Positions 1 through 64,000 of a stretch of 64,000 nucleotides of DNA are shown one piece after another (position 1 is the first letter of the stretch; each line of letters starts with the position of its first letter). Source of the stretch: Fimbriimonas sp. (GTDB taxonomy: Bacteria; Armatimonadota; Fimbriimonadia; Fimbriimonadales; Fimbriimonadaceae); contig JARLGV010000008.1 of NCBI GenBank assembly GCA_031292555.1, forward strand, positions 1 through 64,000. The letters are read 5' to 3'. The translations under genes and the position numbers were made by a program. Under the pieces are notes generated by a model. It was given only the letters and a program-made list of their open reading frames with translations. It was not told where the DNA came from and made no database searches.

Positions 1-792
1 CGTCCGGTGGTCCTGATGTCGGCCGAGATCCTGAAGCGGCCTTCGCTGCGCGACAAGTACGGCGAGAAAGCCAAGCGGTACCTGGCGGCGGCGGATGCCG
101 ACTTCCGCAAGTGGGATACTCGCGGCTGCTGGCGCGACGTACCGAGTGGTGGGCTTTGGGTGGTGCCGGTATTCGGCATCGACAAGACATCCGGGACATG
201 GACTTCGAGCTACGCCAACCGGTTCAAGGACGGCTTCTCCAACCCGGATAACAAGGAGAACCTGATCGCGGAGTGGATGATCGCGATGTTCGATGTCACC
301 GGCAAGCCGGTCTACCGTGACCGGGCTCGCAAGTGGTGGCAAGTCATGAAGTCCCGAATGAAGGCAGGCGTGAACGGCAAATACTACGTGTGGAATTACT
401 GGGAGCCGGCCGGCCCCTGGGACTACAAGCCGGACGGTTCGACCAAGCACTGGGTCGGCGTGCACCCGAATGGTGGCTACTACACCGTCGACGTGAGCTC
501 GATTGTCCTGGCCTACGAGCACCGCTTGGCATTCGATCGGCAGGACATCGACCGTCTGATCGCCACGAACCGCGACTTTATGTGGAACCAGTCCAAGTCC
601 GCCCCTAAGTTCCGCCGCATCGACGGCGGCGAGCCAGACCCTCGCTGGAAAGACTCCCCCGGTGTCCTCTGGTCTGCTCTCATCCCCTACGATCGAACAC
701 TGCGGCAATTGTTCGAAACGTCCCTCAACCCCACAAGCTGGGGTGGCATCTCTGCAACTCCGTGGTATCTGTGGCGGATGCGAGTCAGGTGA
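1..792 (+). CDS. Alpha-helical toroid-like secreted-enzyme fragment, 5' end outside window
   Basis: The reading frame is open to the first base of the window, so this is the C-terminal part (about 263 residues) of a longer protein. Trp/Tyr-rich helical repeats such as KWWQVMKSRM and YYVWNYWEPAGPW, separated by short loops, recall (alpha/alpha)6-barrel glycosidases, lyases and epimerases, but no family signature is decisive. The sugar-enzyme neighbourhood supports a carbohydrate-active role. No catalytic residues can be assigned. A hairpin region follows before the next, convergent gene. Confidence 0.6.
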   Translation, partial: RPVVLMSAEILKRPSLRDKYGEKAKRYLAAADADFRKWDTRGCWRDVPSGGLWVVPVFGIDKTSGTWTSSYANRFKDGFSNPDNKENLIAEWMIAMFDVTGKPVYRDRARKWWQVMKSRMKAGVNGKYYVWNYWEPAGPWDYKPDGSTKHWVGVHPNGGYYTVDVSSIVLAYEHRLAFDRQDIDRLIATNRDFMWNQSKSAPKFRRIDGGEPDPRWKDSPGVLWSALIPYDRTLRQLFETSLNPTSWGGISATPWYLWRMRVR

Positions 793-820
793 GGCAAGAT
801 AGCGAATCCGTTCATTGGGT

Positions 821-873
821 GCGAGCTTGCACAATGGGAGGCACTTGTACAAGCTCGCCTGGCGCAAAGCGCC
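821..873. terminator. Hairpin region between convergent genes
   Basis: Two inverted repeats lie back to back. GCGAGCTTG (821-829) pairs with CAAGCTCGC (850-858), and GGCGC-AAA-GCGCC follows at 861-873. They sit between two convergent genes. No strong T-tract follows, so factor-independent termination is only plausible. Confidence 0.4.
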
Positions 874-916
874 TGAGTCTGGGCGCTCCTTGGCTCGATG
901 GCCTTCGCTGAGATGG

Positions 917-1714
917 CTAGTTCGGCTTCACTGCCAGCCCGCCAATTTGGCTAGGCCCGATGTAAGCGGTTGTTTGGACGCCCGAGATGACTGTCCAATA
1001 TCCGTTTCCGCTTGGACCAGGCGTAAAGGTCGCCGTCCAGTTCCCATTCATCGTATTGAGGGCGTTTGGAATCGTGGCGTAAGTGATGCTACCGTTCTGA
1101 CTGATAACGGCACCGCCAACCACAATCGGGGCGAGCGCGAATGCCTGGTTGTTGACCTGTACCTGATCCCAACCTGTTGTTTGCGGATTGGGCCAGGCCT
1201 TCGGTGGGGTCCCGTTAGGGTAGAGGACAAGTTGCTGTGCAGTTAGGAAGTCGATCGCCATTTGGCGTCCGTTGCTCACCATATCGCCAAAAACCGAAAT
1301 CTGGCAACCAATGCTTTGGATGCGGTCGAGTTGATAGCCGTTAACGCCAAGGTCATGACCTGGCGGCGGCGGAATGTCATTGGGGCTGTCCGATACCCAC
1401 TGGTACACATACTGGTAGTAGGACGACGTTGAGCTCGCGTAGCTATACATCGATCCCCCTCCGGTTTTCATGTCTGCAAGGTAGTCGTTCTCCCCATAGA
1501 ACACGAACGGACCAGTCCCGTAGATCTCTTGCTTAAGGGGACCTGTGTTGATTGTCACCGTCGTCTGCATCCGGGCGCTTCTGCTAGCCCCCGGACCACC
1601 AATGAATCCGAGCAGGCCATCGCCAACCGAGACCAACTTCCAGTGAGCACCGGCAGCGGGCAAGGCTAATGAAAACAAGGCGACGCTTCCGATCAACGGC
1701 AAGAGCTTGTACAT
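917..1714 (-). CDS. Secreted hypothetical protein
   Basis: A 265-residue protein with no family I recognise. The start is set at the ATG at 1714 because AAGGAG lies about 7 nt upstream; a longer TTG-started frame reaches 1735. Residues 1-23 form a signal peptide (MYKLLPLIGSVALFSLALPA, ending near AGA). The mature part is rich in Gly, Ser, Thr, Asn and Tyr, as in surface or extracellular beta-rich proteins, with one Cys and a Pro-rich stretch (DIPPPPGHD). No cell-wall anchor or C-terminal sorting signal is obvious. Confidence 0.6.
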   Translation of the reverse strand: MYKLLPLIGSVALFSLALPAAGAHWKLVSVGDGLLGFIGGPGASRSARMQTTVTINTGPLKQEIYGTGPFVFYGENDYLADMKTGGGSMYSYASSTSSYYQYVYQWVSDSPNDIPPPPGHDLGVNGYQLDRIQSIGCQISVFGDMVSNGRQMAIDFLTAQQLVLYPNGTPPKAWPNPQTTGWDQVQVNNQAFALAPIVVGGAVISQNGSITYATIPNALNTMNGNWTATFTPGPSGNGYWTVISGVQTTAYIGPSQIGGLAVKPN

Positions 1715-2223
1715 ATGCTTTCTCCTTCGTGACAACCTCTGTGGCTAGGTAGTCATCTTTAGTGACGAAGTGCCAGTCTATTAAGTTCGCTTACACAGGG
1801 CATGTCTACGACATAGAAGACGATGTAGTCCTTAGAAGTACTGCTAACTTGAATATACCGACCCAGATATATGTGGGAACCGATGCCGTCCATGACCATG
1901 TGTACATCGCTAAGGCAGTTACCTTTTCAAAATCTAGCCTCTGGAACTCCAAACTGCCGTACGGGCAGAGAACTCCCGGCTTGACGAGAATGCCTTCTGC
2001 AGAGTCGCTATTCTCCTGGATATGAAGCGCCTTCATGATCGAGGCAACTAATTTCTGAAATTGCGACCATATCAAGGGTTTGAAGTGCAGTACAATGATA
2101 GTGTCTGTGGCCGTACTGGGCGTGGAAAGCACAGGGTCAGTCGCCCAAGCAAGGCAATCTGTCGTGTAGATCGACCATTGTCGCCGCTCCCTAGATGCGG
2201 TGTGAACAATCCAAGGAGGATTG
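1715..2223. other. AT-richer intergenic region without convincing gene
   Basis: About 500 bp between divergent secreted hypothetical genes. It is visibly more AT-rich than the flanks. Open frames here have no ribosome site, unusual composition and overlap the signal-peptide region of the next gene antisense, so none is called. The last bases hold the AGGAGGA ribosome site of the gene starting at 2224. Confidence 0.5.
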
Positions 2224-2877
2224 ATGAAACGAATACGTGCTACCGCAGTGATTATCGTAGCCTGCATCTCGGTGCTGGCTGCCGCCCAAAGTGCATCTGT
2301 TGTCAGCATTAGTGCTGTCGGCACTTCTGACCCCCAAACGTTCTGCACGTCGAATAACTTCGCGGACTCAACGTGCGGATCGACTGCAAAGTTCCAGAGC
2401 CTCGAATTCTACATAAACGCCGGATGCGGTGAGAAGTCGGACGGTCTCTACTGGAGTAATGGATCGACGACAGTTCTGGGTAATATATACTGGGTAGTGC
2501 AGTATAATGGGCCTCAGCCGCCAAACGATGCCCTTGTACAGTTACTGATTACATCCGACCTAGTTATGACATGTGATAATGGTGGCCCCGGAAACTATGT
2601 AAACGAACTGGGAGACGAAGTGTGCGGTACTCAGCACATTACGGCGAACGGTTCGTACCACAACCGCAATAAAACAACTAAAATTACGATCTCTGTCCCG
2701 ACGTGGAATCAGGTGTCGCCGGGTGTTTGGCAGGGGACCACGTACTACTACTCCCCGCAACTGACAATTGCGGGCGCCACCGTTGGCCCTCCAACGCCAT
2801 CTAACAACTGCACATGCCAATACACGAAAAACGTAAAGGTCTACAGCGTCAACGGCGTTCTTGTTTCTAACGGATAG
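2224..2877 (+). CDS. Cysteine-containing secreted hypothetical protein
   Basis: A 217-residue protein. A strong AGGAGGA sits just upstream of ATG 2224; the TTG at 2221 is too close to that site. Residues 1-24 are a typical signal peptide (Arg-rich start, VIIVACISVLAAA core). The mature region holds several Cys residues (TFCTSNN, STCGST, AGCGEK, MTCDNG, DEVCGTQ, NNCTCQY) that could form disulfides outside the cell. No catalytic motif or known family recognised. The surrounding DNA is AT-richer than the rest of the region, which could mean a different history. Confidence 0.6.
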   Translation: MKRIRATAVIIVACISVLAAAQSASVVSISAVGTSDPQTFCTSNNFADSTCGSTAKFQSLEFYINAGCGEKSDGLYWSNGSTTVLGNIYWVVQYNGPQPPNDALVQLLITSDLVMTCDNGGPGNYVNELGDEVCGTQHITANGSYHNRNKTTKITISVPTWNQVSPGVWQGTTYYYSPQLTIAGATVGPPTPSNNCTCQYTKNVKVYSVNGVLVSNG

Positions 2878-3404
2878 GCCGTCACTTATAGTGGCTGCAG
2901 CAGTCATGCAGTGGCAGCCATCGGCAGTAGCTTGCTCGGCTAGGTGCCAAACGAAGAGGGTAACAGCTCCTGGTTTGCACCTAGCCCGATGGCATGGGTT
3001 TCGGAGTGCCAGAGCCTGGTCCGCTCAACCTCCAGAATATAGTCGCTTTAGCGGCAAAACCTTGCACAAAGCTCGGTTTAGTGTTGAAGTTGCACCTCTC
3101 ACTAAGGGGAGTATCTACTGTTGCTTGTTCGGCCACCAGACAGCGACAGACTTGGAGATCATGTCTGCAGCCTTGTATTTTTGTATGGCAACGTGCGGAG
3201 CGGGCAGGCCACCCACCTGACAAAGAAGTCACGGCAAGTCTTGTTGACTCCAGTCTATTCTTGATACCAATCTATTCTCCCACAGAGGTCCTCGTCGCTC
3301 AAGTGCAACGAGACCAGATTCCCAAAGACGCAATAGACCATCAGTCCCCTTCCGCCACTCGAGATTGTGCTGGCATCGGGGATTGATCCGCGGGGCGGGA
3401 AAGC
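2878..3404. other. Gene-poor stretch upstream of a regulator remnant
   Basis: About 530 bp with only short overlapping frames on both strands, none with a credible start or domain. It lies between the Cys-containing protein and the LacI-type remnant, so it may contain decayed parts of that regulator, but I could not read any LacI motif in it. Confidence 0.4.
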
Positions 3405-3611
3405 GTGCGTTCGGCGATCGAGACCCTGGTTGAAACTGCCCAGGATTTGGAGGGATTCGGAAGGCACGCCGTGGAACTGCTGCTGGATCGAATTGCCGGC
3501 GAAGCCCCCGAGACTCCTCGGCACGTCCTGCTTGACGCGCCGTTGCTCGTGCGGCACTCTATAGCGGCCCCGAACACCAACCTCTTCGAATCGGGCGCGC
3601 TGAGCGCTTAG
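3405..3611 (+). pseudogene. LacI-family regulator C-terminal remnant
   Basis: The frame reads GRHAVELLLDRIAGEAPETP followed by RHVLLDAPLLVRHSIAAP, which matches the end of LacI/GalR regulators, where a helix and ERI/DRI-G motif lead into a strand and the terminal L-x-V-R-x-S motif. The N-terminal HTH and most of the sugar-binding domain are absent upstream, so it is a decayed gene. It ends at the convergent GH29 gene, overlapping it by 4 bp, and may once have controlled a neighbouring sugar locus. Confidence 0.65.
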
Positions 3612-5326
3612 TTCTCGAAGAGGCGGAATTCGTTGATCGTAGGGCCGTTCGTCGATTCGGTCACGTTCAGTCGCACGCGCTGGGCGGTCACTGGCGCGAA
3701 CCTCACGTTCACCCGTGCCGGCATGTCAGCTCCTTGGTAACAAGGCTTCCACCCCGTGCCGGTCCAGTATTCGATTCGGTATTTCCGAACACGATGGAGT
3801 TCGGCGTAGGCTTGATCGATCCAAGCCCGGCGGAACGCCTTCGGCTTGCCGAAATCGACTTCGAGCCAAGCCGAACGGGTTGCATCGTCGGTTGCCCATC
3901 GGGTGTCGAGGCGTCCGTCAACCGCTTTGTCTGGGCCGTACTCCGCCGATGCGTGGTAGACGTTGGAGGCGGTTGCTTTGGCCCCAAAGGTAAGGGAGGC
4001 CGATGCGGGTACCACAAGATCAGGCATACCGATCGCACTTCGGTCCAGCGTCAGGGCAACGATCGTGTCCATCGGCTTTCGGTCTTTCGCGGGAATGAAC
4101 AACTGAATACCACGCTTGTCGGCCTTGACTCGGACCGAGCCTCCGGTCAGGACTCGAGCCTTGACAATGGCGGAAGGCAGAGGCGGGAGGCGGAGGGGAT
4201 CTTCTTCCCAATTGCGGATATGGAGGTAGATCTGCTTTCCGGATCGGGTGGACGAACCGTACTCGCCGGGTCTGTACGGGCCACCCCGAGTTCGATAGAT
4301 GCTCTCGCCGGCGGTCCGCATCCATTGACCGATCTGGCGGAGCCGTTCCACCTGTTCGGGAGCGATGACTCCCTCGGGCGTCGGACCGACGTCGAGCAGC
4401 ACGTTGCCGTCTCCGCCCGCGCACTTGACCAGCATCTCGATGAGGCTATCCAACGGCTTGACGCCATCTTTCTTGCCGGCCCATGACCATTGGCCGATGC
4501 GGGAGATCGTCATACACGATTCCCAGGGTTTCTGGTCGTTGTATCCTCCAATCCACTGTTCGGGAGTGAAATAGTCAGCGTTTGGACCAACCGTCCTTGG
4601 ATCGCCGGCATTGGTGTTCGGGCCCAGATCTAGGCGATTGTCGATTATGATGCCGGGTTGGAGCTTCTTGACGAGTGCATAGGTTCCCTCTTGATCCCAC
4701 GGCACCGTTCCGCCGTCGTAATCGAACCAAAGCAGATCGATCCTGCCGTATTGGGTGAGCAGTTCCCGAATCTCTCCCTGCATCCGCTTAACGAAGGCAG
4801 TGTTGTTCGCGTTCCGGCAGTCGGGGTCCTTCCAGTCCATCGGAGAGAAGTACCAGCCGATCTTCATCCCCGCCCGGTGAGCCGCCGCCGCCAACTCGCC
4901 GCACACGTCCCGGTGGAACGGGGTGTGCATGATGTTGTAGTCGGATACCTTAGAGTTCCAGAGCAGGAACCCGTCGCAGTGCTTTGCGGTCAGCACCATG
5001 TACTTCATGCCGGCTGACTTGGCGATGCGAACCCATTCGTCCGCATTGAACTTGACGGGGTCGAACCGCTTATAGAGGTTGTCGTACTCCGCTGCCGGAA
5101 TCGGCCCGTTGTTCGGACACTTCGGGTTGGTGTTGGCACGTGACCAACTGATCTCCGCCTCCTTGAGGCTAACCGGCCCCCAATGGATGAACATGCCGAA
5201 CCGTCCCTCCCCCCACCACCGAAGTCGCGGCGGGTACGGTTTCTGGGCAAACAGGGAAGATGAAATCAGTGCCGAAAGAAGCAGGGCCGAAACCCCGCGA
5301 ACAAGACTCAAACCGAACGGTTTCAC
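3608..5326 (-). CDS. GH29 alpha-L-fucosidase with C-terminal F5/8 type C domain
   Basis: A 572-residue exported enzyme that should release alpha-L-fucose from plant or other glycans. A GTG start at 5326 has AGGTGG 5 nt upstream; residues 1-27 are a signal peptide. The GH29 barrel starts at about 33 with WWGEGRFGMFIHWGP, followed by LTAKHCDGF (112-120) and LLWFDYDGG (198-206), where D202 is the expected nucleophile. From about 435 to the end is a discoidin-like (F5/8C, CBM32-type) domain with KAVDGRLDTRWATDD and a terminal INEFRLFEN. Such domains bind galactose or related sugars. GH29 acid/base residues vary and cannot be assigned by eye. Confidence 0.93.
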   Translation of the reverse strand: MKPFGLSLVRGVSALLLSALISSSLFAQKPYPPRLRWWGEGRFGMFIHWGPVSLKEAEISWSRANTNPKCPNNGPIPAAEYDNLYKRFDPVKFNADEWVRIAKSAGMKYMVLTAKHCDGFLLWNSKVSDYNIMHTPFHRDVCGELAAAAHRAGMKIGWYFSPMDWKDPDCRNANNTAFVKRMQGEIRELLTQYGRIDLLWFDYDGGTVPWDQEGTYALVKKLQPGIIIDNRLDLGPNTNAGDPRTVGPNADYFTPEQWIGGYNDQKPWESCMTISRIGQWSWAGKKDGVKPLDSLIEMLVKCAGGDGNVLLDVGPTPEGVIAPEQVERLRQIGQWMRTAGESIYRTRGGPYRPGEYGSSTRSGKQIYLHIRNWEEDPLRLPPLPSAIVKARVLTGGSVRVKADKRGIQLFIPAKDRKPMDTIVALTLDRSAIGMPDLVVPASASLTFGAKATASNVYHASAEYGPDKAVDGRLDTRWATDDATRSAWLEVDFGKPKAFRRAWIDQAYAELHRVRKYRIEYWTGTGWKPCYQGADMPARVNVRFAPVTAQRVRLNVTESTNGPTINEFRLFEN

Positions 5327-5690
5327 GGTGCCACCTACACGATCATTCTAGCCGTTTGAGGCGGCACGCGGTCGACACGATCGGGCTCTCGGCACACGGT
5401 TTGGCTCGTAGCGTGACACCCATGAGGACCACCAGAGCCCCATTCTCGTCCCTCCGAGCTCGGCGGGGCGAGATGCCATAGGCAGAGAGGGGGCAAATCC
5501 GAAACTATAAGAGTCCGATTCAGCTAACGGAACTTCCGGGGATATGGACTTTTGGCGTATCACGGCTTTCCCCCTTTCAGTCGCTTCGCGACATCTTCCC
5601 CTCGGCGGGGGAAGAATGGGCGCGCGGCGAACCGAGGACGCAGCATACGGATCGGCTCGTATGGTGGCGCCAACGAGGTGCACCTAATCT
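5327..5690. repeat. Intergenic region with a double-hairpin repeat
   Basis: This 364 bp stretch has no gene. It contains two adjacent stem-loops: GTCGC-TTC-GCGAC (5580-5592) and CTTCCCC-TCGGC(G)-GGGGAAG (5595-5614). The pair recalls small interspersed repeats seen in many bacterial intergenic regions. It lies downstream of the DinB-family gene and could also act as its terminator. Confidence 0.45.
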
Positions 5691-6239
5691 CTACCGGATG
5701 CCTTCGGCTACCATTTGGCGGACCTGGGCGTAGATCTCGTTCGGGAAGGGCGCGGTGTACGGCTCGGTTCCGTCGTAGCCTAGGGCGAAGTAGGATTCGC
5801 TTAACTGGCCGTGCTTGTAGATCGCGTTTTGGATCATGTGGAGGATGAAGAATCGGACGTTCATCTCATTCTGATCGCCGCCGAACTGACTGCGGGGTTC
5901 GTCAAGCTGCGCGGGGGAGAGTGAGCGAAGCAACTGCCGCCAGTTCTCGATCTCTTGCTTGAACTGCTCGAGAAACACCTCGGGATTCTCGGACGGCTCG
6001 GCGACATCGGCGTGCTTGGTCGTGTCGGGCTGGTTGATGTGCTGCCGGTCGCACATGAGCCACTGCCAGGCATGGACCGCCACCGTCTTTGGTGTCGGCG
6101 CCGCTTGATCCGGCGACCAGTCCCAATGCTCGGGCTTCATCGACGTCAATTCATGATGCATCGCTTCCAAATGCATGATCAGCAGAAACTCATACGACTC
6201 CGGTTCGGTGCGAAAAGCGAGGTCCATGGTGAAATCCAA
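5691..6239 (-). CDS. DinB-family protein
   Basis: A 182-residue protein of the DinB/YfiT four-helix-bundle superfamily, whose members bind a metal through three histidines; many are thiol-dependent transferases of unknown substrate. Candidate ligands are among H28/H29, H56 (TVAVHAWQWL) and the His in AIYKHGQLSESYF, the typical late motif. No signal peptide, so cytoplasmic. It stands alone between two exported glycosidases, so the context says little about its substrate. The start could be the first or fifth residue (both Met). Confidence 0.8.
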   Translation of the reverse strand: MDFTMDLAFRTEPESYEFLLIMHLEAMHHELTSMKPEHWDWSPDQAAPTPKTVAVHAWQWLMCDRQHINQPDTTKHADVAEPSENPEVFLEQFKQEIENWRQLLRSLSPAQLDEPRSQFGGDQNEMNVRFFILHMIQNAIYKHGQLSESYFALGYDGTEPYTAPFPNEIYAQVRQMVAEGIR

Positions 6240-6565
6240 TTATAGGGCACATAGCCACTGGGGGAACTAGTAACGCGGTAAGCCCCCGTAATGCGAGGCT
6301 CCGTGCCTCGCATTACAGATCGGTACGCCCTACGACCGATCTGGCTGGGCATAGGCCCGTCGTGGAGGCCCATTTCGTTGGCGCTGACGGTCGTTTGGAG
6401 CGAGACACGCAGCAGGGGCCGGTACTCGACCTTTGCGCGACTGGCCGGCCCGCGTTACGAACTCTCTGGCTTGTCTTGGGTCCTCCATTAGTGCCCGATT
6501 CGTTCTCACGTTGCGTGTTATGCGAGGCACGGAACCTCGCGCTACGGAGAAGGGGGGAGGCTGCG
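6240..6565. repeat. Intergenic palindromic elements
   Basis: No gene is supported in this 326 bp gap. It holds a perfect hairpin at 6288-6316, with 12 bp arms (GTAATGCGAGGC / GCCTCGCATTAC) around a 5 nt loop. A related element at 6521-6547 (GCGAGG-CACGGAA-CCTCGC followed by GCTACGG) recurs identically over 25 bp at 17825-17849. They look like a dispersed REP-type repeat family. Confidence 0.65.
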
Positions 6566-8989
6566 TTACTGGATAGTAACCGTGGATACGGATCGGGCGG
6601 GGAACCTGAGTGCGGTTGTCGTGCGGAAGGGCATGACAGACAACCGAGGGTGAATTCGCGCCGGGTGGGCAGCATCGTTGACGGCGTCAAGCGGGCTGGC
6701 CAAGATCTCAATCCGGATGCTTCGGTGGGAAAACTCCAAGCCAGAGATCTGGACAGCGGAAACGTCCCGGTCGGTTGGATTGACGACCTTCAGGACGATG
6801 GTTCGGCCGTTGCGGCTTCGCGAGGCCGATACGTCGAGTCTAGAAGCATTTCCCGACTTCGTCGCTTCGACCTCCACCGGCTGAAACACATGAGAGTACA
6901 TCTTCGTGACGTAACCGGGCGGCTGGAGCCAAACGTGAGACGGGTTGAGAAACAGCAAGCCCTGATCCCATCCGTTGTCATTCTGCCCGTCCGGCTGAAG
7001 GCAATTCGCGCTCGTCACGACGGGAATGCGGCCGTCGCGTTCGAAGGCGTCGATCGCGATGGCGTTGGCCAAGGCCCTGCGCATGCCGTGGTTGTTCGCG
7101 TTTAGCTCGAATACGACCACCTTGAACGACGCGCCGTCGGCGATCTTGGTGAGGGCATCGACATACGATAGCGTGGCTGCCAAGCTGGAATCCGGCATCG
7201 GTCCTTCGGTGCCGACGTGAACGTCGAACCAGACCTTCTGGCGATGCGTCTTCGCGAACTTCAGAATCTCGCGATGAGCCGCCAACGACGTAATGCCCGA
7301 TCCGGCGCCCGTCAAGTGTTCGGGATCGTTGATCGGATCGGCGTAACACAGGTCGCCTACGACGAGAACGATATGAGGATCGCGCGCCCAGATCGCCTCC
7401 GCCAGCTTCTCAAACTTCCGAGCATAGGCGTCGTCGATTCGCTCCTCATTCCCCAGTTCCATCGCTGCCAGGCGAAACGGCTTCGGATGCCCATCGCCAG
7501 CGCGTCGCTTTCCCCATCCGGACGTGGTAGGTCCGTTCACGTACTCGACGAAATCCGCCAGGTCCTGCGGAGTCTCGTCCATGTTAAGCGTCGGAATCGC
7601 TTGGAACCCGGCTGCTTCGCAGAGGTTCAAGAAGTCCACGATGCCCCAGCCATTCGTCGAACACGGATACCAAAGGCCGCGGTAAGGTTGGCGGAGGTCG
7701 CGCGGGCCGATCATCTTCTTCCAGCGGTATTCCGGACTAAGGATCATCGAGCCGCCGTACCGGAGCATGGTTAGGCCCTGACCGATCAGTCCCTGCACGA
7801 CGTCCTTCCGCACCGGCAGGCCCTTGAATCGACCCCAAGGGCCGGGTTCCAGCCGCACGTAACCGAGATCGACCGCCCCTGGCCGGTCGAGCAGAATCTG
7901 AAACCGGCCGTTTGGAGTCGAAGCGGCGGGAACAAGCGAGAATCGGAGTCGCCTCCATCCACCTGGCACAAGGCTGACCTTGGATTTGGCGAGCGTCGCT
8001 CTGCCGTCCGAGTCGATAGCGCGGAGCACGATGCGGGCGTTTGATTGGGAGCGTGCCCAAAGGACTCCTTCGTAGGGTTTGCCAGCTTGAAACGCCATCC
8101 CCTGTCCGTTCAAACCCCGATTCTCGATGCCGGCTGCTCCCGTACCGCCGCCATATGTGATCCTCTGGCTTTGACGACCCAGGAATGGCGACGCCCGATT
8201 CAGACTCAGTTCAAAGCGGGACCGGCCGCCAGTCACCGGCCTCCACATCCCGCTTACCTCCGCTTGCGCGTCCGCGTCGGATCGGAACGGCACGTCTTGG
8301 CGGTTGTCGTTCCGATCAACCCACATCAGCCGGTATCGCGCATCGGATTGAAACTGCCGCAAACCGAACGTTCCGGAAAGGAGCGGATGGTCCCGATCCA
8401 CAAAGTCGATAACCCGGGCGCCGTTCACGAAGACTTCAATACGGGGTCCGGTCATCTTCGCATAGAGGGTGACCCAACGCCCGATCGGGATTTGCCACCG
8501 GACGTCCTGGATCGGTTCCCAGTTTTGCCGATGCCGGCCGAGCCGAACCGCCTGCTCCTTCACATTCAGGGCGATCTCGTATCCGTCGAACGCGTCGACA
8601 CCCCGGCCAGGATTAGCGACGCGAACGATGAGTCCGGCGTTGGTCACGTTCCGGTCCGCGAACACATCCACTCCGATCTTGCCGTCCAACAATGCAGGCT
8701 GTTCGCTCACCAACCGGTCTCCAGCCGAACCGGAGACGCTCAATTGACCGTTTGTAGCCTGCCAATTCCCGCCGAATGTCCGGAACCCGGACGGAGCCAT
8801 TTGGGCCGGCTCTTGGAAGCTCTCGCCAAACACCATTTGGCTGTAGATCCCGCCGTAGACCTCGTGGTTCACATCCTCGAGACACGCCCCTGTCAGGAAC
8901 CGCGAAACCTCATGTAGGACCCGGCCAGGGTGCACCATGATCGAAGCCTGCGACTGCATATGAACGGCGAGCAAGAGGGAAAGCAGCAT
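6566..8989 (-). CDS. GH51-type alpha-L-arabinofuranosidase
   Basis: An 807-residue retaining glycosidase predicted to remove terminal alpha-L-arabinofuranosyl groups from arabinan or arabinoxylan. A short signal peptide (1-15) is followed by the GH51 opening ISRFLTG-like motif (VSRFLTGACLEDVNHEVYGG, 28-47). A concanavalin-like insert follows (about 70-235) and a second beta-sandwich (about 245-385). In the barrel, MELGNEE carries the acid/base E515 and VVVFELN the nucleophile E628. The C-terminal beta-sandwich is typical of the family. Start ATG 8989 has AGGA upstream. It is monocistronic by spacing. Confidence 0.92.
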   Translation of the reverse strand: MLLSLLLAVHMQSQASIMVHPGRVLHEVSRFLTGACLEDVNHEVYGGIYSQMVFGESFQEPAQMAPSGFRTFGGNWQATNGQLSVSGSAGDRLVSEQPALLDGKIGVDVFADRNVTNAGLIVRVANPGRGVDAFDGYEIALNVKEQAVRLGRHRQNWEPIQDVRWQIPIGRWVTLYAKMTGPRIEVFVNGARVIDFVDRDHPLLSGTFGLRQFQSDARYRLMWVDRNDNRQDVPFRSDADAQAEVSGMWRPVTGGRSRFELSLNRASPFLGRQSQRITYGGGTGAAGIENRGLNGQGMAFQAGKPYEGVLWARSQSNARIVLRAIDSDGRATLAKSKVSLVPGGWRRLRFSLVPAASTPNGRFQILLDRPGAVDLGYVRLEPGPWGRFKGLPVRKDVVQGLIGQGLTMLRYGGSMILSPEYRWKKMIGPRDLRQPYRGLWYPCSTNGWGIVDFLNLCEAAGFQAIPTLNMDETPQDLADFVEYVNGPTTSGWGKRRAGDGHPKPFRLAAMELGNEERIDDAYARKFEKLAEAIWARDPHIVLVVGDLCYADPINDPEHLTGAGSGITSLAAHREILKFAKTHRQKVWFDVHVGTEGPMPDSSLAATLSYVDALTKIADGASFKVVVFELNANNHGMRRALANAIAIDAFERDGRIPVVTSANCLQPDGQNDNGWDQGLLFLNPSHVWLQPPGYVTKMYSHVFQPVEVEATKSGNASRLDVSASRSRNGRTIVLKVVNPTDRDVSAVQISGLEFSHRSIRIEILASPLDAVNDAAHPARIHPRLSVMPFRTTTALRFPARSVSTVTIQ

Positions 8990-9072
8990 ATCGGTGTCCT
9001 GCGACTATGTTAGCGGCACGGCGCAATAGCGGGGCTCTGGCCTTTGACGAGATGCGTGCTCCAAGCCCGACA

Positions 9073-10032
9073 TCAGACTTCGACTCGCACTCCTTGCTCG
9101 TGTGAACGGATTGCCGCGTGGGCTAACTTTAGAGCCCGAAGGCCGGCCCGGGCGTGGACGGGAGGCGGGGCGCCAGTCTTGAACGCTTGGAGCATCGCGT
9201 CGATGTAGGCATCAAAGGTGCGGTGGAACTCGCGGTCGCGGTCGTTGAAATAGCCGGCTTCCCAGGTTTCGCCGAGTTCGCTTCCGGCGGCGTTGAAGCG
9301 GTACCGGCGAACAGTGTCGTCGATCACGACGCGACCGGCGGTTCCGCTGACTTCGATTCGCTGGGTGTCCGGGTAGGCGTAAGACGTGTCGTAGGAGCCC
9401 ACGAGGCTGCCGACGGCGCCGCTTTCGAATTCGAGGGAGAGCGCCATAGTGGTCAACCCCTTGCCGAGTTTGTCGGTCATCGACGCCGAGATTGTCCTGA
9501 TCGGGCCGCCGAGGTGCTCCAGCATGTCGAAGCCATGGCACTGGGTCTCGATCAGGTTCGCATGGGGGTGGTCGCTCGAACCTTCGCCTCCGAATCGCCA
9601 GGTAACAAAGATCACGTCACCCAGCCGACCCTCGTCGAGCGCCGCTTTGGCCAGACGCACCGGTTTGGCATACCGATGGTTGAAGCAGATGGCGAAGAAG
9701 CGATCCCCGGCCGCCTCCAGAACCGCTTCGGCTTCCTCGAGCTTAAACATTAGCGGCTTCTCCACCAGTAACGGGTAGCCGCGGCGGAGGACCTTCATCG
9801 TCGGTTCGAAGTGTCCCTGGTTGGGCAGGCACAGGCTCACCAAATCGGGTTTTTCTGCGTCGAGCATTTCGTCGATGTCGGTGTACGCCTTGACCTTGAA
9901 CTCGTCCGCCCGCTTCTGGGTCCGTTCGGGATTCCTGCCTGCGATCGCGCAGAACTCCACTTCAGGGTGAGCGGAGAACACCCGGGCGTGCTGGTAGCCC
10001 CATCCGCCCGCTCCTACGAGCACGACCTTCAT
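9073..10032 (-). CDS. Gfo/Idh/MocA family oxidoreductase
   Basis: A 319-residue cytoplasmic NAD(P)-dependent dehydrogenase. The Rossmann fold starts with VVLVGAGGWGYQHA; the E91-K92-P93 motif (LLVEKPLM) marks the catalytic lysine region and CFNHRY follows. This family oxidises or epimerises sugars, inositols and related polyols. It overlaps the upstream alcohol dehydrogenase gene by 4 bp, so the two are translated together and probably act in one short pathway on a sugar or polyol released by nearby hydrolases. The substrate cannot be told from sequence. Confidence 0.9.
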   Translation of the reverse strand: MKVVLVGAGGWGYQHARVFSAHPEVEFCAIAGRNPERTQKRADEFKVKAYTDIDEMLDAEKPDLVSLCLPNQGHFEPTMKVLRRGYPLLVEKPLMFKLEEAEAVLEAAGDRFFAICFNHRYAKPVRLAKAALDEGRLGDVIFVTWRFGGEGSSDHPHANLIETQCHGFDMLEHLGGPIRTISASMTDKLGKGLTTMALSLEFESGAVGSLVGSYDTSYAYPDTQRIEVSGTAGRVVIDDTVRRYRFNAAGSELGETWEAGYFNDRDREFHRTFDAYIDAMLQAFKTGAPPPVHARAGLRALKLAHAAIRSHEQGVRVEV

Positions 10033-11060
10033 TGCTCGATCACCACTTTGCCGGTCGGCCCCTTGAAGAAGAGCTCGAAGGCCTGCTGAAGTTCGTCGAC
10101 TCCCATCCGGTGCGTGATGATCTGGTTCAAATAGGAGCGGTTCTCCTTCAACAGGCGGTGGTTCTCCTCAAGTTCGTGATAGGCGAAGTACTCGCTGCCG
10201 ATCAGCGTCATCTCGCGGAACACGAAGTCGCCGTAAAGGCTCTGGATGGTGAGTCCGCCGCCGTGCGCGACGCTGACCATGACGCCGCGATGGGCCAAGA
10301 GGGCCATGCATTCGTCGCGGACGGCCTCTCGTCCGGCCGCATCGATCGTGACGTCGGGGCGCTCGATACCGTGGTATTTCAGGCCCTCGGCGAGCGTCAT
10401 GTCCGTGCTCAGCACGGGGAGGGCGCCGAGCTTCTCGGCAAGCGCCAATCGGTACGGGACGACGTCGGAAACCACGATCTTTACGTCTGACCCCAGGATG
10501 AGCTTCGCCATCGCGATCAGCCCCATCCCGATCGGTCCGGCGCCTGGAATCAGGATCGAACGAATATCCTCGTGAACGCGTTGTGCCCGCTTGACCGCAT
10601 GCCCGCCCGTTCCCATCACGTCGAGTAGTAGGGTCGTTTCGGACGCCGTGAAGGATGGGTCGACCGGGAAGAAGATGTTCTCGTGGATCAGCTCGTAGAC
10701 GCCGTATCCGCCGTCCTGGTTGAACCCCATGTCGCCGCGCTTGGCGAGGCACTGGTTCGTGTAGCCGGCCAGGCAGTTCCGGCACGTCCCGCAGAAGTCC
10801 ATCAGAAAGACTCCTCCGGGCGTACCGATAGGTGTGGATGTTCCCGGTCCGACCGCGACGACCGTTCCGGCCGCTTCGTGGCCAGGCGTTACCTCCGTGC
10901 CGTCGCGGAATTGCCCGCGCTCGGAGCCGCAGAGCGCGTTCGCGTGAACACGGATCAGAAGCTGGCCCGGCCCCGGCGTGGGCACCGGCTTTTCGGTCGT
11001 TCCGATTCGTCCGCCGCCGACGAATCGGGGCACAGTCATGGTTGCAGGCAGATCAGACAT
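10029..11060 (-). CDS. Zinc-binding medium-chain alcohol dehydrogenase
   Basis: A 343-residue MDR-superfamily dehydrogenase. Catalytic zinc ligands are expected at C44 and H61-E62 (TPGHEAAG). The structural zinc lobe C90-C93-C96-C104 is intact (FCGTCRNCLAGYTNQCL). The NAD-binding GAGPIGMG motif follows. ATG 11060 is chosen because GAGGAAAG lies 5-6 nt upstream; the longer frame to 11087 lacks one. It is similar to L-threonine/sorbitol-type polyol dehydrogenases. It precedes and overlaps the Gfo/Idh gene in one operon. Confidence 0.9.
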   Translation of the reverse strand: MSDLPATMTVPRFVGGGRIGTTEKPVPTPGPGQLLIRVHANALCGSERGQFRDGTEVTPGHEAAGTVVAVGPGTSTPIGTPGGVFLMDFCGTCRNCLAGYTNQCLAKRGDMGFNQDGGYGVYELIHENIFFPVDPSFTASETTLLLDVMGTGGHAVKRAQRVHEDIRSILIPGAGPIGMGLIAMAKLILGSDVKIVVSDVVPYRLALAEKLGALPVLSTDMTLAEGLKYHGIERPDVTIDAAGREAVRDECMALLAHRGVMVSVAHGGGLTIQSLYGDFVFREMTLIGSEYFAYHELEENHRLLKENRSYLNQIITHRMGVDELQQAFELFFKGPTGKVVIEQ

Positions 11061-11344
11061 CGTTACTTTCCTCGTACGCCTAGACAATGGCCGGTTTACC
11101 TGGCATTCCGCAAGCGGGGCGGGTCGAGGGGCGCGGGTCGTGGGGGGGGCGAGACGAATTGGAGGTAAAGGTACGCGCGCTCAACGAGCCGATTGTGGCT
11201 GAAAGAGCTACGGTATGAACCGGGAGGCCAGCCACAAAGGACTTGACAATCACACATGCCATCTACGGTATTGGGGCTCTGGTGGTCGGGCAACCGCTGG
11301 GAACCGGCGTGAGTGTCGGTGTCGTCGTATGCTGTGTAGAGACC

Positions 11345-12340
11345 ATGCTTGGACTCATTCTTGTTTCGGTCGTTGGGCTCTCGGGCGAGCCGTCCCTGAT
11401 GGCTCGGGCCCGGCATGTAATGGATCCGGGTGACTGGGTGGAGTGGCAGTCAACGGTGCCGCAATATGCCTGGGTGAACTCGCACGAGGTTGTGTACCAG
11501 GAATGGACGCCTCGTACCGAGGCGAGGCGCGACTTCTGGGTCATCGATGTCCGCTCCCATACGAAGAGGAAGCTAGACTTTCGCTGGCTCGGGGCGGACT
11601 TTGAGGCGCTCGCTCGTCCGTCACCGAGTCCCAACGGCACGCTAATCCTCTGGGAAGTCCAGAAACTGAAGGACTCCGAGTGGCTTGTCACCGACCGCCA
11701 AGGTCGCTTGGTCGGCCGCTGGCCCCGGCACGCCAGGAACATCATGGCGAGTTCTATTGATGAGGAAAGCTATTCGGCGTGGTCGGCAGATGGGCGTTCG
11801 GTTCTGGAATTCGATTCGATGATTCCCAACGTCACAGGGATTCAGGTCTGGCGCAGAAGCCTCACGAACCCGCACCACGAAGACATCCTGCCGCTACTTG
11901 GCGAGACTATCTTTCCTCCCAACGGCTCGAACTTCACGGATCTTGGCGACGGACAGGCCGAACTTGTCCGCGACCGATTCAACGGAGCACTAGACGATTC
12001 GAAGTGTACGAAGGAGATCGTCAGGTGGTCCTATTCGGCGCCCAAGCAAATCGAACGCAATGTGGTGACAATTCCGAGGCATGGTGAGATCTGGCTGGGG
12101 GCCGTATCGCCAGACCGCCACCGCCTGGTCTGGCTGAATATCACCCCAGAGCGAACGCAGGTCAGTCTGTGGTCGAGCCACATCGACGGTTCGTCCGTTC
12201 GCGAGATAGGCATGGTTCGATGCAAGAATCCGGGAGGCAGTGGGGAGGCCCAGTACTTCGGCGAAGTCCACTGGATCCCCGGCCGATCCGCTGTCTCATT
12301 CGTCTATCACCATCACCTCTACGAAGTCGACGTTTCGTGA
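11345..12340 (+). CDS. TolB/WD40-like beta-propeller protein, probably secreted
   Basis: About 331 residues if started at ATG 11345, where MLGLILVSVVGLSG looks like a short signal sequence; the open frame extends to 11243. Repeated blade-like patterns occur, such as SPSPNGTLILWEVQ, YSAWSADGRSVLEFDS, SPDRHRLVWLNI and PGRSAVSFVYHHHLYEVDVS, as in TolB-type propellers that scan strings of S-P-D-G motifs. No enzyme motif visible. Probably a binding or scaffolding protein outside the cytoplasm. It stands alone upstream of the repeat-bracketed transposase. Confidence 0.55.
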   Translation: MLGLILVSVVGLSGEPSLMARARHVMDPGDWVEWQSTVPQYAWVNSHEVVYQEWTPRTEARRDFWVIDVRSHTKRKLDFRWLGADFEALARPSPSPNGTLILWEVQKLKDSEWLVTDRQGRLVGRWPRHARNIMASSIDEESYSAWSADGRSVLEFDSMIPNVTGIQVWRRSLTNPHHEDILPLLGETIFPPNGSNFTDLGDGQAELVRDRFNGALDDSKCTKEIVRWSYSAPKQIERNVVTIPRHGEIWLGAVSPDRHRLVWLNITPERTQVSLWSSHIDGSSVREIGMVRCKNPGGSGEAQYFGEVHWIPGRSAVSFVYHHHLYEVDVS

Positions 12341-12360
12341 ACAACAAGGGATAGGGAAAC

Positions 12361-12560
12361 AACGGGATTGGGTGTGGCCGTCCGATCCCAACCCGAGAGA
12401 TTGCCTATACGCAGTTGGTTGTCCTAGAGGCAATCATGAGACCGGAGCGACCGACAACCCCAATCCCGTAGGGATTCCGTACGTTAGCCCATGGTTGCCC
12501 TCGAGGCAACCATGGGAACCGCGGGGCAGCGGTGAATCCAACCTCGGAGAGGTTGCGTAT
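12361..12560. repeat. Left palindromic repeat array (opposed to the right array)
   Basis: Contains a perfect hairpin CCCATGGTTGCC-CTCGA-GGCAACCATGGG (12488-12516), a second palindrome CAACCTC-GGA-GAGGTTG (12539-12555), and degenerate copies at 12395-12440 and 12460-12475 (AATCCCGTAGGGATT). Read on the minus strand, their order matches the array downstream of the transposase, so the two arrays form a long imperfect inverted repeat around that gene. Confidence 0.85.
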
Positions 12561-12656
12561 GGGCTACCGCATGTCGATGACTCCCTTGCAGAATGATCGG
12601 TCCCCTTGGACCCAACGGCCTATCCTGTTATTCTTATCAGGTCAGGATGTCCAATT

Positions 12657-13112
12657 ATGCCGCAATCTTTCTACTCTGTCCATCTCCATCTTGTCTTCTC
12701 GACCAAAAATCGGCATCCGTTTCTCACGGACAAGGACCTTAGGCAGGAGGTCCACCGCTACTTGGCTGGGATATCCAAGACGCTTGGCTGCGACCCGATC
12801 ATGATTGGCGGAGTCAGCGACCACGTACACATCCTGGCTCGCCTCGGGAAGCAGACGGCAACCCAGACATGGGTGAAAGAGGTTAAGCGCGTTTCCTCAG
12901 CCTGGATAAAGGAACGAGACCGTCGATTGTCGGAGTTCGCGTGGCAAAGCGGCTACGGCATGTTCGCCGTCGATTCGAAAGGGGTCGAACCGGTGCGACG
13001 GTATATCGAAGTCCAAGACGAACACCATCGCAAGTTTTCGTTCCAGGACGAATTCAGAAGGCTGCTCCACGAGGAAGGAATCGAATTCGATGAGCGATAC
13101 ATCTGGGATTAG
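12657..13112 (+). CDS. IS200-type Y1 transposase (RAYT-like)
   Basis: A 151-residue HUH-superfamily single-strand transposase. The start is ATG 12657 (MPQSFYSVHLHLVFSTK); an upstream in-frame extension to 12606 is not homologous-looking. H56-V-H58 (SDHVHIL) is the metal-binding HUH motif and Y116 (RRYIEVQDEHH) the nucleophilic tyrosine, so it appears intact. Opposed arrays of palindromes flank it, as with REP-associated tyrosine transposases that mobilise or maintain REP elements. It could equally be a solo IS200-like element. Confidence 0.88.
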   Translation: MPQSFYSVHLHLVFSTKNRHPFLTDKDLRQEVHRYLAGISKTLGCDPIMIGGVSDHVHILARLGKQTATQTWVKEVKRVSSAWIKERDRRLSEFAWQSGYGMFAVDSKGVEPVRRYIEVQDEHHRKFSFQDEFRRLLHEEGIEFDERYIWD

Positions 13113-13149
13113 GCGGTGTCCTACGGGTTTTGAGGCTTTCGCGGTAACG

Positions 13150-13412
13150 GATACACAACCTCTCCGAGGTTGGATTCCCTGCTACCGACCGGACCCATGG
13201 TTGCCTTGAGGGCAACCATGGGCTAGGGTATGGAATCCCTTCGGGATTCGGGAGTGTCGACCGCATCGGTTCCCATGGTTGCCTTGAGGGCAGCCATGGG
13301 CTAAGGTATGGAATCCCTTCGGGATTGGGGTGGTCGACCGCATCGGTTCCCATGGTTGCCTTGAGGGCAGCCATGGGCTAGGGTATGGAATCCCTTCGGG
13401 ATAGGGAGGGTC
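13150..13412. repeat. Right palindromic repeat array, three ~77 bp units
   Basis: The array opens with CAACCTC-TCC-GAGGTTG (13156-13172). Three direct units then begin at 13194, 13272 and 13349 (periods 78 and 77). Each holds a CCCATGGTTGCC / GGC(A/G)(A/G)CCATGGG hairpin followed by a GGAATCCCTTCGGGATT palindrome. The units are nearly identical, pointing to recent amplification. Open frames across it on the minus strand are translations of the repeat and are not genes. Confidence 0.9.
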
Positions 13413-13495
13413 GATAACTTGCGCAACCACAGCCTGGTACAACTCGTGCAAACGTGCACATTCGGCGCCGCTGTTCGGTATAAGAGGCTCTGGAA

Positions 13496-14215
13496 ATGCT
13501 TCTACCTGCGCACAGCCACCGGGACAGCGACCTCGACGAACCGCTCGTTTGGGCGTTGGAGCACCACTTCGCCAGCATCGAGGCCGACGTTTGGTGGGTG
13601 AACGGAGATTTGCGGATCGGGCATGAAAGGAGCGATGCCATTTCTGGCCGAACGCTCGAAAGCGTTTATCTCGATCGAATCTTTCGAGAGGCCAGACTGG
13701 GCCAAATCGCCGAAACGGTTACGTTGCTTGTCGATATCAAGAATGCGCCAAGCCGTGTGTACGGAACCATTCACAACCAATTGAGGCCGTACGCCGACAT
13801 GTTGACTCGGCTGGATCACGGAGAGGTCGTCCCTGGCTCTGTGCGCGTGGTCCTTTCCGGCGAACGACCAATCGAACTCGCCGCCCAAGACGCCAACCGG
13901 CTCGTCTTCCTTGACGGCCGGCTACCCGATATCGGCGCAGATCCCCGCCTGTTTCCCACCGTGAGCCTTGATTGGCCGAAAATGTTCGATTGGAACGGCG
14001 AAGGTGCGATTCCATCCCATGTTGAGCAGTGCGTCCGCGGACTCGTCGAGCAAACCCATGCCGCCGGTCAGACCCTCCGATTCTGGGGCACATGCGAGGA
14101 TCCAGCCATGTGGTCAACCCTCCTGAATCTCGGAGTGGACCTGATCAACTGCGACGACGTCGTCGCGATGACGGAGTTTCTCGCGAGACGCTACCCAGCC
14201 GAACCAAGCCACTAG
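13496..14215 (+). CDS. PLC-like phosphodiesterase (AIM6-like)
   Basis: A 239-residue protein of the PI-PLC/GDPD-like TIM-barrel superfamily, closest in pattern to the AIM6-type proteins. It shows paired H6 and H8 (PAHSHRD), E29 and D31 (SIEADVWW), and H43 (RIGHE), the expected metal and acid-base ligands of a phosphodiesterase. Unlike many relatives it starts almost directly at the first histidine motif and lacks a signal peptide. The repeat array ends only about 80 bp upstream, so the original 5' end may have been displaced. Substrate unknown. Confidence 0.75.
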   Translation: MLLPAHSHRDSDLDEPLVWALEHHFASIEADVWWVNGDLRIGHERSDAISGRTLESVYLDRIFREARLGQIAETVTLLVDIKNAPSRVYGTIHNQLRPYADMLTRLDHGEVVPGSVRVVLSGERPIELAAQDANRLVFLDGRLPDIGADPRLFPTVSLDWPKMFDWNGEGAIPSHVEQCVRGLVEQTHAAGQTLRFWGTCEDPAMWSTLLNLGVDLINCDDVVAMTEFLARRYPAEPSH

Positions 14216-14593
14216 GTGTCATTACGGCGTCCTGATCGAACATACGTCCCGGGCAGCTCGATGGATTGCGTCGCAAACGTCCACGATGGAGCGGAACGGC
14301 TTAGGCAATCCCAGAAACCAGGCACGTGCGGACCGACTTCCGAGAGCATTTGCATGTGAATCTCTCTCGAGAATTCAAGATCCACGACGACGAAGGGTGC
14401 CTTCGAGCCATTCACCGGCCGGCGTCTCTCGCTCCTCGGCTTCCCGCTTAGCCTTGTAGGACTTGAGGCCAATCCATGGCACATCGTGTGACGATGTACC
14501 GGCGTGCTGAGCTATCTCCCGAGTTCCCCCGCAAAGAGGACCTAGAACGGCTAACCGACAGTGCCGCTGACGGTGCACAGGGATGGTTACGAG
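14216..14593. other. Gap without a recognised gene
   Basis: About 380 bp between the phosphodiesterase and the VapC gene. Two overlapping minus-strand frames (14212-14484, 14375-14578) contain protein-like pieces (KSYKAKREAEERETPAGEWL, then APFVVVDLEFSREI in another frame). They could be one short frameshifted gene, but no family was recognised. Confidence 0.35.
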
Positions 14594-15019
14594 CTAAGGT
14601 GATCTCACCATCGACGCGATATGGGGAGAGAGTCTCAGGAAGTGCTTCGCGTTCAACGTGTATATTGCCTCGGCGTTCACCCTTAGGGCGCATTGAGCCA
14701 GTAGTGCATCGTAGATGCCTCCTCCGAAGACCTGTTGGGAGGCCGCCGAACGTATCGCATCACCATATTCTGAGTCACTCAGCGTAACGATGCTGAGGTT
14801 CGCTTGGACGTCGTCCAAGAAGAGCAGGGCCTCCGTGGCTCCAACTCGCCTCGGTGGCGGCATGCCCGTGAGTGTTCCATAGACCTCGGCAAGGCTGTGA
14901 GCACCACAACTTGTCTCGCTCTTTCCAAAGCGAAGAAACAGATCTAGACTCGCATTGTGATGGACGTGATCGCCATAAAACGTCGCGACCAGCACTGAGG
15001 TATCGAGAAATGCCTTCAA
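14594..15019 (-). CDS. vapC: PIN-domain toxin, VapC family
   Basis: A 141-residue PIN-fold ribonuclease. The acidic active site is visible: D6 in MKAFLDTSV, E45 in HSLAEVYGTL and D104 in GGGIYDALLA, with a terminal TLNAKHF segment. VapC toxins cleave tRNA or rRNA and stop translation until neutralised by the cognate antitoxin. The gene overlaps the antitoxin gene by 4 bp, the standard type II arrangement. The full catalytic set suggests it is active. Confidence 0.92.
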   Translation of the reverse strand: MKAFLDTSVLVATFYGDHVHHNASLDLFLRFGKSETSCGAHSLAEVYGTLTGMPPPRRVGATEALLFLDDVQANLSIVTLSDSEYGDAIRSAASQQVFGGGIYDALLAQCALRVNAEAIYTLNAKHFLRLSPHIASMVRSP

Positions 15020-15279
15020 TCTTGCCCTGAGGTCCGATTCGCCCTCATCTGGTCAAGCGCATGATTTGCCTCCTCCTGACCTAGAAGCACCCCGCTTCGA
15101 AAAACCCAAACTCCTCTTTCCTTTTGCAGAGGAGAGGCGTGTCGTTCGGGCCGGAGAGTCAGCCCGTTTGAATCGAAGGTCATGTCCAGCATGTCCCCCG
15201 GCCTAATACCAAGGGCTTCGCGCGCACGCTTTGGGATGACAACCCGGCCCGCTTGGTCGATGGTGAGTCTACCATTCAT
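15016..15279 (-). CDS. vapB: AbrB/SpoVT-fold antitoxin, VapB family
   Basis: An 87-residue protein. The N-terminal swapped-hairpin domain (LTIDQAGRVVIPKRAREALG, then IRPGDMLDM) binds DNA, and the C-terminal half (residues 50-87) would bind and inhibit the PIN toxin encoded next. The start codon ATG 15279 lies inside one of two inverted repeats, so the protein probably represses its own transcription. No ribosome site precedes it, but TAATCT lies 6 nt upstream, suggesting a leaderless message. Confidence 0.9.
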   Translation of the reverse strand: MNGRLTIDQAGRVVIPKRAREALGIRPGDMLDMTFDSNGLTLRPERHASPLQKERGVWVFRSGVLLGQEEANHALDQMRANRTSGQD

Positions 15280-15306
15280 GTTGGTAGATTACCATGGAAA
15301 ATGGTA
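15269..15306. promoter_or_regulatory. Double-dyad operator of the vapBC module
   Basis: Four TACCA-type boxes form two inverted repeats: CTACCA (15269-15274) with TGGTAG (15282-15287), spanning the vapB start codon, and TACCAT (15290-15295) with ATGGTA (15301-15306). A TANNNT box on the minus strand (15286-15291) is embedded between them. This is the layout expected for autorepression by a VapB dimer-of-dimers. Confidence 0.7.
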
Positions 15307-15354
15307 TTTCCGCAGAGTCGGCCGATCTCTAGCCTGGACCACTATGGGCAGCGC

Positions 15355-17688
15355 CTACCTCGACGCCCTAAGCGTCGCGCAGCCGAAGACGCCTCCGGCG
15401 GTGTTTCCTTCGTGCGCCACGAACCTCACTTGGATTTTGTTGTCGGCGTTAGCGGTCAGGGATGCCGGGATTGGGTACTCGATGTCGAACAGATGGCCGG
15501 GCTTGTTTTGGTGGAGCGATTCGGTTGCGATGCGTTGGTCGTTGACCACGATGTCGAACGTTCTGTCGCCTCCGTCGTCGCCCCAGTAGGTCACGCTGAG
15601 GGTCATCGGCGCGTCGGGGACGATCTTGAGGTCCCAGCCGAAACGCTTGCCGTCGCGGTAGTGGCGACCGTTGAACGGCCCGGTATTGCTCGATTCGGCG
15701 AACAGGTTGTGGCCGGTCTCAACCTCTCCACCCCCATCTACCAGAACTTGGTCCACGATCCGGCGATCCCGTGCCTGTTTGCTTGTTTCGATCGCGGCCA
15801 GATCAAGAGCCCGCCGACTCTTTGGAGTGACGAGGTCCCAGTAGACGCCGAATCGTTGATCGATGATGTCGTAAAGCGGAATGAACGTGACCGGGCGGGC
15901 GATGCCGACAGTCTGAAACGTGAGCGCCTTGCCCGACACCGGCTTTAGCCAGCTACTCGGGTCCTGGAGGGCGACCTTCAAGTAACCGGTGTTGACGTCC
16001 TCTGCGATAGGCGCGTCCTTCTCCATGACGCCCGCCAAAACGATCGGACCGAACATGACGGCCTGTAGGTTGGGATCGTCAGGCATCGGCTGGCTGTGAA
16101 GCCGCATCGGCGTCGTGATCCGGATCGTATCTCCGTCATGCCAGGTTCGACAAACCGTCAAGTATGAAGTTGGCTTGGCGGTCAAGTTCAACCGCTTTCC
16201 GTTGCAGGACACCGAGAACCCCGAAGCCCAATAGGGAACGTGGAAGTTCATTGGCATCGAAGTCGGTCGGGACAGGTGAACCTTGAAAGTCGAACCTTGC
16301 TCTTCCGGAAAACGAGTGGTCTGGGTCAAGCGCAGCCCCTTGTCCGCCCAGTTGAGTTCGGAAGGGACGTACAAGTTCACATACACGCCCTTCGAGTCGT
16401 GGAAGTAGATGCTGTCGTTCAGCTTCGCGAACGACTCGATTCCAGTGCAGTAACAGCACCAGAACGTCTCACGTGGAGTGCCCCAGTTCTTTGTGTCCCC
16501 GCCGGCAAGCGGTAGGTAGTAGATCATCATCCCGGTATCGGGACGCTGAGCGGGGAGAATTCCGTTGAAATATGCGCGCTCGTAGAAATCGGCGTATCGT
16601 GGGTCGCCAGTCCATCGAATCAGGTTCCGGGTGACCTTGAGCATGTTGTACGTCGTGCACGTTTCCTGATTGTTGGAGACGAGGGTGTGGGCCAGCGCAT
16701 CGGGATCTCCCCAGAACTCCGCCTTGTTGTCGCCTCCCGTCGCATAGGAGCGGTGGTTGGCGATCCGGTCCCAGAAGTACTCGACCACCGTCCGATAGCT
16801 CGGATCGTCCAGCAGTTCATACCGCCGGGCCGCGCCAAGGATCTTCGGTATGTTGGTGTTGGCGTGGAGTCCGCTCAACGAATCGTGGCGCAGCGCAAGC
16901 GGACCCAGGATTGCCGCTTCGTCGAAACGATGCGCATAATCGAGATCGGCTCGGTTGTGAGCGATGGCGTAAAGGTTGTATTCCATCATTGCCATGCCTC
17001 CGTATTCCGTATGCATGGTCGCATCGAGTTGACCGTCAGTGAGTTTGGCTCCCCGACTCCGCAAATATTCGCCCATTCTCCGGGCCATATCGAGGGCATG
17101 GGCGTTCTCGAATACCTGATACACGTCGAGCAATCCCGTCACGAGCTTTTCGACGACGTAATAGGGCGCCCAGATCGGTCTGCCCGTCTCAACCCGGTCG
17201 AGGTAGCTGGTTGGAATGCCCGCGAGGAACTTGCCTCCGAGAGCCCTCTGGCACTTGGACAATTCCTCCACCAGGTAGCCGGCTCGGCTTTTCAGCCAAA
17301 CGTCACCCGTGCTCTTGTACATAAGCGCGAGGGTCGTCAGGTAGTGGGCGGTGAACGTTCCGCGAATCTCGCTGCTTGGCGACTCCCAACCTCCGAACGG
17401 CTTTCCTGGCGTCGGTAGCCCGGCGTTGTGCCGAAACGGAAAGAGAAGTCCGTCGGTGTCGATCGACTTGATATACCGAAGATCGGCCTCCATTTCCCGT
17501 TTCTCAAGCCCGTCCAAGAGTCGGACCTGACCCATGTCGAACGGCTCCAACTTGAATCGCGGATCGGGAGGAAACCTCAGGTCCGTCGAATCGGGCGCCG
17601 GTTTCTGGCAGTGTACGGGGTCTACGGCGCCGTATGCAGTTCCAAGGCAAAGGAGAGAGAGGCTGAAAGCGATAACGCTGGTTCGCAT
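15355..17688 (-). CDS. GH127-type beta-L-arabinofuranosidase
   Basis: A 777-residue exported enzyme (signal peptide 1-20, AYGA-VDP). The (alpha/alpha)6 barrel carries the family's unusual cysteine-zinc active site: ETCTTYNMLK gives E342 and C344, and FWCCYCTG gives C411 and C412, with E324 (NKAEFWGDP) as likely acid/base, in line with HypBA1-type enzymes where a zinc-bound cysteine is the nucleophile. It releases beta-L-arabinofuranose from plant glycoproteins or pectin side chains. A C-terminal beta-sandwich follows. Start ATG 17688 has AGGG upstream. Formerly DUF1680. Confidence 0.92.
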   Translation of the reverse strand: MRTSVIAFSLSLLCLGTAYGAVDPVHCQKPAPDSTDLRFPPDPRFKLEPFDMGQVRLLDGLEKREMEADLRYIKSIDTDGLLFPFRHNAGLPTPGKPFGGWESPSSEIRGTFTAHYLTTLALMYKSTGDVWLKSRAGYLVEELSKCQRALGGKFLAGIPTSYLDRVETGRPIWAPYYVVEKLVTGLLDVYQVFENAHALDMARRMGEYLRSRGAKLTDGQLDATMHTEYGGMAMMEYNLYAIAHNRADLDYAHRFDEAAILGPLALRHDSLSGLHANTNIPKILGAARRYELLDDPSYRTVVEYFWDRIANHRSYATGGDNKAEFWGDPDALAHTLVSNNQETCTTYNMLKVTRNLIRWTGDPRYADFYERAYFNGILPAQRPDTGMMIYYLPLAGGDTKNWGTPRETFWCCYCTGIESFAKLNDSIYFHDSKGVYVNLYVPSELNWADKGLRLTQTTRFPEEQGSTFKVHLSRPTSMPMNFHVPYWASGFSVSCNGKRLNLTAKPTSYLTVCRTWHDGDTIRITTPMRLHSQPMPDDPNLQAVMFGPIVLAGVMEKDAPIAEDVNTGYLKVALQDPSSWLKPVSGKALTFQTVGIARPVTFIPLYDIIDQRFGVYWDLVTPKSRRALDLAAIETSKQARDRRIVDQVLVDGGGEVETGHNLFAESSNTGPFNGRHYRDGKRFGWDLKIVPDAPMTLSVTYWGDDGGDRTFDIVVNDQRIATESLHQNKPGHLFDIEYPIPASLTANADNKIQVRFVAHEGNTAGGVFGCATLRASR

Positions 17689-17740
17689 GCATCCCTAGCT
17701 TATCCCGCTTTGCGGTCGGCGCCTTGCTTGGCGTTCATGT

Positions 17741-17849
17741 GCCTCGTTGCGCGAGGATCCCTGCCTCGCATCCCGGGTCCGTAGGGGCAGCCTACAAGGT
17801 GTCTGGCATCGCGGTTAGGCTGTTCGAGGCACGGAACCTCGCGCTACGG
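17741..17849. repeat. Facing pair of dispersed palindromic repeats
   Basis: At 17825-17849 is a 25 bp copy, identical to 6523-6547, of the element beginning CGAGGCACGGAACCTCG. At 17741-17770 an inverted, diverged copy occurs (hairpin GCGAGGATCCCTGCCTCGC). Together they make a facing pair, like a BIME, between the GH127 gene and a membrane protein gene. Confidence 0.65.
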
Positions 17850-18470
17850 CGTGAGGTGGCGCTTGACGCGTTCCCATATCCTGGTTCCGAGGAACGTTTG
17901 ACCGTTCTGATCGACATTCCCGGCGCAGAACAAGCGCTTCTGATCGGGCATCAGTTGGATCGGTCCTAACCTTTGGACCAATTCGACAGAGCTACCTTCT
18001 TCCCGCCACGTGCCATTGCGGTACGGCGATTTCATTGGTAGGGCACGTTGCCCCACCAGACGTTCGAGGGCCGTCTTGACCGGCACACCATCGACCGTGT
18101 CAGGATCAAATTCTATGTCACGCGCATCGTTAGTCCATCGTCCCTTGACGACTTCTCGACCGTTGCTCCACACAAAGCGGTCTCCCGACGTGAACTCCAA
18201 GCTATCGGTCGACGAGTTCATGATGAGGTGAGCGATTTCATCTTTTCTCCGAGCAGTGGACTCGTCGAGATGGGCGATCCATTTTCCCTGCATGAATCCT
18301 GCATCGGTCGCCAATGCCTTTGTACTCCCCCATGCGGGAGGCGATGGCTCAATCGGATTCATGGTGTGAAAGAGCCACGGCTTCAGCCAAAGGAAGTACA
18401 CGAAGACGAAGGCCAGAAACAAAAGGCTGATGGCGCTTAGCCACAGACTCCGTCGCCCGTAGTACAGCAT
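17844..18470 (-). CDS. Single-pass membrane hypothetical protein
   Basis: A 208-residue protein with one N-terminal membrane segment (about 9-32, LWLSAISLLFLAFVFVYFLW) and a soluble remainder probably outside the membrane. The rest has a lipocalin-like feel (FMQGKWIAHLD, a W-containing strand, SGDRFVWSNGREVVKGRW), but no family was recognised. Its 3' end runs into the dispersed palindromic element. No partner genes share its strand closely. Confidence 0.55.
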   Translation of the reverse strand: MLYYGRRSLWLSAISLLFLAFVFVYFLWLKPWLFHTMNPIEPSPPAWGSTKALATDAGFMQGKWIAHLDESTARRKDEIAHLIMNSSTDSLEFTSGDRFVWSNGREVVKGRWTNDARDIEFDPDTVDGVPVKTALERLVGQRALPMKSPYRNGTWREEGSSVELVQRLGPIQLMPDQKRLFCAGNVDQNGQTFLGTRIWERVKRHLTP

Positions 18471-18610
18471 GGCCCGAGTTTAGTCTCTTTCAGCACGTCG
18501 GATATCATCCCCTCAGTAAGGGACCAAAAGTCTAGTGAGGACGATCTGGAAGACGTGAGGGTGGTCACTTTGAACCGCACTCTCTTGACGTAAAGAGGTG
18601 ACAAGCATAG

Positions 18611-18934
18611 ATGGTCAGTCTCGATGAACTCCTAGAGACACTGGTTTCTGCGATCGCCAATCGGGATTTGGCGACAACGCTTGGCTGCTTCGCCGTCAAC
18701 GCAGTTGTGCTGGGATCGGAGGCTGGGGAAGAGGCCAGGGGCATCGGCCATCTCCAATCCTTCTTTGAACGGGGGTACGGCAAAGAAGCCGCTTGCCGCA
18801 TCCGTTTTGACGATCGCATCTGGACTCTGCGCCAAGACCAAGCTTGGGTGATATCGAACGATACCGGGTCCGAACCCGGGCAGGATGCAGCCAATTACCG
18901 CCTGGTGGCAATCTTCGAGAAACCGGCTAGCTAA
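18611..18934 (+). CDS. SnoaL/NTF2-like small protein
   Basis: A 107-residue protein with the cone-shaped NTF2-like fold pattern. A helical start (SLDELLETLVSAIANRDLATTLGCF), a strand with VVLGSEAG, a G-rich turn and FF (GIGHLQSFFERGY), and a final W-rich sheet (IWTLRQDQAWVIS) resemble the SnoaL-like/DUF4440 group. Members range from steroid isomerases to orphan folds, so no reaction is assigned. AGAGGTGA lies about 9 nt upstream of ATG 18611. Confidence 0.7.
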   Translation: MVSLDELLETLVSAIANRDLATTLGCFAVNAVVLGSEAGEEARGIGHLQSFFERGYGKEAACRIRFDDRIWTLRQDQAWVISNDTGSEPGQDAANYRLVAIFEKPAS

Positions 18935-19077
18935 TGGCGCGTGGCCCTGTGGTGCAGAACAGGACCTATTTGAAACGCCATTGAACGGGCCACGGCGGTC
19001 ATTCCTGGGATGGGCGGAGGTGTTTGGCCAAGCTACGGACAGAAATCTCACGAATGCTACAGTGAGTGAACCGAACC

Positions 19078-21279
19078 ATGTTCTTTGATCTTTGCTCGCT
19101 TTTCAATCTACGTATGCTATGGCTATCGACCCTTCTGATTGGCCCGCACGTGCCGGGCGCCGCCGCAAAGCTACCCAGCGCGAGCGCCTTGCCGCAGAAA
19201 CAAGATATCGTGATCGAGGACTTTGAGGGAACCGATTACGGAGCTTGGACGGTTACCGGAACTGCCTTTGGCAAGGGGCCGGCGCAAGGGACATTGCCGG
19301 GGCAGATGCCGGTATCCGGATTCAATGGACACGGCTTGGTCAACTCCTACAATGGCGGAGACGGGACCATCGGGACGCTGACCTCGCCGCCTTTCAAGAT
19401 CGAGCGCACTTACATCAAGTTCCTGATCGGCGGGGGAAAAGACCCGGTAAACCTATGCCTTAATCTGATCGTCGGGGGAAAGGTCGTTTGCTCCTCGACT
19501 GGCCCAAACGACAAGCCGGGAGGGAGCGAGGCACTCGATCCAGGGTTCTGGGACGCATCTCCTTGGCTCGGGCAGATGGGAGTTATCCAGATCGTGGACA
19601 ACGCGACCGGAGGTTGGGGGCATATCAACATCGACGATATCGTCGCGTCGGATCGTAAGCCTCCCATGTACGTGAACAACCCTTCGAGGGAGATTGTCGC
19701 TACGAAGAAGTACCTGAATTTACCGGTCAAGAACGGGGGCCCAAAGAGGCAGATGACAGTGAGGATCGAAGGCCAACCAGAGCGGCGATTCGAGATCGAA
19801 CTGGCCGACGGAAAGCCGGATTGGTGGGCTTTCATCGATCTCTCAGCGTATTGGGGAAAGCGGGTGTCGGTTCTCGTCGACAAACTGCGCGAAGACTCAA
19901 CTGGGCTATCCTCGATCGATCAAACGGACCGAATCAAAGGCTTCGCAAGCCTGTACGAAGAGCCGTTGAGGCCCCAATTCCATTTCACGCCTCGGCGCGG
20001 ATGGACCAACGATCCAAACGGGCTCGTCTTCTACAAAGGCGAATATCACCTTTTCTTCCAACACAACCCTTACGGTTGGGCTTGGGGAAATATGCACTGG
20101 GGGCATGCGGTCAGCCGAGACCTCGTTCACTGGCAGGAACTCCCGGTCGCACTCTATCCCGACGAGCACGGAACGATGTTCTCCGGTTCCGCCGTCGTCG
20201 ATTGGAACAACTCAGCCGGCTTTCAAACGGGTTTGGAGAAGCCGTTGGTCGCTATATTCACGGCGGCGGGATCGCCGTTCACGCAGGGCCTCGCCTTCAG
20301 CAACGATAAGGGGCGTACTTGGACGAAATACGCGAACAACCCGGTGCTCGAACACATCGCGGGAGATAACCGCGACCCCAAGGTGTTTTGGTTTGAACCC
20401 CAAAAGAAATGGGTCATGGCGCTCTATCTGGAAAACAGCGACTTTGGCCTCTTCTTCTCGCACGACCTGAAGCACTGGGAGCGAATGAGCACGGTGACCG
20501 TCGACGGCACCAGCGAATGTCCGAACTTCTTCCCAATCTTGTTGGACGGTGACGTTTCGAAGCAAAAGTGGGTGTTCTACGGAGGGAACGGCGGATACCT
20601 CGTGGGTTCCTTTGACGGTTACAGATTCACTCCGGAAGCCGGACCGTTCAAGATCGAGGAAGGAAACTGCTGGTACGCGTCGCAGGTGTACAGCGACATT
20701 CCGGCTTCTGACGGTCGAACCATTCTTGTCCCCTGGGGAACGATGGAAATGCCCGGAATGCCGTTCAATCAGATGATGGGCCTCCCGGTCGAGTTGTCGC
20801 TCAGATCCACCGACGACGGTCCGCGAATCCTGGCGTATCCGGTGCGCGAGTTGAACACGCTGCACTCAAAAGTGGCTGACCTAAAGGACTATCCGCTCGC
20901 TCCTCAAGACAACCCGCTCGCCAAAGTGAATGGGGAGCTTTTCGATCTAGAGGCAAGCGTTACGGTGGGCCATGGAGAGGCGGTCCTATTCAACCTTCGA
21001 GGTATCGAGATCAAGTACGACATCCAGAAACAGGAGCTATCCTGCCTGGATCGTAAGGTGAAATTGGCTCCTATCGATGGTCGGGTCGATCTCCGCATTT
21101 TGGTGGACCGGACGTCGGTGGACATCTTTGGCAATCACGGCCGAGCCTACATGCCGATGGGCGTTTTGGTGCCGGCGGCTAACAGCACATTGTCCGTGCA
21201 GGCCCAAGGCGAGGGGATTGAACTGAAGTCGTTGAAGGTGTATCGCATGAACTCGGCTTGGGTTCGTTCAAGAGCATGA
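19078..21279 (+). CDS. GH32 beta-fructosidase (levanase/exo-inulinase type) with N-terminal domain
   Basis: About 733 residues from ATG 19078; a GTG at 19066 and ATG at 19111 are alternatives. After a signal peptide ending near GAAA, residues about 45-205 form a beta-sandwich with FEG-x-DYGAWTVTG, GGDGTIGTLTSPPFKI and HINIDDIV, seen fused to secreted fructan hydrolases. The five-bladed propeller starts with FTPRRGWTNDPNG (nucleophile D312), then RDPKVFW (D433, transition-state stabiliser) and SECPNFF (acid/base E480). All three catalytic acids are present. A C-terminal sandwich includes VDRTSVDIFGNHG. It should cleave fructose from levan, inulin or sucrose. Confidence 0.93.
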   Translation: MFFDLCSLFNLRMLWLSTLLIGPHVPGAAAKLPSASALPQKQDIVIEDFEGTDYGAWTVTGTAFGKGPAQGTLPGQMPVSGFNGHGLVNSYNGGDGTIGTLTSPPFKIERTYIKFLIGGGKDPVNLCLNLIVGGKVVCSSTGPNDKPGGSEALDPGFWDASPWLGQMGVIQIVDNATGGWGHINIDDIVASDRKPPMYVNNPSREIVATKKYLNLPVKNGGPKRQMTVRIEGQPERRFEIELADGKPDWWAFIDLSAYWGKRVSVLVDKLREDSTGLSSIDQTDRIKGFASLYEEPLRPQFHFTPRRGWTNDPNGLVFYKGEYHLFFQHNPYGWAWGNMHWGHAVSRDLVHWQELPVALYPDEHGTMFSGSAVVDWNNSAGFQTGLEKPLVAIFTAAGSPFTQGLAFSNDKGRTWTKYANNPVLEHIAGDNRDPKVFWFEPQKKWVMALYLENSDFGLFFSHDLKHWERMSTVTVDGTSECPNFFPILLDGDVSKQKWVFYGGNGGYLVGSFDGYRFTPEAGPFKIEEGNCWYASQVYSDIPASDGRTILVPWGTMEMPGMPFNQMMGLPVELSLRSTDDGPRILAYPVRELNTLHSKVADLKDYPLAPQDNPLAKVNGELFDLEASVTVGHGEAVLFNLRGIEIKYDIQKQELSCLDRKVKLAPIDGRVDLRILVDRTSVDIFGNHGRAYMPMGVLVPAANSTLSVQAQGEGIELKSLKVYRMNSAWVRSRA

Positions 21280-21306
21280 TTCTGCCGTGAACGTGGCGGC
21301 CGCCCC

Positions 21307-23511
21307 TCAGTTTCCCTTTGCCTTTTGGATGACGAGGACCCAATCCTGGGGAGACGGGAGGTCCGGTGCGCGGTAAGTATCAGACACGATGACCGGGCGA
21401 GTCAGTTTGCCTCCCGCATCGGAAAGACGAAAATCGGCGAACGCTTGGTGGTCGCCGATCTGATAAAGCCACAGACCGGCCGACCCCTTTGAGGGGTTCG
21501 CTATCGGTACGCTCGGCGTAGCAAAGGTCCGGTCGCCGTCCCGTAGCTGCATGATCGCGTATTCACCGCAGATCGTCGCCGTCAGGGTGAAATGCGGGCT
21601 CAGGTCATGGACTTCGACCTTGCCTAGTTGAGCACCCCATTGGCCGTCGCGCCGATCGTGAATGTAGATCGCGTGAAACTCTGGCGAATAGAGGGCAACC
21701 ACGTAATTATTCGGATCGTGGTAGCGAAGAACAATGCCTGCTTCGGCATCGCTATTGGCCTCGACGCTCGCCGTCGCGTCGGCAACGGTGATCTCGGGCA
21801 GAACGGTAAGCGCGCCTTTGTGGGCGATGAGTTTTCCGTCGCTTCGGCTCGTCGGGGTTCCTGCGTCCTTCCAGTTACCGTTTGATGCAGCGTCAAAGCG
21901 ATCCTCGAACTCAATGTGCAGTGAGTGTCGGAACACTGAAGTCGACTCCGGGTCGACCCGCATGAAACTGCCCGCATCGAACTCCTTGCCACGGACGGGG
22001 TCGAAATAGAAAGCGTGATATGGGACGCCCGGCTCGATGCCGGTCACGATGGTACCGTTCCAGTTGTAGACGCCCCTTCGCGGCTGGAAAACGACGCGCG
22101 TCTCGCCGGGTATTCCGGCGGCGAACGATTCGGGCTCCGCCCACTCGGGGTGCGGCACGAACCGCGACCAGGGTAGCGTTTCAAGAAGGCGCTTGCCGAG
22201 GCCAATTTCAGTCGAACCGGGGTAGGCCATTCCTTCCTTCCATGTCGTCAGGTCGTAAATCCGATGGACCCCGGGCGCGTCCTGGACTCCCGGATCTCCT
22301 TCGACACTTGCATGCCACACTCCGGCCGCGCCGTAGGTTAGGCCGGCAGCCCCGCTCAGCATGCTGGCCCAGAAGACATAACGCTCGACGTCTTGGTACG
22401 CCGACTGCATGTGCCCTTCATAGCAGAACTCGCCAATGAGGGCGGGCATGGGTGGCTTACGGTCGACGGCGGCTTTCAACTGCGGGATCGCCCCCTTTCC
22501 GGCCGTCATGTCGCCGTGGCCCGTTTGGAGCATGTCGAAATTTAGGGCTCGTTCATCCGTCACGGAGAGTCGACCGGACTGGCCAGGATGGATAGAGATC
22601 GGTCGATCGCACGGGTCGATGGCGCGAATCATGAGCCCGACCTGGGTCCACTCCGGTCCTCCCGATTCGCCGCCGATGATCCAGACGGTCGGATATGCCC
22701 AATAACGGGCGACGAGGTTTCGCCAGTGGCGCTTGATCCCGGCAAGACCGGCCATGCGCATCGCATCGCAATCCCCTCGCCCCCAACCCCCCACGATGAC
22801 AGGGACGATGCCCGACTCAACGAGGTGCGCGAACCTACGGTCTGCATAGTCGAAGTAGTGCGGGTTGACCACCGTGAAGTCTCGCGTCTCGTAAGGCAGA
22901 CCGCCCTCGTTCTCCCACATAGGTTGAAAAGGGAGTTCGTCGGGATACGGACCGCAGACGATCTGAACGGCGGTAAAGCCTTTCTTCGCGCGATCGGCCG
23001 TGAGTTCCTGGAATCCATCCCAAGTGAGGCGCTTGGTGAGTCCCTTCCACCAGGTGTCGGCCAGCCAGAAGAACGGAGCGCCGTCAGAGTGCTCGAAGTG
23101 CCGTTGGTCGGCGGCGATCCGAAGCTGGCCGTGCTTGTAGAGCGGGTTGGAGCCGTTGTACGGTTCAACTTCTATGGCGCCGGTGATTCCATCCAGCCCC
23201 CTGTCGGTTGGGTCGCTGCAAAGCGAACGGTACCGGTGGACGCCGACTATTGGCGAAGCGTAGCGGACCTTCCAGATACTGCCGCCCGACCAAAAGGCGG
23301 GGACCTTCTTGATCGATCCGTTTGGGTCCTTGAATTCGACGTCCAGGGTTACTTCCATAAACGGATTCGCGTGAGCTCGCCCGGATTGAAACGTAACCTC
23401 CGCCATCACGTTCGACTGGGTCATCGTCGGGCCTGCCCTTGCCGAACTAAGGACGGCGAGATTAAGCAAGCTCACCGCAAGGAGGGTGCGTAAGGCACTG
23501 TATAGCTCCAT
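21307..23511 (-). CDS. DUF5060/DUF4038 apiosidase-like glycoside hydrolase (GH140 type)
   Basis: About 734 residues from ATG 23511 (a GTG at 23529 is possible). Signal peptide to about SSARA. The N-terminal DUF5060 sandwich (VTFQSGRAHANPFMEVTLDV) leads to an apiosidase-like TIM barrel (FFWLADTWWKGLTKRLTW, GFTAVQIV). Candidate catalytic acids are the Glu in WIIGGESGGPEW and in ALIGEFCYEG. From about 540 on, a jelly-roll domain (LRYHDPNNYVVALYS) resembles glycan-binding LamG-like domains. GH140 relatives remove apiose-linked chains from rhamnogalacturonan II; the substrate here is inferred. Confidence 0.82.
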   Translation of the reverse strand: MELYSALRTLLAVSLLNLAVLSSARAGPTMTQSNVMAEVTFQSGRAHANPFMEVTLDVEFKDPNGSIKKVPAFWSGGSIWKVRYASPIVGVHRYRSLCSDPTDRGLDGITGAIEVEPYNGSNPLYKHGQLRIAADQRHFEHSDGAPFFWLADTWWKGLTKRLTWDGFQELTADRAKKGFTAVQIVCGPYPDELPFQPMWENEGGLPYETRDFTVVNPHYFDYADRRFAHLVESGIVPVIVGGWGRGDCDAMRMAGLAGIKRHWRNLVARYWAYPTVWIIGGESGGPEWTQVGLMIRAIDPCDRPISIHPGQSGRLSVTDERALNFDMLQTGHGDMTAGKGAIPQLKAAVDRKPPMPALIGEFCYEGHMQSAYQDVERYVFWASMLSGAAGLTYGAAGVWHASVEGDPGVQDAPGVHRIYDLTTWKEGMAYPGSTEIGLGKRLLETLPWSRFVPHPEWAEPESFAAGIPGETRVVFQPRRGVYNWNGTIVTGIEPGVPYHAFYFDPVRGKEFDAGSFMRVDPESTSVFRHSLHIEFEDRFDAASNGNWKDAGTPTSRSDGKLIAHKGALTVLPEITVADATASVEANSDAEAGIVLRYHDPNNYVVALYSPEFHAIYIHDRRDGQWGAQLGKVEVHDLSPHFTLTATICGEYAIMQLRDGDRTFATPSVPIANPSKGSAGLWLYQIGDHQAFADFRLSDAGGKLTRPVIVSDTYRAPDLPSPQDWVLVIQKAKGN

Positions 23512-23529
23512 TTTGATCGGCCGTATCAC

Positions 23530-23999
23530 GTTCGAGCCTGGGCGAAGGGCGATTCACCTTCGGCCCGTCTCGCATTCTACCGTCACGTATTGGGACGGGG
23601 GGCAAGACGGATAATGAGTCTTTTCCTGGTATTTAGGCGGCAGTTCGGATTGCGCGTGGTTTACGCAACGGATGGCAATGGCTCAACGGGACACGAGGGA
23701 ACTGCTTACGGCCGTCGTATAGGCCGGATACGAGTTTGCATCGGGTCACCCTCTCCCCATGTCGTGAGTCATTCGTCCAGTTGTGCCCCGGTCCTGACGA
23801 TTTGCCCATCGAGAGCGGGTTTTTGCTCGGTCGGATTCTTACGGCTCCAACGAGTCCCAAAAAGGACCGCGCAACCTTCTGGCTTGTATGTTGAAGATGA
23901 TTCTTTGATCCCCCACGGGCTCTCGCCGGGAATATGCCTCACTTCGGTAGCCAAGGTTGCGTCTGTAATCAACCGGAACAAAATGATGGCTCATGGCAC
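23530..23999. other. Boundary stretch before the arsenic cluster
   Basis: About 470 bp between the apiosidase-like gene and acr3. Short minus-strand frames such as 23769-23981 read plausibly in parts (LITDATLATEVRHIPGESPW) but match nothing I know. It may contain decayed sequence from insertion of the arsenic genes. No repeat or tRNA that would mark an attachment site was seen. Confidence 0.4.
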
Positions 24000-25115
24000 T
24001 CACCGCTGGAATGGAGTGGATACTGCACGATATTCGAACCACTTTCGACCTAGCGCCAGCGAGACGCTAACCAGAGTGATTAGCGCAGGCACTTCGACGA
24101 GTGGCCCGACCACTGCCGCCAGCGCTTGCCCGGACTTGATTCCGAACACGGCCACCGCAACGGCGATCGCAAGTTCGAAGTTATTGCCAGAAGCGGTGAA
24201 GGCCAACGTCGCCGCACGCGCATAGTCTGAGCCGGCCCTTCGGGCCATGGCCATGCTTGCGAAGAACATCACGACAAAGTAGATGCACAGCGGAATGGCG
24301 ATGCGAAGGACGTCGAGCGGCTGGCCAACAATGACGCGTCCCTGGAGGCTGAACATTACAATAATCGTCGCGAGCAGGGCGATCAACGTGATTGGCCCAA
24401 TATAGGGCAGGAAATGCTCTTGGTACCAGTCAGCCCCCTTTGTTCGAAGGGCAATGATTCGAGTGAACATCCCGGCGAAGAACGGGATACCCAAGTAGAC
24501 CATGACGCTCTTGAAGATGTCGGCCACCGACACGTGAATCGCCGTTGAGGAAAGCCCAAAAATGGGCGGGAGCACTGTCAGAAAGAACCAAGCATAAACC
24601 CCGAAGAACAGCACCTGAAAGATGCTGTTGAACGCGACAAGCCCTGCCGCATAGTCGTTGTCGCCGTCGGCCAGGTTATTCCATACGAGAACCATCGCAA
24701 TGCATCGTGCCAGACCCACCAGGATCAATCCCGTCATGTATTCCGGCTTATCGGGCAAGAGCAGCACGGCGAGGGCGAACATCAGTACCGGGCCGACGAC
24801 CCAGTTCTGAAGGAGCGAAATCCCGAGGAGGCGTTTGTCTCGAAAGATCTCGGGGAGCCGTTCGTACCGGACTTTTGCCAGCGGCGGGTACATCATCAAG
24901 ATCAGCCCGATTGCGATCGGAATGTTGGTTGTTCCGACTGATAGCGCGCCAAGTGCGCCTTCAACGCCGGGGACAAATCGGCCAACAGTCACACCGATGC
25001 CCATCGCGAGGAATATCCACACCGTCAGATACCGGTCGAGAAACGACAGGCTCTTGCGGGATCCAGTGGGACTGGCCACCGAAGGAGGGGCTGGAGACTT
25101 GCCGGTTCCTATCAT
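24000..25115 (-). CDS. acr3: ACR3-family arsenite efflux permease
   Basis: A 371-residue integral membrane protein with about ten transmembrane segments that exports arsenite, driven by the membrane potential or proton gradient. Family marks include the conserved cysteine region [20 protein letters not shown], the [17 protein letters not shown] stretch, GIPFFAG, and the late [18 protein letters not shown] motif. It is the last gene of the arsR-arsD-arsA-acr3 unit, starting 13 bp after arsA. Pairing with ArsA would give an ATP-assisted pump, as in some ACR3 operons. Confidence 0.95.
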
Positions 25116-25128
25116 ATGCTCTCTTCTC

Positions 25129-26892
25129 TCATCGCGCCATTGCTGCTTTCGTCCCGTCGACGATCGTTAGGTCAGCATTCATCCATGGCTGAACAACGAC
25201 ACGTCCGCATAGTGCGAGAACCTCTTGGATGGGCCCAGATTCCTTCGAGGCCTTTCCTGCAAGGAGTGGTTCCCATACTCCGGCCAACGCTAACGAACGA
25301 TTCACGACCCAGCCAAACGGCTCGATGCCGGCTCGTTTCAGATCTACCTGGAGTCGCTGCGCTTCGTGGACGGGCGTCGGCTCAGGCAAGGCGACGAGGA
25401 CGACCTTGGTGAAGTCCGGATCGCGAAGCCTTGGGAGCAATTGCCTAACGGATTCTGGTGCGTCGCTTTGCGTTCGAGCGACCTCGCGGTGGTACGCCTC
25501 TGTGGCATCCATGAGCAGGATGGTGTGGCCGGTGGGAGCGGTATCGATGACCACAAACTGGTCATTTCCCTTGGCCACGGCATCGGCGAAGGCGCGGAAG
25601 ACCGCGATCTCCTCCGTGCATGGCGAGCGGAGGTCCTCTTTGAGCAGCGCAAGCGCATTGTCGTCCATCGTAATTGCCGCCTTCTCGAGAGCCGCATTCG
25701 TGTAGTTTTCGACCTCGGTTCCCGGGTCGATCCATGCGACTTCAAGGTTGCTCGGCAGACGACCCGCAAGGTCGAGGACGTTGCCGGCCGGGTCGGTGGT
25801 CGTTAGGAGCACCTTATGCCCAAGGTCCGCTAGAGAGTGAGCGATCTGAGCGGCAACTGTCGTCTTCCCGACCCCGCCTTTGCCCATCGTCATCACGACG
25901 CCGCGTCCGCTTGCCGCCAACTCGGCCACAAAGGAAGCGAGTTCCAGATTCAGGGGAGGAAGGTTCAGGTGCGGAGTAGGACCAGGTTTCGCCGGCGCGC
26001 TATCCAGCAGACTTCTGAGGGAGGCCATGCCAACGACGTTGCCGGGCAACATCGGCACATGAGAGATGGGTAGTTGGCCAAGTACGCTCGGCATAGAGGC
26101 CAGACCATCCTCAATCACTCTCGCAAACGCCTGAGCTACTGGGTCGTCGGTTTTGTCTGGCTTGTAGACCGCATTCAGGATGAGACGCAGGTTCTTGATG
26201 CCCAAGTCAGCGAGTTCGACCTGCGTTCTCGCTGCTTCCTTGAGGCTGGAGCGTTCGGGCCGGGCAACGAGCACGACCGTTGTGTCTTTGGGGCTAGCGA
26301 GGCGGTCAAGTGCACGCTGGTAGAGGACCCTTTGGTCTTGCAGCCCTGCCAGTGGGCCAAGACAACTTGCTTCTGCCGTCGTTGTGTTAAGGTATCCGCT
26401 CCATGCGCTGGGCAGGCTGAGGAGTCTCAAAGTGTGCCCGGTTGGGGCCGTGTCGAAAACGATGTGGTCGAAAGATTCGGTCGCCTCCGGGCTGGCCATC
26501 AGGCGTACGAACTCGTCGAATGCCGCAATCTCCGTCGTGCAAGCCCCCGAGAATTGCTCCTCCATATTCCGGATGACTGCTGCCGGCAGCTTGTCACGGT
26601 AAGGACCTACTACCTTCTCTCGATAGGCGGCGGCCGCCGCTTCAGGGTCGAGGTTCGCGCCGAAGAGCCCTCCGACTCCGGGAATCGGCGTCGGGCATGT
26701 ACCCAAAGCGACTCCAAAAACCTCGTCGAGGTTGCTGGCCGGATCGGTGCTGACAATGAGCGTCTTCTTGCCTGATTCGGCAAGGTTCAATGCCACTGCA
26801 CATGCCAGCGAGGTCTTACCAACTCCCCCCTTTCCGGTGAAGAAAAGGTTTCTCGTGGCTAGGCCGTCGGTCCACACTTCAGCAGCACCCAT
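25129..26892 (-). CDS. arsA: Arsenite-stimulated ATPase ArsA, two-domain
   Basis: A 587-residue cytosolic ATPase with two homologous halves. Each has a deviant Walker A loop: [17 protein letters not shown] near residue 20 and [18 protein letters not shown] near 340. [12 protein letters not shown] and [12 protein letters not shown] are the signature signal-transduction motifs, and CTTEIAAF and CTEEIAVF carry metalloid-binding cysteines. ArsA binds As(III) or Sb(III) and energises the efflux permease. It starts inside the end of arsD (14 bp overlap), so translation is coupled. Confidence 0.95.
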
Positions 26893-27265
26893 CGCCTTCG
26901 GAATCGCAGCACTTCGAAGGAAATAGCTTGAGCTCAGTCAGAGCCTGGGCAGGCAACGCTTCCGCCTCCAGGCCGAACCATGCCGCCATCTCGACACGAG
27001 GAGGATAGACGCCCTTCGACCGGACGCGACCATCCACGACGAAGACGGGAAGATTCTCTGCCTCCGCACCCATTTCGGCAAGAATTTCGGGGTTTGCAGC
27101 GAAGGCTCCAGGTTGATGGCCCAGGTTGAATCGTTCGACTGCGATGCCATGGCTCTTGAGAAAGGCCACGTCCGCAGCGAGATTGACGAGCTTTTCGTCG
27201 ACGTTTGGTCCGCAGACGCCGGTCGAGCAGCACATGGCAGGGTCGTAGATTTTGAGAGATTTCAT
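26879..27265 (-). CDS. arsD: ArsD arsenic metallochaperone
   Basis: A 128-residue thioredoxin-fold metallochaperone that passes As(III) to ArsA. ATG 27265 is the start (MKSLKIYDPAMCCSTGVCG, with GGAAG upstream); a longer frame to 27382 has no homology. C12, C13 and C18 are the essential chaperone triad, and a C-terminal vicinal pair and more cysteines occur ([11 protein letters not shown]). It overlaps arsR by 4 bp upstream and arsA by 14 bp downstream, so the three are translationally linked. Confidence 0.95.
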   Translation of the reverse strand: MKSLKIYDPAMCCSTGVCGPNVDEKLVNLAADVAFLKSHGIAVERFNLGHQPGAFAANPEILAEMGAEAENLPVFVVDGRVRSKGVYPPRVEMAAWFGLEAEALPAQALTELKLFPSKCCDSEGDGCC

Positions 27266-27639
27266 AGCTTGCTTCCTATTGCCGTGGCGGTTTGAACGTC
27301 GACGCACATGCCCAGGGCGGCGTCGTGTTGGGCTTGGAGATAGTCGCGCATGCTCTGGATCGCTTCGCGCCTGACCGAGCACACCATAAACTTGCCGTTC
27401 TTCTCGGCGTGGATGAGGCCAGCCAACCGGAGTTCCTTGATGTGAAACGACACCGTAGAACTGAATTGCTCGCTACCCGTCACGTGGCAGCAGACGTCTC
27501 CAACCGTGACTCCTTGCACCGGTCGGACATCCCCCGAGTCATCCAGTGCCACCGGCCCGCATTTGGAGCAGAGGAATTCGAAAATGCGAGCCCGAGTCGG
27601 GTCCCCAAGTGCCTTGAACATGAGTACAGGCGTTTCCAT
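27262..27639 (-). CDS. arsR: ArsR-family metalloregulator (first copy)
   Basis: A winged-helix repressor of about 125 residues started at ATG 27639 (METPVLMFKALGDPTRARIF). The DNA-recognition helix region is FSSTVSFHIKELRLAGLI. Cysteine pairs at FLCSKCG and DVCCHV are candidate As(III) ligands, the latter in the position of the classical alpha-3 site, although the sequence differs from ELCVCDL. It heads the arsD-arsA-acr3 unit. Its promoter has a TATAGT box only 6 nt before ATG with a short dyad just upstream. Confidence 0.9.
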   Translation of the reverse strand: METPVLMFKALGDPTRARIFEFLCSKCGPVALDDSGDVRPVQGVTVGDVCCHVTGSEQFSSTVSFHIKELRLAGLIHAEKNGKFMVCSVRREAIQSMRDYLQAQHDAALGMCVDVQTATAIGSKL

Positions 27640-27645
27640 GCTTGG

Positions 27646-27670
27646 ACTATACCACAACATATCGAGATAT
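27646..27670 (-). promoter_or_regulatory. Putative arsR promoter and operator
   Basis: On the minus strand TATAGT (27651-27646) lies 6 nt before the arsR start, suggesting a leaderless transcript. Immediately upstream is a dyad, ATATC-2-GATAT (27659-27670). An AT-rich dyad overlapping the promoter is the usual ArsR operator position. Confidence 0.45.
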
Positions 27671-27744
27671 TTAGATGTATTGGGGTAATCGTCGCCAATT
27701 TGCGGGCTACTGGAGTTAAGACGCAGGTCGAGGTATTGCCAAGG

Positions 27745-28254
27745 TCATCGCAACCGGCTTGCTCGATGGGCAGATCTATTCAACTTGGTCGCCGACAAGA
27801 AGAAGACCTTCATTGCGGAGCGCAATTCGCCATGAATAGCCTTGATGGTTCTGTGGCTTGTTTTGGGCTCTATGATTTTCCAGCGTGTGACGGCCCCTTC
27901 TCTTGCCTCCGAAAGTACAAGACAGGGCTTTGTTACTCCATAGAACTTGACGTCCGGTAACGGGTCAGGGTCGTTGAACAGCAAGGTCCTCCACTCCAAT
28001 TGGTTGTCAGCGACTTCCTTCCGGTATTCCGCTCTGAGGATGCTTAACGCCACCATTTCAAGAACGTCGTCCCGGATCGGCGACTGGTCCTTTGAGCACT
28101 GGCACCTTGGAAGACCAAATACGTACGTCACCGCAAAATGCGTCCTTTGCCATGGTGCATGGCCGGGTGATGGTGGGATCGCTATGGCCGAACAGCGTGT
28201 GCAGGCTATCATCGCAACCAGTCCGTGAATCAATGAAATGGTATGTGGCATCAT
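27745..28254 (-). CDS. arsF: ArsF-family thioredoxin-like protein
   Basis: About 169 residues from the ATG at 28254, 4 nt after the permease stop. The N-terminus (ISLIHGLVAMIACTRCSA) looks like a lipoprotein or signal segment. The core, HFAVTYVFGLPRCQCSKDQ, with a C-x-C motif, then LEWRTLLFNDPD and DVKFYGVTKPCLVLSEAREG, matches the ArsF-family pattern found beside ArsG permeases and linked to aromatic arsenical resistance. The biochemical role is not settled. It is the last gene of the second ars unit. Confidence 0.72.
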   Translation of the reverse strand: MMPHTISLIHGLVAMIACTRCSAIAIPPSPGHAPWQRTHFAVTYVFGLPRCQCSKDQSPIRDDVLEMVALSILRAEYRKEVADNQLEWRTLLFNDPDPLPDVKFYGVTKPCLVLSEAREGAVTRWKIIEPKTSHRTIKAIHGELRSAMKVFFLSATKLNRSAHRASRLR

Positions 28255-28258
28255 TGTC

Positions 28259-28957
28259 CTATCCGGCTGTGTAGAGAAGATAAAGTCCACCCAGGATCAC
28301 AAGTGCCCCACACCCGCGTCTAAGATTATCTGCGGCGTGAGTTTGAGCGTTCCAGTTCAGAACTCGTTGAACGAGCGTGGTGGACGTTCCTGCTCCCACG
28401 ATTACCGCACAATGACCGATACCGTAGGAACAGAGAAGACTGGCCCCAAAGAGCGGGGCCTTGGCGGAGACCTTGAGTGCGGTTGCCAGAACTGGAGCCA
28501 TGTAAGCGAAGGTGCAAGGCCCAAGCGCTATGCCAAATAGCGCGCCAAGCACAAATGCCGCGGCGAGGCCTTTCCTCTGAATACCCACATTGCTCAGCCC
28601 TGGAATTGGCAACGCAAACACGCCCAACAGGCTAAGGCCAACGATGAAGAACACCGTCGCCACCATGTAGCTGGTCCAGTGGCCGAGGTTCCCTAGCATG
28701 CGCCCTGTAACAGACGTCGCCGTCCCGATCACAGCGATGGTGAGTAGAATCCCAACTGAAAACGAACTGGCTGTCCAGAATGCCCTCCTCGGATTGATCT
28801 CAGGCTGGCCGGAAATGAAGCCAACAATGAGCGGAATGCTCGATAGATGACATGGGCTGAGCACAATGCTTAGAATTCCCCATAGGAAGGCAGCTAAGAC
28901 TGCTATGAGCGGAGTTCCTACCAGAGCATGGGATAGAGATTGGAAGAGCGATTGCAT
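28259..28957 (-). CDS. arsG: ArsG/CcdA-like membrane permease
   Basis: A 232-residue protein with about six membrane segments. It has the two CcdA/DsbD-type half-repeat signatures, SPCHLSSIPL (near 33) and LGPCTFAYMAPVL (near 145), with the paired cysteines that in CcdA carry electrons across the membrane. In ars clusters this fold is annotated as ArsG, an efflux permease for trivalent aromatic arsenicals. An alternative role is supplying reducing power to the neighbouring thioredoxin. The gene lies 4 nt after the thioredoxin gene and 4 nt before arsF. Confidence 0.8.
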   Translation of the reverse strand: MQSLFQSLSHALVGTPLIAVLAAFLWGILSIVLSPCHLSSIPLIVGFISGQPEINPRRAFWTASSFSVGILLTIAVIGTATSVTGRMLGNLGHWTSYMVATVFFIVGLSLLGVFALPIPGLSNVGIQRKGLAAAFVLGALFGIALGPCTFAYMAPVLATALKVSAKAPLFGASLLCSYGIGHCAVIVGAGTSTTLVQRVLNWNAQTHAADNLRRGCGALVILGGLYLLYTAG

Positions 28958-28961
28958 CGGT

Positions 28962-29378
28962 CTATAGCGCGAAGCCCAACTCCTTCATCTTGCTAATAAT
29001 CTCCGCCGTCGAATAGAAACCAACATGGCGGAAGCGCTCTTTGCCAGTTGCGTCGAAGAAGATCTGAGTTGGAATGGTTTCGACCTTGTATGTTTCAGCT
29101 TCTTGCGGGTGTTTCCAGACATCGATGAAATCGACCCTGAGCCTTGATTCGTAGGCTCTGCGCAAGTCGGCCAGCACAGGTTGCATCATTTTGCATGGGA
29201 TACATTTATCTGATCCGAGGTCCAGAATTCGAGGAACTTTCGCAACTGAAATGCGATTTCCCGTTGCGGACCGGCGTCCTACCTGGTCATCTCCACCCTG
29301 TCCTGCCTTATTTGACATGACGGCCACCACTGCCACTCCAAGACAGAAGATGATGCCCACTTTTGCAGCGGCGGTCAT
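28962..29378 (-). CDS. Membrane-anchored thioredoxin-like protein
   Basis: A 138-residue protein with an N-terminal membrane anchor or signal (about 5-22, KVGIIFCLGVAVVAVMS) and a thioredoxin fold outside the membrane. The redox site is C-I-P-C in GSDKCIPCKMMQPVL and the cis-proline is in VETIPTQIFFD. It could receive electrons from the CcdA-like permease next door and reduce arsenicals or protein disulfides. It overlaps the DGC-domain gene by 4 bp. Confidence 0.85.
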   Translation of the reverse strand: MTAAAKVGIIFCLGVAVVAVMSNKAGQGGDDQVGRRSATGNRISVAKVPRILDLGSDKCIPCKMMQPVLADLRRAYESRLRVDFIDVWKHPQEAETYKVETIPTQIFFDATGKERFRHVGFYSTAEIISKMKELGFAL

Positions 29379-29743
29379 CGCATCGCCACTGCACGGGCGA
29401 CTGCGTCCATGACTGCGCCAACTTGATCCATGGAGTAGTCGAACCGGTGCGCCTTTTCAACGCCAAGATCTGTCACGACAACGTGTACCTCGGTTGAAAG
29501 CCCAGCCTCGTCCAGCGCTTTCTTGACGCATCCAACCTCGCAGCCGTCGATTGCGACCCGGACTTCCGCTTTACGGGCAGTCTCAATGAAGCTCGTCATC
29601 GCGGAAGCTACGCCGACGGCACAATACATCTTGCCTTGACCAAGCGAGTCCATTCCCCTTGCCGCATCGTTGGCTATCTGGCCCACATTGCAGCCGCCGC
29701 TACATGTCAGCAGCATGGTGTCCTTTGTTCCGCAACACGACAT
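29375..29743 (-). CDS. DGC-domain putative zinc-binding protein
   Basis: A 122-residue small cysteine-rich protein. MSCCGTK, LTCSGGCNVGQIANDAA, GKMYCAVG and AIDGCEVGCVKKALDEAG match the DGC-domain family, named for its Asp-Gly-Cys motif (here I-D-G-C), proposed to bind zinc and often placed with thioredoxin-like and metal-resistance genes. Start ATG 29743 overlaps the preceding stop by 1 bp. In this operon it may bind As(III) through thiols; that is inference. Confidence 0.82.
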   Translation of the reverse strand: MSCCGTKDTMLLTCSGGCNVGQIANDAARGMDSLGQGKMYCAVGVASAMTSFIETARKAEVRVAIDGCEVGCVKKALDEAGLSTEVHVVVTDLGVEKAHRFDYSMDQVGAVMDAVARAVAMR

Positions 29744-29982
29744 TACTTCACCTCAGAGAGCATTCTCTTGATCTCCTCATGCGAGGAGACCCTTCCCGAA
29801 ACCAGAACCTTGCCATCAATCGCCAGGGCAGGCGTGCACATCACACCGAACTTCATGATCGAGGCAATATCTTCGACATGTTCGATCGTTATGTCCAATC
29901 CAAGCTGCTGGGCGGCGACCTGGGCGTTTGCCGTAAGGTTCCTGCACTTAGCGCACCCACTACCGAGTATTTGAAGCTTCAT
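29743..29982 (-). CDS. Small thioredoxin-like redox protein (TM0996/MTH895 type)
   Basis: A 79-residue glutaredoxin-like protein. MKLQILGSGCAKCRNL has the C-A-K-C active site near the N-terminus, and VMCTPALAIDGKVLVSGRV contains the cis-proline. This compact family is common in ars and other metal operons as a cytosolic thiol carrier. It is the second gene of the unit, after the second arsR, and its stop overlaps the DGC-domain gene start. Confidence 0.88.
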   Translation of the reverse strand: MKLQILGSGCAKCRNLTANAQVAAQQLGLDITIEHVEDIASIMKFGVMCTPALAIDGKVLVSGRVSSHEEIKRMLSEVK

Positions 29983-30037
29983 TTGTCTTTTTCGCTTGTC
30001 TGAAAAGTGGCAAGGCGTTTGCCGCCAAAACCGAATG

Positions 30038-30361
30038 TCAGGTAGTGCATACCGCCTCGCCGTCCGACTCGTTCGGGTTCAAAACGGACTCCATGCAAGC
30101 AAAGAACCTCATAATGCACGGAACCCTAAGTTCATAGAAAACCTGTAGTCCGCGTTTCTGGTCGGACACGAGTCCGGCTGCGCGCATAACCGACAGGTGC
30201 TTGGAAACGGTTGACATGTCGGAACCGACAATCTTCTGAAGATCGCAGACACATAGAGGCCCGTCCTCCAGTGCTGCCAGCATTCGCAGTCGACTCGGAT
30301 GTGCCATCGCTTTGAGCAGGTCGGCCCTCTGCTTGTAATGCGGATCGTTCAGTGCCGTCAT
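30038..30361 (-). CDS. arsR: ArsR-family metalloregulator (second copy)
   Basis: A 107-residue winged-helix repressor. The classical inducer site is present as LCVCDL (two cysteines in helix alpha-3), followed by the recognition helix MSTVSKHLSVMRAAGLV. Further Cys residues occur at the C-terminus. It heads the unit of redox proteins and ArsG/ArsF. A TAGAAT box (minus strand, 30375-30370) lies 8 nt before ATG, and a tandem TTTGGTTATTTGG sequence overlaps that promoter and may be its binding site. Confidence 0.92.
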   Translation of the reverse strand: MTALNDPHYKQRADLLKAMAHPSRLRMLAALEDGPLCVCDLQKIVGSDMSTVSKHLSVMRAAGLVSDQKRGLQVFYELRVPCIMRFFACMESVLNPNESDGEAVCTT

Positions 30362-30369
30362 CTTTGGCT

Positions 30370-30392
30370 ATTCTACCAAATAACCAAATAAA
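30370..30392 (-). promoter_or_regulatory. Putative promoter/operator of second arsR
   Basis: The TAGAAT box at 30375-30370 is 8 nt before the start codon. The adjoining sequence reads, on the minus strand, TTTATTTGGTTATTTGG, with ATTTGGT repeated at 7 bp spacing. No clear -35 element is visible. Confidence 0.35.
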
Positions 30393-30407
30393 GAGTGGTT
30401 TCTCGGC

Positions 30408-31118
30408 ATGACTTCTGATACTCTTTCTCTCTCCCTGTCGGGAGGGCTCGTTTCAATTCTCAAGATCGCTGGGGCGACTAAGGAGATCTGCATCATTTGT
30501 GAAGCTCAAAACACCCTCCGGGCCGTGCGGCTGATCTATTACACACGCGAGGGGATGTTGGAGGGGGCTAGCTCGTGGCAGATGCTCAACCAAGTGAAGA
30601 GTCCCGGGTTCGGGATTCTCTCTCAGCAGGCGCCGGACAAGCGGTACCTCATGTTTTGGCTGTATTACTACTTCAACCGGCACGTGGGGGAATGGGTGAA
30701 TCCGATATTGGGGTCAGCGCCCTATCAGTCCGGCCCCAGCAAGATCCAGGACGGCCTCGCGCCGGTTGCATCCGGACCGCTGACGCCGGTTCTCGCCACG
30801 AGCAGCACCGACGGCAAGACGCTCTATCTCGTCATCGCGAACGGATCCTGGGACCGTTCGGTCCGTCTTCGAGCCCAACTCAGGGGGTTTGCCCCCGGTC
30901 GCGTCGAAGCGGTGGTCCTATCTCAGCCGGACCTGGATAGCCCCCCGCTCCTCGAGAAGAAGGATGATGGCGTCCACCCCCTCGAAGTGCTGCTGTCGGA
31001 CGGCGCGCTCACCGCTTCGTTGCCTCCTCACTCGGTGAGTTTCATAACGGTGACGGCAGCAGCGCACGGTGTTCCCCGCGCGAAGGGAGCTTCAATAAAG
31101 CAAAGCACCCACAACTAG
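30408..31118 (+). pseudogene. Glycoside hydrolase 3' remnant next to the arsenic island
   Basis: From about 30550 on, the frame encodes what looks like the end of a retaining glycosidase: EGASSWQMLNQVKSPGFGIL, KRYLMFWLYYYFNRHVGEW, then a C-terminal beta-sandwich (TLYLVIANGSWDRSVRLRA ... SVSFITV). The catalytic barrel that should precede it is missing; instead arsR lies 47 bp upstream on the other strand. The first 45 or so residues of the open frame appear unrelated. I read it as a gene cut when the arsenic cluster arrived. Confidence 0.62.
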
Positions 31119-31359
31119 GCTTGCAGGGCGACGGTATCAGCTACTGAGTATCGGTCAATCGATGATCCAAACAGTTGTTTCCGTCGCCGGCACGATGCGC
31201 GGCAATCTCAAGGTCGATGGCCCAACGCGGTGCTTCGGAGTCAGAGAATAATGCCCACCACATGTAGCGGCCAGCAAACGAATGAAAGGTCCCTATTCAG
31301 TCTCTGCATAATGTGGAATAGGGTTATCGCTACCTCTTACGGGCAGCGGTTAGGATTCT

Positions 31360-32370
31360 ATGAGAGCTACGGTCAGCGACATCGCACGCATTACGGGTCT
31401 CTCGGTCGGCACGATCTCCCGGGCGTTGGATACGACAGGCCGATATCGGATCAACAAGGAAACCCGGCAACGAGTCCGTGACGTGGCCAAATCGGTCGGA
31501 TACCGACCCAATCTGATCGGTCGGGCACTCGTTGCCGGATCTACGAAACAGGTTGCGCTCGTATCCCGTGCACCCTTTACCGAGTACTACACACAGCTAG
31601 CAAGCCGTTTTGCGACTTACGTCGCCAGGGATGGCTACCATGTCGTCAGCAATCTCGCAGAACAGTTGGTTGGCCAAGAAGGACTGCCGGACCTCCTTGC
31701 GCAGGACTGGCTCTTCAGCGTGGACGGATTCCTATTGTGTGATCCCAGTCGGTGGCGAGACGAATTCATCCAACATGCGATCGACCTTCAGATCCCCGTC
31801 GTAGGGCTCGGCGCAGTGGGCTGGAGTGGCGCCGACAGCGTCCGATTGGATATTCATACTCCGAGTATCGACCTCCTGGAACATGTCATCTCGTATGGGC
31901 GAAAGGCGATTGTGATGGTGACCGATGAAGGCAGCTACGCCGAATCGCGAGGCGACGCCTTCAGAACGGTCATGTCTGCACACAACCTTGAGGCAAGGAT
32001 CCGAAAGATCGAGCACCACGATCGTGCCAGTGGCCGCCAGGCTGCATTGGATGAGATTGCCGAATTCGGTCCGCCCGAGATGTTCTTCTGCGTGAACGAC
32101 GCGGTCGCAATCGGGTGCGCGTGTGGAATCGCTGAAGCAGGGCTACGTGTGCCGGAAGACGTCGGCATCGCGGGATGTGACGGGATCGAGGCGTCTGAGT
32201 TCCTGCCGTGCCCCCTCACGACGATCGTTCAGCCCTATTCGGAAGCATGCGCCAAAGCCTGGGAGTTCTTGAAATCGAGAATCGACGGGTACGACGGTCC
32301 GCATCGTGAGGTGACTCTAGGCGCCAGGTTAGCGCTGCGGAAGTCGACCGCGTTCCAAAGAGCCGTCTAG
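31360..32370 (+). CDS. LacI-family transcriptional regulator
   Basis: A 336-residue regulator. The N-terminal HTH (VSDIARITGLSVGTISRALD) and hinge helix (IGRALVAGSTKQVALV) are followed by a periplasmic-binding-protein-like sensor domain (FFCVNDAVAIGCACGIAEAG, IAGCDGIEASEFLPCPLTTI). It ends slightly before the usual conserved tail. The ligand is probably a sugar. A perfect LacI-type operator lies 100 bp downstream, before the pseudopilin gene, so that gene group is a likely target. Confidence 0.92.
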   Translation: MRATVSDIARITGLSVGTISRALDTTGRYRINKETRQRVRDVAKSVGYRPNLIGRALVAGSTKQVALVSRAPFTEYYTQLASRFATYVARDGYHVVSNLAEQLVGQEGLPDLLAQDWLFSVDGFLLCDPSRWRDEFIQHAIDLQIPVVGLGAVGWSGADSVRLDIHTPSIDLLEHVISYGRKAIVMVTDEGSYAESRGDAFRTVMSAHNLEARIRKIEHHDRASGRQAALDEIAEFGPPEMFFCVNDAVAIGCACGIAEAGLRVPEDVGIAGCDGIEASEFLPCPLTTIVQPYSEACAKAWEFLKSRIDGYDGPHREVTLGARLALRKSTAFQRAV

Positions 32371-32455
32371 GCGGCATCCCGGGCTGACGAGGTCTGCGAA
32401 TTCGGCTCTTTTGACCGGCTTTAGCGCTTGCACAGCCTTCATGGGAGACCTGTGT

Positions 32456-32480
32456 TACAATCCATTTAGGAAAACGTTTT
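32456..32480 (+). promoter_or_regulatory. LacI-type operator AAAACGTTTT downstream of a TACAAT box
   Basis: The perfect palindrome AAAACGTTTT (32471-32480) has the central CG of LacI/GalR operators. It begins 10 bp after a TACAAT -10-like hexamer (32456-32461), so a bound repressor would cover the transcription start of the pseudopilin gene at 32541. A good -35 box at proper spacing was not seen. Confidence 0.6.
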
Positions 32481-32540
32481 CACATCTGTCGGCAAGGGTC
32501 CTGTCGGGTGAGACGACGTTCCACATCTGGAGGTGAACCG

Positions 32541-33416
32541 ATGCGGGTTCGCGCGTTTACGCTCATCGAATTACTTGTAGTCATCGCAATCATTGCAATT
32601 CTCGCTTCAATCCTCTTTCCGGTGTTCGCCCAGGCAAAGAGTGCGGCAAAGTCAACGGCGGCTCTCTCGAACACCAAGCAGATCGCCCTGGCGTCCGTTC
32701 AGTATTCGAACGACTACGACGACGCCACACCGCTCAACACGGTTTACGACTGGAACACCTACCCCAGCTACAACGTGAACTGGTATGCCTATGCAGCCAT
32801 CATCAGTCCCTATGTGAAGAACGTGAATGTGTTCTTCGATCCATCTCAAGGAGTGAATCCGGCGCTGAACGCACAACCTGCGGGTTTTCCTTCCGACCAG
32901 TGGGCCGACTTCTTCACTACGATCAAGATCAACTCGCCCACGTTCGGCAACTTCCCAGGCTGGGGCTTGCGCACCATGACGGGCATGGAGTATCTCAGCA
33001 ATCGAATCGCCTTCGCAATCGGCGAGGCGTTTACGGTCGGGGAAGGAGATTACTCGTCGTCGCCGTATGCCGTGATGGGATTCAACTTCGACCCCGAAAG
33101 ATCGGCGTGTCCGAGTTACAAGCAGGCTCAAGCCGGTCACAGCCCAGAACCGCCACCCAGCTTGGACTACAACCAACTGTACATGGCGAGCCTTCATCAC
33201 ACCAATAACCTGATCGGCTCCTATGGAGACGGACATGCCAAGAGCGTTCCTGGGGCATCCCTGTTCTACAACATCGACACGGATGTGTCCGCCAGCCATG
33301 GTGGATGCGAGGTCCTGCACTTCATGCAATACGGTTATCTGGCGAAAAACACGCCGACGGGCGTCGACCTGAGCCGACTTCAGACTTGGGGCAAGTGGTG
33401 GGATTCCTCGTGGTAA
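32541..33416 (+). CDS. Type IV pseudopilin-like secreted protein (first)
   Basis: A 291-residue protein. ATG 32541 follows GGAGGTGA. The N-terminus, [20 protein letters not shown], is a prepilin leader with a predicted cleavage just before F6 and a 20-residue hydrophobic helix, followed by FPVFAQAK. The long C-terminal domain is rich in Tyr/Asn/Asp and ends with [11 protein letters not shown], a motif also seen in the other two copies. In Armatimonadota and Planctomycetes such proteins occur in many copies with unknown jobs. It overlaps a lipoprotein gene by 7 bp. Confidence 0.88.
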
Positions 33417-33652
33417 AGAAGGTACTTGCCGGGGCGATTTTGGCAGCGGCATTATCGGGCTGCTCCTCCAATGACGGCATCCCGCAGTATCAAGGGGCAC
33501 AGAAAGTCGACCCGACCGCGGGAGGCAAGGACAGGAAGGATCAAGCGAAGGCGGGTGCCGTGTCCCAGAGGGACTCTGAGATGCAAGCGGAAATTCAAAA
33601 GCTTGGAATCAAAGGCAATGCCCCCACTCACACCGGTGCAGGCGCACACTGA
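33410..33652 (+). CDS. Small lipoprotein coupled to pseudopilin
   Basis: An 80-residue protein from a GTG start at 33410, inside the last codons of the pseudopilin gene. Residues 1-18 form a lipoprotein signal with lipobox ALSGC; the rest is short, polar and Lys/Asp/Gln-rich ([20 protein letters not shown]), without a known domain. The same pairing of pseudopilin and tiny lipoprotein recurs at 45779-46833, which supports it being real. Confidence 0.7.
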
Positions 33653-33674
33653 CGTCAAGCAGGTGTAACAAGAT

Positions 33675-33714
33675 GCGCCCGCAAGTGTATGCTGCGGGCG
33701 CTCGTTTGGTTTTT
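33675..33714 (+). terminator. Intrinsic terminator or attenuator abutting the next start codon
   Basis: Arms GCGCCCGCA (33675-33683) and TGCGGGCGC (33693-33701) form a 9 bp GC-rich stem with a 9 nt loop, followed by TCGTTTGGTTTTT. This is a textbook factor-independent terminator. It ends 2 nt before the ATG of the TPR-sulfotransferase gene. Confidence 0.8.
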
Positions 33715-33716
33715 GA

Positions 33717-35588
33717 ATGTCGTTGAGAATCGCTGACCGACTCCGGCTAGGCGCAAAAGAATTCGGCCGAAACAACGTAGCCGCCGCTCTTGTGCACTTC
33801 GAGGCAGTGCTCGAGATCGAGTCGAATCACAGTGAGGCGCTGCTTTATCGCGGGATTATCCGAGTTCGGATGCGCCAAGACGCCTTGGCGATTTCCGACC
33901 TTGAGCAGGTGCTACAAGGCGTTCCCGACCAATTCGATGCCGTCACATTCATGGCGTTGGCCCACAAGCGTCTGGGCCACCTAGCCTTGGCCAAAAGTTT
34001 TGCCGAACGCGCGATCACGCTCCAACCCCGTGACCCGACCGGCTACAACACTCTCGGCTTGTGCTGCATGGCAATGCACTTGCCTGATCAGGCCGTCCGC
34101 GCATTTGGATTGGCCGGCTCGTTCGGGCTGGCGCCCGGCCCGATGTACCACAACCTCGGTGAAGCGTACGAGATGATGGGCAGGATCGAAGATGCCAGGG
34201 ATGCCTTTCGCATGGCTGTCGAAGCCGACCCGGGAAAAGCCGATAACCATCTCAGCCTATTCCGACAACTTCAATTAATGGCGCAATGGGACGAAGCCGT
34301 CACCTATATGGAGTCCGCCCACCGTCGATTCCCGAGGCTCCAATCCATCACCGAAGCGCTCGCGACTGCTTACGGACGAGTGGGACGTCATATCGAAGCC
34401 GAGAGTCTGTTCAAAAGCGTTTGTGATCCCGGATCTGCGCCAAGCCAGAACTTCGCGGCATGGCTGCAGTCTCAAGGAAGATTTGACGAATCGGTGGAAC
34501 TCCTCGGGCAATCGATCGAACAACAACCCAAACAGGGATACGGTTACTACGGGCTCACCGAAGCGCGCGTCTTTTCCTGGCGCGATGGAGATCTACTCGA
34601 CAAGATGCTCGCGGTCGAAGAAGAACCGGGACTCGATCCCGGCTCGAGAATGTACTTGCACTATGCGATTGGCCGTGCGTTCGACCATAGGGGCGATTAC
34701 GAGCAAGCCATGCGGCATTGGGATCTGGCCAACGCGCTTGCGTTCCAGCTCTTTGCAGGCAATCGCCCGTTCGATGATCGACTTGCTTCGAGCCGGCTGG
34801 AAGCGGTTACCGGGATGTTCTCGGCGGAGAAACTTCAGGAGCAGAGTGGCAAAGGAAGTTCCAGCCAAAAGCCGATCTTCGTCGTTGGTATGATCCGATC
34901 CGGCACGACGCTTCTCGATCGAATCATCGCGGGCGGTGGAGAAGCAAGATCGGCCGGCGAGCCCCAATTCTGGATCCGAGATGCCGACAAGAGCTATCGA
35001 AAGTGGTTGACCTCAGGGATCGATTCGACGGATTTTCCGGAGTTGATCGCCGGCTACCTTCGGCTCCTCGATCTCGTTTCAGCCGATTCGTGCCGCGTCA
35101 TCGACAAGATGCCGCTGAATTACCAACACCTAGGGGCGATTCACATGCTGTTTCCCGAGTGTCCCATCGTTCACATCCGGCGCAATCCCGTCGACACATG
35201 CCTGTCGATCCACCAAACGTGCCTGAGTGCAGGAGCAGACTACGCCTTTCAACGGCAAAGCATCGTTGCCTTCTACATGCAGTACTTACGGTATATGGAG
35301 CATTGGCGCTCGGTTCTTCCCCCCGATCGGCTCCTCGAAATCGACTACGAAGCCTTGGTTACCCATCCCGAGGACACAATCCAACAGGTAGTGGAGTTTT
35401 GCGGACTGCATTGGAGCGACTTATATTTGCACCCCGAGCAAAGTGAGACGGCCATTCAAACGCCAAGCAGGTGGCAAGCGCGAAGGCCCATCTATATGTC
35501 ATCGGTCGATCGCTGGAAGCGCTATGAACCTTGGCTTGGAGCGTTCGGGGATTTGAAGGCCGTCACTCACCCACCGATCTTGGCGTAA
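33717..35588 (+). CDS. TPR-repeat sulfotransferase (first)
   Basis: A 623-residue protein. Residues 1 to about 330 are tetratricopeptide repeats (for example AVRAFGLAGSFGLAPGPMYH, GRIEDARDAFRMAVEADPGK). From about 385 comes a PAPS-dependent sulfotransferase fold: FVVGMIRSGTTLLDRI is the 5'-phosphosulfate loop and VHIRRNPVDTCLSI the 3'-phosphate motif. It resembles tyrosylprotein-sulfotransferase-like bacterial proteins. The end overlaps the convergent GH43 gene by 26 bp. ATG 33717 has no ribosome site, only the T-tract of a terminator upstream. The acceptor is unknown. Confidence 0.9.
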   Translation: MSLRIADRLRLGAKEFGRNNVAAALVHFEAVLEIESNHSEALLYRGIIRVRMRQDALAISDLEQVLQGVPDQFDAVTFMALAHKRLGHLALAKSFAERAITLQPRDPTGYNTLGLCCMAMHLPDQAVRAFGLAGSFGLAPGPMYHNLGEAYEMMGRIEDARDAFRMAVEADPGKADNHLSLFRQLQLMAQWDEAVTYMESAHRRFPRLQSITEALATAYGRVGRHIEAESLFKSVCDPGSAPSQNFAAWLQSQGRFDESVELLGQSIEQQPKQGYGYYGLTEARVFSWRDGDLLDKMLAVEEEPGLDPGSRMYLHYAIGRAFDHRGDYEQAMRHWDLANALAFQLFAGNRPFDDRLASSRLEAVTGMFSAEKLQEQSGKGSSSQKPIFVVGMIRSGTTLLDRIIAGGGEARSAGEPQFWIRDADKSYRKWLTSGIDSTDFPELIAGYLRLLDLVSADSCRVIDKMPLNYQHLGAIHMLFPECPIVHIRRNPVDTCLSIHQTCLSAGADYAFQRQSIVAFYMQYLRYMEHWRSVLPPDRLLEIDYEALVTHPEDTIQQVVEFCGLHWSDLYLHPEQSETAIQTPSRWQARRPIYMSSVDRWKRYEPWLGAFGDLKAVTHPPILA

Positions 35589-37281
35589 TCCCATCAGAAT
35601 GTGGCATTCGCAGGTGAAACCAGTGGAAATCAGCCACGCCTCCCGCGCCGGATGGCTCCGGGCTGAAGTTGAACAACGCGAATCGGTTTGCCGTCCACGG
35701 TAGGCCGAGTCCCATCGAAAGCGTGTTGCCGATCGGGACGAAACGCCTGCCGTCAAGACTGTACGCGAAACTCGCTCGAAAGCCGTCGTCCGTCGCGGAA
35801 GCTCGGAACCATATGGATCGACTTGTGAATGCGTCGAGGATTGCGACCACCTTCCCGTCGTTCACCATCACGATGCTGCGTCGCCCCATCTCTTGGCGAA
35901 CCGCCGCGTAGGCATAGGGGAATTCAAAGACCGCGAGGCCAGCGGTGTCCCCGTCCCTCAATCCGCTCACATCGAGTTGGGTTGTCGCCTCCGAACTTGG
36001 TCCTTGAACCCGTTGTGTGAGCGTGTTCCGGGCATGAGTGAGGTCGTCTGCGACTCCTGCTCGAAGCCTCAAGTAACCGCGACGCTCCGTAAGCGACCAA
36101 TTTGCAGGGTCGGGATTGTGATTCCACTGCCACTGAAGCCCCAACCGACGGGACTTGAATTCGTCCGAAGTCGCTGGTGTAACGGGCGGTTGAGCGACAC
36201 CAGTGTTGGGCCTTGTTGAGGTCACGACACCCCTTCCTTCGCCTCGCTCGCCGAGCATCGGCCAACCGTCTACCCACTTGATCGGCACGAGCATAGGGAC
36301 CCGTCCGATGGGACCCCTGTCTTGCATGATGACGAACCACCAATCGCCGTTCTTTAACTGGACCATGCCGCCCTGGTGCAGACCGTTGGGAGGATAGGCG
36401 CGATCATCCTTGCAGATGCGTTTCCACTCGTAAGGGCCGGTGATTCTGTTCGAACGCAGGCATATCTGGAATCCCTCGGTACCGCCTCCAGGACACGTGA
36501 TGTAATAGCGGCCGCCAATCTTGTACACGTGGGAGCCTTCGAGACCAAAGGGCGCGGAACCCCCTTTGATCCCGAGGTTACCGTTTGCGTCGAACCCGCC
36601 GGACCAGATTCTCACAGCCGGACGCTTCACCGAAAGGGCGTCGGCGGCAAGCTCGGTCACGTACAGGGTTCCTTGCCCATGAACGACGTAGACTCGGCCG
36701 TCATCGTCGAAAAACAACCCGGGATCGTATAGATACTCGGGAAAGATCGTGCGTTTCCACGGCCCGGCAACGCTATTGGCAACGCACATCGAAAAGTGAC
36801 CATGCGGCGTGCCCCATCCTTCCGGAGTGCAGAACCCCAAGTAGAAGTGGCCCTTGTGGTAGCGGAGCGTCGTCGCCCAAGATCCGTTCAGATAAAGCTC
36901 TCCGCCCTTCATATCCCAGCGCGGGTCCTCCTCGTATCGATCGATCGCATATCCCACCAAGGTCCAGTTCACGAGGTCTTTGGACTTCGCGATGGGACAG
37001 CCTGGGACGTAGTGCATCGACGTAGACGAAAGGAAAAAGTCGTCGCCGACTCGAATGACGTCTGGATCAGGCCAGTCTCCCCACATCAACGGGTTCGTGA
37101 ATGTGCCATTTCCGTTGTCCGGGCACCAAGACCGCTGGCGAACTTGATCCACCGTCTCGGATCGGGCGGACGCTGACGGCGTCGCCAACGTGCACGTCGC
37201 GACTAGAATGCTCGCGAACAACAGGAGGAGCCGCGAGCGCTCAAGGATGTCGTCAAGCTCTCTGCGTATCCGACTTGCCAT
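35563..37281 (-). CDS. GH43-family beta-xylosidase/arabinofuranosidase
   Basis: A 572-residue exported five-bladed-propeller glycosidase. Signal peptide to about SASA. D72 in DWPDPDVIRV is the expected general base, the Asp in YLYDPGLFFDDDG the pKa modulator, and the Glu in FGLEGSHVYKIGG the general acid. A C-terminal concanavalin-like domain (about 370-560) is typical of GH43 beta-xylosidases. It is the third gene of an operon with the 801- and 860-residue proteins, 52 bp after the former, so all three probably attack one polysaccharide. Confidence 0.92.
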   Translation of the reverse strand: MASRIRRELDDILERSRLLLLFASILVATCTLATPSASARSETVDQVRQRSWCPDNGNGTFTNPLMWGDWPDPDVIRVGDDFFLSSTSMHYVPGCPIAKSKDLVNWTLVGYAIDRYEEDPRWDMKGGELYLNGSWATTLRYHKGHFYLGFCTPEGWGTPHGHFSMCVANSVAGPWKRTIFPEYLYDPGLFFDDDGRVYVVHGQGTLYVTELAADALSVKRPAVRIWSGGFDANGNLGIKGGSAPFGLEGSHVYKIGGRYYITCPGGGTEGFQICLRSNRITGPYEWKRICKDDRAYPPNGLHQGGMVQLKNGDWWFVIMQDRGPIGRVPMLVPIKWVDGWPMLGERGEGRGVVTSTRPNTGVAQPPVTPATSDEFKSRRLGLQWQWNHNPDPANWSLTERRGYLRLRAGVADDLTHARNTLTQRVQGPSSEATTQLDVSGLRDGDTAGLAVFEFPYAYAAVRQEMGRRSIVMVNDGKVVAILDAFTSRSIWFRASATDDGFRASFAYSLDGRRFVPIGNTLSMGLGLPWTANRFALFNFSPEPSGAGGVADFHWFHLRMPHSDGITPRSVGE

Positions 37282-37333
37282 TGCGCCGTCTTACCTCGTT
37301 CATGCTAAAGCCATTGTAAACCGGGCGGAACGC

Positions 37334-39739
37334 CTATGAGCGTGACGATGAACCTAGCGAGGCGACGCGCGACTGGCTGCCCGCACCAACCCGGATGACT
37401 ACCGTTTCGCCCGGCTTGACTTTACGCTTGGGCCAATCGAGGAACGCAACCGATCTCTGAGGCTGCTTTGCTTGAACGCGGTTCTCGGCGAATATGGCGA
37501 CATTTGCATCGAACTTCGTTGGATTGGTGATCTGCAGCTCTACGCCGTCGGCAGATCGGGAGAGCACTTTGGCCTTTACCGCGTCGAAGACGTACGCGCG
37601 ATCGATGTCCGTTCGAACGTAAATGCCCGGGATTTCAAGCGCCATCATCGCGCCGTTGCATTCGGTCCAACCGTTTGAACCGTGATAGTTTGCGCCGCGG
37701 CTGTCTGCATCGCAATAGGTCAGACGTTCCGTTCCGCCTCCCCCGTAGAACGCCTCGTCATGGGCTCGGAGGATGTCGCGCAGAAGATCGGCGTACCGTG
37801 CGTCTCCGGTTGCGCGATAGATCTTTAGGAGGGGATCGCCGGAACCCGTGCAGTAGCCTGGCGCCGAATGCTTGTTTTGGGTGCTGGCCCAGACTGCGCC
37901 CGCCAAACGGGTTCCCAACGCACCCAAGGCAGTGAATTTCGGCAGTTCATAGTCGTAGGACACCGTCCAAGTCGCGGCGAGATTGGCCAATTGACGCGAT
38001 TTGAGCAGCCAGGCCCTATCGCCCGTTACGTCGTAAAGAGCCATCAGCGCGGTGCAGAAACCAAAGGCGGTCTCGGAATCCGCGTTCTGAAGAATGTCGG
38101 CGCAACCGCCGGTCGTTTGGCCCCTCTTCACGAAATCCCGCGTGTAATAGAAGGTAGCGGCTTCCTTGGCGATTTCAAGGTACTCCGGTTCGTGGAAGTA
38201 CGTCGATGCCAGGGCAAGCCCGCTGATGAGCATGACTCCTCCCGAGGTGTTGTACTCGGATACGTCACCGGTCTTGACGTTGACCATCTTGCCCCACTGT
38301 CCGTTCTTCTTCCATGTGGTAACCGCGGCTTCCGCGAGTTTCCTCATCGCGGTTTCCCACTCCGGTTTGATGGCTTTGCCGCGGCCTTGCGCCTTAAGAA
38401 CTTGGAATTGCTTGATCATCCAGAACAGAACATCCCCGTGCGTACGGGTCAGATTCATGTCCTTCTTGGGCTCACGGAACGCCACGTCACCCTTATCATC
38501 GATCGCATAGTGGAACCAGCCAGAAGGCTCTTGCGCCTTTAGTCCGTAGTCAAAGGTCTGCGTGACTCGGTTGAGATGAGCTTGATCGCCGAGAGCGAGC
38601 ATCGGGAAGGTGTTCATCCAACCGCTGATCCACCCAAACGCGATCCATGGACCGTTTTCGCATCGATAGAACGATACGTCCGGGGTAACGAGGAACCTCT
38701 GTTCGATCCGATCCACCATCCAGTTCAACGACTCGCTCGCCGGCAGCAAGAGCCGGGGATGGTTTGGGCCGGTGAGCGCCTTCCGAACCGTCATGAACTT
38801 CTCCAGGACGGCCGGAATGTCGGCAGCAGGGAAGTTATATACACGTAACTTGAGGGTAAAGACGCTGCCAGCCTTGAGCGGAATTCCGCGGTCTGGGCTT
38901 TTGCTGAAGCCGATGAACTCCGGTTTCTGCTCTCGAACTCCCGGTGCGCTTACTGCGACAGTGGCGCGTGTACGGTCGGTGGATTCCTCAACTGAGAAGG
39001 CGCTGTCCAGAATCTCCCCGTTCGATTTCCGAAGGAAGTCGCCTGCGCCGTTGCGTCCTGCTTGCTCGGCCAGCAAGATGAAGCCTCGCTTGGCCCTTTT
39101 GTCGAAGATGCACACGGCGGGAGTGGACGCGTTTGACGCGTTCACCTCGAGCTTCGAGGGACTGCCTTTTTCAAGGGCGAGGCAGGGAACGCTGCCATGA
39201 GTTAGGGGTAGATCCTTTCGGTAATAATCCTGCGGGTCGAGGCCCTCGGCGTAACCGCGGTTCACGATGCGGTTACGATTTCCATTGTAAATGGACGCCG
39301 GAATCAACACGTAGTTGCCGGTGCTCCAGTCTTTGAAGTCGAAGGCTGCCGCGATGCCGGAAGACGGCGCCTCGCCTTCCTGAAGGGTCGCGGCGAGGGT
39401 CATATCCCGAGCATCGGCCGCGCCCACGACACGATCGACGCCAACAGTCAGAGTCCACTTTGAGTTCGCAAACTCGAGTTTCCCTCCCGGCAGAGGACGG
39501 CTGGCCTGCAAATTCGACCCTTCATAACAGCACACGACGGGGCGGAAATTCGCCCGTAGTTTCCCGAGAAAAGCGTCGACTGGAGCAACCGAAGGATCGT
39601 TGCGGTCCAGATTCGTGACGCCGTCGATAGGAAGCCACGTATGGGCCGAGGCATCGCCGGAGGGGCCAACAAGGGGCGCACTCATGTTTGGCATAAACAT
39701 TGTTACTGCCATAAGAGATTTTGAAAGAAGGGTATTCAA
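37334..39739 (-). CDS. Large secreted protein with (alpha/alpha)-barrel features, family unassigned
   Basis: An 801-residue protein. The TTG start at 39739 is supported by AGGAG 5 nt upstream. Residues up to about 330 look like beta-sandwich; from about 340 to 720 repeated helical hairpins (WFHYAIDDKGDVAFRE, GVMLISGLALASTYFHEPEY, CTALMALYDVTGDRAWLLKS, YCTGSGDPLLKIYRATGDAR) suggest a six-hairpin glycosidase or lyase toroid, as in GH127/GH88/GH105-type folds. The last part is a beta domain. No catalytic residues assigned. It starts 21 bp after the 860-residue gene. Confidence 0.7.
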   Translation of the reverse strand: MNTLLSKSLMAVTMFMPNMSAPLVGPSGDASAHTWLPIDGVTNLDRNDPSVAPVDAFLGKLRANFRPVVCCYEGSNLQASRPLPGGKLEFANSKWTLTVGVDRVVGAADARDMTLAATLQEGEAPSSGIAAAFDFKDWSTGNYVLIPASIYNGNRNRIVNRGYAEGLDPQDYYRKDLPLTHGSVPCLALEKGSPSKLEVNASNASTPAVCIFDKRAKRGFILLAEQAGRNGAGDFLRKSNGEILDSAFSVEESTDRTRATVAVSAPGVREQKPEFIGFSKSPDRGIPLKAGSVFTLKLRVYNFPAADIPAVLEKFMTVRKALTGPNHPRLLLPASESLNWMVDRIEQRFLVTPDVSFYRCENGPWIAFGWISGWMNTFPMLALGDQAHLNRVTQTFDYGLKAQEPSGWFHYAIDDKGDVAFREPKKDMNLTRTHGDVLFWMIKQFQVLKAQGRGKAIKPEWETAMRKLAEAAVTTWKKNGQWGKMVNVKTGDVSEYNTSGGVMLISGLALASTYFHEPEYLEIAKEAATFYYTRDFVKRGQTTGGCADILQNADSETAFGFCTALMALYDVTGDRAWLLKSRQLANLAATWTVSYDYELPKFTALGALGTRLAGAVWASTQNKHSAPGYCTGSGDPLLKIYRATGDARYADLLRDILRAHDEAFYGGGGTERLTYCDADSRGANYHGSNGWTECNGAMMALEIPGIYVRTDIDRAYVFDAVKAKVLSRSADGVELQITNPTKFDANVAIFAENRVQAKQPQRSVAFLDWPKRKVKPGETVVIRVGAGSQSRVASLGSSSRS

Positions 39740-39760
39740 TGGACTCCTGTTTGGTTCTGG

Positions 39761-42277
39761 TTAGCCATGGATCTTTACGGACTTGCCCGCCAGCCAGACC
39801 GTGAGTTCGAAACCAACATCCGCGTTCGTCAAGGGACGGACTTCAATTGTGGATTTTCCCCGTGGGAGTCGCGCTGGATGGGAGATGCTCAGCTCGTTGA
39901 GCTTCTTGCGATTCTTGTCGGCATGATAGACATCGCTTCCTTTGCCGATGACGAACTGGCCGGCTTCCACGTGCTCCTTGCACTCGATCGTGAGACCGTC
40001 CGGCAACAGGATGTCGCAGCCGTCGACCGGGGAGGCAAACTGGATCGAAAACTGTAGAGGCTGGGCATCGAAGGTGTTGTTAAGGGTGATCGCCTTACCA
40101 ACTGCGCCTGCCTTGTCGGCGACTCGAACCTCTTTGATCGGGACGAGCGAATAGGAACGCCGGCCGGTCCGCTCCAAGTGGAACTTATAGTCGAGGTCTC
40201 GAAGCCTTGCTTTGATCTTCCGGGTGAAGATCCCGGACTCTCGCGCGTCCTCCCAAGTGCGGATCGCCTTGAATATCTCCTGCTTTTCGCCGCAACGTTC
40301 GACGGCGTCTTCGCTCAACCCGAGAACGAACGTGCCGTCCCATCCAATCGCTTTTGACTGGAGATTCTCGGCGTCGTATACCGACCAGTCGCTGTGTAGG
40401 TTCTGCCCGCCGAGGGTCACCGGAAAGTAGCTGTTCCCGAAGCCATTGCGAATGTCCTTTCCCTCGATACCCCAATGGTTGAGGATGGGATCGAAGGAGT
40501 TGTTGCCGCCGCCTACGTCGCACACGCTCATGTACTCCCATCCGCCGGCGAAGACGCACGAGCCCATCACTCGCGGAGCAAGTCCCCCGGTTAGTTTGGC
40601 GTACGTATCGAAGAACCGGCGAAAGAATCGGCGAACTCCGAAGTAGCCCTGGTTTTGGTAGAGAGTGCTCTCTAGCCCGTCGAAATCGACATATCGCATG
40701 CCATTCTCGCTCATCGCCGCTGCGTAGTAGTCGGCGTATTTGAGCATCAGTTCCAAATCCGGGCAGAAGCCGTCGTAGCAGTTCATCTGGAGCTTTGCGA
40801 CTTCGTCGTTCGCATGATGCGCCTGCGCTTGCGTGCCATCGAAACCGCGTTTGACTCCCTTGAGCGTGTAAGGTGCGGTTTCACTGATCCCATCGTAGTG
40901 GATCAATTCGGTTCCGATGCGAACGGTATTGGAACCGTCTCTCATGGGCCATGTTCCGTCTTCCATCAGATACGAGGGGTCGGTGATGGTTACGGCGGCG
41001 TCCGTGGGTGAAACGTCATCCGCCAATTTCGTTCGCAGCACGGGTTGCAGATGTGCGCTCGCGTTCGGCGTGACGTCGGTGCACCTGCCCGGCTGAAGGA
41101 AGAGGCAGAGCGTATGTAAGCCGTATTTGATGCCATGGGCGTTCGTTTGATCGGTGAACTGACGGTAAGTCAGCTCTTTCCCGCCCGAAAACCCGACCCG
41201 GTTCCCCAGCCAGTGATCGGCAGGGTTTGCATAGTATTCGCCTTGGCCCTCGTCATGCACGGATTTCAATCCGAGCGCATCGGCGTATTCGATCAGTTTG
41301 TCGTGCCGACCGTACCAACTGATGCTCGGCTTCAGACCGGAGAGGTCGTGAATCCACTTGCCATCGATCATCGGGTGCGGCAAGCCTTCCGCCAACTCGA
41401 TGTTCTCGATGGTCGACAATCCTGCTTTGTCTGGGCAGGAATAGAGGGCGATCGCCGAACCGATGTAGTCTGCGTTAACAGGGTCGGTGACCTGATGCCG
41501 AGGTCTTGATCCTTTGAAACCGGGCAACAGCGAATACACAAAGGTGTACGACTTTCTACGATCTCGGGAGTGATAGGTCAAAGAGGACCCGAACTCAGGC
41601 TCCAACACAGCGGCGGTACCGCACGTCATCTGGAAGTACTCTTCCGGGTGCGAATAGAAGGCGACGTCGTTTACTCCGTCTCCTCCAATGTTGAACCACT
41701 GGCCCTCTTTGTATTGGGGCGGCAGGGGGACGTTTTTCGGATCCGGCGAGTGAACGTAATAGCGCATCCCGTAGCACTCGCCAGGTATGGCCGGCCCAGC
41801 GATCGTGTTATCGTCGAGGCCGACCATCCCGATCGCCCAGTCGTCGTTCCTAACGACCCCGATCAAGTCGCCGATGAGCTTTGATATGGCCGTGTGAACC
41901 GGTCCCCAGACGACGTCGTCGACCGCGTCGCGGTTTGTGAGCGACACGAGTTGGAAACGGAAGTAGCGATCTTTGGCAACCGCTCTCACGATGGCGACCG
42001 AGCCTTGAGGGTATCCGAGCTGGATGATTCCCGTTTTGGCGTCGTATACAGCCGACGTCGGAGAAACGAGCTGGTCCCTGATGTTGAGGCTGAGAAGGGG
42101 CGACGAATGGCCGGTTGGGCTGTACTCGCTTCCGGATCGTCGCGCAACGATGGAATCGATGAAACCCTTGCCGTCAAGCTGGATCCGGCAGTCGCGAGTT
42201 TGCAACCGGATCGGAGAAGCGCCGGACGCCATTCCGAAGCTTCCGAGAATCGCCAGGGCATAAACTAACCGGTGCAT
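39761..42277 (-). CDS. Large secreted putative TIM-barrel glycosidase, family unassigned
   Basis: About 838 residues from ATG 42277 (MHRLVYALAILGSFGMASGA, signal peptide); a longer frame to 42343 is less likely. An N-terminal beta-supersandwich (1-270) precedes a probable barrel: ISWYGRHDKLIEYADALG, GIKYGLHTLCLF, MRYVDFDGLES (candidate catalytic Asp) and PRVMGSCVFAGGWEY. This resembles clan GH-D/GH31-like enzymes in layout, but no family can be named. A C-terminal sandwich follows. First gene of the operon leading to the GH43. Confidence 0.65.
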   Translation of the reverse strand: MHRLVYALAILGSFGMASGASPIRLQTRDCRIQLDGKGFIDSIVARRSGSEYSPTGHSSPLLSLNIRDQLVSPTSAVYDAKTGIIQLGYPQGSVAIVRAVAKDRYFRFQLVSLTNRDAVDDVVWGPVHTAISKLIGDLIGVVRNDDWAIGMVGLDDNTIAGPAIPGECYGMRYYVHSPDPKNVPLPPQYKEGQWFNIGGDGVNDVAFYSHPEEYFQMTCGTAAVLEPEFGSSLTYHSRDRRKSYTFVYSLLPGFKGSRPRHQVTDPVNADYIGSAIALYSCPDKAGLSTIENIELAEGLPHPMIDGKWIHDLSGLKPSISWYGRHDKLIEYADALGLKSVHDEGQGEYYANPADHWLGNRVGFSGGKELTYRQFTDQTNAHGIKYGLHTLCLFLQPGRCTDVTPNASAHLQPVLRTKLADDVSPTDAAVTITDPSYLMEDGTWPMRDGSNTVRIGTELIHYDGISETAPYTLKGVKRGFDGTQAQAHHANDEVAKLQMNCYDGFCPDLELMLKYADYYAAAMSENGMRYVDFDGLESTLYQNQGYFGVRRFFRRFFDTYAKLTGGLAPRVMGSCVFAGGWEYMSVCDVGGGNNSFDPILNHWGIEGKDIRNGFGNSYFPVTLGGQNLHSDWSVYDAENLQSKAIGWDGTFVLGLSEDAVERCGEKQEIFKAIRTWEDARESGIFTRKIKARLRDLDYKFHLERTGRRSYSLVPIKEVRVADKAGAVGKAITLNNTFDAQPLQFSIQFASPVDGCDILLPDGLTIECKEHVEAGQFVIGKGSDVYHADKNRKKLNELSISHPARLPRGKSTIEVRPLTNADVGFELTVWLAGKSVKIHG

Positions 42278-42741
42278 TAAAGTTCCATCACTAATCAAGA
42301 AGATAGCGAGCCCCTCCGGGTTCTTACTCGAGGCAGAAGGCACGCTCTAGTAGCGCTGAGTCCGGAGAATTACTCAATCATTCTGGCTGCCACGAAGTAA
42401 CATCGCAAGGAACGAACGCTCGGGTTAATCGGTGTTTTTGGTTAGGGTTTATTGGCGATCTTGGTTTTCCCACTTGCACTGCCCGCAAATCTCGCGTCCT
42501 GGCGTATCCGATCCCTGAGAAGCGAAGGGCACGAGGCGGCGCCTGATCGCCCTTATGCCGTTACTCATGAGATTCCGCTAGCGACCAAGTGATTCGTCGG
42601 GATCACGTCAGCCCATCAAACAAATGCGACGGGGTCCCAAAGAACCTCGTAGTAAGTCAGTCGGTCATGAGTCGGAAGATCTGGGAGATATCGGGTGAGG
42701 CAACACGCAGGTTGGGGCCTTGTCCGCAAGGTAGTCCTTCG
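42278..42741. other. Intergenic region between the sugar operon and a pseudopilin gene
   Basis: About 460 bp. It should contain the promoter of the operon that starts at 42277 and the terminator of the pseudopilin gene that ends at 42742. No clear hairpin, operator or gene was seen; part of it (42420-42480) is T-rich on the plus strand. Confidence 0.4.
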
Positions 42742-43623
42742 CTAGTTCGGGCTCCAAGACTTGCCCCAGAGGGGCCATAAGTTCCGAGCGTCCATTTGCG
42801 AACAGTAATCCGCAATCGTAGGGTATTTGAAATGGTCGACGAAGGATGCCAGTCCTATCTTCCCGGCATGGCCATCACCGTATCCGATGGGGATCTTCGC
42901 CCCTGCGTGGGTGTAACTCGTCTCGTAAACGAGGTTCTCCCAGGTGAACCTCGATTGCTCCTGGTGAGCGCCAAAGTACGGCCACGATGCCTGAACGCTT
43001 CTAAAGTTCATCCAGCCATAAATCCCGAAGGTTGTCGGAGTGGTCGCCATCCGTTGCGAGATGCCGTCGATGCTGGAGAGGCTGCGCGGTCCCCATACGG
43101 AGGCCCATGGATTGCTGCATCCGGTCCCGTTATAGGCGAAAGCGTATCCCGTTAGGTTGATTCCGGTGGGAACAATCCAAGATTGCGCATATCCGTAGCT
43201 ACTGTAGGCAGGATTTCTCCACAAGCCGTCTTGATCGGGAGTCGGACGATTCCGAGTCGGATCCCAGAAGATATCGAAATTCCTAGTGTAGGGTTGAACC
43301 AAGCCCACCCAAGTTCCGTTAATGTCGCGATAGCTTCCTGTGTACACGTTCGCGACCAAGTCGTCGTAGTCGCTTGAATACATCGGCAATGCCAAGTTGA
43401 TTTGCTTGAAGCTTGAAATGCTGGCGGTTTCCTTGGCGGCTGCCTTCGCGTTGCCAAGGACGGGAAAGAGAACTGCGGCCAATAGGGAGATAATTGTCGT
43501 CACGACCAAGACTTCGAGCAAAGTGAAGCCTCGATTAGTAACCTTCTTGAGGTCGGGCTGGCGAGCCCACTCCCGTCTTGCGCGCCTGTCAGGCAATCCT
43601 CGCCATTCAGGATTCCAACCCAT
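42742..43623 (-). CDS. Type IV pseudopilin-like secreted protein (second)
   Basis: A 293-residue protein with an unusually long, Arg-rich leader (about 32 residues) before GFTLLEVLVVTTIISLLAA. The mature region closely resembles the third copy: TWVGLVQPYTRNFDIFWDPT, SIDGISQRMA, TFGIYGWMNFRSVQASWPY, PIGYGDGHAGK and CSQMDARNLWPLWGKSW. No lipoprotein gene follows it, unlike the other two. Start ATG 43623 has a weak ribosome site. It is divergent from the second TPR-sulfotransferase, so the two may share a promoter region. Confidence 0.85.
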   Translation of the reverse strand: MGWNPEWRGLPDRRARREWARQPDLKKVTNRGFTLLEVLVVTTIISLLAAVLFPVLGNAKAAAKETASISSFKQINLALPMYSSDYDDLVANVYTGSYRDINGTWVGLVQPYTRNFDIFWDPTRNRPTPDQDGLWRNPAYSSYGYAQSWIVPTGINLTGYAFAYNGTGCSNPWASVWGPRSLSSIDGISQRMATTPTTFGIYGWMNFRSVQASWPYFGAHQEQSRFTWENLVYETSYTHAGAKIPIGYGDGHAGKIGLASFVDHFKYPTIADYCSQMDARNLWPLWGKSWSPN

Positions 43624-43764
43624 GCCCTATTGTACGATTAGATGTCTACACAACCAGTTAAGATAGAGCCAAAAGTGTCAAAATAGATGCTCGAACGGTA
43701 TCGATCCGCTGGATGATATTTGGCCCAGTCGGCTCTCGGTCCACTAGATTCCATATTGGACGGC

Positions 43765-45738
43765 ATGGATAAGGGGAAAGAACTAGCCGAAGGTCTTCGC
43801 GAGCGCCTCGACGAGGCACGCGACCTCCTATCGAAGGGGAAAGTATCGGCCGCTGAGCGTAGACTCACTTCTTTGACATCAATGTATCCGGATAGTGCCG
43901 ACTGTTGGACCCTTCTTGCAAAGGCCCGTCTGGGCCTGAATCGCACGGACTCTGCCAGGCAGGCATTTACCACCGCCATGCTTGTTGAACCGAATCGCAA
44001 TGAAGCGCCGCTATTGCTCTTCGCCCTCTTGCTGGAGCTTGAACATTTCGAAGAAGCGGAAGTAGTCATCAAGAGCGCGATTACTAGGTCTCCTAAGGAC
44101 GTGGAAGCTATGACGGCCTATGCCAAACTACGCTGTCATCAAAAGCAGTTTGACGAAGCTGTGAGTATTTCCCGAGCGGTGCTGGCAATCGACCCAGGCT
44201 ATATACAAGCATGGACCACGCTAGGCCTCTCGCTGTTTGGCTGCGAAGATTTTGAGCAAGCAATCGGCGCTTTCCGGACCGTCTCCGGTCGGTTACCGGA
44301 GAATGCCTCTGCACATCGGCAGTTGGGTGCCGCGCTATCCTGTGCCGGGTATTTCGATGAGGCCGCCGATCAATTGGAGCGGTCCGTCAAACTAGACCCA
44401 CATTGTCAGAACGGCGTTTTGGAACTTGTCCGGCACTATGGCCGAGTCGGCGATTGGCAGAATGCGCGTCGCGTTGCTCAACAAGGGCTTGAGTTCCTGC
44501 CGGACACCGTGGTTATCCAGCAGTGTCTTAAGGCGATCGAGGACCGAATCGACGCCAACTCGCCCGATCCAACGGAGGACGCTAGGCTCGCCATGGCTTG
44601 GGACGAGCTTCAGGAGTACGGTGTCCTGCTTCAGCGACAGGGTCGATTCGACGATTCGGTACGAATCCTGCAAGATAGTCTGAGGATGGAACCTAATCAG
44701 GGCATGGGTTACTATCGCTTAACTGAGGCGAAGTGTTTCGAACTGAACGGGCTGCCGCTAGCAAATCATATGCTACCCGTGTATCAGCAAGATAACCTTG
44801 TTCCGGAAGGACGTATCTTTTTGTGCTTTGCCCTTGGAAAGACATACGACAAGGAACGTGAATATGAGCGGGCGATGCGCTACTTCGAAGAAGGAAATGA
44901 CCTTTTCTACGGCCTCCTCCGTCGAAGCCAGAAATTCTTCGATGCAGAGACTCATCAGTCTTATATCGAGAGTATCAAGCAACTCTATTCGCGTGATCTT
45001 CTTGACTCTTTACGAGGATTTGGATCGAAAGAGAACGCGCCGATCTTCATTATCGGCATGATTCGGTCTGGAACGACATTACTCGATCAAATCGTATCAA
45101 GCCATTCTCATGTGAGAGCATCCGGCGAACAGGAGTTTTGGAAGGAGTCTGGAATTCAGGTCCTTAACAAGTGGTTCAATCTCGGACCCGACCGTCGGGA
45201 TCTAAGCCGCCTCGCTGAGGAGTATCTGTTCGTCCTTCGAACGGCCTCGGGAGAGTCTCCGCGCATCACCGACAAAATGCCGCTCAACTATGAGCATGCC
45301 GGGCTCATTCACTTGGCATTTCCTAACGCCCGCTTTCTGCACATTCGCCGTAATCCGATCGACACTTGTCTCTCCATATACATGACATTGTTTGGAAGCG
45401 GGCCTCCCTGGACCTATAATCGTGCGAATATCGTGGCCTTCTATCGGGGATATCTCAGTTTTATGGAGCACTGGAGGGAGGCTATTCCCAGCGACCGCCT
45501 ATTGGAGATAGATTACGAAGAGTTGGTAACCAAGCCCGAGGAGACGTCGCGGCAGATCCTGGGATTCTGTGATCTCGACTGGGAAGATCAATGCCTTCGT
45601 CATGAGGCGAATCCCGGGTTTGTGAAGACGCCGAGCCGGTGGCAAGCCCGACAGCCCATGTACGGCAGTTCCATCGACCGATGGAAACGGTATGAGCCTT
45701 GGCTCGGCGAATTGTTAGCGTTGAAAGATCTCTACTAG
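43765..45738 (+). CDS. TPR-repeat sulfotransferase (second)
   Basis: About 657 residues from ATG 43765 (a TTG at 43720 extends it). N-terminal half: TPR repeats (AERRLTSLTSMYPDSADCWT, YFDEAADQLERSVKLDPHCQ). The sulfotransferase domain has FIIGMIRSGTTLLDQI near residue 430 and LHIRRNPIDTCLSI. The tail RWQARQPMYGSSIDRWKRYE is nearly the same as in the first copy, so they are paralogues. It is flanked on both sides by pseudopilin genes. PAPS is the expected donor; the acceptor is unknown. Confidence 0.9.
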   Translation: MDKGKELAEGLRERLDEARDLLSKGKVSAAERRLTSLTSMYPDSADCWTLLAKARLGLNRTDSARQAFTTAMLVEPNRNEAPLLLFALLLELEHFEEAEVVIKSAITRSPKDVEAMTAYAKLRCHQKQFDEAVSISRAVLAIDPGYIQAWTTLGLSLFGCEDFEQAIGAFRTVSGRLPENASAHRQLGAALSCAGYFDEAADQLERSVKLDPHCQNGVLELVRHYGRVGDWQNARRVAQQGLEFLPDTVVIQQCLKAIEDRIDANSPDPTEDARLAMAWDELQEYGVLLQRQGRFDDSVRILQDSLRMEPNQGMGYYRLTEAKCFELNGLPLANHMLPVYQQDNLVPEGRIFLCFALGKTYDKEREYERAMRYFEEGNDLFYGLLRRSQKFFDAETHQSYIESIKQLYSRDLLDSLRGFGSKENAPIFIIGMIRSGTTLLDQIVSSHSHVRASGEQEFWKESGIQVLNKWFNLGPDRRDLSRLAEEYLFVLRTASGESPRITDKMPLNYEHAGLIHLAFPNARFLHIRRNPIDTCLSIYMTLFGSGPPWTYNRANIVAFYRGYLSFMEHWREAIPSDRLLEIDYEELVTKPEETSRQILGFCDLDWEDQCLRHEANPGFVKTPSRWQARQPMYGSSIDRWKRYEPWLGELLALKDLY

Positions 45739-45751
45739 CGGAAACGAATAT

Positions 45752-45775
45752 CGAACCGCCGCATGCGGCGGTTCG
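45752..45775. terminator. Perfect 24 bp palindrome between convergent genes
   Basis: CGAACCGCCGCA is followed directly by its reverse complement. It sits 13 bp after the TPR-sulfotransferase stop and 3 bp after the convergent lipoprotein stop, so it could terminate both. No T-tract is present on either side. Confidence 0.55.
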
Positions 45776-45778
45776 ACG

Positions 45779-45997
45779 TCAAGGCTGCTTGCGCTTTGGC
45801 GGCGCGGCTCCCGGTCCGCCACCGGGCTCTGGGAATTCCGTATCCGTCAGAGCGGCAGGCGAGCCGGCCGGTTTCTTTGGACTCTGGTGAGCCAATGCCG
45901 CTGACCTTGGATCAGATCCTGAGCCTCCGGACCCGCAGCCGATTCCGACCAATGCCAGGACGGCCAAGGACATAGCCAGGAGAAGCGTGTGCCTCAT
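45779..45997 (-). CDS. Small lipoprotein coupled to pseudopilin (second)
   Basis: A 72-residue protein started at ATG 45997, whose A is shared with the pseudopilin stop (TAATG overlap). The signal MRHTLLLAMSLAVLALVGIG ends at a Cys, giving a GIGC lipobox. The mature part is Gly/Pro/Ser-rich (FPEPGGGPGAAPPKRKQ) and likely disordered. It mirrors the lipoprotein at 33410-33652. Confidence 0.72.
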   Translation of the reverse strand: MRHTLLLAMSLAVLALVGIGCGSGGSGSDPRSAALAHQSPKKPAGSPAALTDTEFPEPGGGPGAAPPKRKQP

Positions 45998-46833
45998 TAG
46001 TTTGGCATCCATGATTTGCCCCAAAGGGGCCAGAGGTTTCTCGCATCCATCTGTGAACAGTAATCACCGACAGTCTTGAAGGTGTTGTGGTCGACGAAGA
46101 CTCCGAGTCCGACCTTGCCGGCGTGACCGTCCGCATATCCGATTGGGATCTTGTTCGCCGCGTGCGTGTAGTTCGTCTCATAGACCAGTCCGTCCCAATC
46201 CCATCCTGTCTGCAGGCTATGCGATCCGTAATATGGCCAAGAGGCTTGAACACCCCGGAAGTTCATCCAACCATAGATGCCGAACGTGGTTGGTGCGACG
46301 GCCATTCGCTCGGATATGCCATCGATGCTTGACAGGTTTCGAGGTCCGACGCCGGCATCCCAAGGCTCCGAGCATCCAGTCCCGGTGTATGAGTAGGCAT
46401 ATCCCGTTAGGTTGATACCAGTAGGAACGATCCAGGTTTGCGAATATCCGTAGCTGCTGTATGCCGGGTTGTTCCAAAGCCCGTTTGCCTCCGGAACTGG
46501 TTTGGCACGCGTTGGATCCCAGAAGATATCGTAATTCTTGATATAGGGCTGAACTAAGCCGACCCAGGTACCGGGAAGGGTCTGATAGCCCCCGTACGCA
46601 TAGACCAATACGACCTGATCGTCATAGTCGCTTGAATACATGGGTAGAGCGAGGTTGAGCTGCTTGAAATTTGACAAGGCCACCGTTTCCTTGGCTGCCG
46701 CTTTCGCTTGCGCAAAAACCGGAAACAGGATCGATGCGAGAATCGCGATGATCGCGATTACGACAAGCAACTCAATGAGCGTAAAGGCCCTGGCCTTAAG
46801 GTTTGGTGTATTATTTGACCGGCGAGACATCAT
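45997..46833 (-). CDS. Type IV pseudopilin-like secreted protein (third)
   Basis: About 278 residues. ATG 46833 is chosen because GGAGGG lies 5 nt upstream; the open frame reaches 47055. The leader MMSRRSNNTPNLKAR precedes [19 protein letters not shown] and FPVFAQAK. The mature domain is close to the copy at 42742-43623 (TWVGLVQPYIKNYDIFWDPT, MNFRGVQASWPYYGSH, PIGYADGHAGK). It is translationally coupled to the lipoprotein gene. Confidence 0.88.
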   Translation of the reverse strand: MMSRRSNNTPNLKARAFTLIELLVVIAIIAILASILFPVFAQAKAAAKETVALSNFKQLNLALPMYSSDYDDQVVLVYAYGGYQTLPGTWVGLVQPYIKNYDIFWDPTRAKPVPEANGLWNNPAYSSYGYSQTWIVPTGINLTGYAYSYTGTGCSEPWDAGVGPRNLSSIDGISERMAVAPTTFGIYGWMNFRGVQASWPYYGSHSLQTGWDWDGLVYETNYTHAANKIPIGYADGHAGKVGLGVFVDHNTFKTVGDYCSQMDARNLWPLWGKSWMPN

Positions 46834-46915
46834 AAGAACCCTCCGAGGTTTCTTTGCTTCGCTTCCGGGGATCAGGCTGCAACCTGATTCCCCTTCTGCT
46901 TGTATGAGGCGTGAT

Positions 46916-47701
46916 CTAGCGTGTCCTTTGGCGGTTTCGACGAAGGAGCGTTGACGAAAAGTGGGCCATAAGCGAGCCCACTGGTAGCCAGTAGAAAGCT
47001 TGCAGAACGAAATAGAACAACCCTGTCTTGTCGGGCATGAGCGACAGGCCGACAAGCAGCGTGATAAGCATAATTGGGAGCAGTCCCATCGCCACTACGA
47101 TTCCCGATCGGATAGGGACCAGCCGGCCCGCGATCCAGCCAAGTATCCAAGGTGCAATTACCGGATAGCCGAGAGTCACCATGAATTGCCAAGTTAGTTC
47201 CGGAAATGGCAGCGCCTGTGGATAAAAGCGGTGGACCATCGCTGGGGTCCAGGATGTAGTAATCGGTGATGTTGAAGGGTAGGCAATCACAAGTTCAAGA
47301 AGAAGCAAATAGGCCGCCGTCCCCAATCCGAAGATAGTAAAAACGATTGCGTTTGCTCTGCCCAGCCGTTTGATCAGTGGCCCGTAGTTTTCCGACTCAA
47401 AGTAATCTTCGATCAACCCTAGCGATGTCGACTTAGGAGTCTCGTCCATTTCTACTGCCTTCTTTACGGCGTCCTCGCGGCTGAGCCCATCGAACTCGAA
47501 CATCGCTGCCTGTCTTTGCATCCAGTAAATCGTTTCCTGGAGAAGCGGCTCCAACACTTGACCCGGGATCACGCCATGAAGATTGCGTTTGACTTCGCCG
47601 ACATACGCCCGAATCGCTGGGTCCAACGCTTGCATGTCGAAGCTTGCCATCTCAGGTATTGCATCCGCAGCTGAATTAGGCTGAGTTCGAGCGAGGGTCA
47701 T
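46916..47701 (-). CDS. PadR-linked multi-pass membrane protein
   Basis: About 261 residues from ATG 47701, which overlaps the PadR stop by 4 bp. Residues up to about 110 are soluble and helical (PAIRAYVGEVKRNLHG, FDGLSREDAVKKAVEM), similar to the HAAS-like segments often found next to PadR regulators. Then about five membrane segments follow (FTIFGLGTAAYLLLLELVIA, ILGWIAGRLVPI, GIVVAMGLLPIMLITLLVGL). The function is unknown; the PadR partner suggests stress- or antibiotic-responsive expression. Confidence 0.72.
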   Translation of the reverse strand: MTLARTQPNSAADAIPEMASFDMQALDPAIRAYVGEVKRNLHGVIPGQVLEPLLQETIYWMQRQAAMFEFDGLSREDAVKKAVEMDETPKSTSLGLIEDYFESENYGPLIKRLGRANAIVFTIFGLGTAAYLLLLELVIAYPSTSPITTSWTPAMVHRFYPQALPFPELTWQFMVTLGYPVIAPWILGWIAGRLVPIRSGIVVAMGLLPIMLITLLVGLSLMPDKTGLFYFVLQAFYWLPVGSLMAHFSSTLLRRNRQRTR

Positions 47702-48036
47702 TGGCCAATCCCTCTGAGCACTTGCCCGACGGTCAGCGCATATTCCTTCCATGCCTCGACTTGGCTGTCGGCTTCGGCCTCGCCCTTCGACGTCAACGTA
47801 TACGTGCGTCTCGCGATGTCGTCGGTTGGAAGCAGCCATGATGCGGTGATCAGGCCCTCCTTTTGAAGTTTGTTCAGAAGTGGATACAGGGTGCTCCGCT
47901 GAAGCTCCAGTTTGCCGTTGCTAAGCCGCTTGATCTCCTGCGCGATGTCGAACGCCGGCCTCGGATTTCCCTTGAGGAAAGCCAGAATCATCATCGTCGG
48001 CCCTGCGTTGATCAGAAATCCACTCTGCTTTCTCAT
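47698..48036 (-). CDS. PadR-family transcriptional regulator
   Basis: A 112-residue winged-helix regulator with the PadR pattern: FLKGNPRPAFDIAQEIKRLS, then LQRSTLYPLLNKLQKEGLI and the wing RRTYTLTSKGEAE. PadR proteins of this short type usually repress themselves and an adjacent membrane or transport gene, with which this one overlaps by 4 bp. A direct repeat upstream may hold its sites. Confidence 0.9.
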   Translation of the reverse strand: MRKQSGFLINAGPTMMILAFLKGNPRPAFDIAQEIKRLSNGKLELQRSTLYPLLNKLQKEGLITASWLLPTDDIARRTYTLTSKGEAEADSQVEAWKEYALTVGQVLRGIGQ

Positions 48037-48060
48037 GATTCCCTACATGTTCGAAAGGCG

Positions 48061-48106
48061 TGTTTGCTCGGATGCGGTTATCTCATCGAACAGTATTGTT
48101 TGCTCG
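48061..48106. promoter_or_regulatory. Direct repeat TGTTTGCTCG upstream of padR
   Basis: TGTTTGCTCG occurs at 48061-48070 and 48097-48106, 36 bp apart, each preceded at 5-6 nt by CGAA. Both lie within 70 bp upstream of the PadR start, a position suited to regulator binding. Confidence 0.4.
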
Positions 48107-48237
48107 TACACATAGTCTAGCACGGCGGAGTCAAATCGCCAAGCCTCCTTTTTTTCCAGTGTTAAAGAACGAAAGAGCCCAGAGAAAGCGACTGGGAACC
48201 ATTGTTCCGATAACAGGCGCTGACCTCGAGCGCAGCC

Positions 48238-49119
48238 TTACGACAAATCGACAGGCTCCTCTACGACGGCGCGACCGCGCTCGTCTAGCGACAGCCGGGC
48301 GGCTGCGACGACGGGGTCGTGTTCGAACACGACGATCCAGGATTCTTCGATGGCACGTGCCAAGAACTCCTGCTTTTCCTGCATCGATCGTTCGGCGCAG
48401 ATGTCGTAACCCATTACCCACGGGACCGGCAAATGCTTCGATGTCGGAATCAAATCGGCAGGGAAGGCGACAGTAGCGTCTCCGTCGGTCAGCTTGCCCC
48501 ACGTGAGGCCGTGGGTGTGACCATCCAGGCGGTGGACCGTGAGTCCCGGCCAGACCTCGTCGCCGTCTTCGATCAGGTGGAGTTTTACGCGTTCGAGGAT
48601 GTCGATGTTCTCCCCGAGATAGCTGCCGCGTTCGCGGACGTTGGGCGTCTTGGCGTTCTCGTAGTTTGTCGCCGAGACATAGTGGGTGGCCGACGGATAG
48701 CACGGCTCCAGAGACTGAGAACTGTCTGCATACCGCGATAGCCCTCCCGCGTGATCGAAATGAAGGTGGGTGAGCAAGAGATCGGTGACACCTGGCACTG
48801 GCAGATGGGGGCCCTCGTCGAAACCGTAGATCGCTCGGTTCTTTGCTGACCACTTATCACCGCAGCCAGTATCGATCAGCAGGGTGCGTTCGCCGTCCTC
48901 GACGATCAGCGACCGGGTCGCGAGCAGGACCCGGTTGTCGTCGTCCGGCGGTGTCTCACGCGCCCAAAGCGTCTTGGGAACCGTGCCGAACATCGCCCCT
49001 CCGTCCAAGCGGAAGAACCCATGGTTATGAACGCGCACCTGAAATCGGCCAACTCTCACGACGACGGCTGAGATCTTATCATAGGAAGGTATCGGCCAGC
49101 ATCGCGCCTTCCATGCCAT
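48238..49119 (-). CDS. Metallo-beta-lactamase-fold hydrolase
   Basis: A 293-residue protein of the MBL superfamily. The metal site is THLHFDHAGG near residue 115 (H-x-H-x-D-H), with further ligands expected in HRLDGHTHG (H) and FPADLIPTSKH (D). The pattern is that of the AHL-lactonase/quinol-type hydrolases. Substrate unknown. The first residues (MAWKARCWPIPSYDK) may not be translated; a GTG at about 49059 is an alternative start. No neighbour suggests a pathway. Confidence 0.85.
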   Translation of the reverse strand: MAWKARCWPIPSYDKISAVVVRVGRFQVRVHNHGFFRLDGGAMFGTVPKTLWARETPPDDDNRVLLATRSLIVEDGERTLLIDTGCGDKWSAKNRAIYGFDEGPHLPVPGVTDLLLTHLHFDHAGGLSRYADSSQSLEPCYPSATHYVSATNYENAKTPNVRERGSYLGENIDILERVKLHLIEDGDEVWPGLTVHRLDGHTHGLTWGKLTDGDATVAFPADLIPTSKHLPVPWVMGYDICAERSMQEKQEFLARAIEESWIVVFEHDPVVAAARLSLDERGRAVVEEPVDLS

Positions 49120-49198
49120 CCAAAGGAACTTCGGCTTGACTCAGACGAATCTAGGATCGTCAGTAATGTTGAGCCCTTGGCCAGATAACCGAAATACA

Positions 49199-49913
49199 AT
49201 GCAACCAGTGGCTAGCGCAAAGGCGATCTCGCTGGATAGGGTGGTTTGGGCCGTGGAAAAGGTTCGACAGAGACTATTGAAGACGTGTCGAGCCCTTGAT
49301 CGCGCTCAGGTTCATTACGCGGTCGCCGGTGGGAACGCGGTTGCGCTTTGGGTCTCGACCATCGACGAGGCAGCGGTTCGAAATACTCGGAACATAGACG
49401 TGATGATCCGGAGAGTCGACCTGGAGCGTGCGCAATGTATTGGAGGCAGAGGGCTTTGCCTACTGGCATGTCGCTGGAATCAACGTCTTTCTCGACTCTG
49501 CCGGTGCTTCTGTTCGTGACGGCGCGCACATTGTATTTGCCGGCGAGCTAGTCCGGCCAGGAGAGCCAACCGAGAATCCGCCCATTGAAGCCGGTGTGGA
49601 TACCGGGGAGTTTCGCGTGCTGGATCTTCCGGCCCTTGTTCAGATCAAGCTGACGGCATTTCGTGACAAGGATCGAACCCACATTCGGGACCTCATCGAA
49701 GTTGGCTTGGTCGATGAATCTTGGTTGCCGCAATTGCCTGAAGCCTTGGCGGCAAGACTCGCGTCGATCCTTGACGATCCGTTTGGCCAGCCTTCCCACT
49801 CGCCTACGCACCAGAGCACTTGCTACGCAGGATTGCCGGAAGAGTGGCCGGCGAAACGGACCTTCGGGATCCAGACAGATGTGAAACTGGCTCGTATTTC
49901 GCCGATACGATGA
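49199..49913 (+). pseudogene. Frameshifted nucleotidyltransferase-like gene
   Basis: Two frames join into one protein. The first (to about 49427) holds HYAVAGGNAVALW and RNIDVMIRRVDLER, like minimal nucleotidyltransferases (GG motif and D-x-D-type region). The second continues from VRNVLEAEGFAYWHVAG to VLDLPALVQIKLTAFRDKDR. A one-base insertion or two-base loss near 49420-49430 separates them. The family includes AbiEii-like and HEPN-paired transferases. It is either a pseudogene or a sequencing error. The first in-frame start is uncertain. Confidence 0.7.
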
Positions 49914-49915
49914 TT

Positions 49916-50953
49916 TTAGATTCCACCTGTCGCCTCAAGCCCTCTCAATAGACACTCAAGCTCTTCCGCTAGCGTTCCGAATTTGCCATAGTAGATGCAA
50001 CGATGGGTGCTTACGTCAAAATGCAGATCCTCTCCCTTCTTGGCAAGGAATATCACTTTTTTTCCGTAGCCCCATGCGTATCCAACCTCAAGATAGACGT
50101 TTGGGCGCGCACTGGTGAGATCTGCTATGACGATTGTTGCTGACTCAATGCCCTCTGTGATTCGACGCAATATGTCGCCGGTGAAATGGGCCTTGTCCAC
50201 CTTCTCGCAGATAAACCCGCACCCACGAACTGCGGGATAGATGCCGTATTCGTAGACGTTCTCAAACTCATCTGAGTAGGGCATTGCTACAAAGACTCGC
50301 TTCTTAGCTGGCGGTGCATCGACAGGTTCCGCCTTTAGTGGAGTTTCCGTTTTTGGTGACTCGGTGAGTGGTCTGTCAACTGGCTCCGAAGCAATGTTTG
50401 TCCGTAAGACAACTGCTGTGGGCTCGCTTGAAGGGCCGGTAGTAGGATCTATGCCAGAAAGCACCGATCGGAGAGTTCGGTGCTCCCGCTCTCCGAGGGT
50501 TAAGAACGCAATCTTGCGAATACTCACGTTGGGATGGATGCCGAGGCCCTTTCGAAACCCGAGGACCAGCCGCTGAAGCGATTCGCCGCCATCTAGGCCA
50601 TACCCGTTGCCATGTACTGTCGTAGTGACTAAATCAACCGCCGCAGCCTGCTTTGCGATAAGCCCAATAGCGGTGACAGCGAATCGCTCCATTTCGTCGT
50701 AGCCAAATTCCGGTAGGGGTGGGGTCCCAAGGAACATGACCCTCTTCGGGGCAATGGCGCCACGTGTCTCAACAACAACGGCTTCACCATGCACGGGCTT
50801 TATGTCCTGGAAATCGCAGATCCCGGCCGAGACAAGTTTGTCAGCAACGGCAAGGTCAGCGCCATAAAACTCCTGAGCGTGTTTCAGAATGAGCAGGTCG
50901 GATGGAACCTCTGTGACGTCACCATGCTGAATCTCATATTCCGGTGCGTTCAT
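49916..50953 (-). CDS. Two-domain putative defence effector with deoxyribosyltransferase/TIR-like C-terminus
   Basis: A 345-residue cytosolic protein. The N-terminal domain (1-170) begins HGDVTEVPSDLLILKHAQEF and includes VHGNGYGLDGGES; it looks macro- or leucyl-peptidase-N-like and is a type I have seen next to defence effectors. A linker rich in Pro/Thr/Glu (170-225) leads to a C-terminal Rossmann-like domain: KRVFVAMPYSDEFENVYEYG, IESATIVIADLTSARPNVYL, EVGYAWGYGKKVIFL. That order matches nucleoside 2-deoxyribosyltransferase/TIR-like folds, and the Glu in YLEVGYA is the likely catalytic residue, perhaps cleaving NAD or a nucleotide. It is 187 bp downstream of hsdR. A TAGAAT box lies 9 nt before ATG. 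Confidence 0.7.
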   Translation of the reverse strand: MNAPEYEIQHGDVTEVPSDLLILKHAQEFYGADLAVADKLVSAGICDFQDIKPVHGEAVVVETRGAIAPKRVMFLGTPPLPEFGYDEMERFAVTAIGLIAKQAAAVDLVTTTVHGNGYGLDGGESLQRLVLGFRKGLGIHPNVSIRKIAFLTLGEREHRTLRSVLSGIDPTTGPSSEPTAVVLRTNIASEPVDRPLTESPKTETPLKAEPVDAPPAKKRVFVAMPYSDEFENVYEYGIYPAVRGCGFICEKVDKAHFTGDILRRITEGIESATIVIADLTSARPNVYLEVGYAWGYGKKVIFLAKKGEDLHFDVSTHRCIYYGKFGTLAEELECLLRGLEATGGI

Positions 50954-51140
50954 CGTTAATGCATTCTATTCAAAGGGAGATGTCGCAGGGGTTAGACAAC
51001 GCGAACCGATCGTCTTATTGCGAAATTGAGGGGGAAATCGCAACATGGATGGCTCCAACTGGTTCACTGCGTATAACTCCCGCTGTTACATGTAGGCGCG
51101 CCGCGATCAGAATGCAACTGACCGGTTGGGCAACGGTTTG

Positions 51141-54137
51141 TTACTGAAGGTAGGTCGACGCGAAGACTGTGTCCGACAGCCACTTCTTGAACGCAGGATT
51201 GTCGGAGAACTGCTTGAACAATTCCGTGTGATCCGAAAGCAACTCGACGAGAACCCTTTGGAGAGCTTTGTCGTGTTCGATCCGGGCGTTTTGTCTGTCG
51301 GAGTACTGGATTGCGTTCTGGTACGCCCTGTCTGCAGCGACTTTGGCGGGAATCTCCTCTGCAATTACTTGCCGAATCTTGTCGCCATCTTTCCAATCGA
51401 TATTTCCGAACTGGTCGTTGAATGCCATCAGGATGTTGCTGAGGTGATCCAGTTCGGGCTCGGGCAGGTGACCGCCTCCTGAATCAGGAACTGGTTCGAT
51501 CTCGGAGTCTTCGTCTGCCAGTGAGATTGAGATCGAAGAGCGAACTTCGACCCGATAACTGTCCATGTCGATCGACTCCAGGATTCCCTTGGACAAGTCC
51601 TCGTCTTTGGGAGCCGGCAGCTTTGGAATCAAGAAATTCAAGAAGATGGAGAGCCGTTCCCAGGCAGCGATGCTGTAGGTGAGAACCGACGCAAGGAATC
51701 CGTACGTTCTGACGAAGGCCTTGGCCTTGCCCTTGAAGTCGACCTGGCCGTCTTCGTCGAGGGTGGTTAGGTAGACGGCGACGCAGCCGTCCAGGATGGG
51801 GTCAAGTTTGTCTCGGTCTGCCCCGTCCAAATACAAATCCACGAGTCGGTCGACTGAAGCATCGTCGTATACCTGGGCTGCATCGAGATCAGCCTTGAGG
51901 TCGTGAAGCTTGTTCGGATCGGTTTCACGGGCCAGGATGGTGGTGCGGTAGAAATCTTCAAACGACACTTGGATCGTGTCGATGTCGTTGACGAAGTCCA
52001 AGACAAACGTGTCGTGCTTCTTCGGATGCGCTCGGTTGAGCCGGGATAGTGTTTGCACCGCCTTGATCCCTGATAGCGGCTTATCGACGTACATCGTGTG
52101 GAGCAAGGGCTCGTCGTATCCCGTCTGGAACTTGTCGGCGCAGATCAGGAACCGATAGGGATCCTCTTGGATCTCATTGGCGATTCTGTTGCTTGGAAAG
52201 CCATTGAGACCTGCCTCCGTGACCTGCTGGCCGCCGTACTCATACTCGCCCGAAAAGGCGACGATGGCTTTGTAGGTACTCTTGCGTTCGGCCAGGTAGT
52301 CCCGGAACGCGTGGTAGTAATCGATGGCGCGTTTGATGCTGCCCGTGACAACCATCGCCCGAGCTTGACCACCAATCTTCTGTTTGGCGAGGACGTGGTC
52401 GTGAAAGTGGTCTACCATGATCTCCGCCTTTTCCCTGATCGCGTGTTCGTGCGACTCTACGTACTTGCGCAGTTTCTTTTGAGCCTTCTTTACGTCGTAT
52501 TCCGGGTCGTCCTCGACCGTCTTGACTAGATTGTAGTAGCTGTTGACCGGCGTGTAGTTCTTCAGGACGTCGAGGATGAACCCCTCTTGTATGGCCTGTT
52601 TCATCGTGTAGCTGTGGAACGGCCGGCGCTTGACCACGTCGCCTTCCGGATACGGCTCGCCAAATACCTCCAGGGTCTTGTTCTTTGGAGTTGCTGTAAA
52701 GGCGAAATACGAGGCGTTTGGCAGCATCTTTCTTGCCGCCATGATCCGGTTGATTCGTTCCTCCGTATCCTCTTGGTCGTCCGTCGGGGTCGCCGACAAC
52801 GCCATGTTCATCTTGGCGGCCGTCGAACCACCTTGGCTGGAGTGCGCTTCGTCGATCAGGATCGCAAAGGTGCTGCCTTTGTGCTCGGACCCAATATCGT
52901 CGAGAATGAACGGGAACTTCTGGACGGTCGTGATAATGATCTTCTTGCCGTTCTTGAGGAACTCCTTGAGTTGCCCCGACTTCTCGGCATGGCCGACGAC
53001 TGAACCAACCTGAGCGAACTGCTTGATCGTATCGCGGATCTGTTTGTCAAGCACGACTCGGTCCGTCACGACAACTACCGAGTCGAATAGCGGCTTCGAA
53101 CCCCGTTCGAGCCCACCTAGCTGGTGGGCGAGCCACGCAATGGAATTCGACTTCCCGCTGCCTGCGGAATGTTGGATCAGGTAGCGCCGGCCGGCGCCGT
53201 TCGCCCGGACGTCTGCCAAGAGCTTGCGTACGACATCACGTTGATGAAACCGTGGGAAGATCAGGGCTCGTTTGACCTTGCCGGTCTTTGGATCTTTCTC
53301 CTCGATCCGTTCGGCGTAGTTCTCAATGATGTCGGCAAGGCCCTGCTTGGTCAGGATCTCTTTCCAAAGGTAGTCGGTCTTGAGCCCGTCGGGATTGGGT
53401 GGATTCCCTGCTCCGTCGTTCCATCCCTTATTGAAAGGCAAGAACCAAGACGCTTTGTCCCGCAGGTGTGTGCAGAAGCGAACTTCGGTGTCATCGACAG
53501 CGAAGTGAACAAGGCAACGGGCGAACTGGAAGAGTAGCTCTCGGCTGTCCCGGTCTCGCTTGTATTGTTGCACGGCATCTTCTACCGTCTGTTTCGTCAG
53601 GGAATTCTTGAGTTCGAACGTCGCTATAGGTAGGCCGTTGAGGAACAAGCATAGGTCAAGTGCAAGCTGGGTCTCATCCTTGCTGTAGCGCAACTGGCGG
53701 GTGATGCTTAGGATGTTGGCGTCCCAATGTTGCTGTGCCTTCTTGTTACCTGTAGAGGGATTCTGATAGAACAAGTCCAAGTGAGCCGACTGATGCGAGA
53801 CGCCCTTGCGCAGCACGTCGACAATGCCCCGCTTGGCAATCTCCCCACGAAGACGGTCTAAGAACTGCGTGCGCTTGATGCCATCTGTTCCGAGCCCGAT
53901 TTGTTCGAATGCTTTCGGCTGAGTGGCACTAATGAATTGCGTCAGCCGCACGAGATCGACGGCGTAGTCTCTCTCATAGTCCTGGGAGCGGCCAAGAACG
54001 TATCCCGCACCGCCATAACCTTTGATACTTTCGGCTGTGCCTTCCACTGGCAGCTTGAGAATCTGCTCATTGGACAAGCCGGTGAGGTGCCCAACAATTA
54101 GCAGTTCGAGGCCCTTCTCGCTCGTGTCGGTGCTCAT
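51141..54137 (-). CDS. hsdR: Type I restriction enzyme R subunit
   Basis: A 998-residue motor-nuclease. ATG 54137 (MSTDTSEKGLELLIVGHL) with GAAGAGG upstream is preferred over a frame extending to 54500. The N-terminal nuclease has the Asp..ATFELKN (E-x-K) active-site motif. The SF2 translocase has Walker A QHSAGSGKSN, DEAH box ILIDEAHSSQGG, FTATP and the later QTLSRLNR motif. It uses ATP to pull DNA past the methylase complex and cuts unmodified DNA. It lies 313 bp after the AlbA_2 gene, unlike the tightly overlapping genes upstream, so it may have its own control. Confidence 0.95.
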   Translation of the reverse strand: MSTDTSEKGLELLIVGHLTGLSNEQILKLPVEGTAESIKGYGGAGYVLGRSQDYERDYAVDLVRLTQFISATQPKAFEQIGLGTDGIKRTQFLDRLRGEIAKRGIVDVLRKGVSHQSAHLDLFYQNPSTGNKKAQQHWDANILSITRQLRYSKDETQLALDLCLFLNGLPIATFELKNSLTKQTVEDAVQQYKRDRDSRELLFQFARCLVHFAVDDTEVRFCTHLRDKASWFLPFNKGWNDGAGNPPNPDGLKTDYLWKEILTKQGLADIIENYAERIEEKDPKTGKVKRALIFPRFHQRDVVRKLLADVRANGAGRRYLIQHSAGSGKSNSIAWLAHQLGGLERGSKPLFDSVVVVTDRVVLDKQIRDTIKQFAQVGSVVGHAEKSGQLKEFLKNGKKIIITTVQKFPFILDDIGSEHKGSTFAILIDEAHSSQGGSTAAKMNMALSATPTDDQEDTEERINRIMAARKMLPNASYFAFTATPKNKTLEVFGEPYPEGDVVKRRPFHSYTMKQAIQEGFILDVLKNYTPVNSYYNLVKTVEDDPEYDVKKAQKKLRKYVESHEHAIREKAEIMVDHFHDHVLAKQKIGGQARAMVVTGSIKRAIDYYHAFRDYLAERKSTYKAIVAFSGEYEYGGQQVTEAGLNGFPSNRIANEIQEDPYRFLICADKFQTGYDEPLLHTMYVDKPLSGIKAVQTLSRLNRAHPKKHDTFVLDFVNDIDTIQVSFEDFYRTTILARETDPNKLHDLKADLDAAQVYDDASVDRLVDLYLDGADRDKLDPILDGCVAVYLTTLDEDGQVDFKGKAKAFVRTYGFLASVLTYSIAAWERLSIFLNFLIPKLPAPKDEDLSKGILESIDMDSYRVEVRSSISISLADEDSEIEPVPDSGGGHLPEPELDHLSNILMAFNDQFGNIDWKDGDKIRQVIAEEIPAKVAADRAYQNAIQYSDRQNARIEHDKALQRVLVELLSDHTELFKQFSDNPAFKKWLSDTVFASTYLQ

Positions 54138-54184
54138 CGTTGAACCTCTTCCAACAATCTGGTGGACAGACAGGCGACCACTTC

Positions 54185-54438
54185 GTTTGGCCGGATTTGG
54201 CCGGATTGGCAGGAGCCGTTGCCAGCGGGGGTCTTCGTCAGACTCGAATTGGCAGGAGCCGGGCGGCCGGATTTGGCCGGATCTGTCGTCAAGAAGAATG
54301 AAGGCAGCCGTCCAACCGCAGCTATCGACATTCCTGATAAGCTTGGCCGAAACTGGCCGGATTGCCCGCCGTAGCCAGTTGTTTGGAACTGCGTGAACTT
54401 CAAAACGCCCCAGGATAGTTGACCGGAATCGGCCGGAT
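54185..54438. repeat. Paired GGCCGGAT boxes in the hsdR leader
   Basis: Exact GGCCGGAT starts at 54189, 54199, 54265, 54275, 54355 and 54431; variants start at 54345 (GGCCGAAA) and 54421 (GACCGGAA). Boxes come in pairs spaced 10 bp, and pairs are 76, 80 and 76 bp apart. ATTGGCAGGAGCC is also duplicated (54205, 54248). The spacing of one helical turn suggests protein binding sites. Confidence 0.75.
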
Positions 54439-54450
54439 CGATCAATCCGA

Positions 54451-55797
54451 TCATATCTGCTTCTCCGTTCGTACGTAGCGCCTTGCCTTAGCTTCACCAA
54501 CGGTCTTCAAGTATCCAGCGTCGACAAGCTCCTTCAATCGTCGGCGAGCCGTCCGCTCAGGAAGTTCAACTTCGCCAACTGTAATCGACCCATGGTCCGA
54601 CAGCGCCAGGATGCTGCGGTGCTCGTCACTAAGATCCAACGGGACAGAGCCAAGGGTCAACAGGACCCCGCTCTCGTCAGATTGCCAGCGAGGTTCGCTC
54701 AAGCCAGAGTCTAGACAAGAGCGGATGATCGAGTACGCTCCCCGACCTGCCCTTTCCATCAGACCGAGCAGGTAGAAAATCAGGGAGATATCGGGGTTGA
54801 CGAGTACCGAAGGATGCTCGGGCTTCTTGAGATCCTTGATGTCATAGTTGGGAGGAAAGGAGCCCGAGTTCCATATCTCAACACGGCTAGGGAAGATTCG
54901 TAGCGCAACTCCACCGGAGAAAGAGTTGTATTCCCGATGGACTACGGCGTTGACCAACCCCTCTCGAATAGCAGCAAAGGGCACCACTGGCTTCACGATG
55001 CGTTCCACGCTATTAGCGGGAAAGTCACCCTTTACCTCGATATGACGCCGAGCGAACTCTAGAAGGTCATCCAAGACCTTGGGAGCCGGTCCCTCGAAGA
55101 GTTGTTCGTCCAAATGTCCGCTTGATCTGTCCGCTGAAAACCGGACGGCACGGGCCCGGGTCTGCGGCTGCCTGACCGCAACTTTGCGACCGTACAGGAC
55201 GTCGCAAGCGTTTGTGAACTGTCCAGAGCGAAGCAAGGCAAAGTCTCGCAGACAAGACTCCAAGTCGCCTTGGTCAGTAAGCTTGAATCCTCGGTCGTCG
55301 GCCTTTGAGATCGTCTGCTTAACAAGAACCTCGGCAAGATCTGGCAAGCTCAGTCCTAGTGCAATACGTCGCTCCCATCTGTCGGCTAAGGCCAGTCTGT
55401 CGGTAACGAGTTGAGACGCCTGGTCAGGAACTGCCTCTAGTATCATGCCGCCGACCCGCACGAATATTCGGCTCTCAGATAAGTAGGGCTTCTCCGTACC
55501 AGATGGGACATCGACCGTCAGCACTCCATGCCCGTGGATGCTTTCAAAGGAAACAGTGAACGGTGCGGCTGGTGAAATCACTGATCGAAGGTGGCGTTCC
55601 AACACTTTATCGTCGCCGTCGTGTACTTCGCCGTTGGGCTTCCCACCGTCATCAACGCCAATGACAAGGACTCCCCCCGTCGCATTCAGGAATGAGCAGA
55701 CGACCCGAGCTAGGACATTTGAGTTTTCGAGGCTCGCCTTAAACTCCACTCGCTCGCCCTCTCCCCCTTTGATCAGCTCTTCAGTGATATTGGTCAT
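54451..55797 (-). CDS. AlbA_2 (Schlafen-like) ATP-binding protein
   Basis: A 448-residue protein of the COG2865 type. The N-terminal AlbA_2 domain (1-135) has EGERVEFKASLENSN and FLNATGGVLVIGVDDGG. The middle and C-terminal part holds REGLVNAVVHREYN and ERAGRGAYSII, as in the RecG-related ATP-binding group, followed by a winged-helix tail (PERTARRRLKELVDAGYLKT). Such proteins are frequent in type I R-M and other defence loci; the Schlafen-like domain can be a nuclease. It overlaps the DUF4062 gene by 4 bp. Confidence 0.88.
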   Translation of the reverse strand: MTNITEELIKGGEGERVEFKASLENSNVLARVVCSFLNATGGVLVIGVDDGGKPNGEVHDGDDKVLERHLRSVISPAAPFTVSFESIHGHGVLTVDVPSGTEKPYLSESRIFVRVGGMILEAVPDQASQLVTDRLALADRWERRIALGLSLPDLAEVLVKQTISKADDRGFKLTDQGDLESCLRDFALLRSGQFTNACDVLYGRKVAVRQPQTRARAVRFSADRSSGHLDEQLFEGPAPKVLDDLLEFARRHIEVKGDFPANSVERIVKPVVPFAAIREGLVNAVVHREYNSFSGGVALRIFPSRVEIWNSGSFPPNYDIKDLKKPEHPSVLVNPDISLIFYLLGLMERAGRGAYSIIRSCLDSGLSEPRWQSDESGVLLTLGSVPLDLSDEHRSILALSDHGSITVGEVELPERTARRRLKELVDAGYLKTVGEAKARRYVRTEKQI

Positions 55798-56441
55798 CCG
55801 TTCCCCTTCACCTCGCCAATTCGTTGCTTCACGGCGCTGGGGGAGCCCAGTTTCTCTTCAAGAAACGTCTTGACCTCGTCGTACCGGGAGAACTGGGCAC
55901 AGGCGAACAACAACACATCATCGTCCTCTCGGTACTTCTGCACCCAATTGCCCGTTCGCTCGTCGAGCTCCTTCACGTCGATGCGGAGAGCAGCTTCGTA
56001 CATGTCAATAATCCGCAGGTCATCCAATACCGTGCTACGCTTGGTAGCGCCTCTGCGGAGCGCTTCCCGAGCGGAAGCCGAACCCAAGCCGTAGTCCTGA
56101 AGCACGCTGCGGGCGAATGGAACGTGGTCGTGAGCAAGCACCCAACGAGGCTTATCTAGCTCAATTGCCCGCTTAAGTTCCCGGTGAGTAATTGAGAGTT
56201 CGTCTCCGATTTTGCCTGACCCGTACCTCGTCGTAATGATCGAAAGGAACAGGTCGCACTTCTCAACCGCTTCAAGGCAATTGTCAAAAGCGGTTCCGCT
56301 CGACGCAAGTGGAACGGTGCCCTTGTGGGACATCCAGACTTCGTAACCGTAAGAATCGAGAAGGCCGAAGACTTGGTCCAGCAGTTCCTCTATGCCATAC
56401 ACAGCTGACGAGACTAGCATCTTGAGCTTTGGCTCATTCAT
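55794..56441 (-). CDS. DUF4062-domain protein
   Basis: A 215-residue protein from ATG 56441 (MNEPKLKMLVSSAVYGIEEL); it overlaps the end of hsdS by 8 bp and the AlbA_2 gene by 4 bp. The pattern VSSAVYGIEELLDQV ... VWMSHKGTVPLASSGTAFDN ... CDLFLSIITTRYGSG is that of DUF4062, a Rossmann-like domain seen in NTPase and TIR-like defence proteins, here as a stand-alone with a helical C-terminus. Function unknown; its position inside the R-M operon suggests a sensor or effector role. Confidence 0.85.
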   Translation of the reverse strand: MNEPKLKMLVSSAVYGIEELLDQVFGLLDSYGYEVWMSHKGTVPLASSGTAFDNCLEAVEKCDLFLSIITTRYGSGKIGDELSITHRELKRAIELDKPRWVLAHDHVPFARSVLQDYGLGSASAREALRRGATKRSTVLDDLRIIDMYEAALRIDVKELDERTGNWVQKYREDDDVLLFACAQFSRYDEVKTFLEEKLGSPSAVKQRIGEVKGNG

Positions 56442-57816
56442 CTTCATCATCACCACCATCCTCATCATTCGGATCATCGAAACTATCGAGATCAGCTACG
56501 CCTACCAATTGAGCGTCGAGGTCCGGCAGGTCGAGATGGCGAACATCGAGTTGACCGGTTACCACATCGGCGACGAGACGTGTACGGTATTCCCGGATGA
56601 GGTCAATTTCGCCGTTTGCCTTGCCAATCGTTGCGACGATATCTTGAGTCGCCAACCGCAAGTGGTCGCAAATGAGCACTTGCTCTTCAAGAGGGGGAAG
56701 CAAGACGGGCATTCTCAAGAACTGCTCTGGATAGAGCCTGAGTCGTGAAGGGCGGATTCCCGTCGAGTACTTTGTATACTCGTCGATGTAGAGCCGGGTT
56801 CTAGCGAGCATGTCGAGAAATGCTCCGTGAACAGGGGCGTTCGCCTTCGGGCGATAGACTGCATAGGAGGGACTGAGGATTCCTTCGACATGAGACACGC
56901 CGAGCGCTCCCATCCACATCCACATCGTGTTGGCAACCAAGTCGCCAGGCCGACATTTCTTGTGCCCCACATAGGATTCCGCCATAAACATAGTAATGTT
57001 CTTTTGGCTCCTTGGAGTCACGCCTGTAAGGTGTGAGACAGATAGGATTTCGTCGTCGCCGGTGGTCGTGCGTTCGTCAACTTCACGAAAAACACACTTC
57101 AGCGGTTTTACTTCCCAATGCTCTGGAATTTTGCCAAGCCACTCAATGCCGGAAGACTTTAGGGGGACGGTGGGGTCGAGACCTCGGGTGACGGCACGGT
57201 GGATGATGGCTTGCTTCTGCTCGTTCAGTAGCTCAATGAGCCGCCGCTTGGCCTTGACGAGCCGGTTCACCCGAAGGTCGAGGTGGCGGATGAAGCGCAC
57301 AATCTGCGCCTGCTCGTCAGTCGACGGCATCGGCACTTCGAGCGATGCGAAGTCGCTGTATCGGAAGTCGGTTGAGCGTTCCCGGATTCCCTTGGCGAGC
57401 GAGAGGAGATACTCGCTCCTCGACATTTCCCTCAGGATGAAAGCGAAGTAATGCGCATCGGCATCTGCTGAGGGCTGGCAAACAGCATAGACCGGCGTGC
57501 TCTTGCCGTCTGAATCCGACACGCCGATGGCTCCCGCAAATGCGTCCATTGCGTGGATAACTAGGTCACCCTTGCGAATCCCTTGATAGCCAATCTCTTG
57601 AAGTGCCTCGGTGAAGCCTGTAGTTCGGCGGTTCTTGCGAAGGGTCACCGTTCCATCTCGGAAGCATGTGACCACGTCATCCTCCGGTCGAACTGGTCTC
57701 TGCATGCGACGAAAGATTGACTTCGGTCGAACTGTCTTCCAATGAGAAGGACAGCGCTCCAGCCAAGGCAACTCCGCTGACCGGTATTCGGAATAGGGTC
57801 GAAGCAATCGGCTCAA
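56434..57816 (-). CDS. hsdS: Type I restriction-modification specificity subunit
   Basis: About 460 residues. The start is placed at TTG 57816: GAGGTGA lies 5 nt upstream and the protein then begins SRLLRPYSEYRSAELPWLE, the usual opening of HsdS; the open frame runs back to 58083. Two target-recognition domains are present, each ending in a helical spacer (STDEQAQIVRFIRHLDLRVN and PPLEEQVLICDHLRLATQDI). The internal repeat W-L-(E/G)-x-(C/I)-P-x-HW occurs twice. The C-terminus is an acidic Asp/Glu tail. It chooses the DNA sequence for HsdM and HsdR. Confidence 0.9.
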   Translation of the reverse strand: MSRLLRPYSEYRSAELPWLERCPSHWKTVRPKSIFRRMQRPVRPEDDVVTCFRDGTVTLRKNRRTTGFTEALQEIGYQGIRKGDLVIHAMDAFAGAIGVSDSDGKSTPVYAVCQPSADADAHYFAFILREMSRSEYLLSLAKGIRERSTDFRYSDFASLEVPMPSTDEQAQIVRFIRHLDLRVNRLVKAKRRLIELLNEQKQAIIHRAVTRGLDPTVPLKSSGIEWLGKIPEHWEVKPLKCVFREVDERTTTGDDEILSVSHLTGVTPRSQKNITMFMAESYVGHKKCRPGDLVANTMWMWMGALGVSHVEGILSPSYAVYRPKANAPVHGAFLDMLARTRLYIDEYTKYSTGIRPSRLRLYPEQFLRMPVLLPPLEEQVLICDHLRLATQDIVATIGKANGEIDLIREYRTRLVADVVTGQLDVRHLDLPDLDAQLVGVADLDSFDDPNDEDGGDDEDE

Positions 57817-57913
57817 ACCTTCACCTCGCCAGTCTTGACAAAGACCAGACTGATCATCGCAACCTGACTCCAACCAGAATCTGGTGAGAAAGGGAGAGTG
57901 TCTCCAAATCCAA

Positions 57914-58444
57914 TCACGAGCTTCCTCCGATTGGCACCAAGTCCATGCGGAAGCCTCGATTATCGAGCCATCCATAGAAGTCATAGCAAGGGATCGAGAG
58001 ATGGTCGCAAGCGTCTGGGATTCGGCTTCGCTTCTCCTTTTCCGGTCGATAGTGACGTTCGATGGTGACAATCGCAGCTTCACCGCTCATGAGATTGACG
58101 CCTTTTCCCCTCCGGTGCGCAAGGGCAGTTGCGACCAAGAAGTGGTCAGCGTCTCGTCCGTCCGTTTTACTTGGGTCGACGAAGAGCGGAACCGCTGCAA
58201 CCTCTCGAATAACACTCATGATGTCGTTAGTAACGGGCACATGGATCTGCTGCTTGTTCTTTTCGACCCATTCCTTTGCGACCTTGCCCCCAATTTCTCT
58301 GCATACGTGGTCGCAGACCTTGAACCTGCCATTCTGAATTTCGGAATTGACAAGCTCGTGAAGCTTCGGAACTCGGTTTTCGGGAAACTGCTTCAGCAAC
58401 CAAATGACTGCGTCGGTGTCCCAATAGAAGGTGGTATCGCTCAC
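57914..58444 (-). CDS. DUF4411 PIN-like protein
   Basis: A 176-residue protein. GTG 58444 is chosen: GGAGG lies 8 nt upstream and the start overlaps the XRE-ImmA stop by 4 bp (GTGA). DTDAVIWLLKQF near the N-terminus and SKTDGRDADHFLVATALAH carry the acidic residues of a PIN-like RNase fold, as in DUF4411. In many genomes it is paired with an XRE-ImmA/IrrE protein, suggesting a toxin-antitoxin-like module, here inserted between hsdM-side genes and hsdS. Confidence 0.88.
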   Translation of the reverse strand: MSDTTFYWDTDAVIWLLKQFPENRVPKLHELVNSEIQNGRFKVCDHVCREIGGKVAKEWVEKNKQQIHVPVTNDIMSVIREVAAVPLFVDPSKTDGRDADHFLVATALAHRRGKGVNLMSGEAAIVTIERHYRPEKEKRSRIPDACDHLSIPCYDFYGWLDNRGFRMDLVPIGGSS

Positions 58445-59670
58445 AGCGTTACCCTCCATCGTTCGAATAAGCCTTCCAGCGACTCAAAGTTGTGGTCTTT
58501 GATTCCGAGCAAGTCTTGAGCGTCGGAACTGTGAATCAGTCCGTTCTTGGTTGCGGAATGAACTCTGATTGCCAGTGACTCGCCTCGTGAAATAACGGAC
58601 TCGGCGGCAGGCGACTTGGCTATTGTTTTGCCCTTCTGCTTGTCTCGTTCGGTTCGCTGTTTGACCTTCTCCTCACGCTTCTCGTCCTCGTCGTCATCGT
58701 GCTTGCGCCAAAGCGAGAACACCGATGAGACGGTGTCCCTCGGGATTCTCCCTGACTCGATGAGCCTGTGCAGCACGACGTACTTGCTCACTCGGAACCG
58801 CTTCGCAATCTTGTCAATGATTTCAATGCTCGTTAGGTCATCTTTCGGAATTGCGTCAATGGCGTCTTGGACAGAAGTTGAGCCAGGCGGCAACAGGAAA
58901 GCCGACGCAAACCGGTTGCAGAAGATTTCGACTTGCTTGACCTGGGCGGTTAGTCGGTCGAAGCCACCTTCCCCGAGGTCAGAAACGACCGACTGCCGCA
59001 GCGCAAGGTGTGCGAGTTCGTGAAACAGGGTGAAGACTTGTTGCGCCTTGTAGCCTTCCAGGTTGAAGGCAGCCAACGAAAACCTATCATGCCAAATGGA
59101 AAACCCCAGCGCTTCGGTGCGTGGAACTCGAAAGCCGAACGTCAAAATGCCAATGTTAAACAGGGCTTTGCGCCACTCTCTAAGTCCACGATTCTCTGCT
59201 TTGAACTCACGCTGCTGGTCAAGCGACACCCCTATCAGTGCCCTCAGCTCGACAGCCTTTTCGATTGGATTGTCTGTGAGATTGAGTGCAGGAAGACCAG
59301 AATGCCAGCCTGGAACGATATCGTCAGAACACTCGCCGAGCCTGCTTTGCAGGTATCGAGCTTTTCTGATTTCAAGGGTTAGCTCTGGAGAGTATCCAGC
59401 TTGACCGTCGTTCGTGACCGTACGGTAATCGAGCAACGGCTTGGGCTCGCTCGGAGGTTCCGCAAGGAAGAAAACAATCGTCGGAATCTTGACCTTATTG
59501 GCAATCTGTTCGACCTGCCGAAGAGTCGGCTGCGACGTACCAGCTTCCCACTCCAGGTACCTGTCGAGCAAAACGCCTGCAACATCTGCCAACTCACCTT
59601 GCTCACGATTCGAAGTCTCTCGTGCCCATACCAGCACCTCCTTTGTGATTGGGGCAAGAACACTACTCAT
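58441..59670 (-). CDS. XRE-type HTH and ImmA/IrrE metallopeptidase protein
   Basis: A 409-residue protein. Residues about 8-60 form an XRE-like helix-turn-helix ([36 protein letters not shown]). The zinc metallopeptidase motif H-E-x-x-H is in [15 protein letters not shown] near residue 220, with the third ligand region [14 protein letters not shown]. Relatives cleave partner repressors after damage or infection signals. It overlaps the DUF262 gene by 4 bp upstream and the DUF4411 gene by 4 bp downstream, its probable partner. Confidence 0.92.
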
Positions 59671-61478
59671 GTCGTGACCTCCCCGAGTCGTTCAAAGTAG
59701 GTTCGGAGCTTCGCCGCCATCAGTGCTCGACGGGCGTTGAGGAAGTCATCGTAATCGGGCACGTCACCATCGAGCATCGAATCCGGGATGCAGTGCGCCT
59801 TCAAATTCGCCCGTAGAACCACCTCATCGGTGATGCCGCCGTATTTGAGCGCCCCACCGTTGACTTGCTCCCTCAGCTCGCCGAAATACACCTCGGGAGC
59901 CTTGTTGCCGATGGCGATGTTGATTTCGCTCTGAGCCAAGACGAAGTTTGCAATCTGGTTGTATCGCCCACGTTGAAGCCCTTGCTTCTTAAGCAGGTCC
60001 CGTGGATGGACATGATGGACATCGGCCCGATTCAGAAGTAGGGCATCGACTGTTATATGACTACTGAGGAACCCCCGGTCGTGCATGACGACCTGAGCCG
60101 CTTGGTAGGCATGGAACAATGGACTGGTTCCCGAAGACGTTTCCAGTTCCTGAGGGAGTAGGTTCACCCAGAACGAATCAGACATCTCGGCCTCCATCGT
60201 TGACTTGAGGTAACCCAGCAAGCCGACGGATTCTATGCGTCGAACATCGAAGTCGAACTGTGTCTCAGGGTTGCCGGAGTACCGCCCTCGCAATATAGAG
60301 AACACATACCACTGGCGCACTGCTCCTTCGATCTGATTGGCTGGCATACTCTGAGCCCGCCCAAGCAAGTAGATGATGTAAGCGAAGTTAACGGCGTTCT
60401 GACCACCGATCAGGCTACTGGTGATGAAGCCCGCCGACCGCAGGATCATGGTGAATCGTTCAAAGTGGGTCTGATTTACGAAGCCGTGGACTCCTTTCTT
60501 CAACCGTTCGAAGGATTGTTCGGCAATCTCTTCTTCGTATTGACGGGTTTCGAAGTTACGGCCGGAAAGAAGGGCTACCAGGTCTTGAAGCTTTCCCCTT
60601 CGGAACTCGGAGGTGAATGCAACCCGCAACATGTCGGTATACGAAGGGTCATAGATGTCGTCGTTGGCATCCTTCAACCACTTGATCTTGTTGAAATGTT
60701 CCGACTCGACGAATCCCTTATCCAGCCTCCGAACCCGGTCGAAGAATTCGGGCGAGATGGCAAGATGGCAAAAATAGTCGATGGCTTTGCGAAGCAAGTT
60801 ACCGCCGTAGGTTTCGTTGGCGGCAATTTTCGACATAGCGAAATCTGCTTGACTGAGCGTGACCCCCGCCGAGTTCACACGGATGAATATCTCGGTGACT
60901 GTTTCGATATCCAGGTCTTCGGCAAGCTCGATAACGCCGACATGGTTATTCGTAATCTTCTTCAGCTTTTCGAGGATTAGGGCAATAGCATCGATATCTG
61001 TGTGTGGATTGCGCTCTTGATATTGGCGAGACAATTTGGTGAGACTGGCGTCGGCGGCAAAGACAGTCGCTACATCTTCAATCCAGGCGCTATCCTTGCG
61101 GATCGCAGGGTTGCTGACCTCGAACCGCTCCTCCTGCGGGTTGAATGCAATTCGAATCCGAGTCGTCTCATAGTCTTTGGTGATAACCTCTTGGCCGAGC
61201 AACGCAGCCATTAGTGCGGTTATTCGCTGCTGACCATCGATGAGAATTCGCTTCCCGCTGCTGCTACTACCGTCCTTCAGCTTGACATTCGGGTTTCTCC
61301 AAGCGATGAGGTAGCCAACCGGATAGCCGAGATAAAGCGAATCAAGCAGATTGCGCACTTTGCTGGCATCCCAAACAAAGGGACGCTGAATTTCCGGGAT
61401 GGCTATCTCTCCCGATTTGACCCATGTCAGAAGGGTCTCAATAGGGTGAGGAGTAACGGAATAGCGCTGGGTGCTCAT
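59667..61478 (-). CDS. DUF262-domain protein, GmrSD type
   Basis: A 603-residue protein. The DUF262 domain has [31 protein letters not shown] and the nucleotide-binding/hydrolysing core [20 protein letters not shown] (DGQQR). Near residue 490 [14 protein letters not shown] is an H-N-H-like element replacing the standard DUF1524 site. GmrSD enzymes cut modified phage DNA and other DUF262 proteins sense phage DNA or methylation. It lies between the TIR-like and XRE-ImmA genes, overlapping each by 4 bp. Confidence 0.92.
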
Positions 61479-62218
61479 GCCATCGCCTCGGCTAGCTTTC
61501 GGTCGTCAACCGCCACTCCAGCTTCCTTCAGCCTGGTTACTAGCTTGGGAAGCACCTCCCGAATATGGTCGTTGAAGCCCAGATACAGCACGCCATTCAA
61601 GTCGGACGGCATCTCAAGGTGCCCCTTGACAAGCAGAGCCATCCGTTCCCTCGTAAGTGAGGCGAGCAGCATGCCCGTTTCCAGAACGACGTTTTGGCGG
61701 GGACGAGGCTCAATCTTTCCTTCACCCTCAGAGATGGCGTACCCCTTGTCATCTGGGGTCAACAACACGATTCCGAAGCTGGAGGAGAAGTCCTTGCCGA
61801 TGTGCCCTTCCAGTGCTTCGATAATCGTGAGACTTCCACCCGATGAGTTCATCAGGATGAACGGTTCGAGCCCCAGGCGTCGAAGAGCGAGTTCCAAGTC
61901 ATCCCGAGCTTCTTTGTCATGTCCGTGAACCACGAAGATGCGACCTGAAATCGCAGCCTTGGCTTGCTTTGCACTGATTATGTCGCCTGATTCAATCAGG
62001 GCTCGGACTCGGTTTTCGAGCGCCGTCTTGCCTGGGTCAGCGCCCTGGATGAGTAGAGTTCCCTTGCTCGCCCACCAGCCGACCGTCAAGCCAGTCTTTT
62101 CACGGAAGTGCTGACCGTTTACGCCCTTGTCAGTCCACTCCCCCTCAATTCCTGCTTTGGCGAATAGTGCTTGAAGCTCCTCAATGGTTCCGTGAAACTT
62201 AACCTTGTCTTTACTCAC
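61475..62218 (-). CDS. CAP12-type TIR-like nucleotide-binding protein
   Basis: A 247-residue protein. GTG 62218 overlaps the hsdM stop by 4 bp (GTGA). Residues 1-62 form a small domain ([30 protein letters not shown]). From about 92 on comes the PF10137 TIR-like fold: [52 protein letters not shown] and [15 protein letters not shown], where the Glu is the likely NADase residue. Similar proteins are CBASS/Pycsar effectors that deplete NAD. No cyclase is visible in the window, so the trigger may be the R-M complex. Confidence 0.9.
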
Positions 62219-64000
62219 CGTTCGACCTCCACCAAAACCTCATCGAGCAGACCCTCGGTTTCCTGTTCGAGAGCCTCGATGTCAAGGCGAATCTCCTCCA
62301 GTGTCCGCATCGGCTTGGGTTTGTAGAAATAGCGGGTGAAGCTGATTTCGTAGCCAATCTGTGTCTTGTCGTCGTCCACCCAAGCATCGGCGACATGGGG
62401 CAAAACCTCCCGATTGATGAACGCTTCGATGCCGCCTTCTTCCAGCAAGGGCACGTTCTCGGTGTCCCGAAGGTCGGTGTCCGGTTCGAATTCGACGACG
62501 CAAGCCTTGCCGCCAATGACAACGTCGAAAAGCCCGTGCATTGGGTCAGCCGTGGCATTCTTGAGAAACTTCTTGATGACGGGTGGAGCAGTTTCGTCCA
62601 CTCCGTTCGTCGCCTTCAGCTCCTTGATTTCCCTCGGGGAGTAGGCTCGGGTCGGGTCGATTCCCTTAATGCGCAAGGGTCGCTCGACAACGACTTTCCA
62701 GTATCCAAAAGCCGAGTTCGGAAATAGCTTGGATTGCTCAGTTTCCTCAAAAGTCATGAAGGCATCGATAACCTTCTGAATGTCCTCGGGAGCCAGTTCA
62801 CAGTTCTTCTTACCGAGGTTCTTGCGCAGCGATTTGAACCACTGAGTGGCGTCGACAAGCTGAACCTTGCCTCGGCGATGCTCAGGCTTCCGGTTGGTCA
62901 GAACCCAGATGTACGTGGCGATGCCGGTGTTGTAGAACATGTTGAGCGGGAGGGCGATGATTGCCTCCAGCCAGTCGTTCTCCAGAATCCAACGGCGGAT
63001 ATTTGACTCGCCTTGCCCTGCGTCCCCTGTGAAAAGCGAGCTGCCGTTGTGAACTTCGGCAATTCGGCTGCCCATCGGACTGTTGTGCTTCATCTTGGCG
63101 AGCTTGTTCACCAGAAACATGAGCTGCCCGTCGCTTGACCGGGTGATGAGGCTGAACTCGGGGTCGCCAGCGTGCTCGATGATGAAACGAGGGTCGCTCA
63201 GTTCTCCCTTGCCGCCCATGCGTTCCAAGTCGGTCTTCCAGCTCTTTCCGTAGGGCGGGTTCGAGAGCATAAAGTCGAACTCTCGGGAAGGAAATCCATC
63301 TTGGGAGAGCGTCGAGCCGAGGCGGAAATTCTCGGCTTCCTCGCCTTCACCTTTCAGGAGAAGGTCCGCTTTGGTTATGGCGTAAGTTTCAGGATTGACC
63401 TCCTGACCGTAGAGGTGAATGGAAACATCTTTGCCTTGCCCCCGGCCAAGCTCTCGTAGGCGGTCTTCAGCGACGGTAAGCATTCCGCCAGTTCCACAGG
63501 CGGCATCGTAGACAAGGTAGGTGCCCGATTCGATCTGGTCAGCGATGGGTCGGAAGATGAGTTCCGACATCAGCTTGACGACATCTCGTGGCGTGAAGTG
63601 CTCACCCGCCTCCTCGTTGTTCTCCTCGTTGAATCGTCGGATGAGTTCCTCGAACATCGTCCCCATCGCGTGGTTGTCGAGGGCGGGAATCCGCTCGGTA
63701 CCGTCGGTGTTCATCACCGGCTGCGGGGAAAGGTTAATGGAGCGGTCTAGGAACTTCTCGATGAGGCTTCCGAGGATATCGGCATCTTCGAGGGTGGGAA
63801 TCTGGTTTCGGAACTTGAACTTATCGAGGATTTCTTGGACGTTCGGCGAGAAGCCGTCGAGATATGCTTCGAAGTCGGCCCTGAGTTGCTGAGCCTTGGC
63901 TCGTGACTTCAAATCCCTTAGAGTGAAAGGGGAGGCGTTGTAGAAGGCCTGCCCGGATGACTGGCGAAGAGCCGCGTCCTGGTTCGCCACACCGGCGGCA
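62215..64000 (-). CDS. hsdM: Type I N6-adenine methyltransferase subunit, 5' end outside window
   Basis: The frame is open to the window edge; residues before position 63990 (a GTG) continue upstream, and the usual HsdM N-terminal helical bundle should lie outside. Motifs: EHFTPRDVVKLMSELI, AdoMet-binding YDAACGTGGML and catalytic NPPYGKSW. The C-terminus has the helical tail that binds HsdS (MRTLEEIRLDIEALEQETEG). It methylates adenine in the target sequence to protect host DNA. It appears to be an early gene of the operon. Confidence 0.95.
   Translation of the reverse strand, partial: AAGVANQDAALRQSSGQAFYNASPFTLRDLKSRAKAQQLRADFEAYLDGFSPNVQEILDKFKFRNQIPTLEDADILGSLIEKFLDRSINLSPQPVMNTDGTERIPALDNHAMGTMFEELIRRFNEENNEEAGEHFTPRDVVKLMSELIFRPIADQIESGTYLVYDAACGTGGMLTVAEDRLRELGRGQGKDVSIHLYGQEVNPETYAITKADLLLKGEGEEAENFRLGSTLSQDGFPSREFDFMLSNPPYGKSWKTDLERMGGKGELSDPRFIIEHAGDPEFSLITRSSDGQLMFLVNKLAKMKHNSPMGSRIAEVHNGSSLFTGDAGQGESNIRRWILENDWLEAIIALPLNMFYNTGIATYIWVLTNRKPEHRRGKVQLVDATQWFKSLRKNLGKKNCELAPEDIQKVIDAFMTFEETEQSKLFPNSAFGYWKVVVERPLRIKGIDPTRAYSPREIKELKATNGVDETAPPVIKKFLKNATADPMHGLFDVVIGGKACVVEFEPDTDLRDTENVPLLEEGGIEAFINREVLPHVADAWVDDDKTQIGYEISFTRYFYKPKPMRTLEEIRLDIEALEQETEGLLDEVLVEVER

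Follow-up and report, generated by a model that had tools for sequence, protein, structure and literature searches.

The window analyzed here, a 64,000-nucleotide stretch of a Fimbriimonas sp. genome, carries a Y1 transposase gene set between two opposed arrays of palindromes (Table 1). The encoded protein retains an HUH motif (DHVH), a WQ pair and the catalytic Tyr, within YIEVQDEHH, so that the original prediction of an intact HUH motif and Tyr holds. It matches the Pfam family Y1_Tnp with 84 bits and passes the NCBIfam model for IS200 transposases (NF033573; 64 bits, cut-off 55). Sequence profile and predicted fold (pLDDT 90) both give ISDra2 and IS608 TnpA as the nearest solved structures, with E. 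coli TnpAREP (4er8) a more distant match to the predicted fold. The chosen ATG start aligns with those of relatives; a longer open reading frame (ORF) from a TTG at 12606 was rejected, as relatives do not share that start. Judged by its motif signature (DHVH, WQ, Y---Q--HH), the protein is assigned to TnpA-Y1 subclass 1.2; the published signature is DH[IV]H, WQ and Y---Q--HH in about 148 aa (Quentin et al. 2018, PMC6006769). The gene had been described as RAYT-like, which suits its REP-associated arrangement but not the protein, which scores 27 bits against the NCBIfam model REP_Tyr_transpos (cut-off 80) and whose Y---Q--HH signature is not that of the canonical RAYT family.

Table 1. Features of the element and its surroundings, in window coordinates
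Feature	Position	Strand	Remarks
Left array	12362..12555		inverted repeat of the right array
Outermost left unit, degenerate	12362..12440	.	B-like hairpin 12412-12440, arm 12362-12382
Left hairpin C	12462..12476	+	AATCCC-gta-GGGATT
TTAG tag, possible guide	12484..12487	+	immediately 5' of left hairpin B
Left hairpin B	12488..12516	+	CCCATGGTTGCC-ctcga-GGCAACCATGGG
Left hairpin A	12539..12555	+	CAACCTC-gga-GAGGTTG
tnpA-Y1 gene	12657..13112	+	151 aa; Y1_Tnp, IS200 model, solved relatives, predicted fold
Right array	13156..13409		inverted repeat of the left array
Right hairpin A	13156..13172	-	
Right hairpin B, unit 1	13194..13222	-	CTA tag 13223-13225
Right hairpin C, unit 1	13233..13249	-	covariance-model match
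Second right unit, C-TAG-B	13270..13328	-	covariance-model match
Third right unit, C-TAG-B	13347..13405	-	covariance-model match
MazE-type antitoxin and PIN-domain toxin genes	14594..15279	-	just downstream of the element
GH127 beta-L-arabinofuranosidase-like protein	15355..17688	-	with DUF6805 domain

The left and right arrays are inverted repeats of each other, complementary over 81 nt at 88%, 59 nt at 90% and 46 nt at 85%. Reading outward from the gene, both present hairpin A (CAACCTC..GAGGTTG), the TAG-tagged hairpin B (CCCATGGTTGCC..GGCAACCATGGG) and hairpin C (AATCCC..GGGATT), confirming the claim that the reverse-complemented left array has the same order of palindromes as the right. 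The left side consists of one good unit and a degenerate outer one, and the right side of three B-C units. The three right units, said to be nearly identical over 77 to 78 bp, do have that spacing; two are 95% identical, but the first is only 79% identical to the reference unit. The B pattern has 8 matches in the window, against 0.00 expected from 100 shuffles of it, and the feet of the window's hairpins are TTAG and CTAG. Within each array the units stand head to tail in a single orientation, whereas the REPs of a BIME alternate, so the suggested orientation as REP/BIME pairs does not apply. By comparison with a duplicated element in a relative (loci L091 and L095, described below), hairpin C of the first right unit is likely the outer edge of the basic element.

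Hairpins elsewhere in the genome and in relatives

The presence of the hairpins at other genomic sites had been named as the point on which the original prediction would turn, and they do recur: hairpin B is found on at least six other contigs. With up to three mismatches allowed, it has 22 occurrences spread over eight contigs (counting the window's own and one weak match), and a reversed-pattern control gave 0 matches. A covariance model built for the C-TAG-B unit returned at least 61 matches in 27 clusters, a lower bound, as the best 150 of 2511 first-look candidates were scored, and many of these matches are related but different hairpin families. The units avoid long ORFs. By ORF heuristics, on which the intergenic assignment depends, 26 of the 27 clusters are clear of coding-like ORFs of at least 150 codons, while a random 63-bp interval overlaps one 81% of the time (P about 2e-18); nine of these 26 overlap only shorter, doubtful ORFs. 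The expectation that all copies are intergenic has one clear exception, a cluster on contig C132 (C132:15684-15746; L270 1985-2047) inside a 634-codon ORF.

The same contig holds a second Y1 gene (L049 2480-2925; G000:C132:10980-11423, minus strand), which is decayed, with internal TGA and TAG codons, and is flanked by different hairpins of its own (left, CCCTGGG..CCCAAGGG; right, CCTTGGG..CCCAAGG and GCACC..GGTGC). Contig C80 (L040) ends in 125 nt that are identical to window positions 12523..12647 on the plus strand and adjoin a left array unlike the window's, and contig C26 starts within a right-type array. Judging from these contig ends, the simplest reading would be a second copy of the element with its core collapsed in the assembly. 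Six contigs in all have an end inside a hairpin array or no more than about 1 kb from one (the ends of L040 and L048 and the starts of L039, L042, L043 and L047), which probably makes the arrays look shorter and the copies fewer than they really are. Two of these loci carry longer tandem units of about 108 to 115 bp with an extra CCGGAGCGGGCTTTCGCCCTCGGCCTC segment (L043 84-561 and L042 981-1322), members of a related repeat family that has no assembled transposase, and at L045 2140-2300 a simple-repeat run of AACCCGC/AAACCCGC adjoins a degenerate hairpin unit.

Relatives of the gene are present in 30 of the 85 genomes of the window's family, with up to 10 divergent copies, and inverted repeats around the gene exceed the 95% null at 56 of 66 loci. 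The layout runs from a short hairpin C through a spacer with NNAG at its end to a long hairpin B, then over a second spacer to a short hairpin A and the gene, followed by the mirror image; hairpin sequence differs from locus to locus while the C-NNAG-B-A layout stays. We use "trident" for C, the 10 to 13 nt ending in NNAG, B, a spacer and A. A stricter test found TAG touching a hairpin upstream at 18 of 65 loci (0.35 in shuffles), CTA touching one downstream at 18 of 65 (0.6 in shuffles) and both together at 14 of 65 (0.0 expected in shuffles). Because feet vary (NNAG) and stems are bulged, this test catches about 28% of flanks, and the search for inverted repeats serves better as a measure.

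A wider set, fetched by protein profile and drawn from about ten phyla, typically shows the same anatomy. Y---Q--HH and WQ are present at 80 of 80 loci and DHxH at 77 of 80. The inverted-repeat test is passed by 51 of 77 loci, among them 22 of 29 in Verrucomicrobiota, 18 of 23 in Planctomycetota and 3 of 12 in the Bacteroidota group; the 26 that fail include many from Bacteroidota and allies, and at several failing Bacteroidota loci hairpin sets are visible by eye. A C hairpin, AG foot and B could be parsed in 103 of 286 flanks, compared with 1 in shuffled sequence and 24 in the wrong orientation. The C-to-B spacing is 10 to 13 nt in 86 of these 103, and the foot is NNAG, with TAG commonest and GTAG in 9. 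Hairpins A and C tend to be co-oriented (tail identity 3.4/7; shuffles reach no more than 3.0). There is also a weak covariation between hairpin B and the protein, the two similarities rising together (Mantel r 0.20, P 0.008). Loci L055 (G021) and L133 are identical. The gene-and-hairpin system is found in Armatimonadota, Verrucomicrobiota, Planctomycetota, Acidobacteriota and others, and the interleaving of phyla in a quick tree agrees with transfer, though it is no proof of it.

Duplicated elements and gene-less units

Evidence of movement comes from relatives, above all from G007, a complete genome in one contig of 5.23 Mb. Its copies L091 and L095 are 98.5% identical over 651 to 653 bp; the identity begins at GCAGCCCGGAACGGGC and stops at GCCCGTTCCGGGCTGC, the outer edge of hairpin C being its exact limit on either side, and the flanks are unrelated. 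No target-site duplication was found at the edges of these two copies, and IS200-type movement predicts none. Element-limited identity ending at or near hairpin C is also seen between the planctomycete metagenome-assembled genome (MAG) loci L192 and L196 (90%) and between L162 and L164 in two Verrucomicrobiaceae genomes (91%), and a pair in G012 is 87% identical up to its own hairpin C. Near-identical copies within a genome occur as pairs in G007, G012 and one MAG, perhaps also as two in the window's genome, with divergent paralogues elsewhere. The last gene codons in L091 and L095 (GGGATTAG) belong to the inverted repeat, and the conserved C-terminal WD-stop may reflect a function of this DNA as an element end.

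G007 also contains about 15 dispersed solo units that lack the gene and outnumber its full copies, the longer ones being about 92 bp with the order C-B-A. Ten of the 15 are clear of ORFs, 4 touch short doubtful ORFs and 1 lies within a 447-codon ORF (L224 1501-1589); this unit and the one in the 634-codon ORF of the window's genome are possible in-frame gene insertions. Together, near-identical copies ending at hairpin C, unrelated flanks and solo units show that whole units have moved and that gene-less repeats have spread. The proposal that the element may be active and spreading its repeats stands as regards past movement in relatives, seen in the hairpin-C-bounded duplicates and the solo units, but not as regards present activity. 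A clean empty site for the window's element was not found, its flanks being without synteny in 20 genomes of the genus. When an empty site for the element at G057:C78 was sought in G056, the locus had been replaced by another gene, and G009 versus G016 was set aside as an insertion case, as a tandem second gene is present and the difference is no clean insertion.

Placement among known systems

We regard it as probable, at roughly three chances in four, that the locus is a REPtron-like mobile element run by an IS200-type HUH/Y1 transposase, with the signature of subclass 1.2, inside inverted three-hairpin ends. The published account of subclass 1.2 gives REPs as "no", describes these proteins as generally without IS end structures and not sharing IS properties, and places them mainly in Cyanobacteria and Bacteroidetes (PMC6006769). 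Our loci resemble that subclass in DH[IV]H, WQ, Y---Q--HH, a length of about 150 aa and low, divergent copies per genome, and depart from its description in their REP-like tridents and in the hairpin ends at most loci of both the family and the wider set (56/66 and 51/77). The assignment is kept because the absence of REPs is a published description and not a defining criterion.

The leading alternative is that an IS200/IS605 insertion sequence of the ordinary kind has undergone local amplification of its end hairpins and that the dispersed hairpins are decayed IS ends. The protein passes the IS200 model, shares its fold and catalytic motifs with IS608 and ISDra2 (subclass 1.1), its nearest structures, and sits in a discrete element of about 650 bp without TnpB, as in IS200; near-identical two-copy elements with sharp ends fit as well. 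We nevertheless hold this explanation to be unlikely, since the protein has the class 1.2 motif and the ends are inverted three-hairpin units, and since the gene-less units of G007, the longer of which span a trident from A to C, outnumber the full copies. Copies within a genome are moreover mostly divergent paralogues, against 99% published for subclass 1.1 IS copies (PMC6006769).

A canonical class 2 RAYT/REPtron like that of E. coli, in a new phylum, would likewise have its Y1 gene flanked by tagged hairpins in inverted orientation, with further copies dispersed between genes (PMC2817692, PMC6006769), and the TAG-containing 5' foot speaks for it. Such a system is nonetheless very improbable here: the protein is of class 1 type, with Y---Q--HH in place of the class 2 Y---NP motif and a REP_Tyr_transpos score far under the cut-off, the foot is NNAG, with GTAG one of its rarer forms, where class 2 has GT[AG]G, and the additional short hairpins A and C give three hairpins per end. 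Tandem arrays in one orientation and duplication of the whole element with fixed ends are further differences from the class 2 REPtron. That the transposase is domesticated and moves nothing any longer, the hairpins having a host role as terminators or in nucleoid binding or repair, could draw on the single intact gene and one decayed relative in the assembled genome and on hairpins lying mostly between genes, as terminators would, but seems hardly credible beside duplications with exact hairpin-C ends, a patchy presence across the family (30/85 genomes, 0 to 10 copies) and phyla interleaved in the tree.

Two further systems share part of this anatomy. In TIRtrons (Di Nocera et al. 2013, PMC3733652), too, terminal inverted repeats enclose a Y1 gene, and some of these repeats are self-complementary and dispersed. 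Their TIRYTs, mostly of subclass 2.1 (PMC6006769), carry a helix-turn-helix tail, for which the 151-aa protein is too short. Class 3 TnpA-Y1 (Quentin et al. 2018) similarly combines IS and REPtron features with high-copy atypical hairpins in Planctomycetes and Acidobacteria, but has NHVH, W[TA], Y----Q and the foot CnGA.

Proposed mechanism and implications

By analogy with IS608 and ISDra2 TnpA and E. coli TnpAREP and their hairpins and guides, a dimeric transposase would most likely recognize hairpin B and its 5' NNAG foot on single-stranded DNA, with cleavage near the outer edge of hairpin C. The whole element would move occasionally through a single-stranded intermediate, and the short C-B-A or C-B unit more often, accumulating between genes; the tandem 77-bp arrays at the element ends may have grown by repeated unit insertion or by slippage. 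Since A resembles C and has the same orientation, one trident may be a minimal substrate by itself, and this would account for the solo units.

The general kind of system, a Y1 transposase with dispersed hairpins, or REPtron, is already known. What appears to be new is the pairing of subclass 1.2 with repeats, the conserved three-hairpin end and the mobility of a whole element with exact ends. In the open-access literature searched, with subscription papers and ISfinder outside the search, we found no description of subclass 1.2 with REPs. With somewhat less confidence than for the locus itself, we favor the broader view that the TnpA-Y1 proteins of subclass 1.2 serve as transposases for a REP system of its own, widespread and marked by a conserved three-hairpin end, and that complete elements of this system continue to transpose with their ends fixed.

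The dissemination of REPs was called poorly understood in the abstract of a 2021 TnpAREP paper (PMC8266576). A Y1 group said to be without REPs would possess its own family of cognate repeats across about ten phyla, and the system would explain a class of palindromic repeats at which the draft assembly breaks. Whole elements with defined ends and gene-less units share one genome, and trident oligonucleotides and the 650-bp element offer testable substrates for the passage from insertion sequence to repeat-spreading system. If this reading is true, the system stands between IS200 insertion sequences and REPtrons, and REP dispersal could be watched in it.
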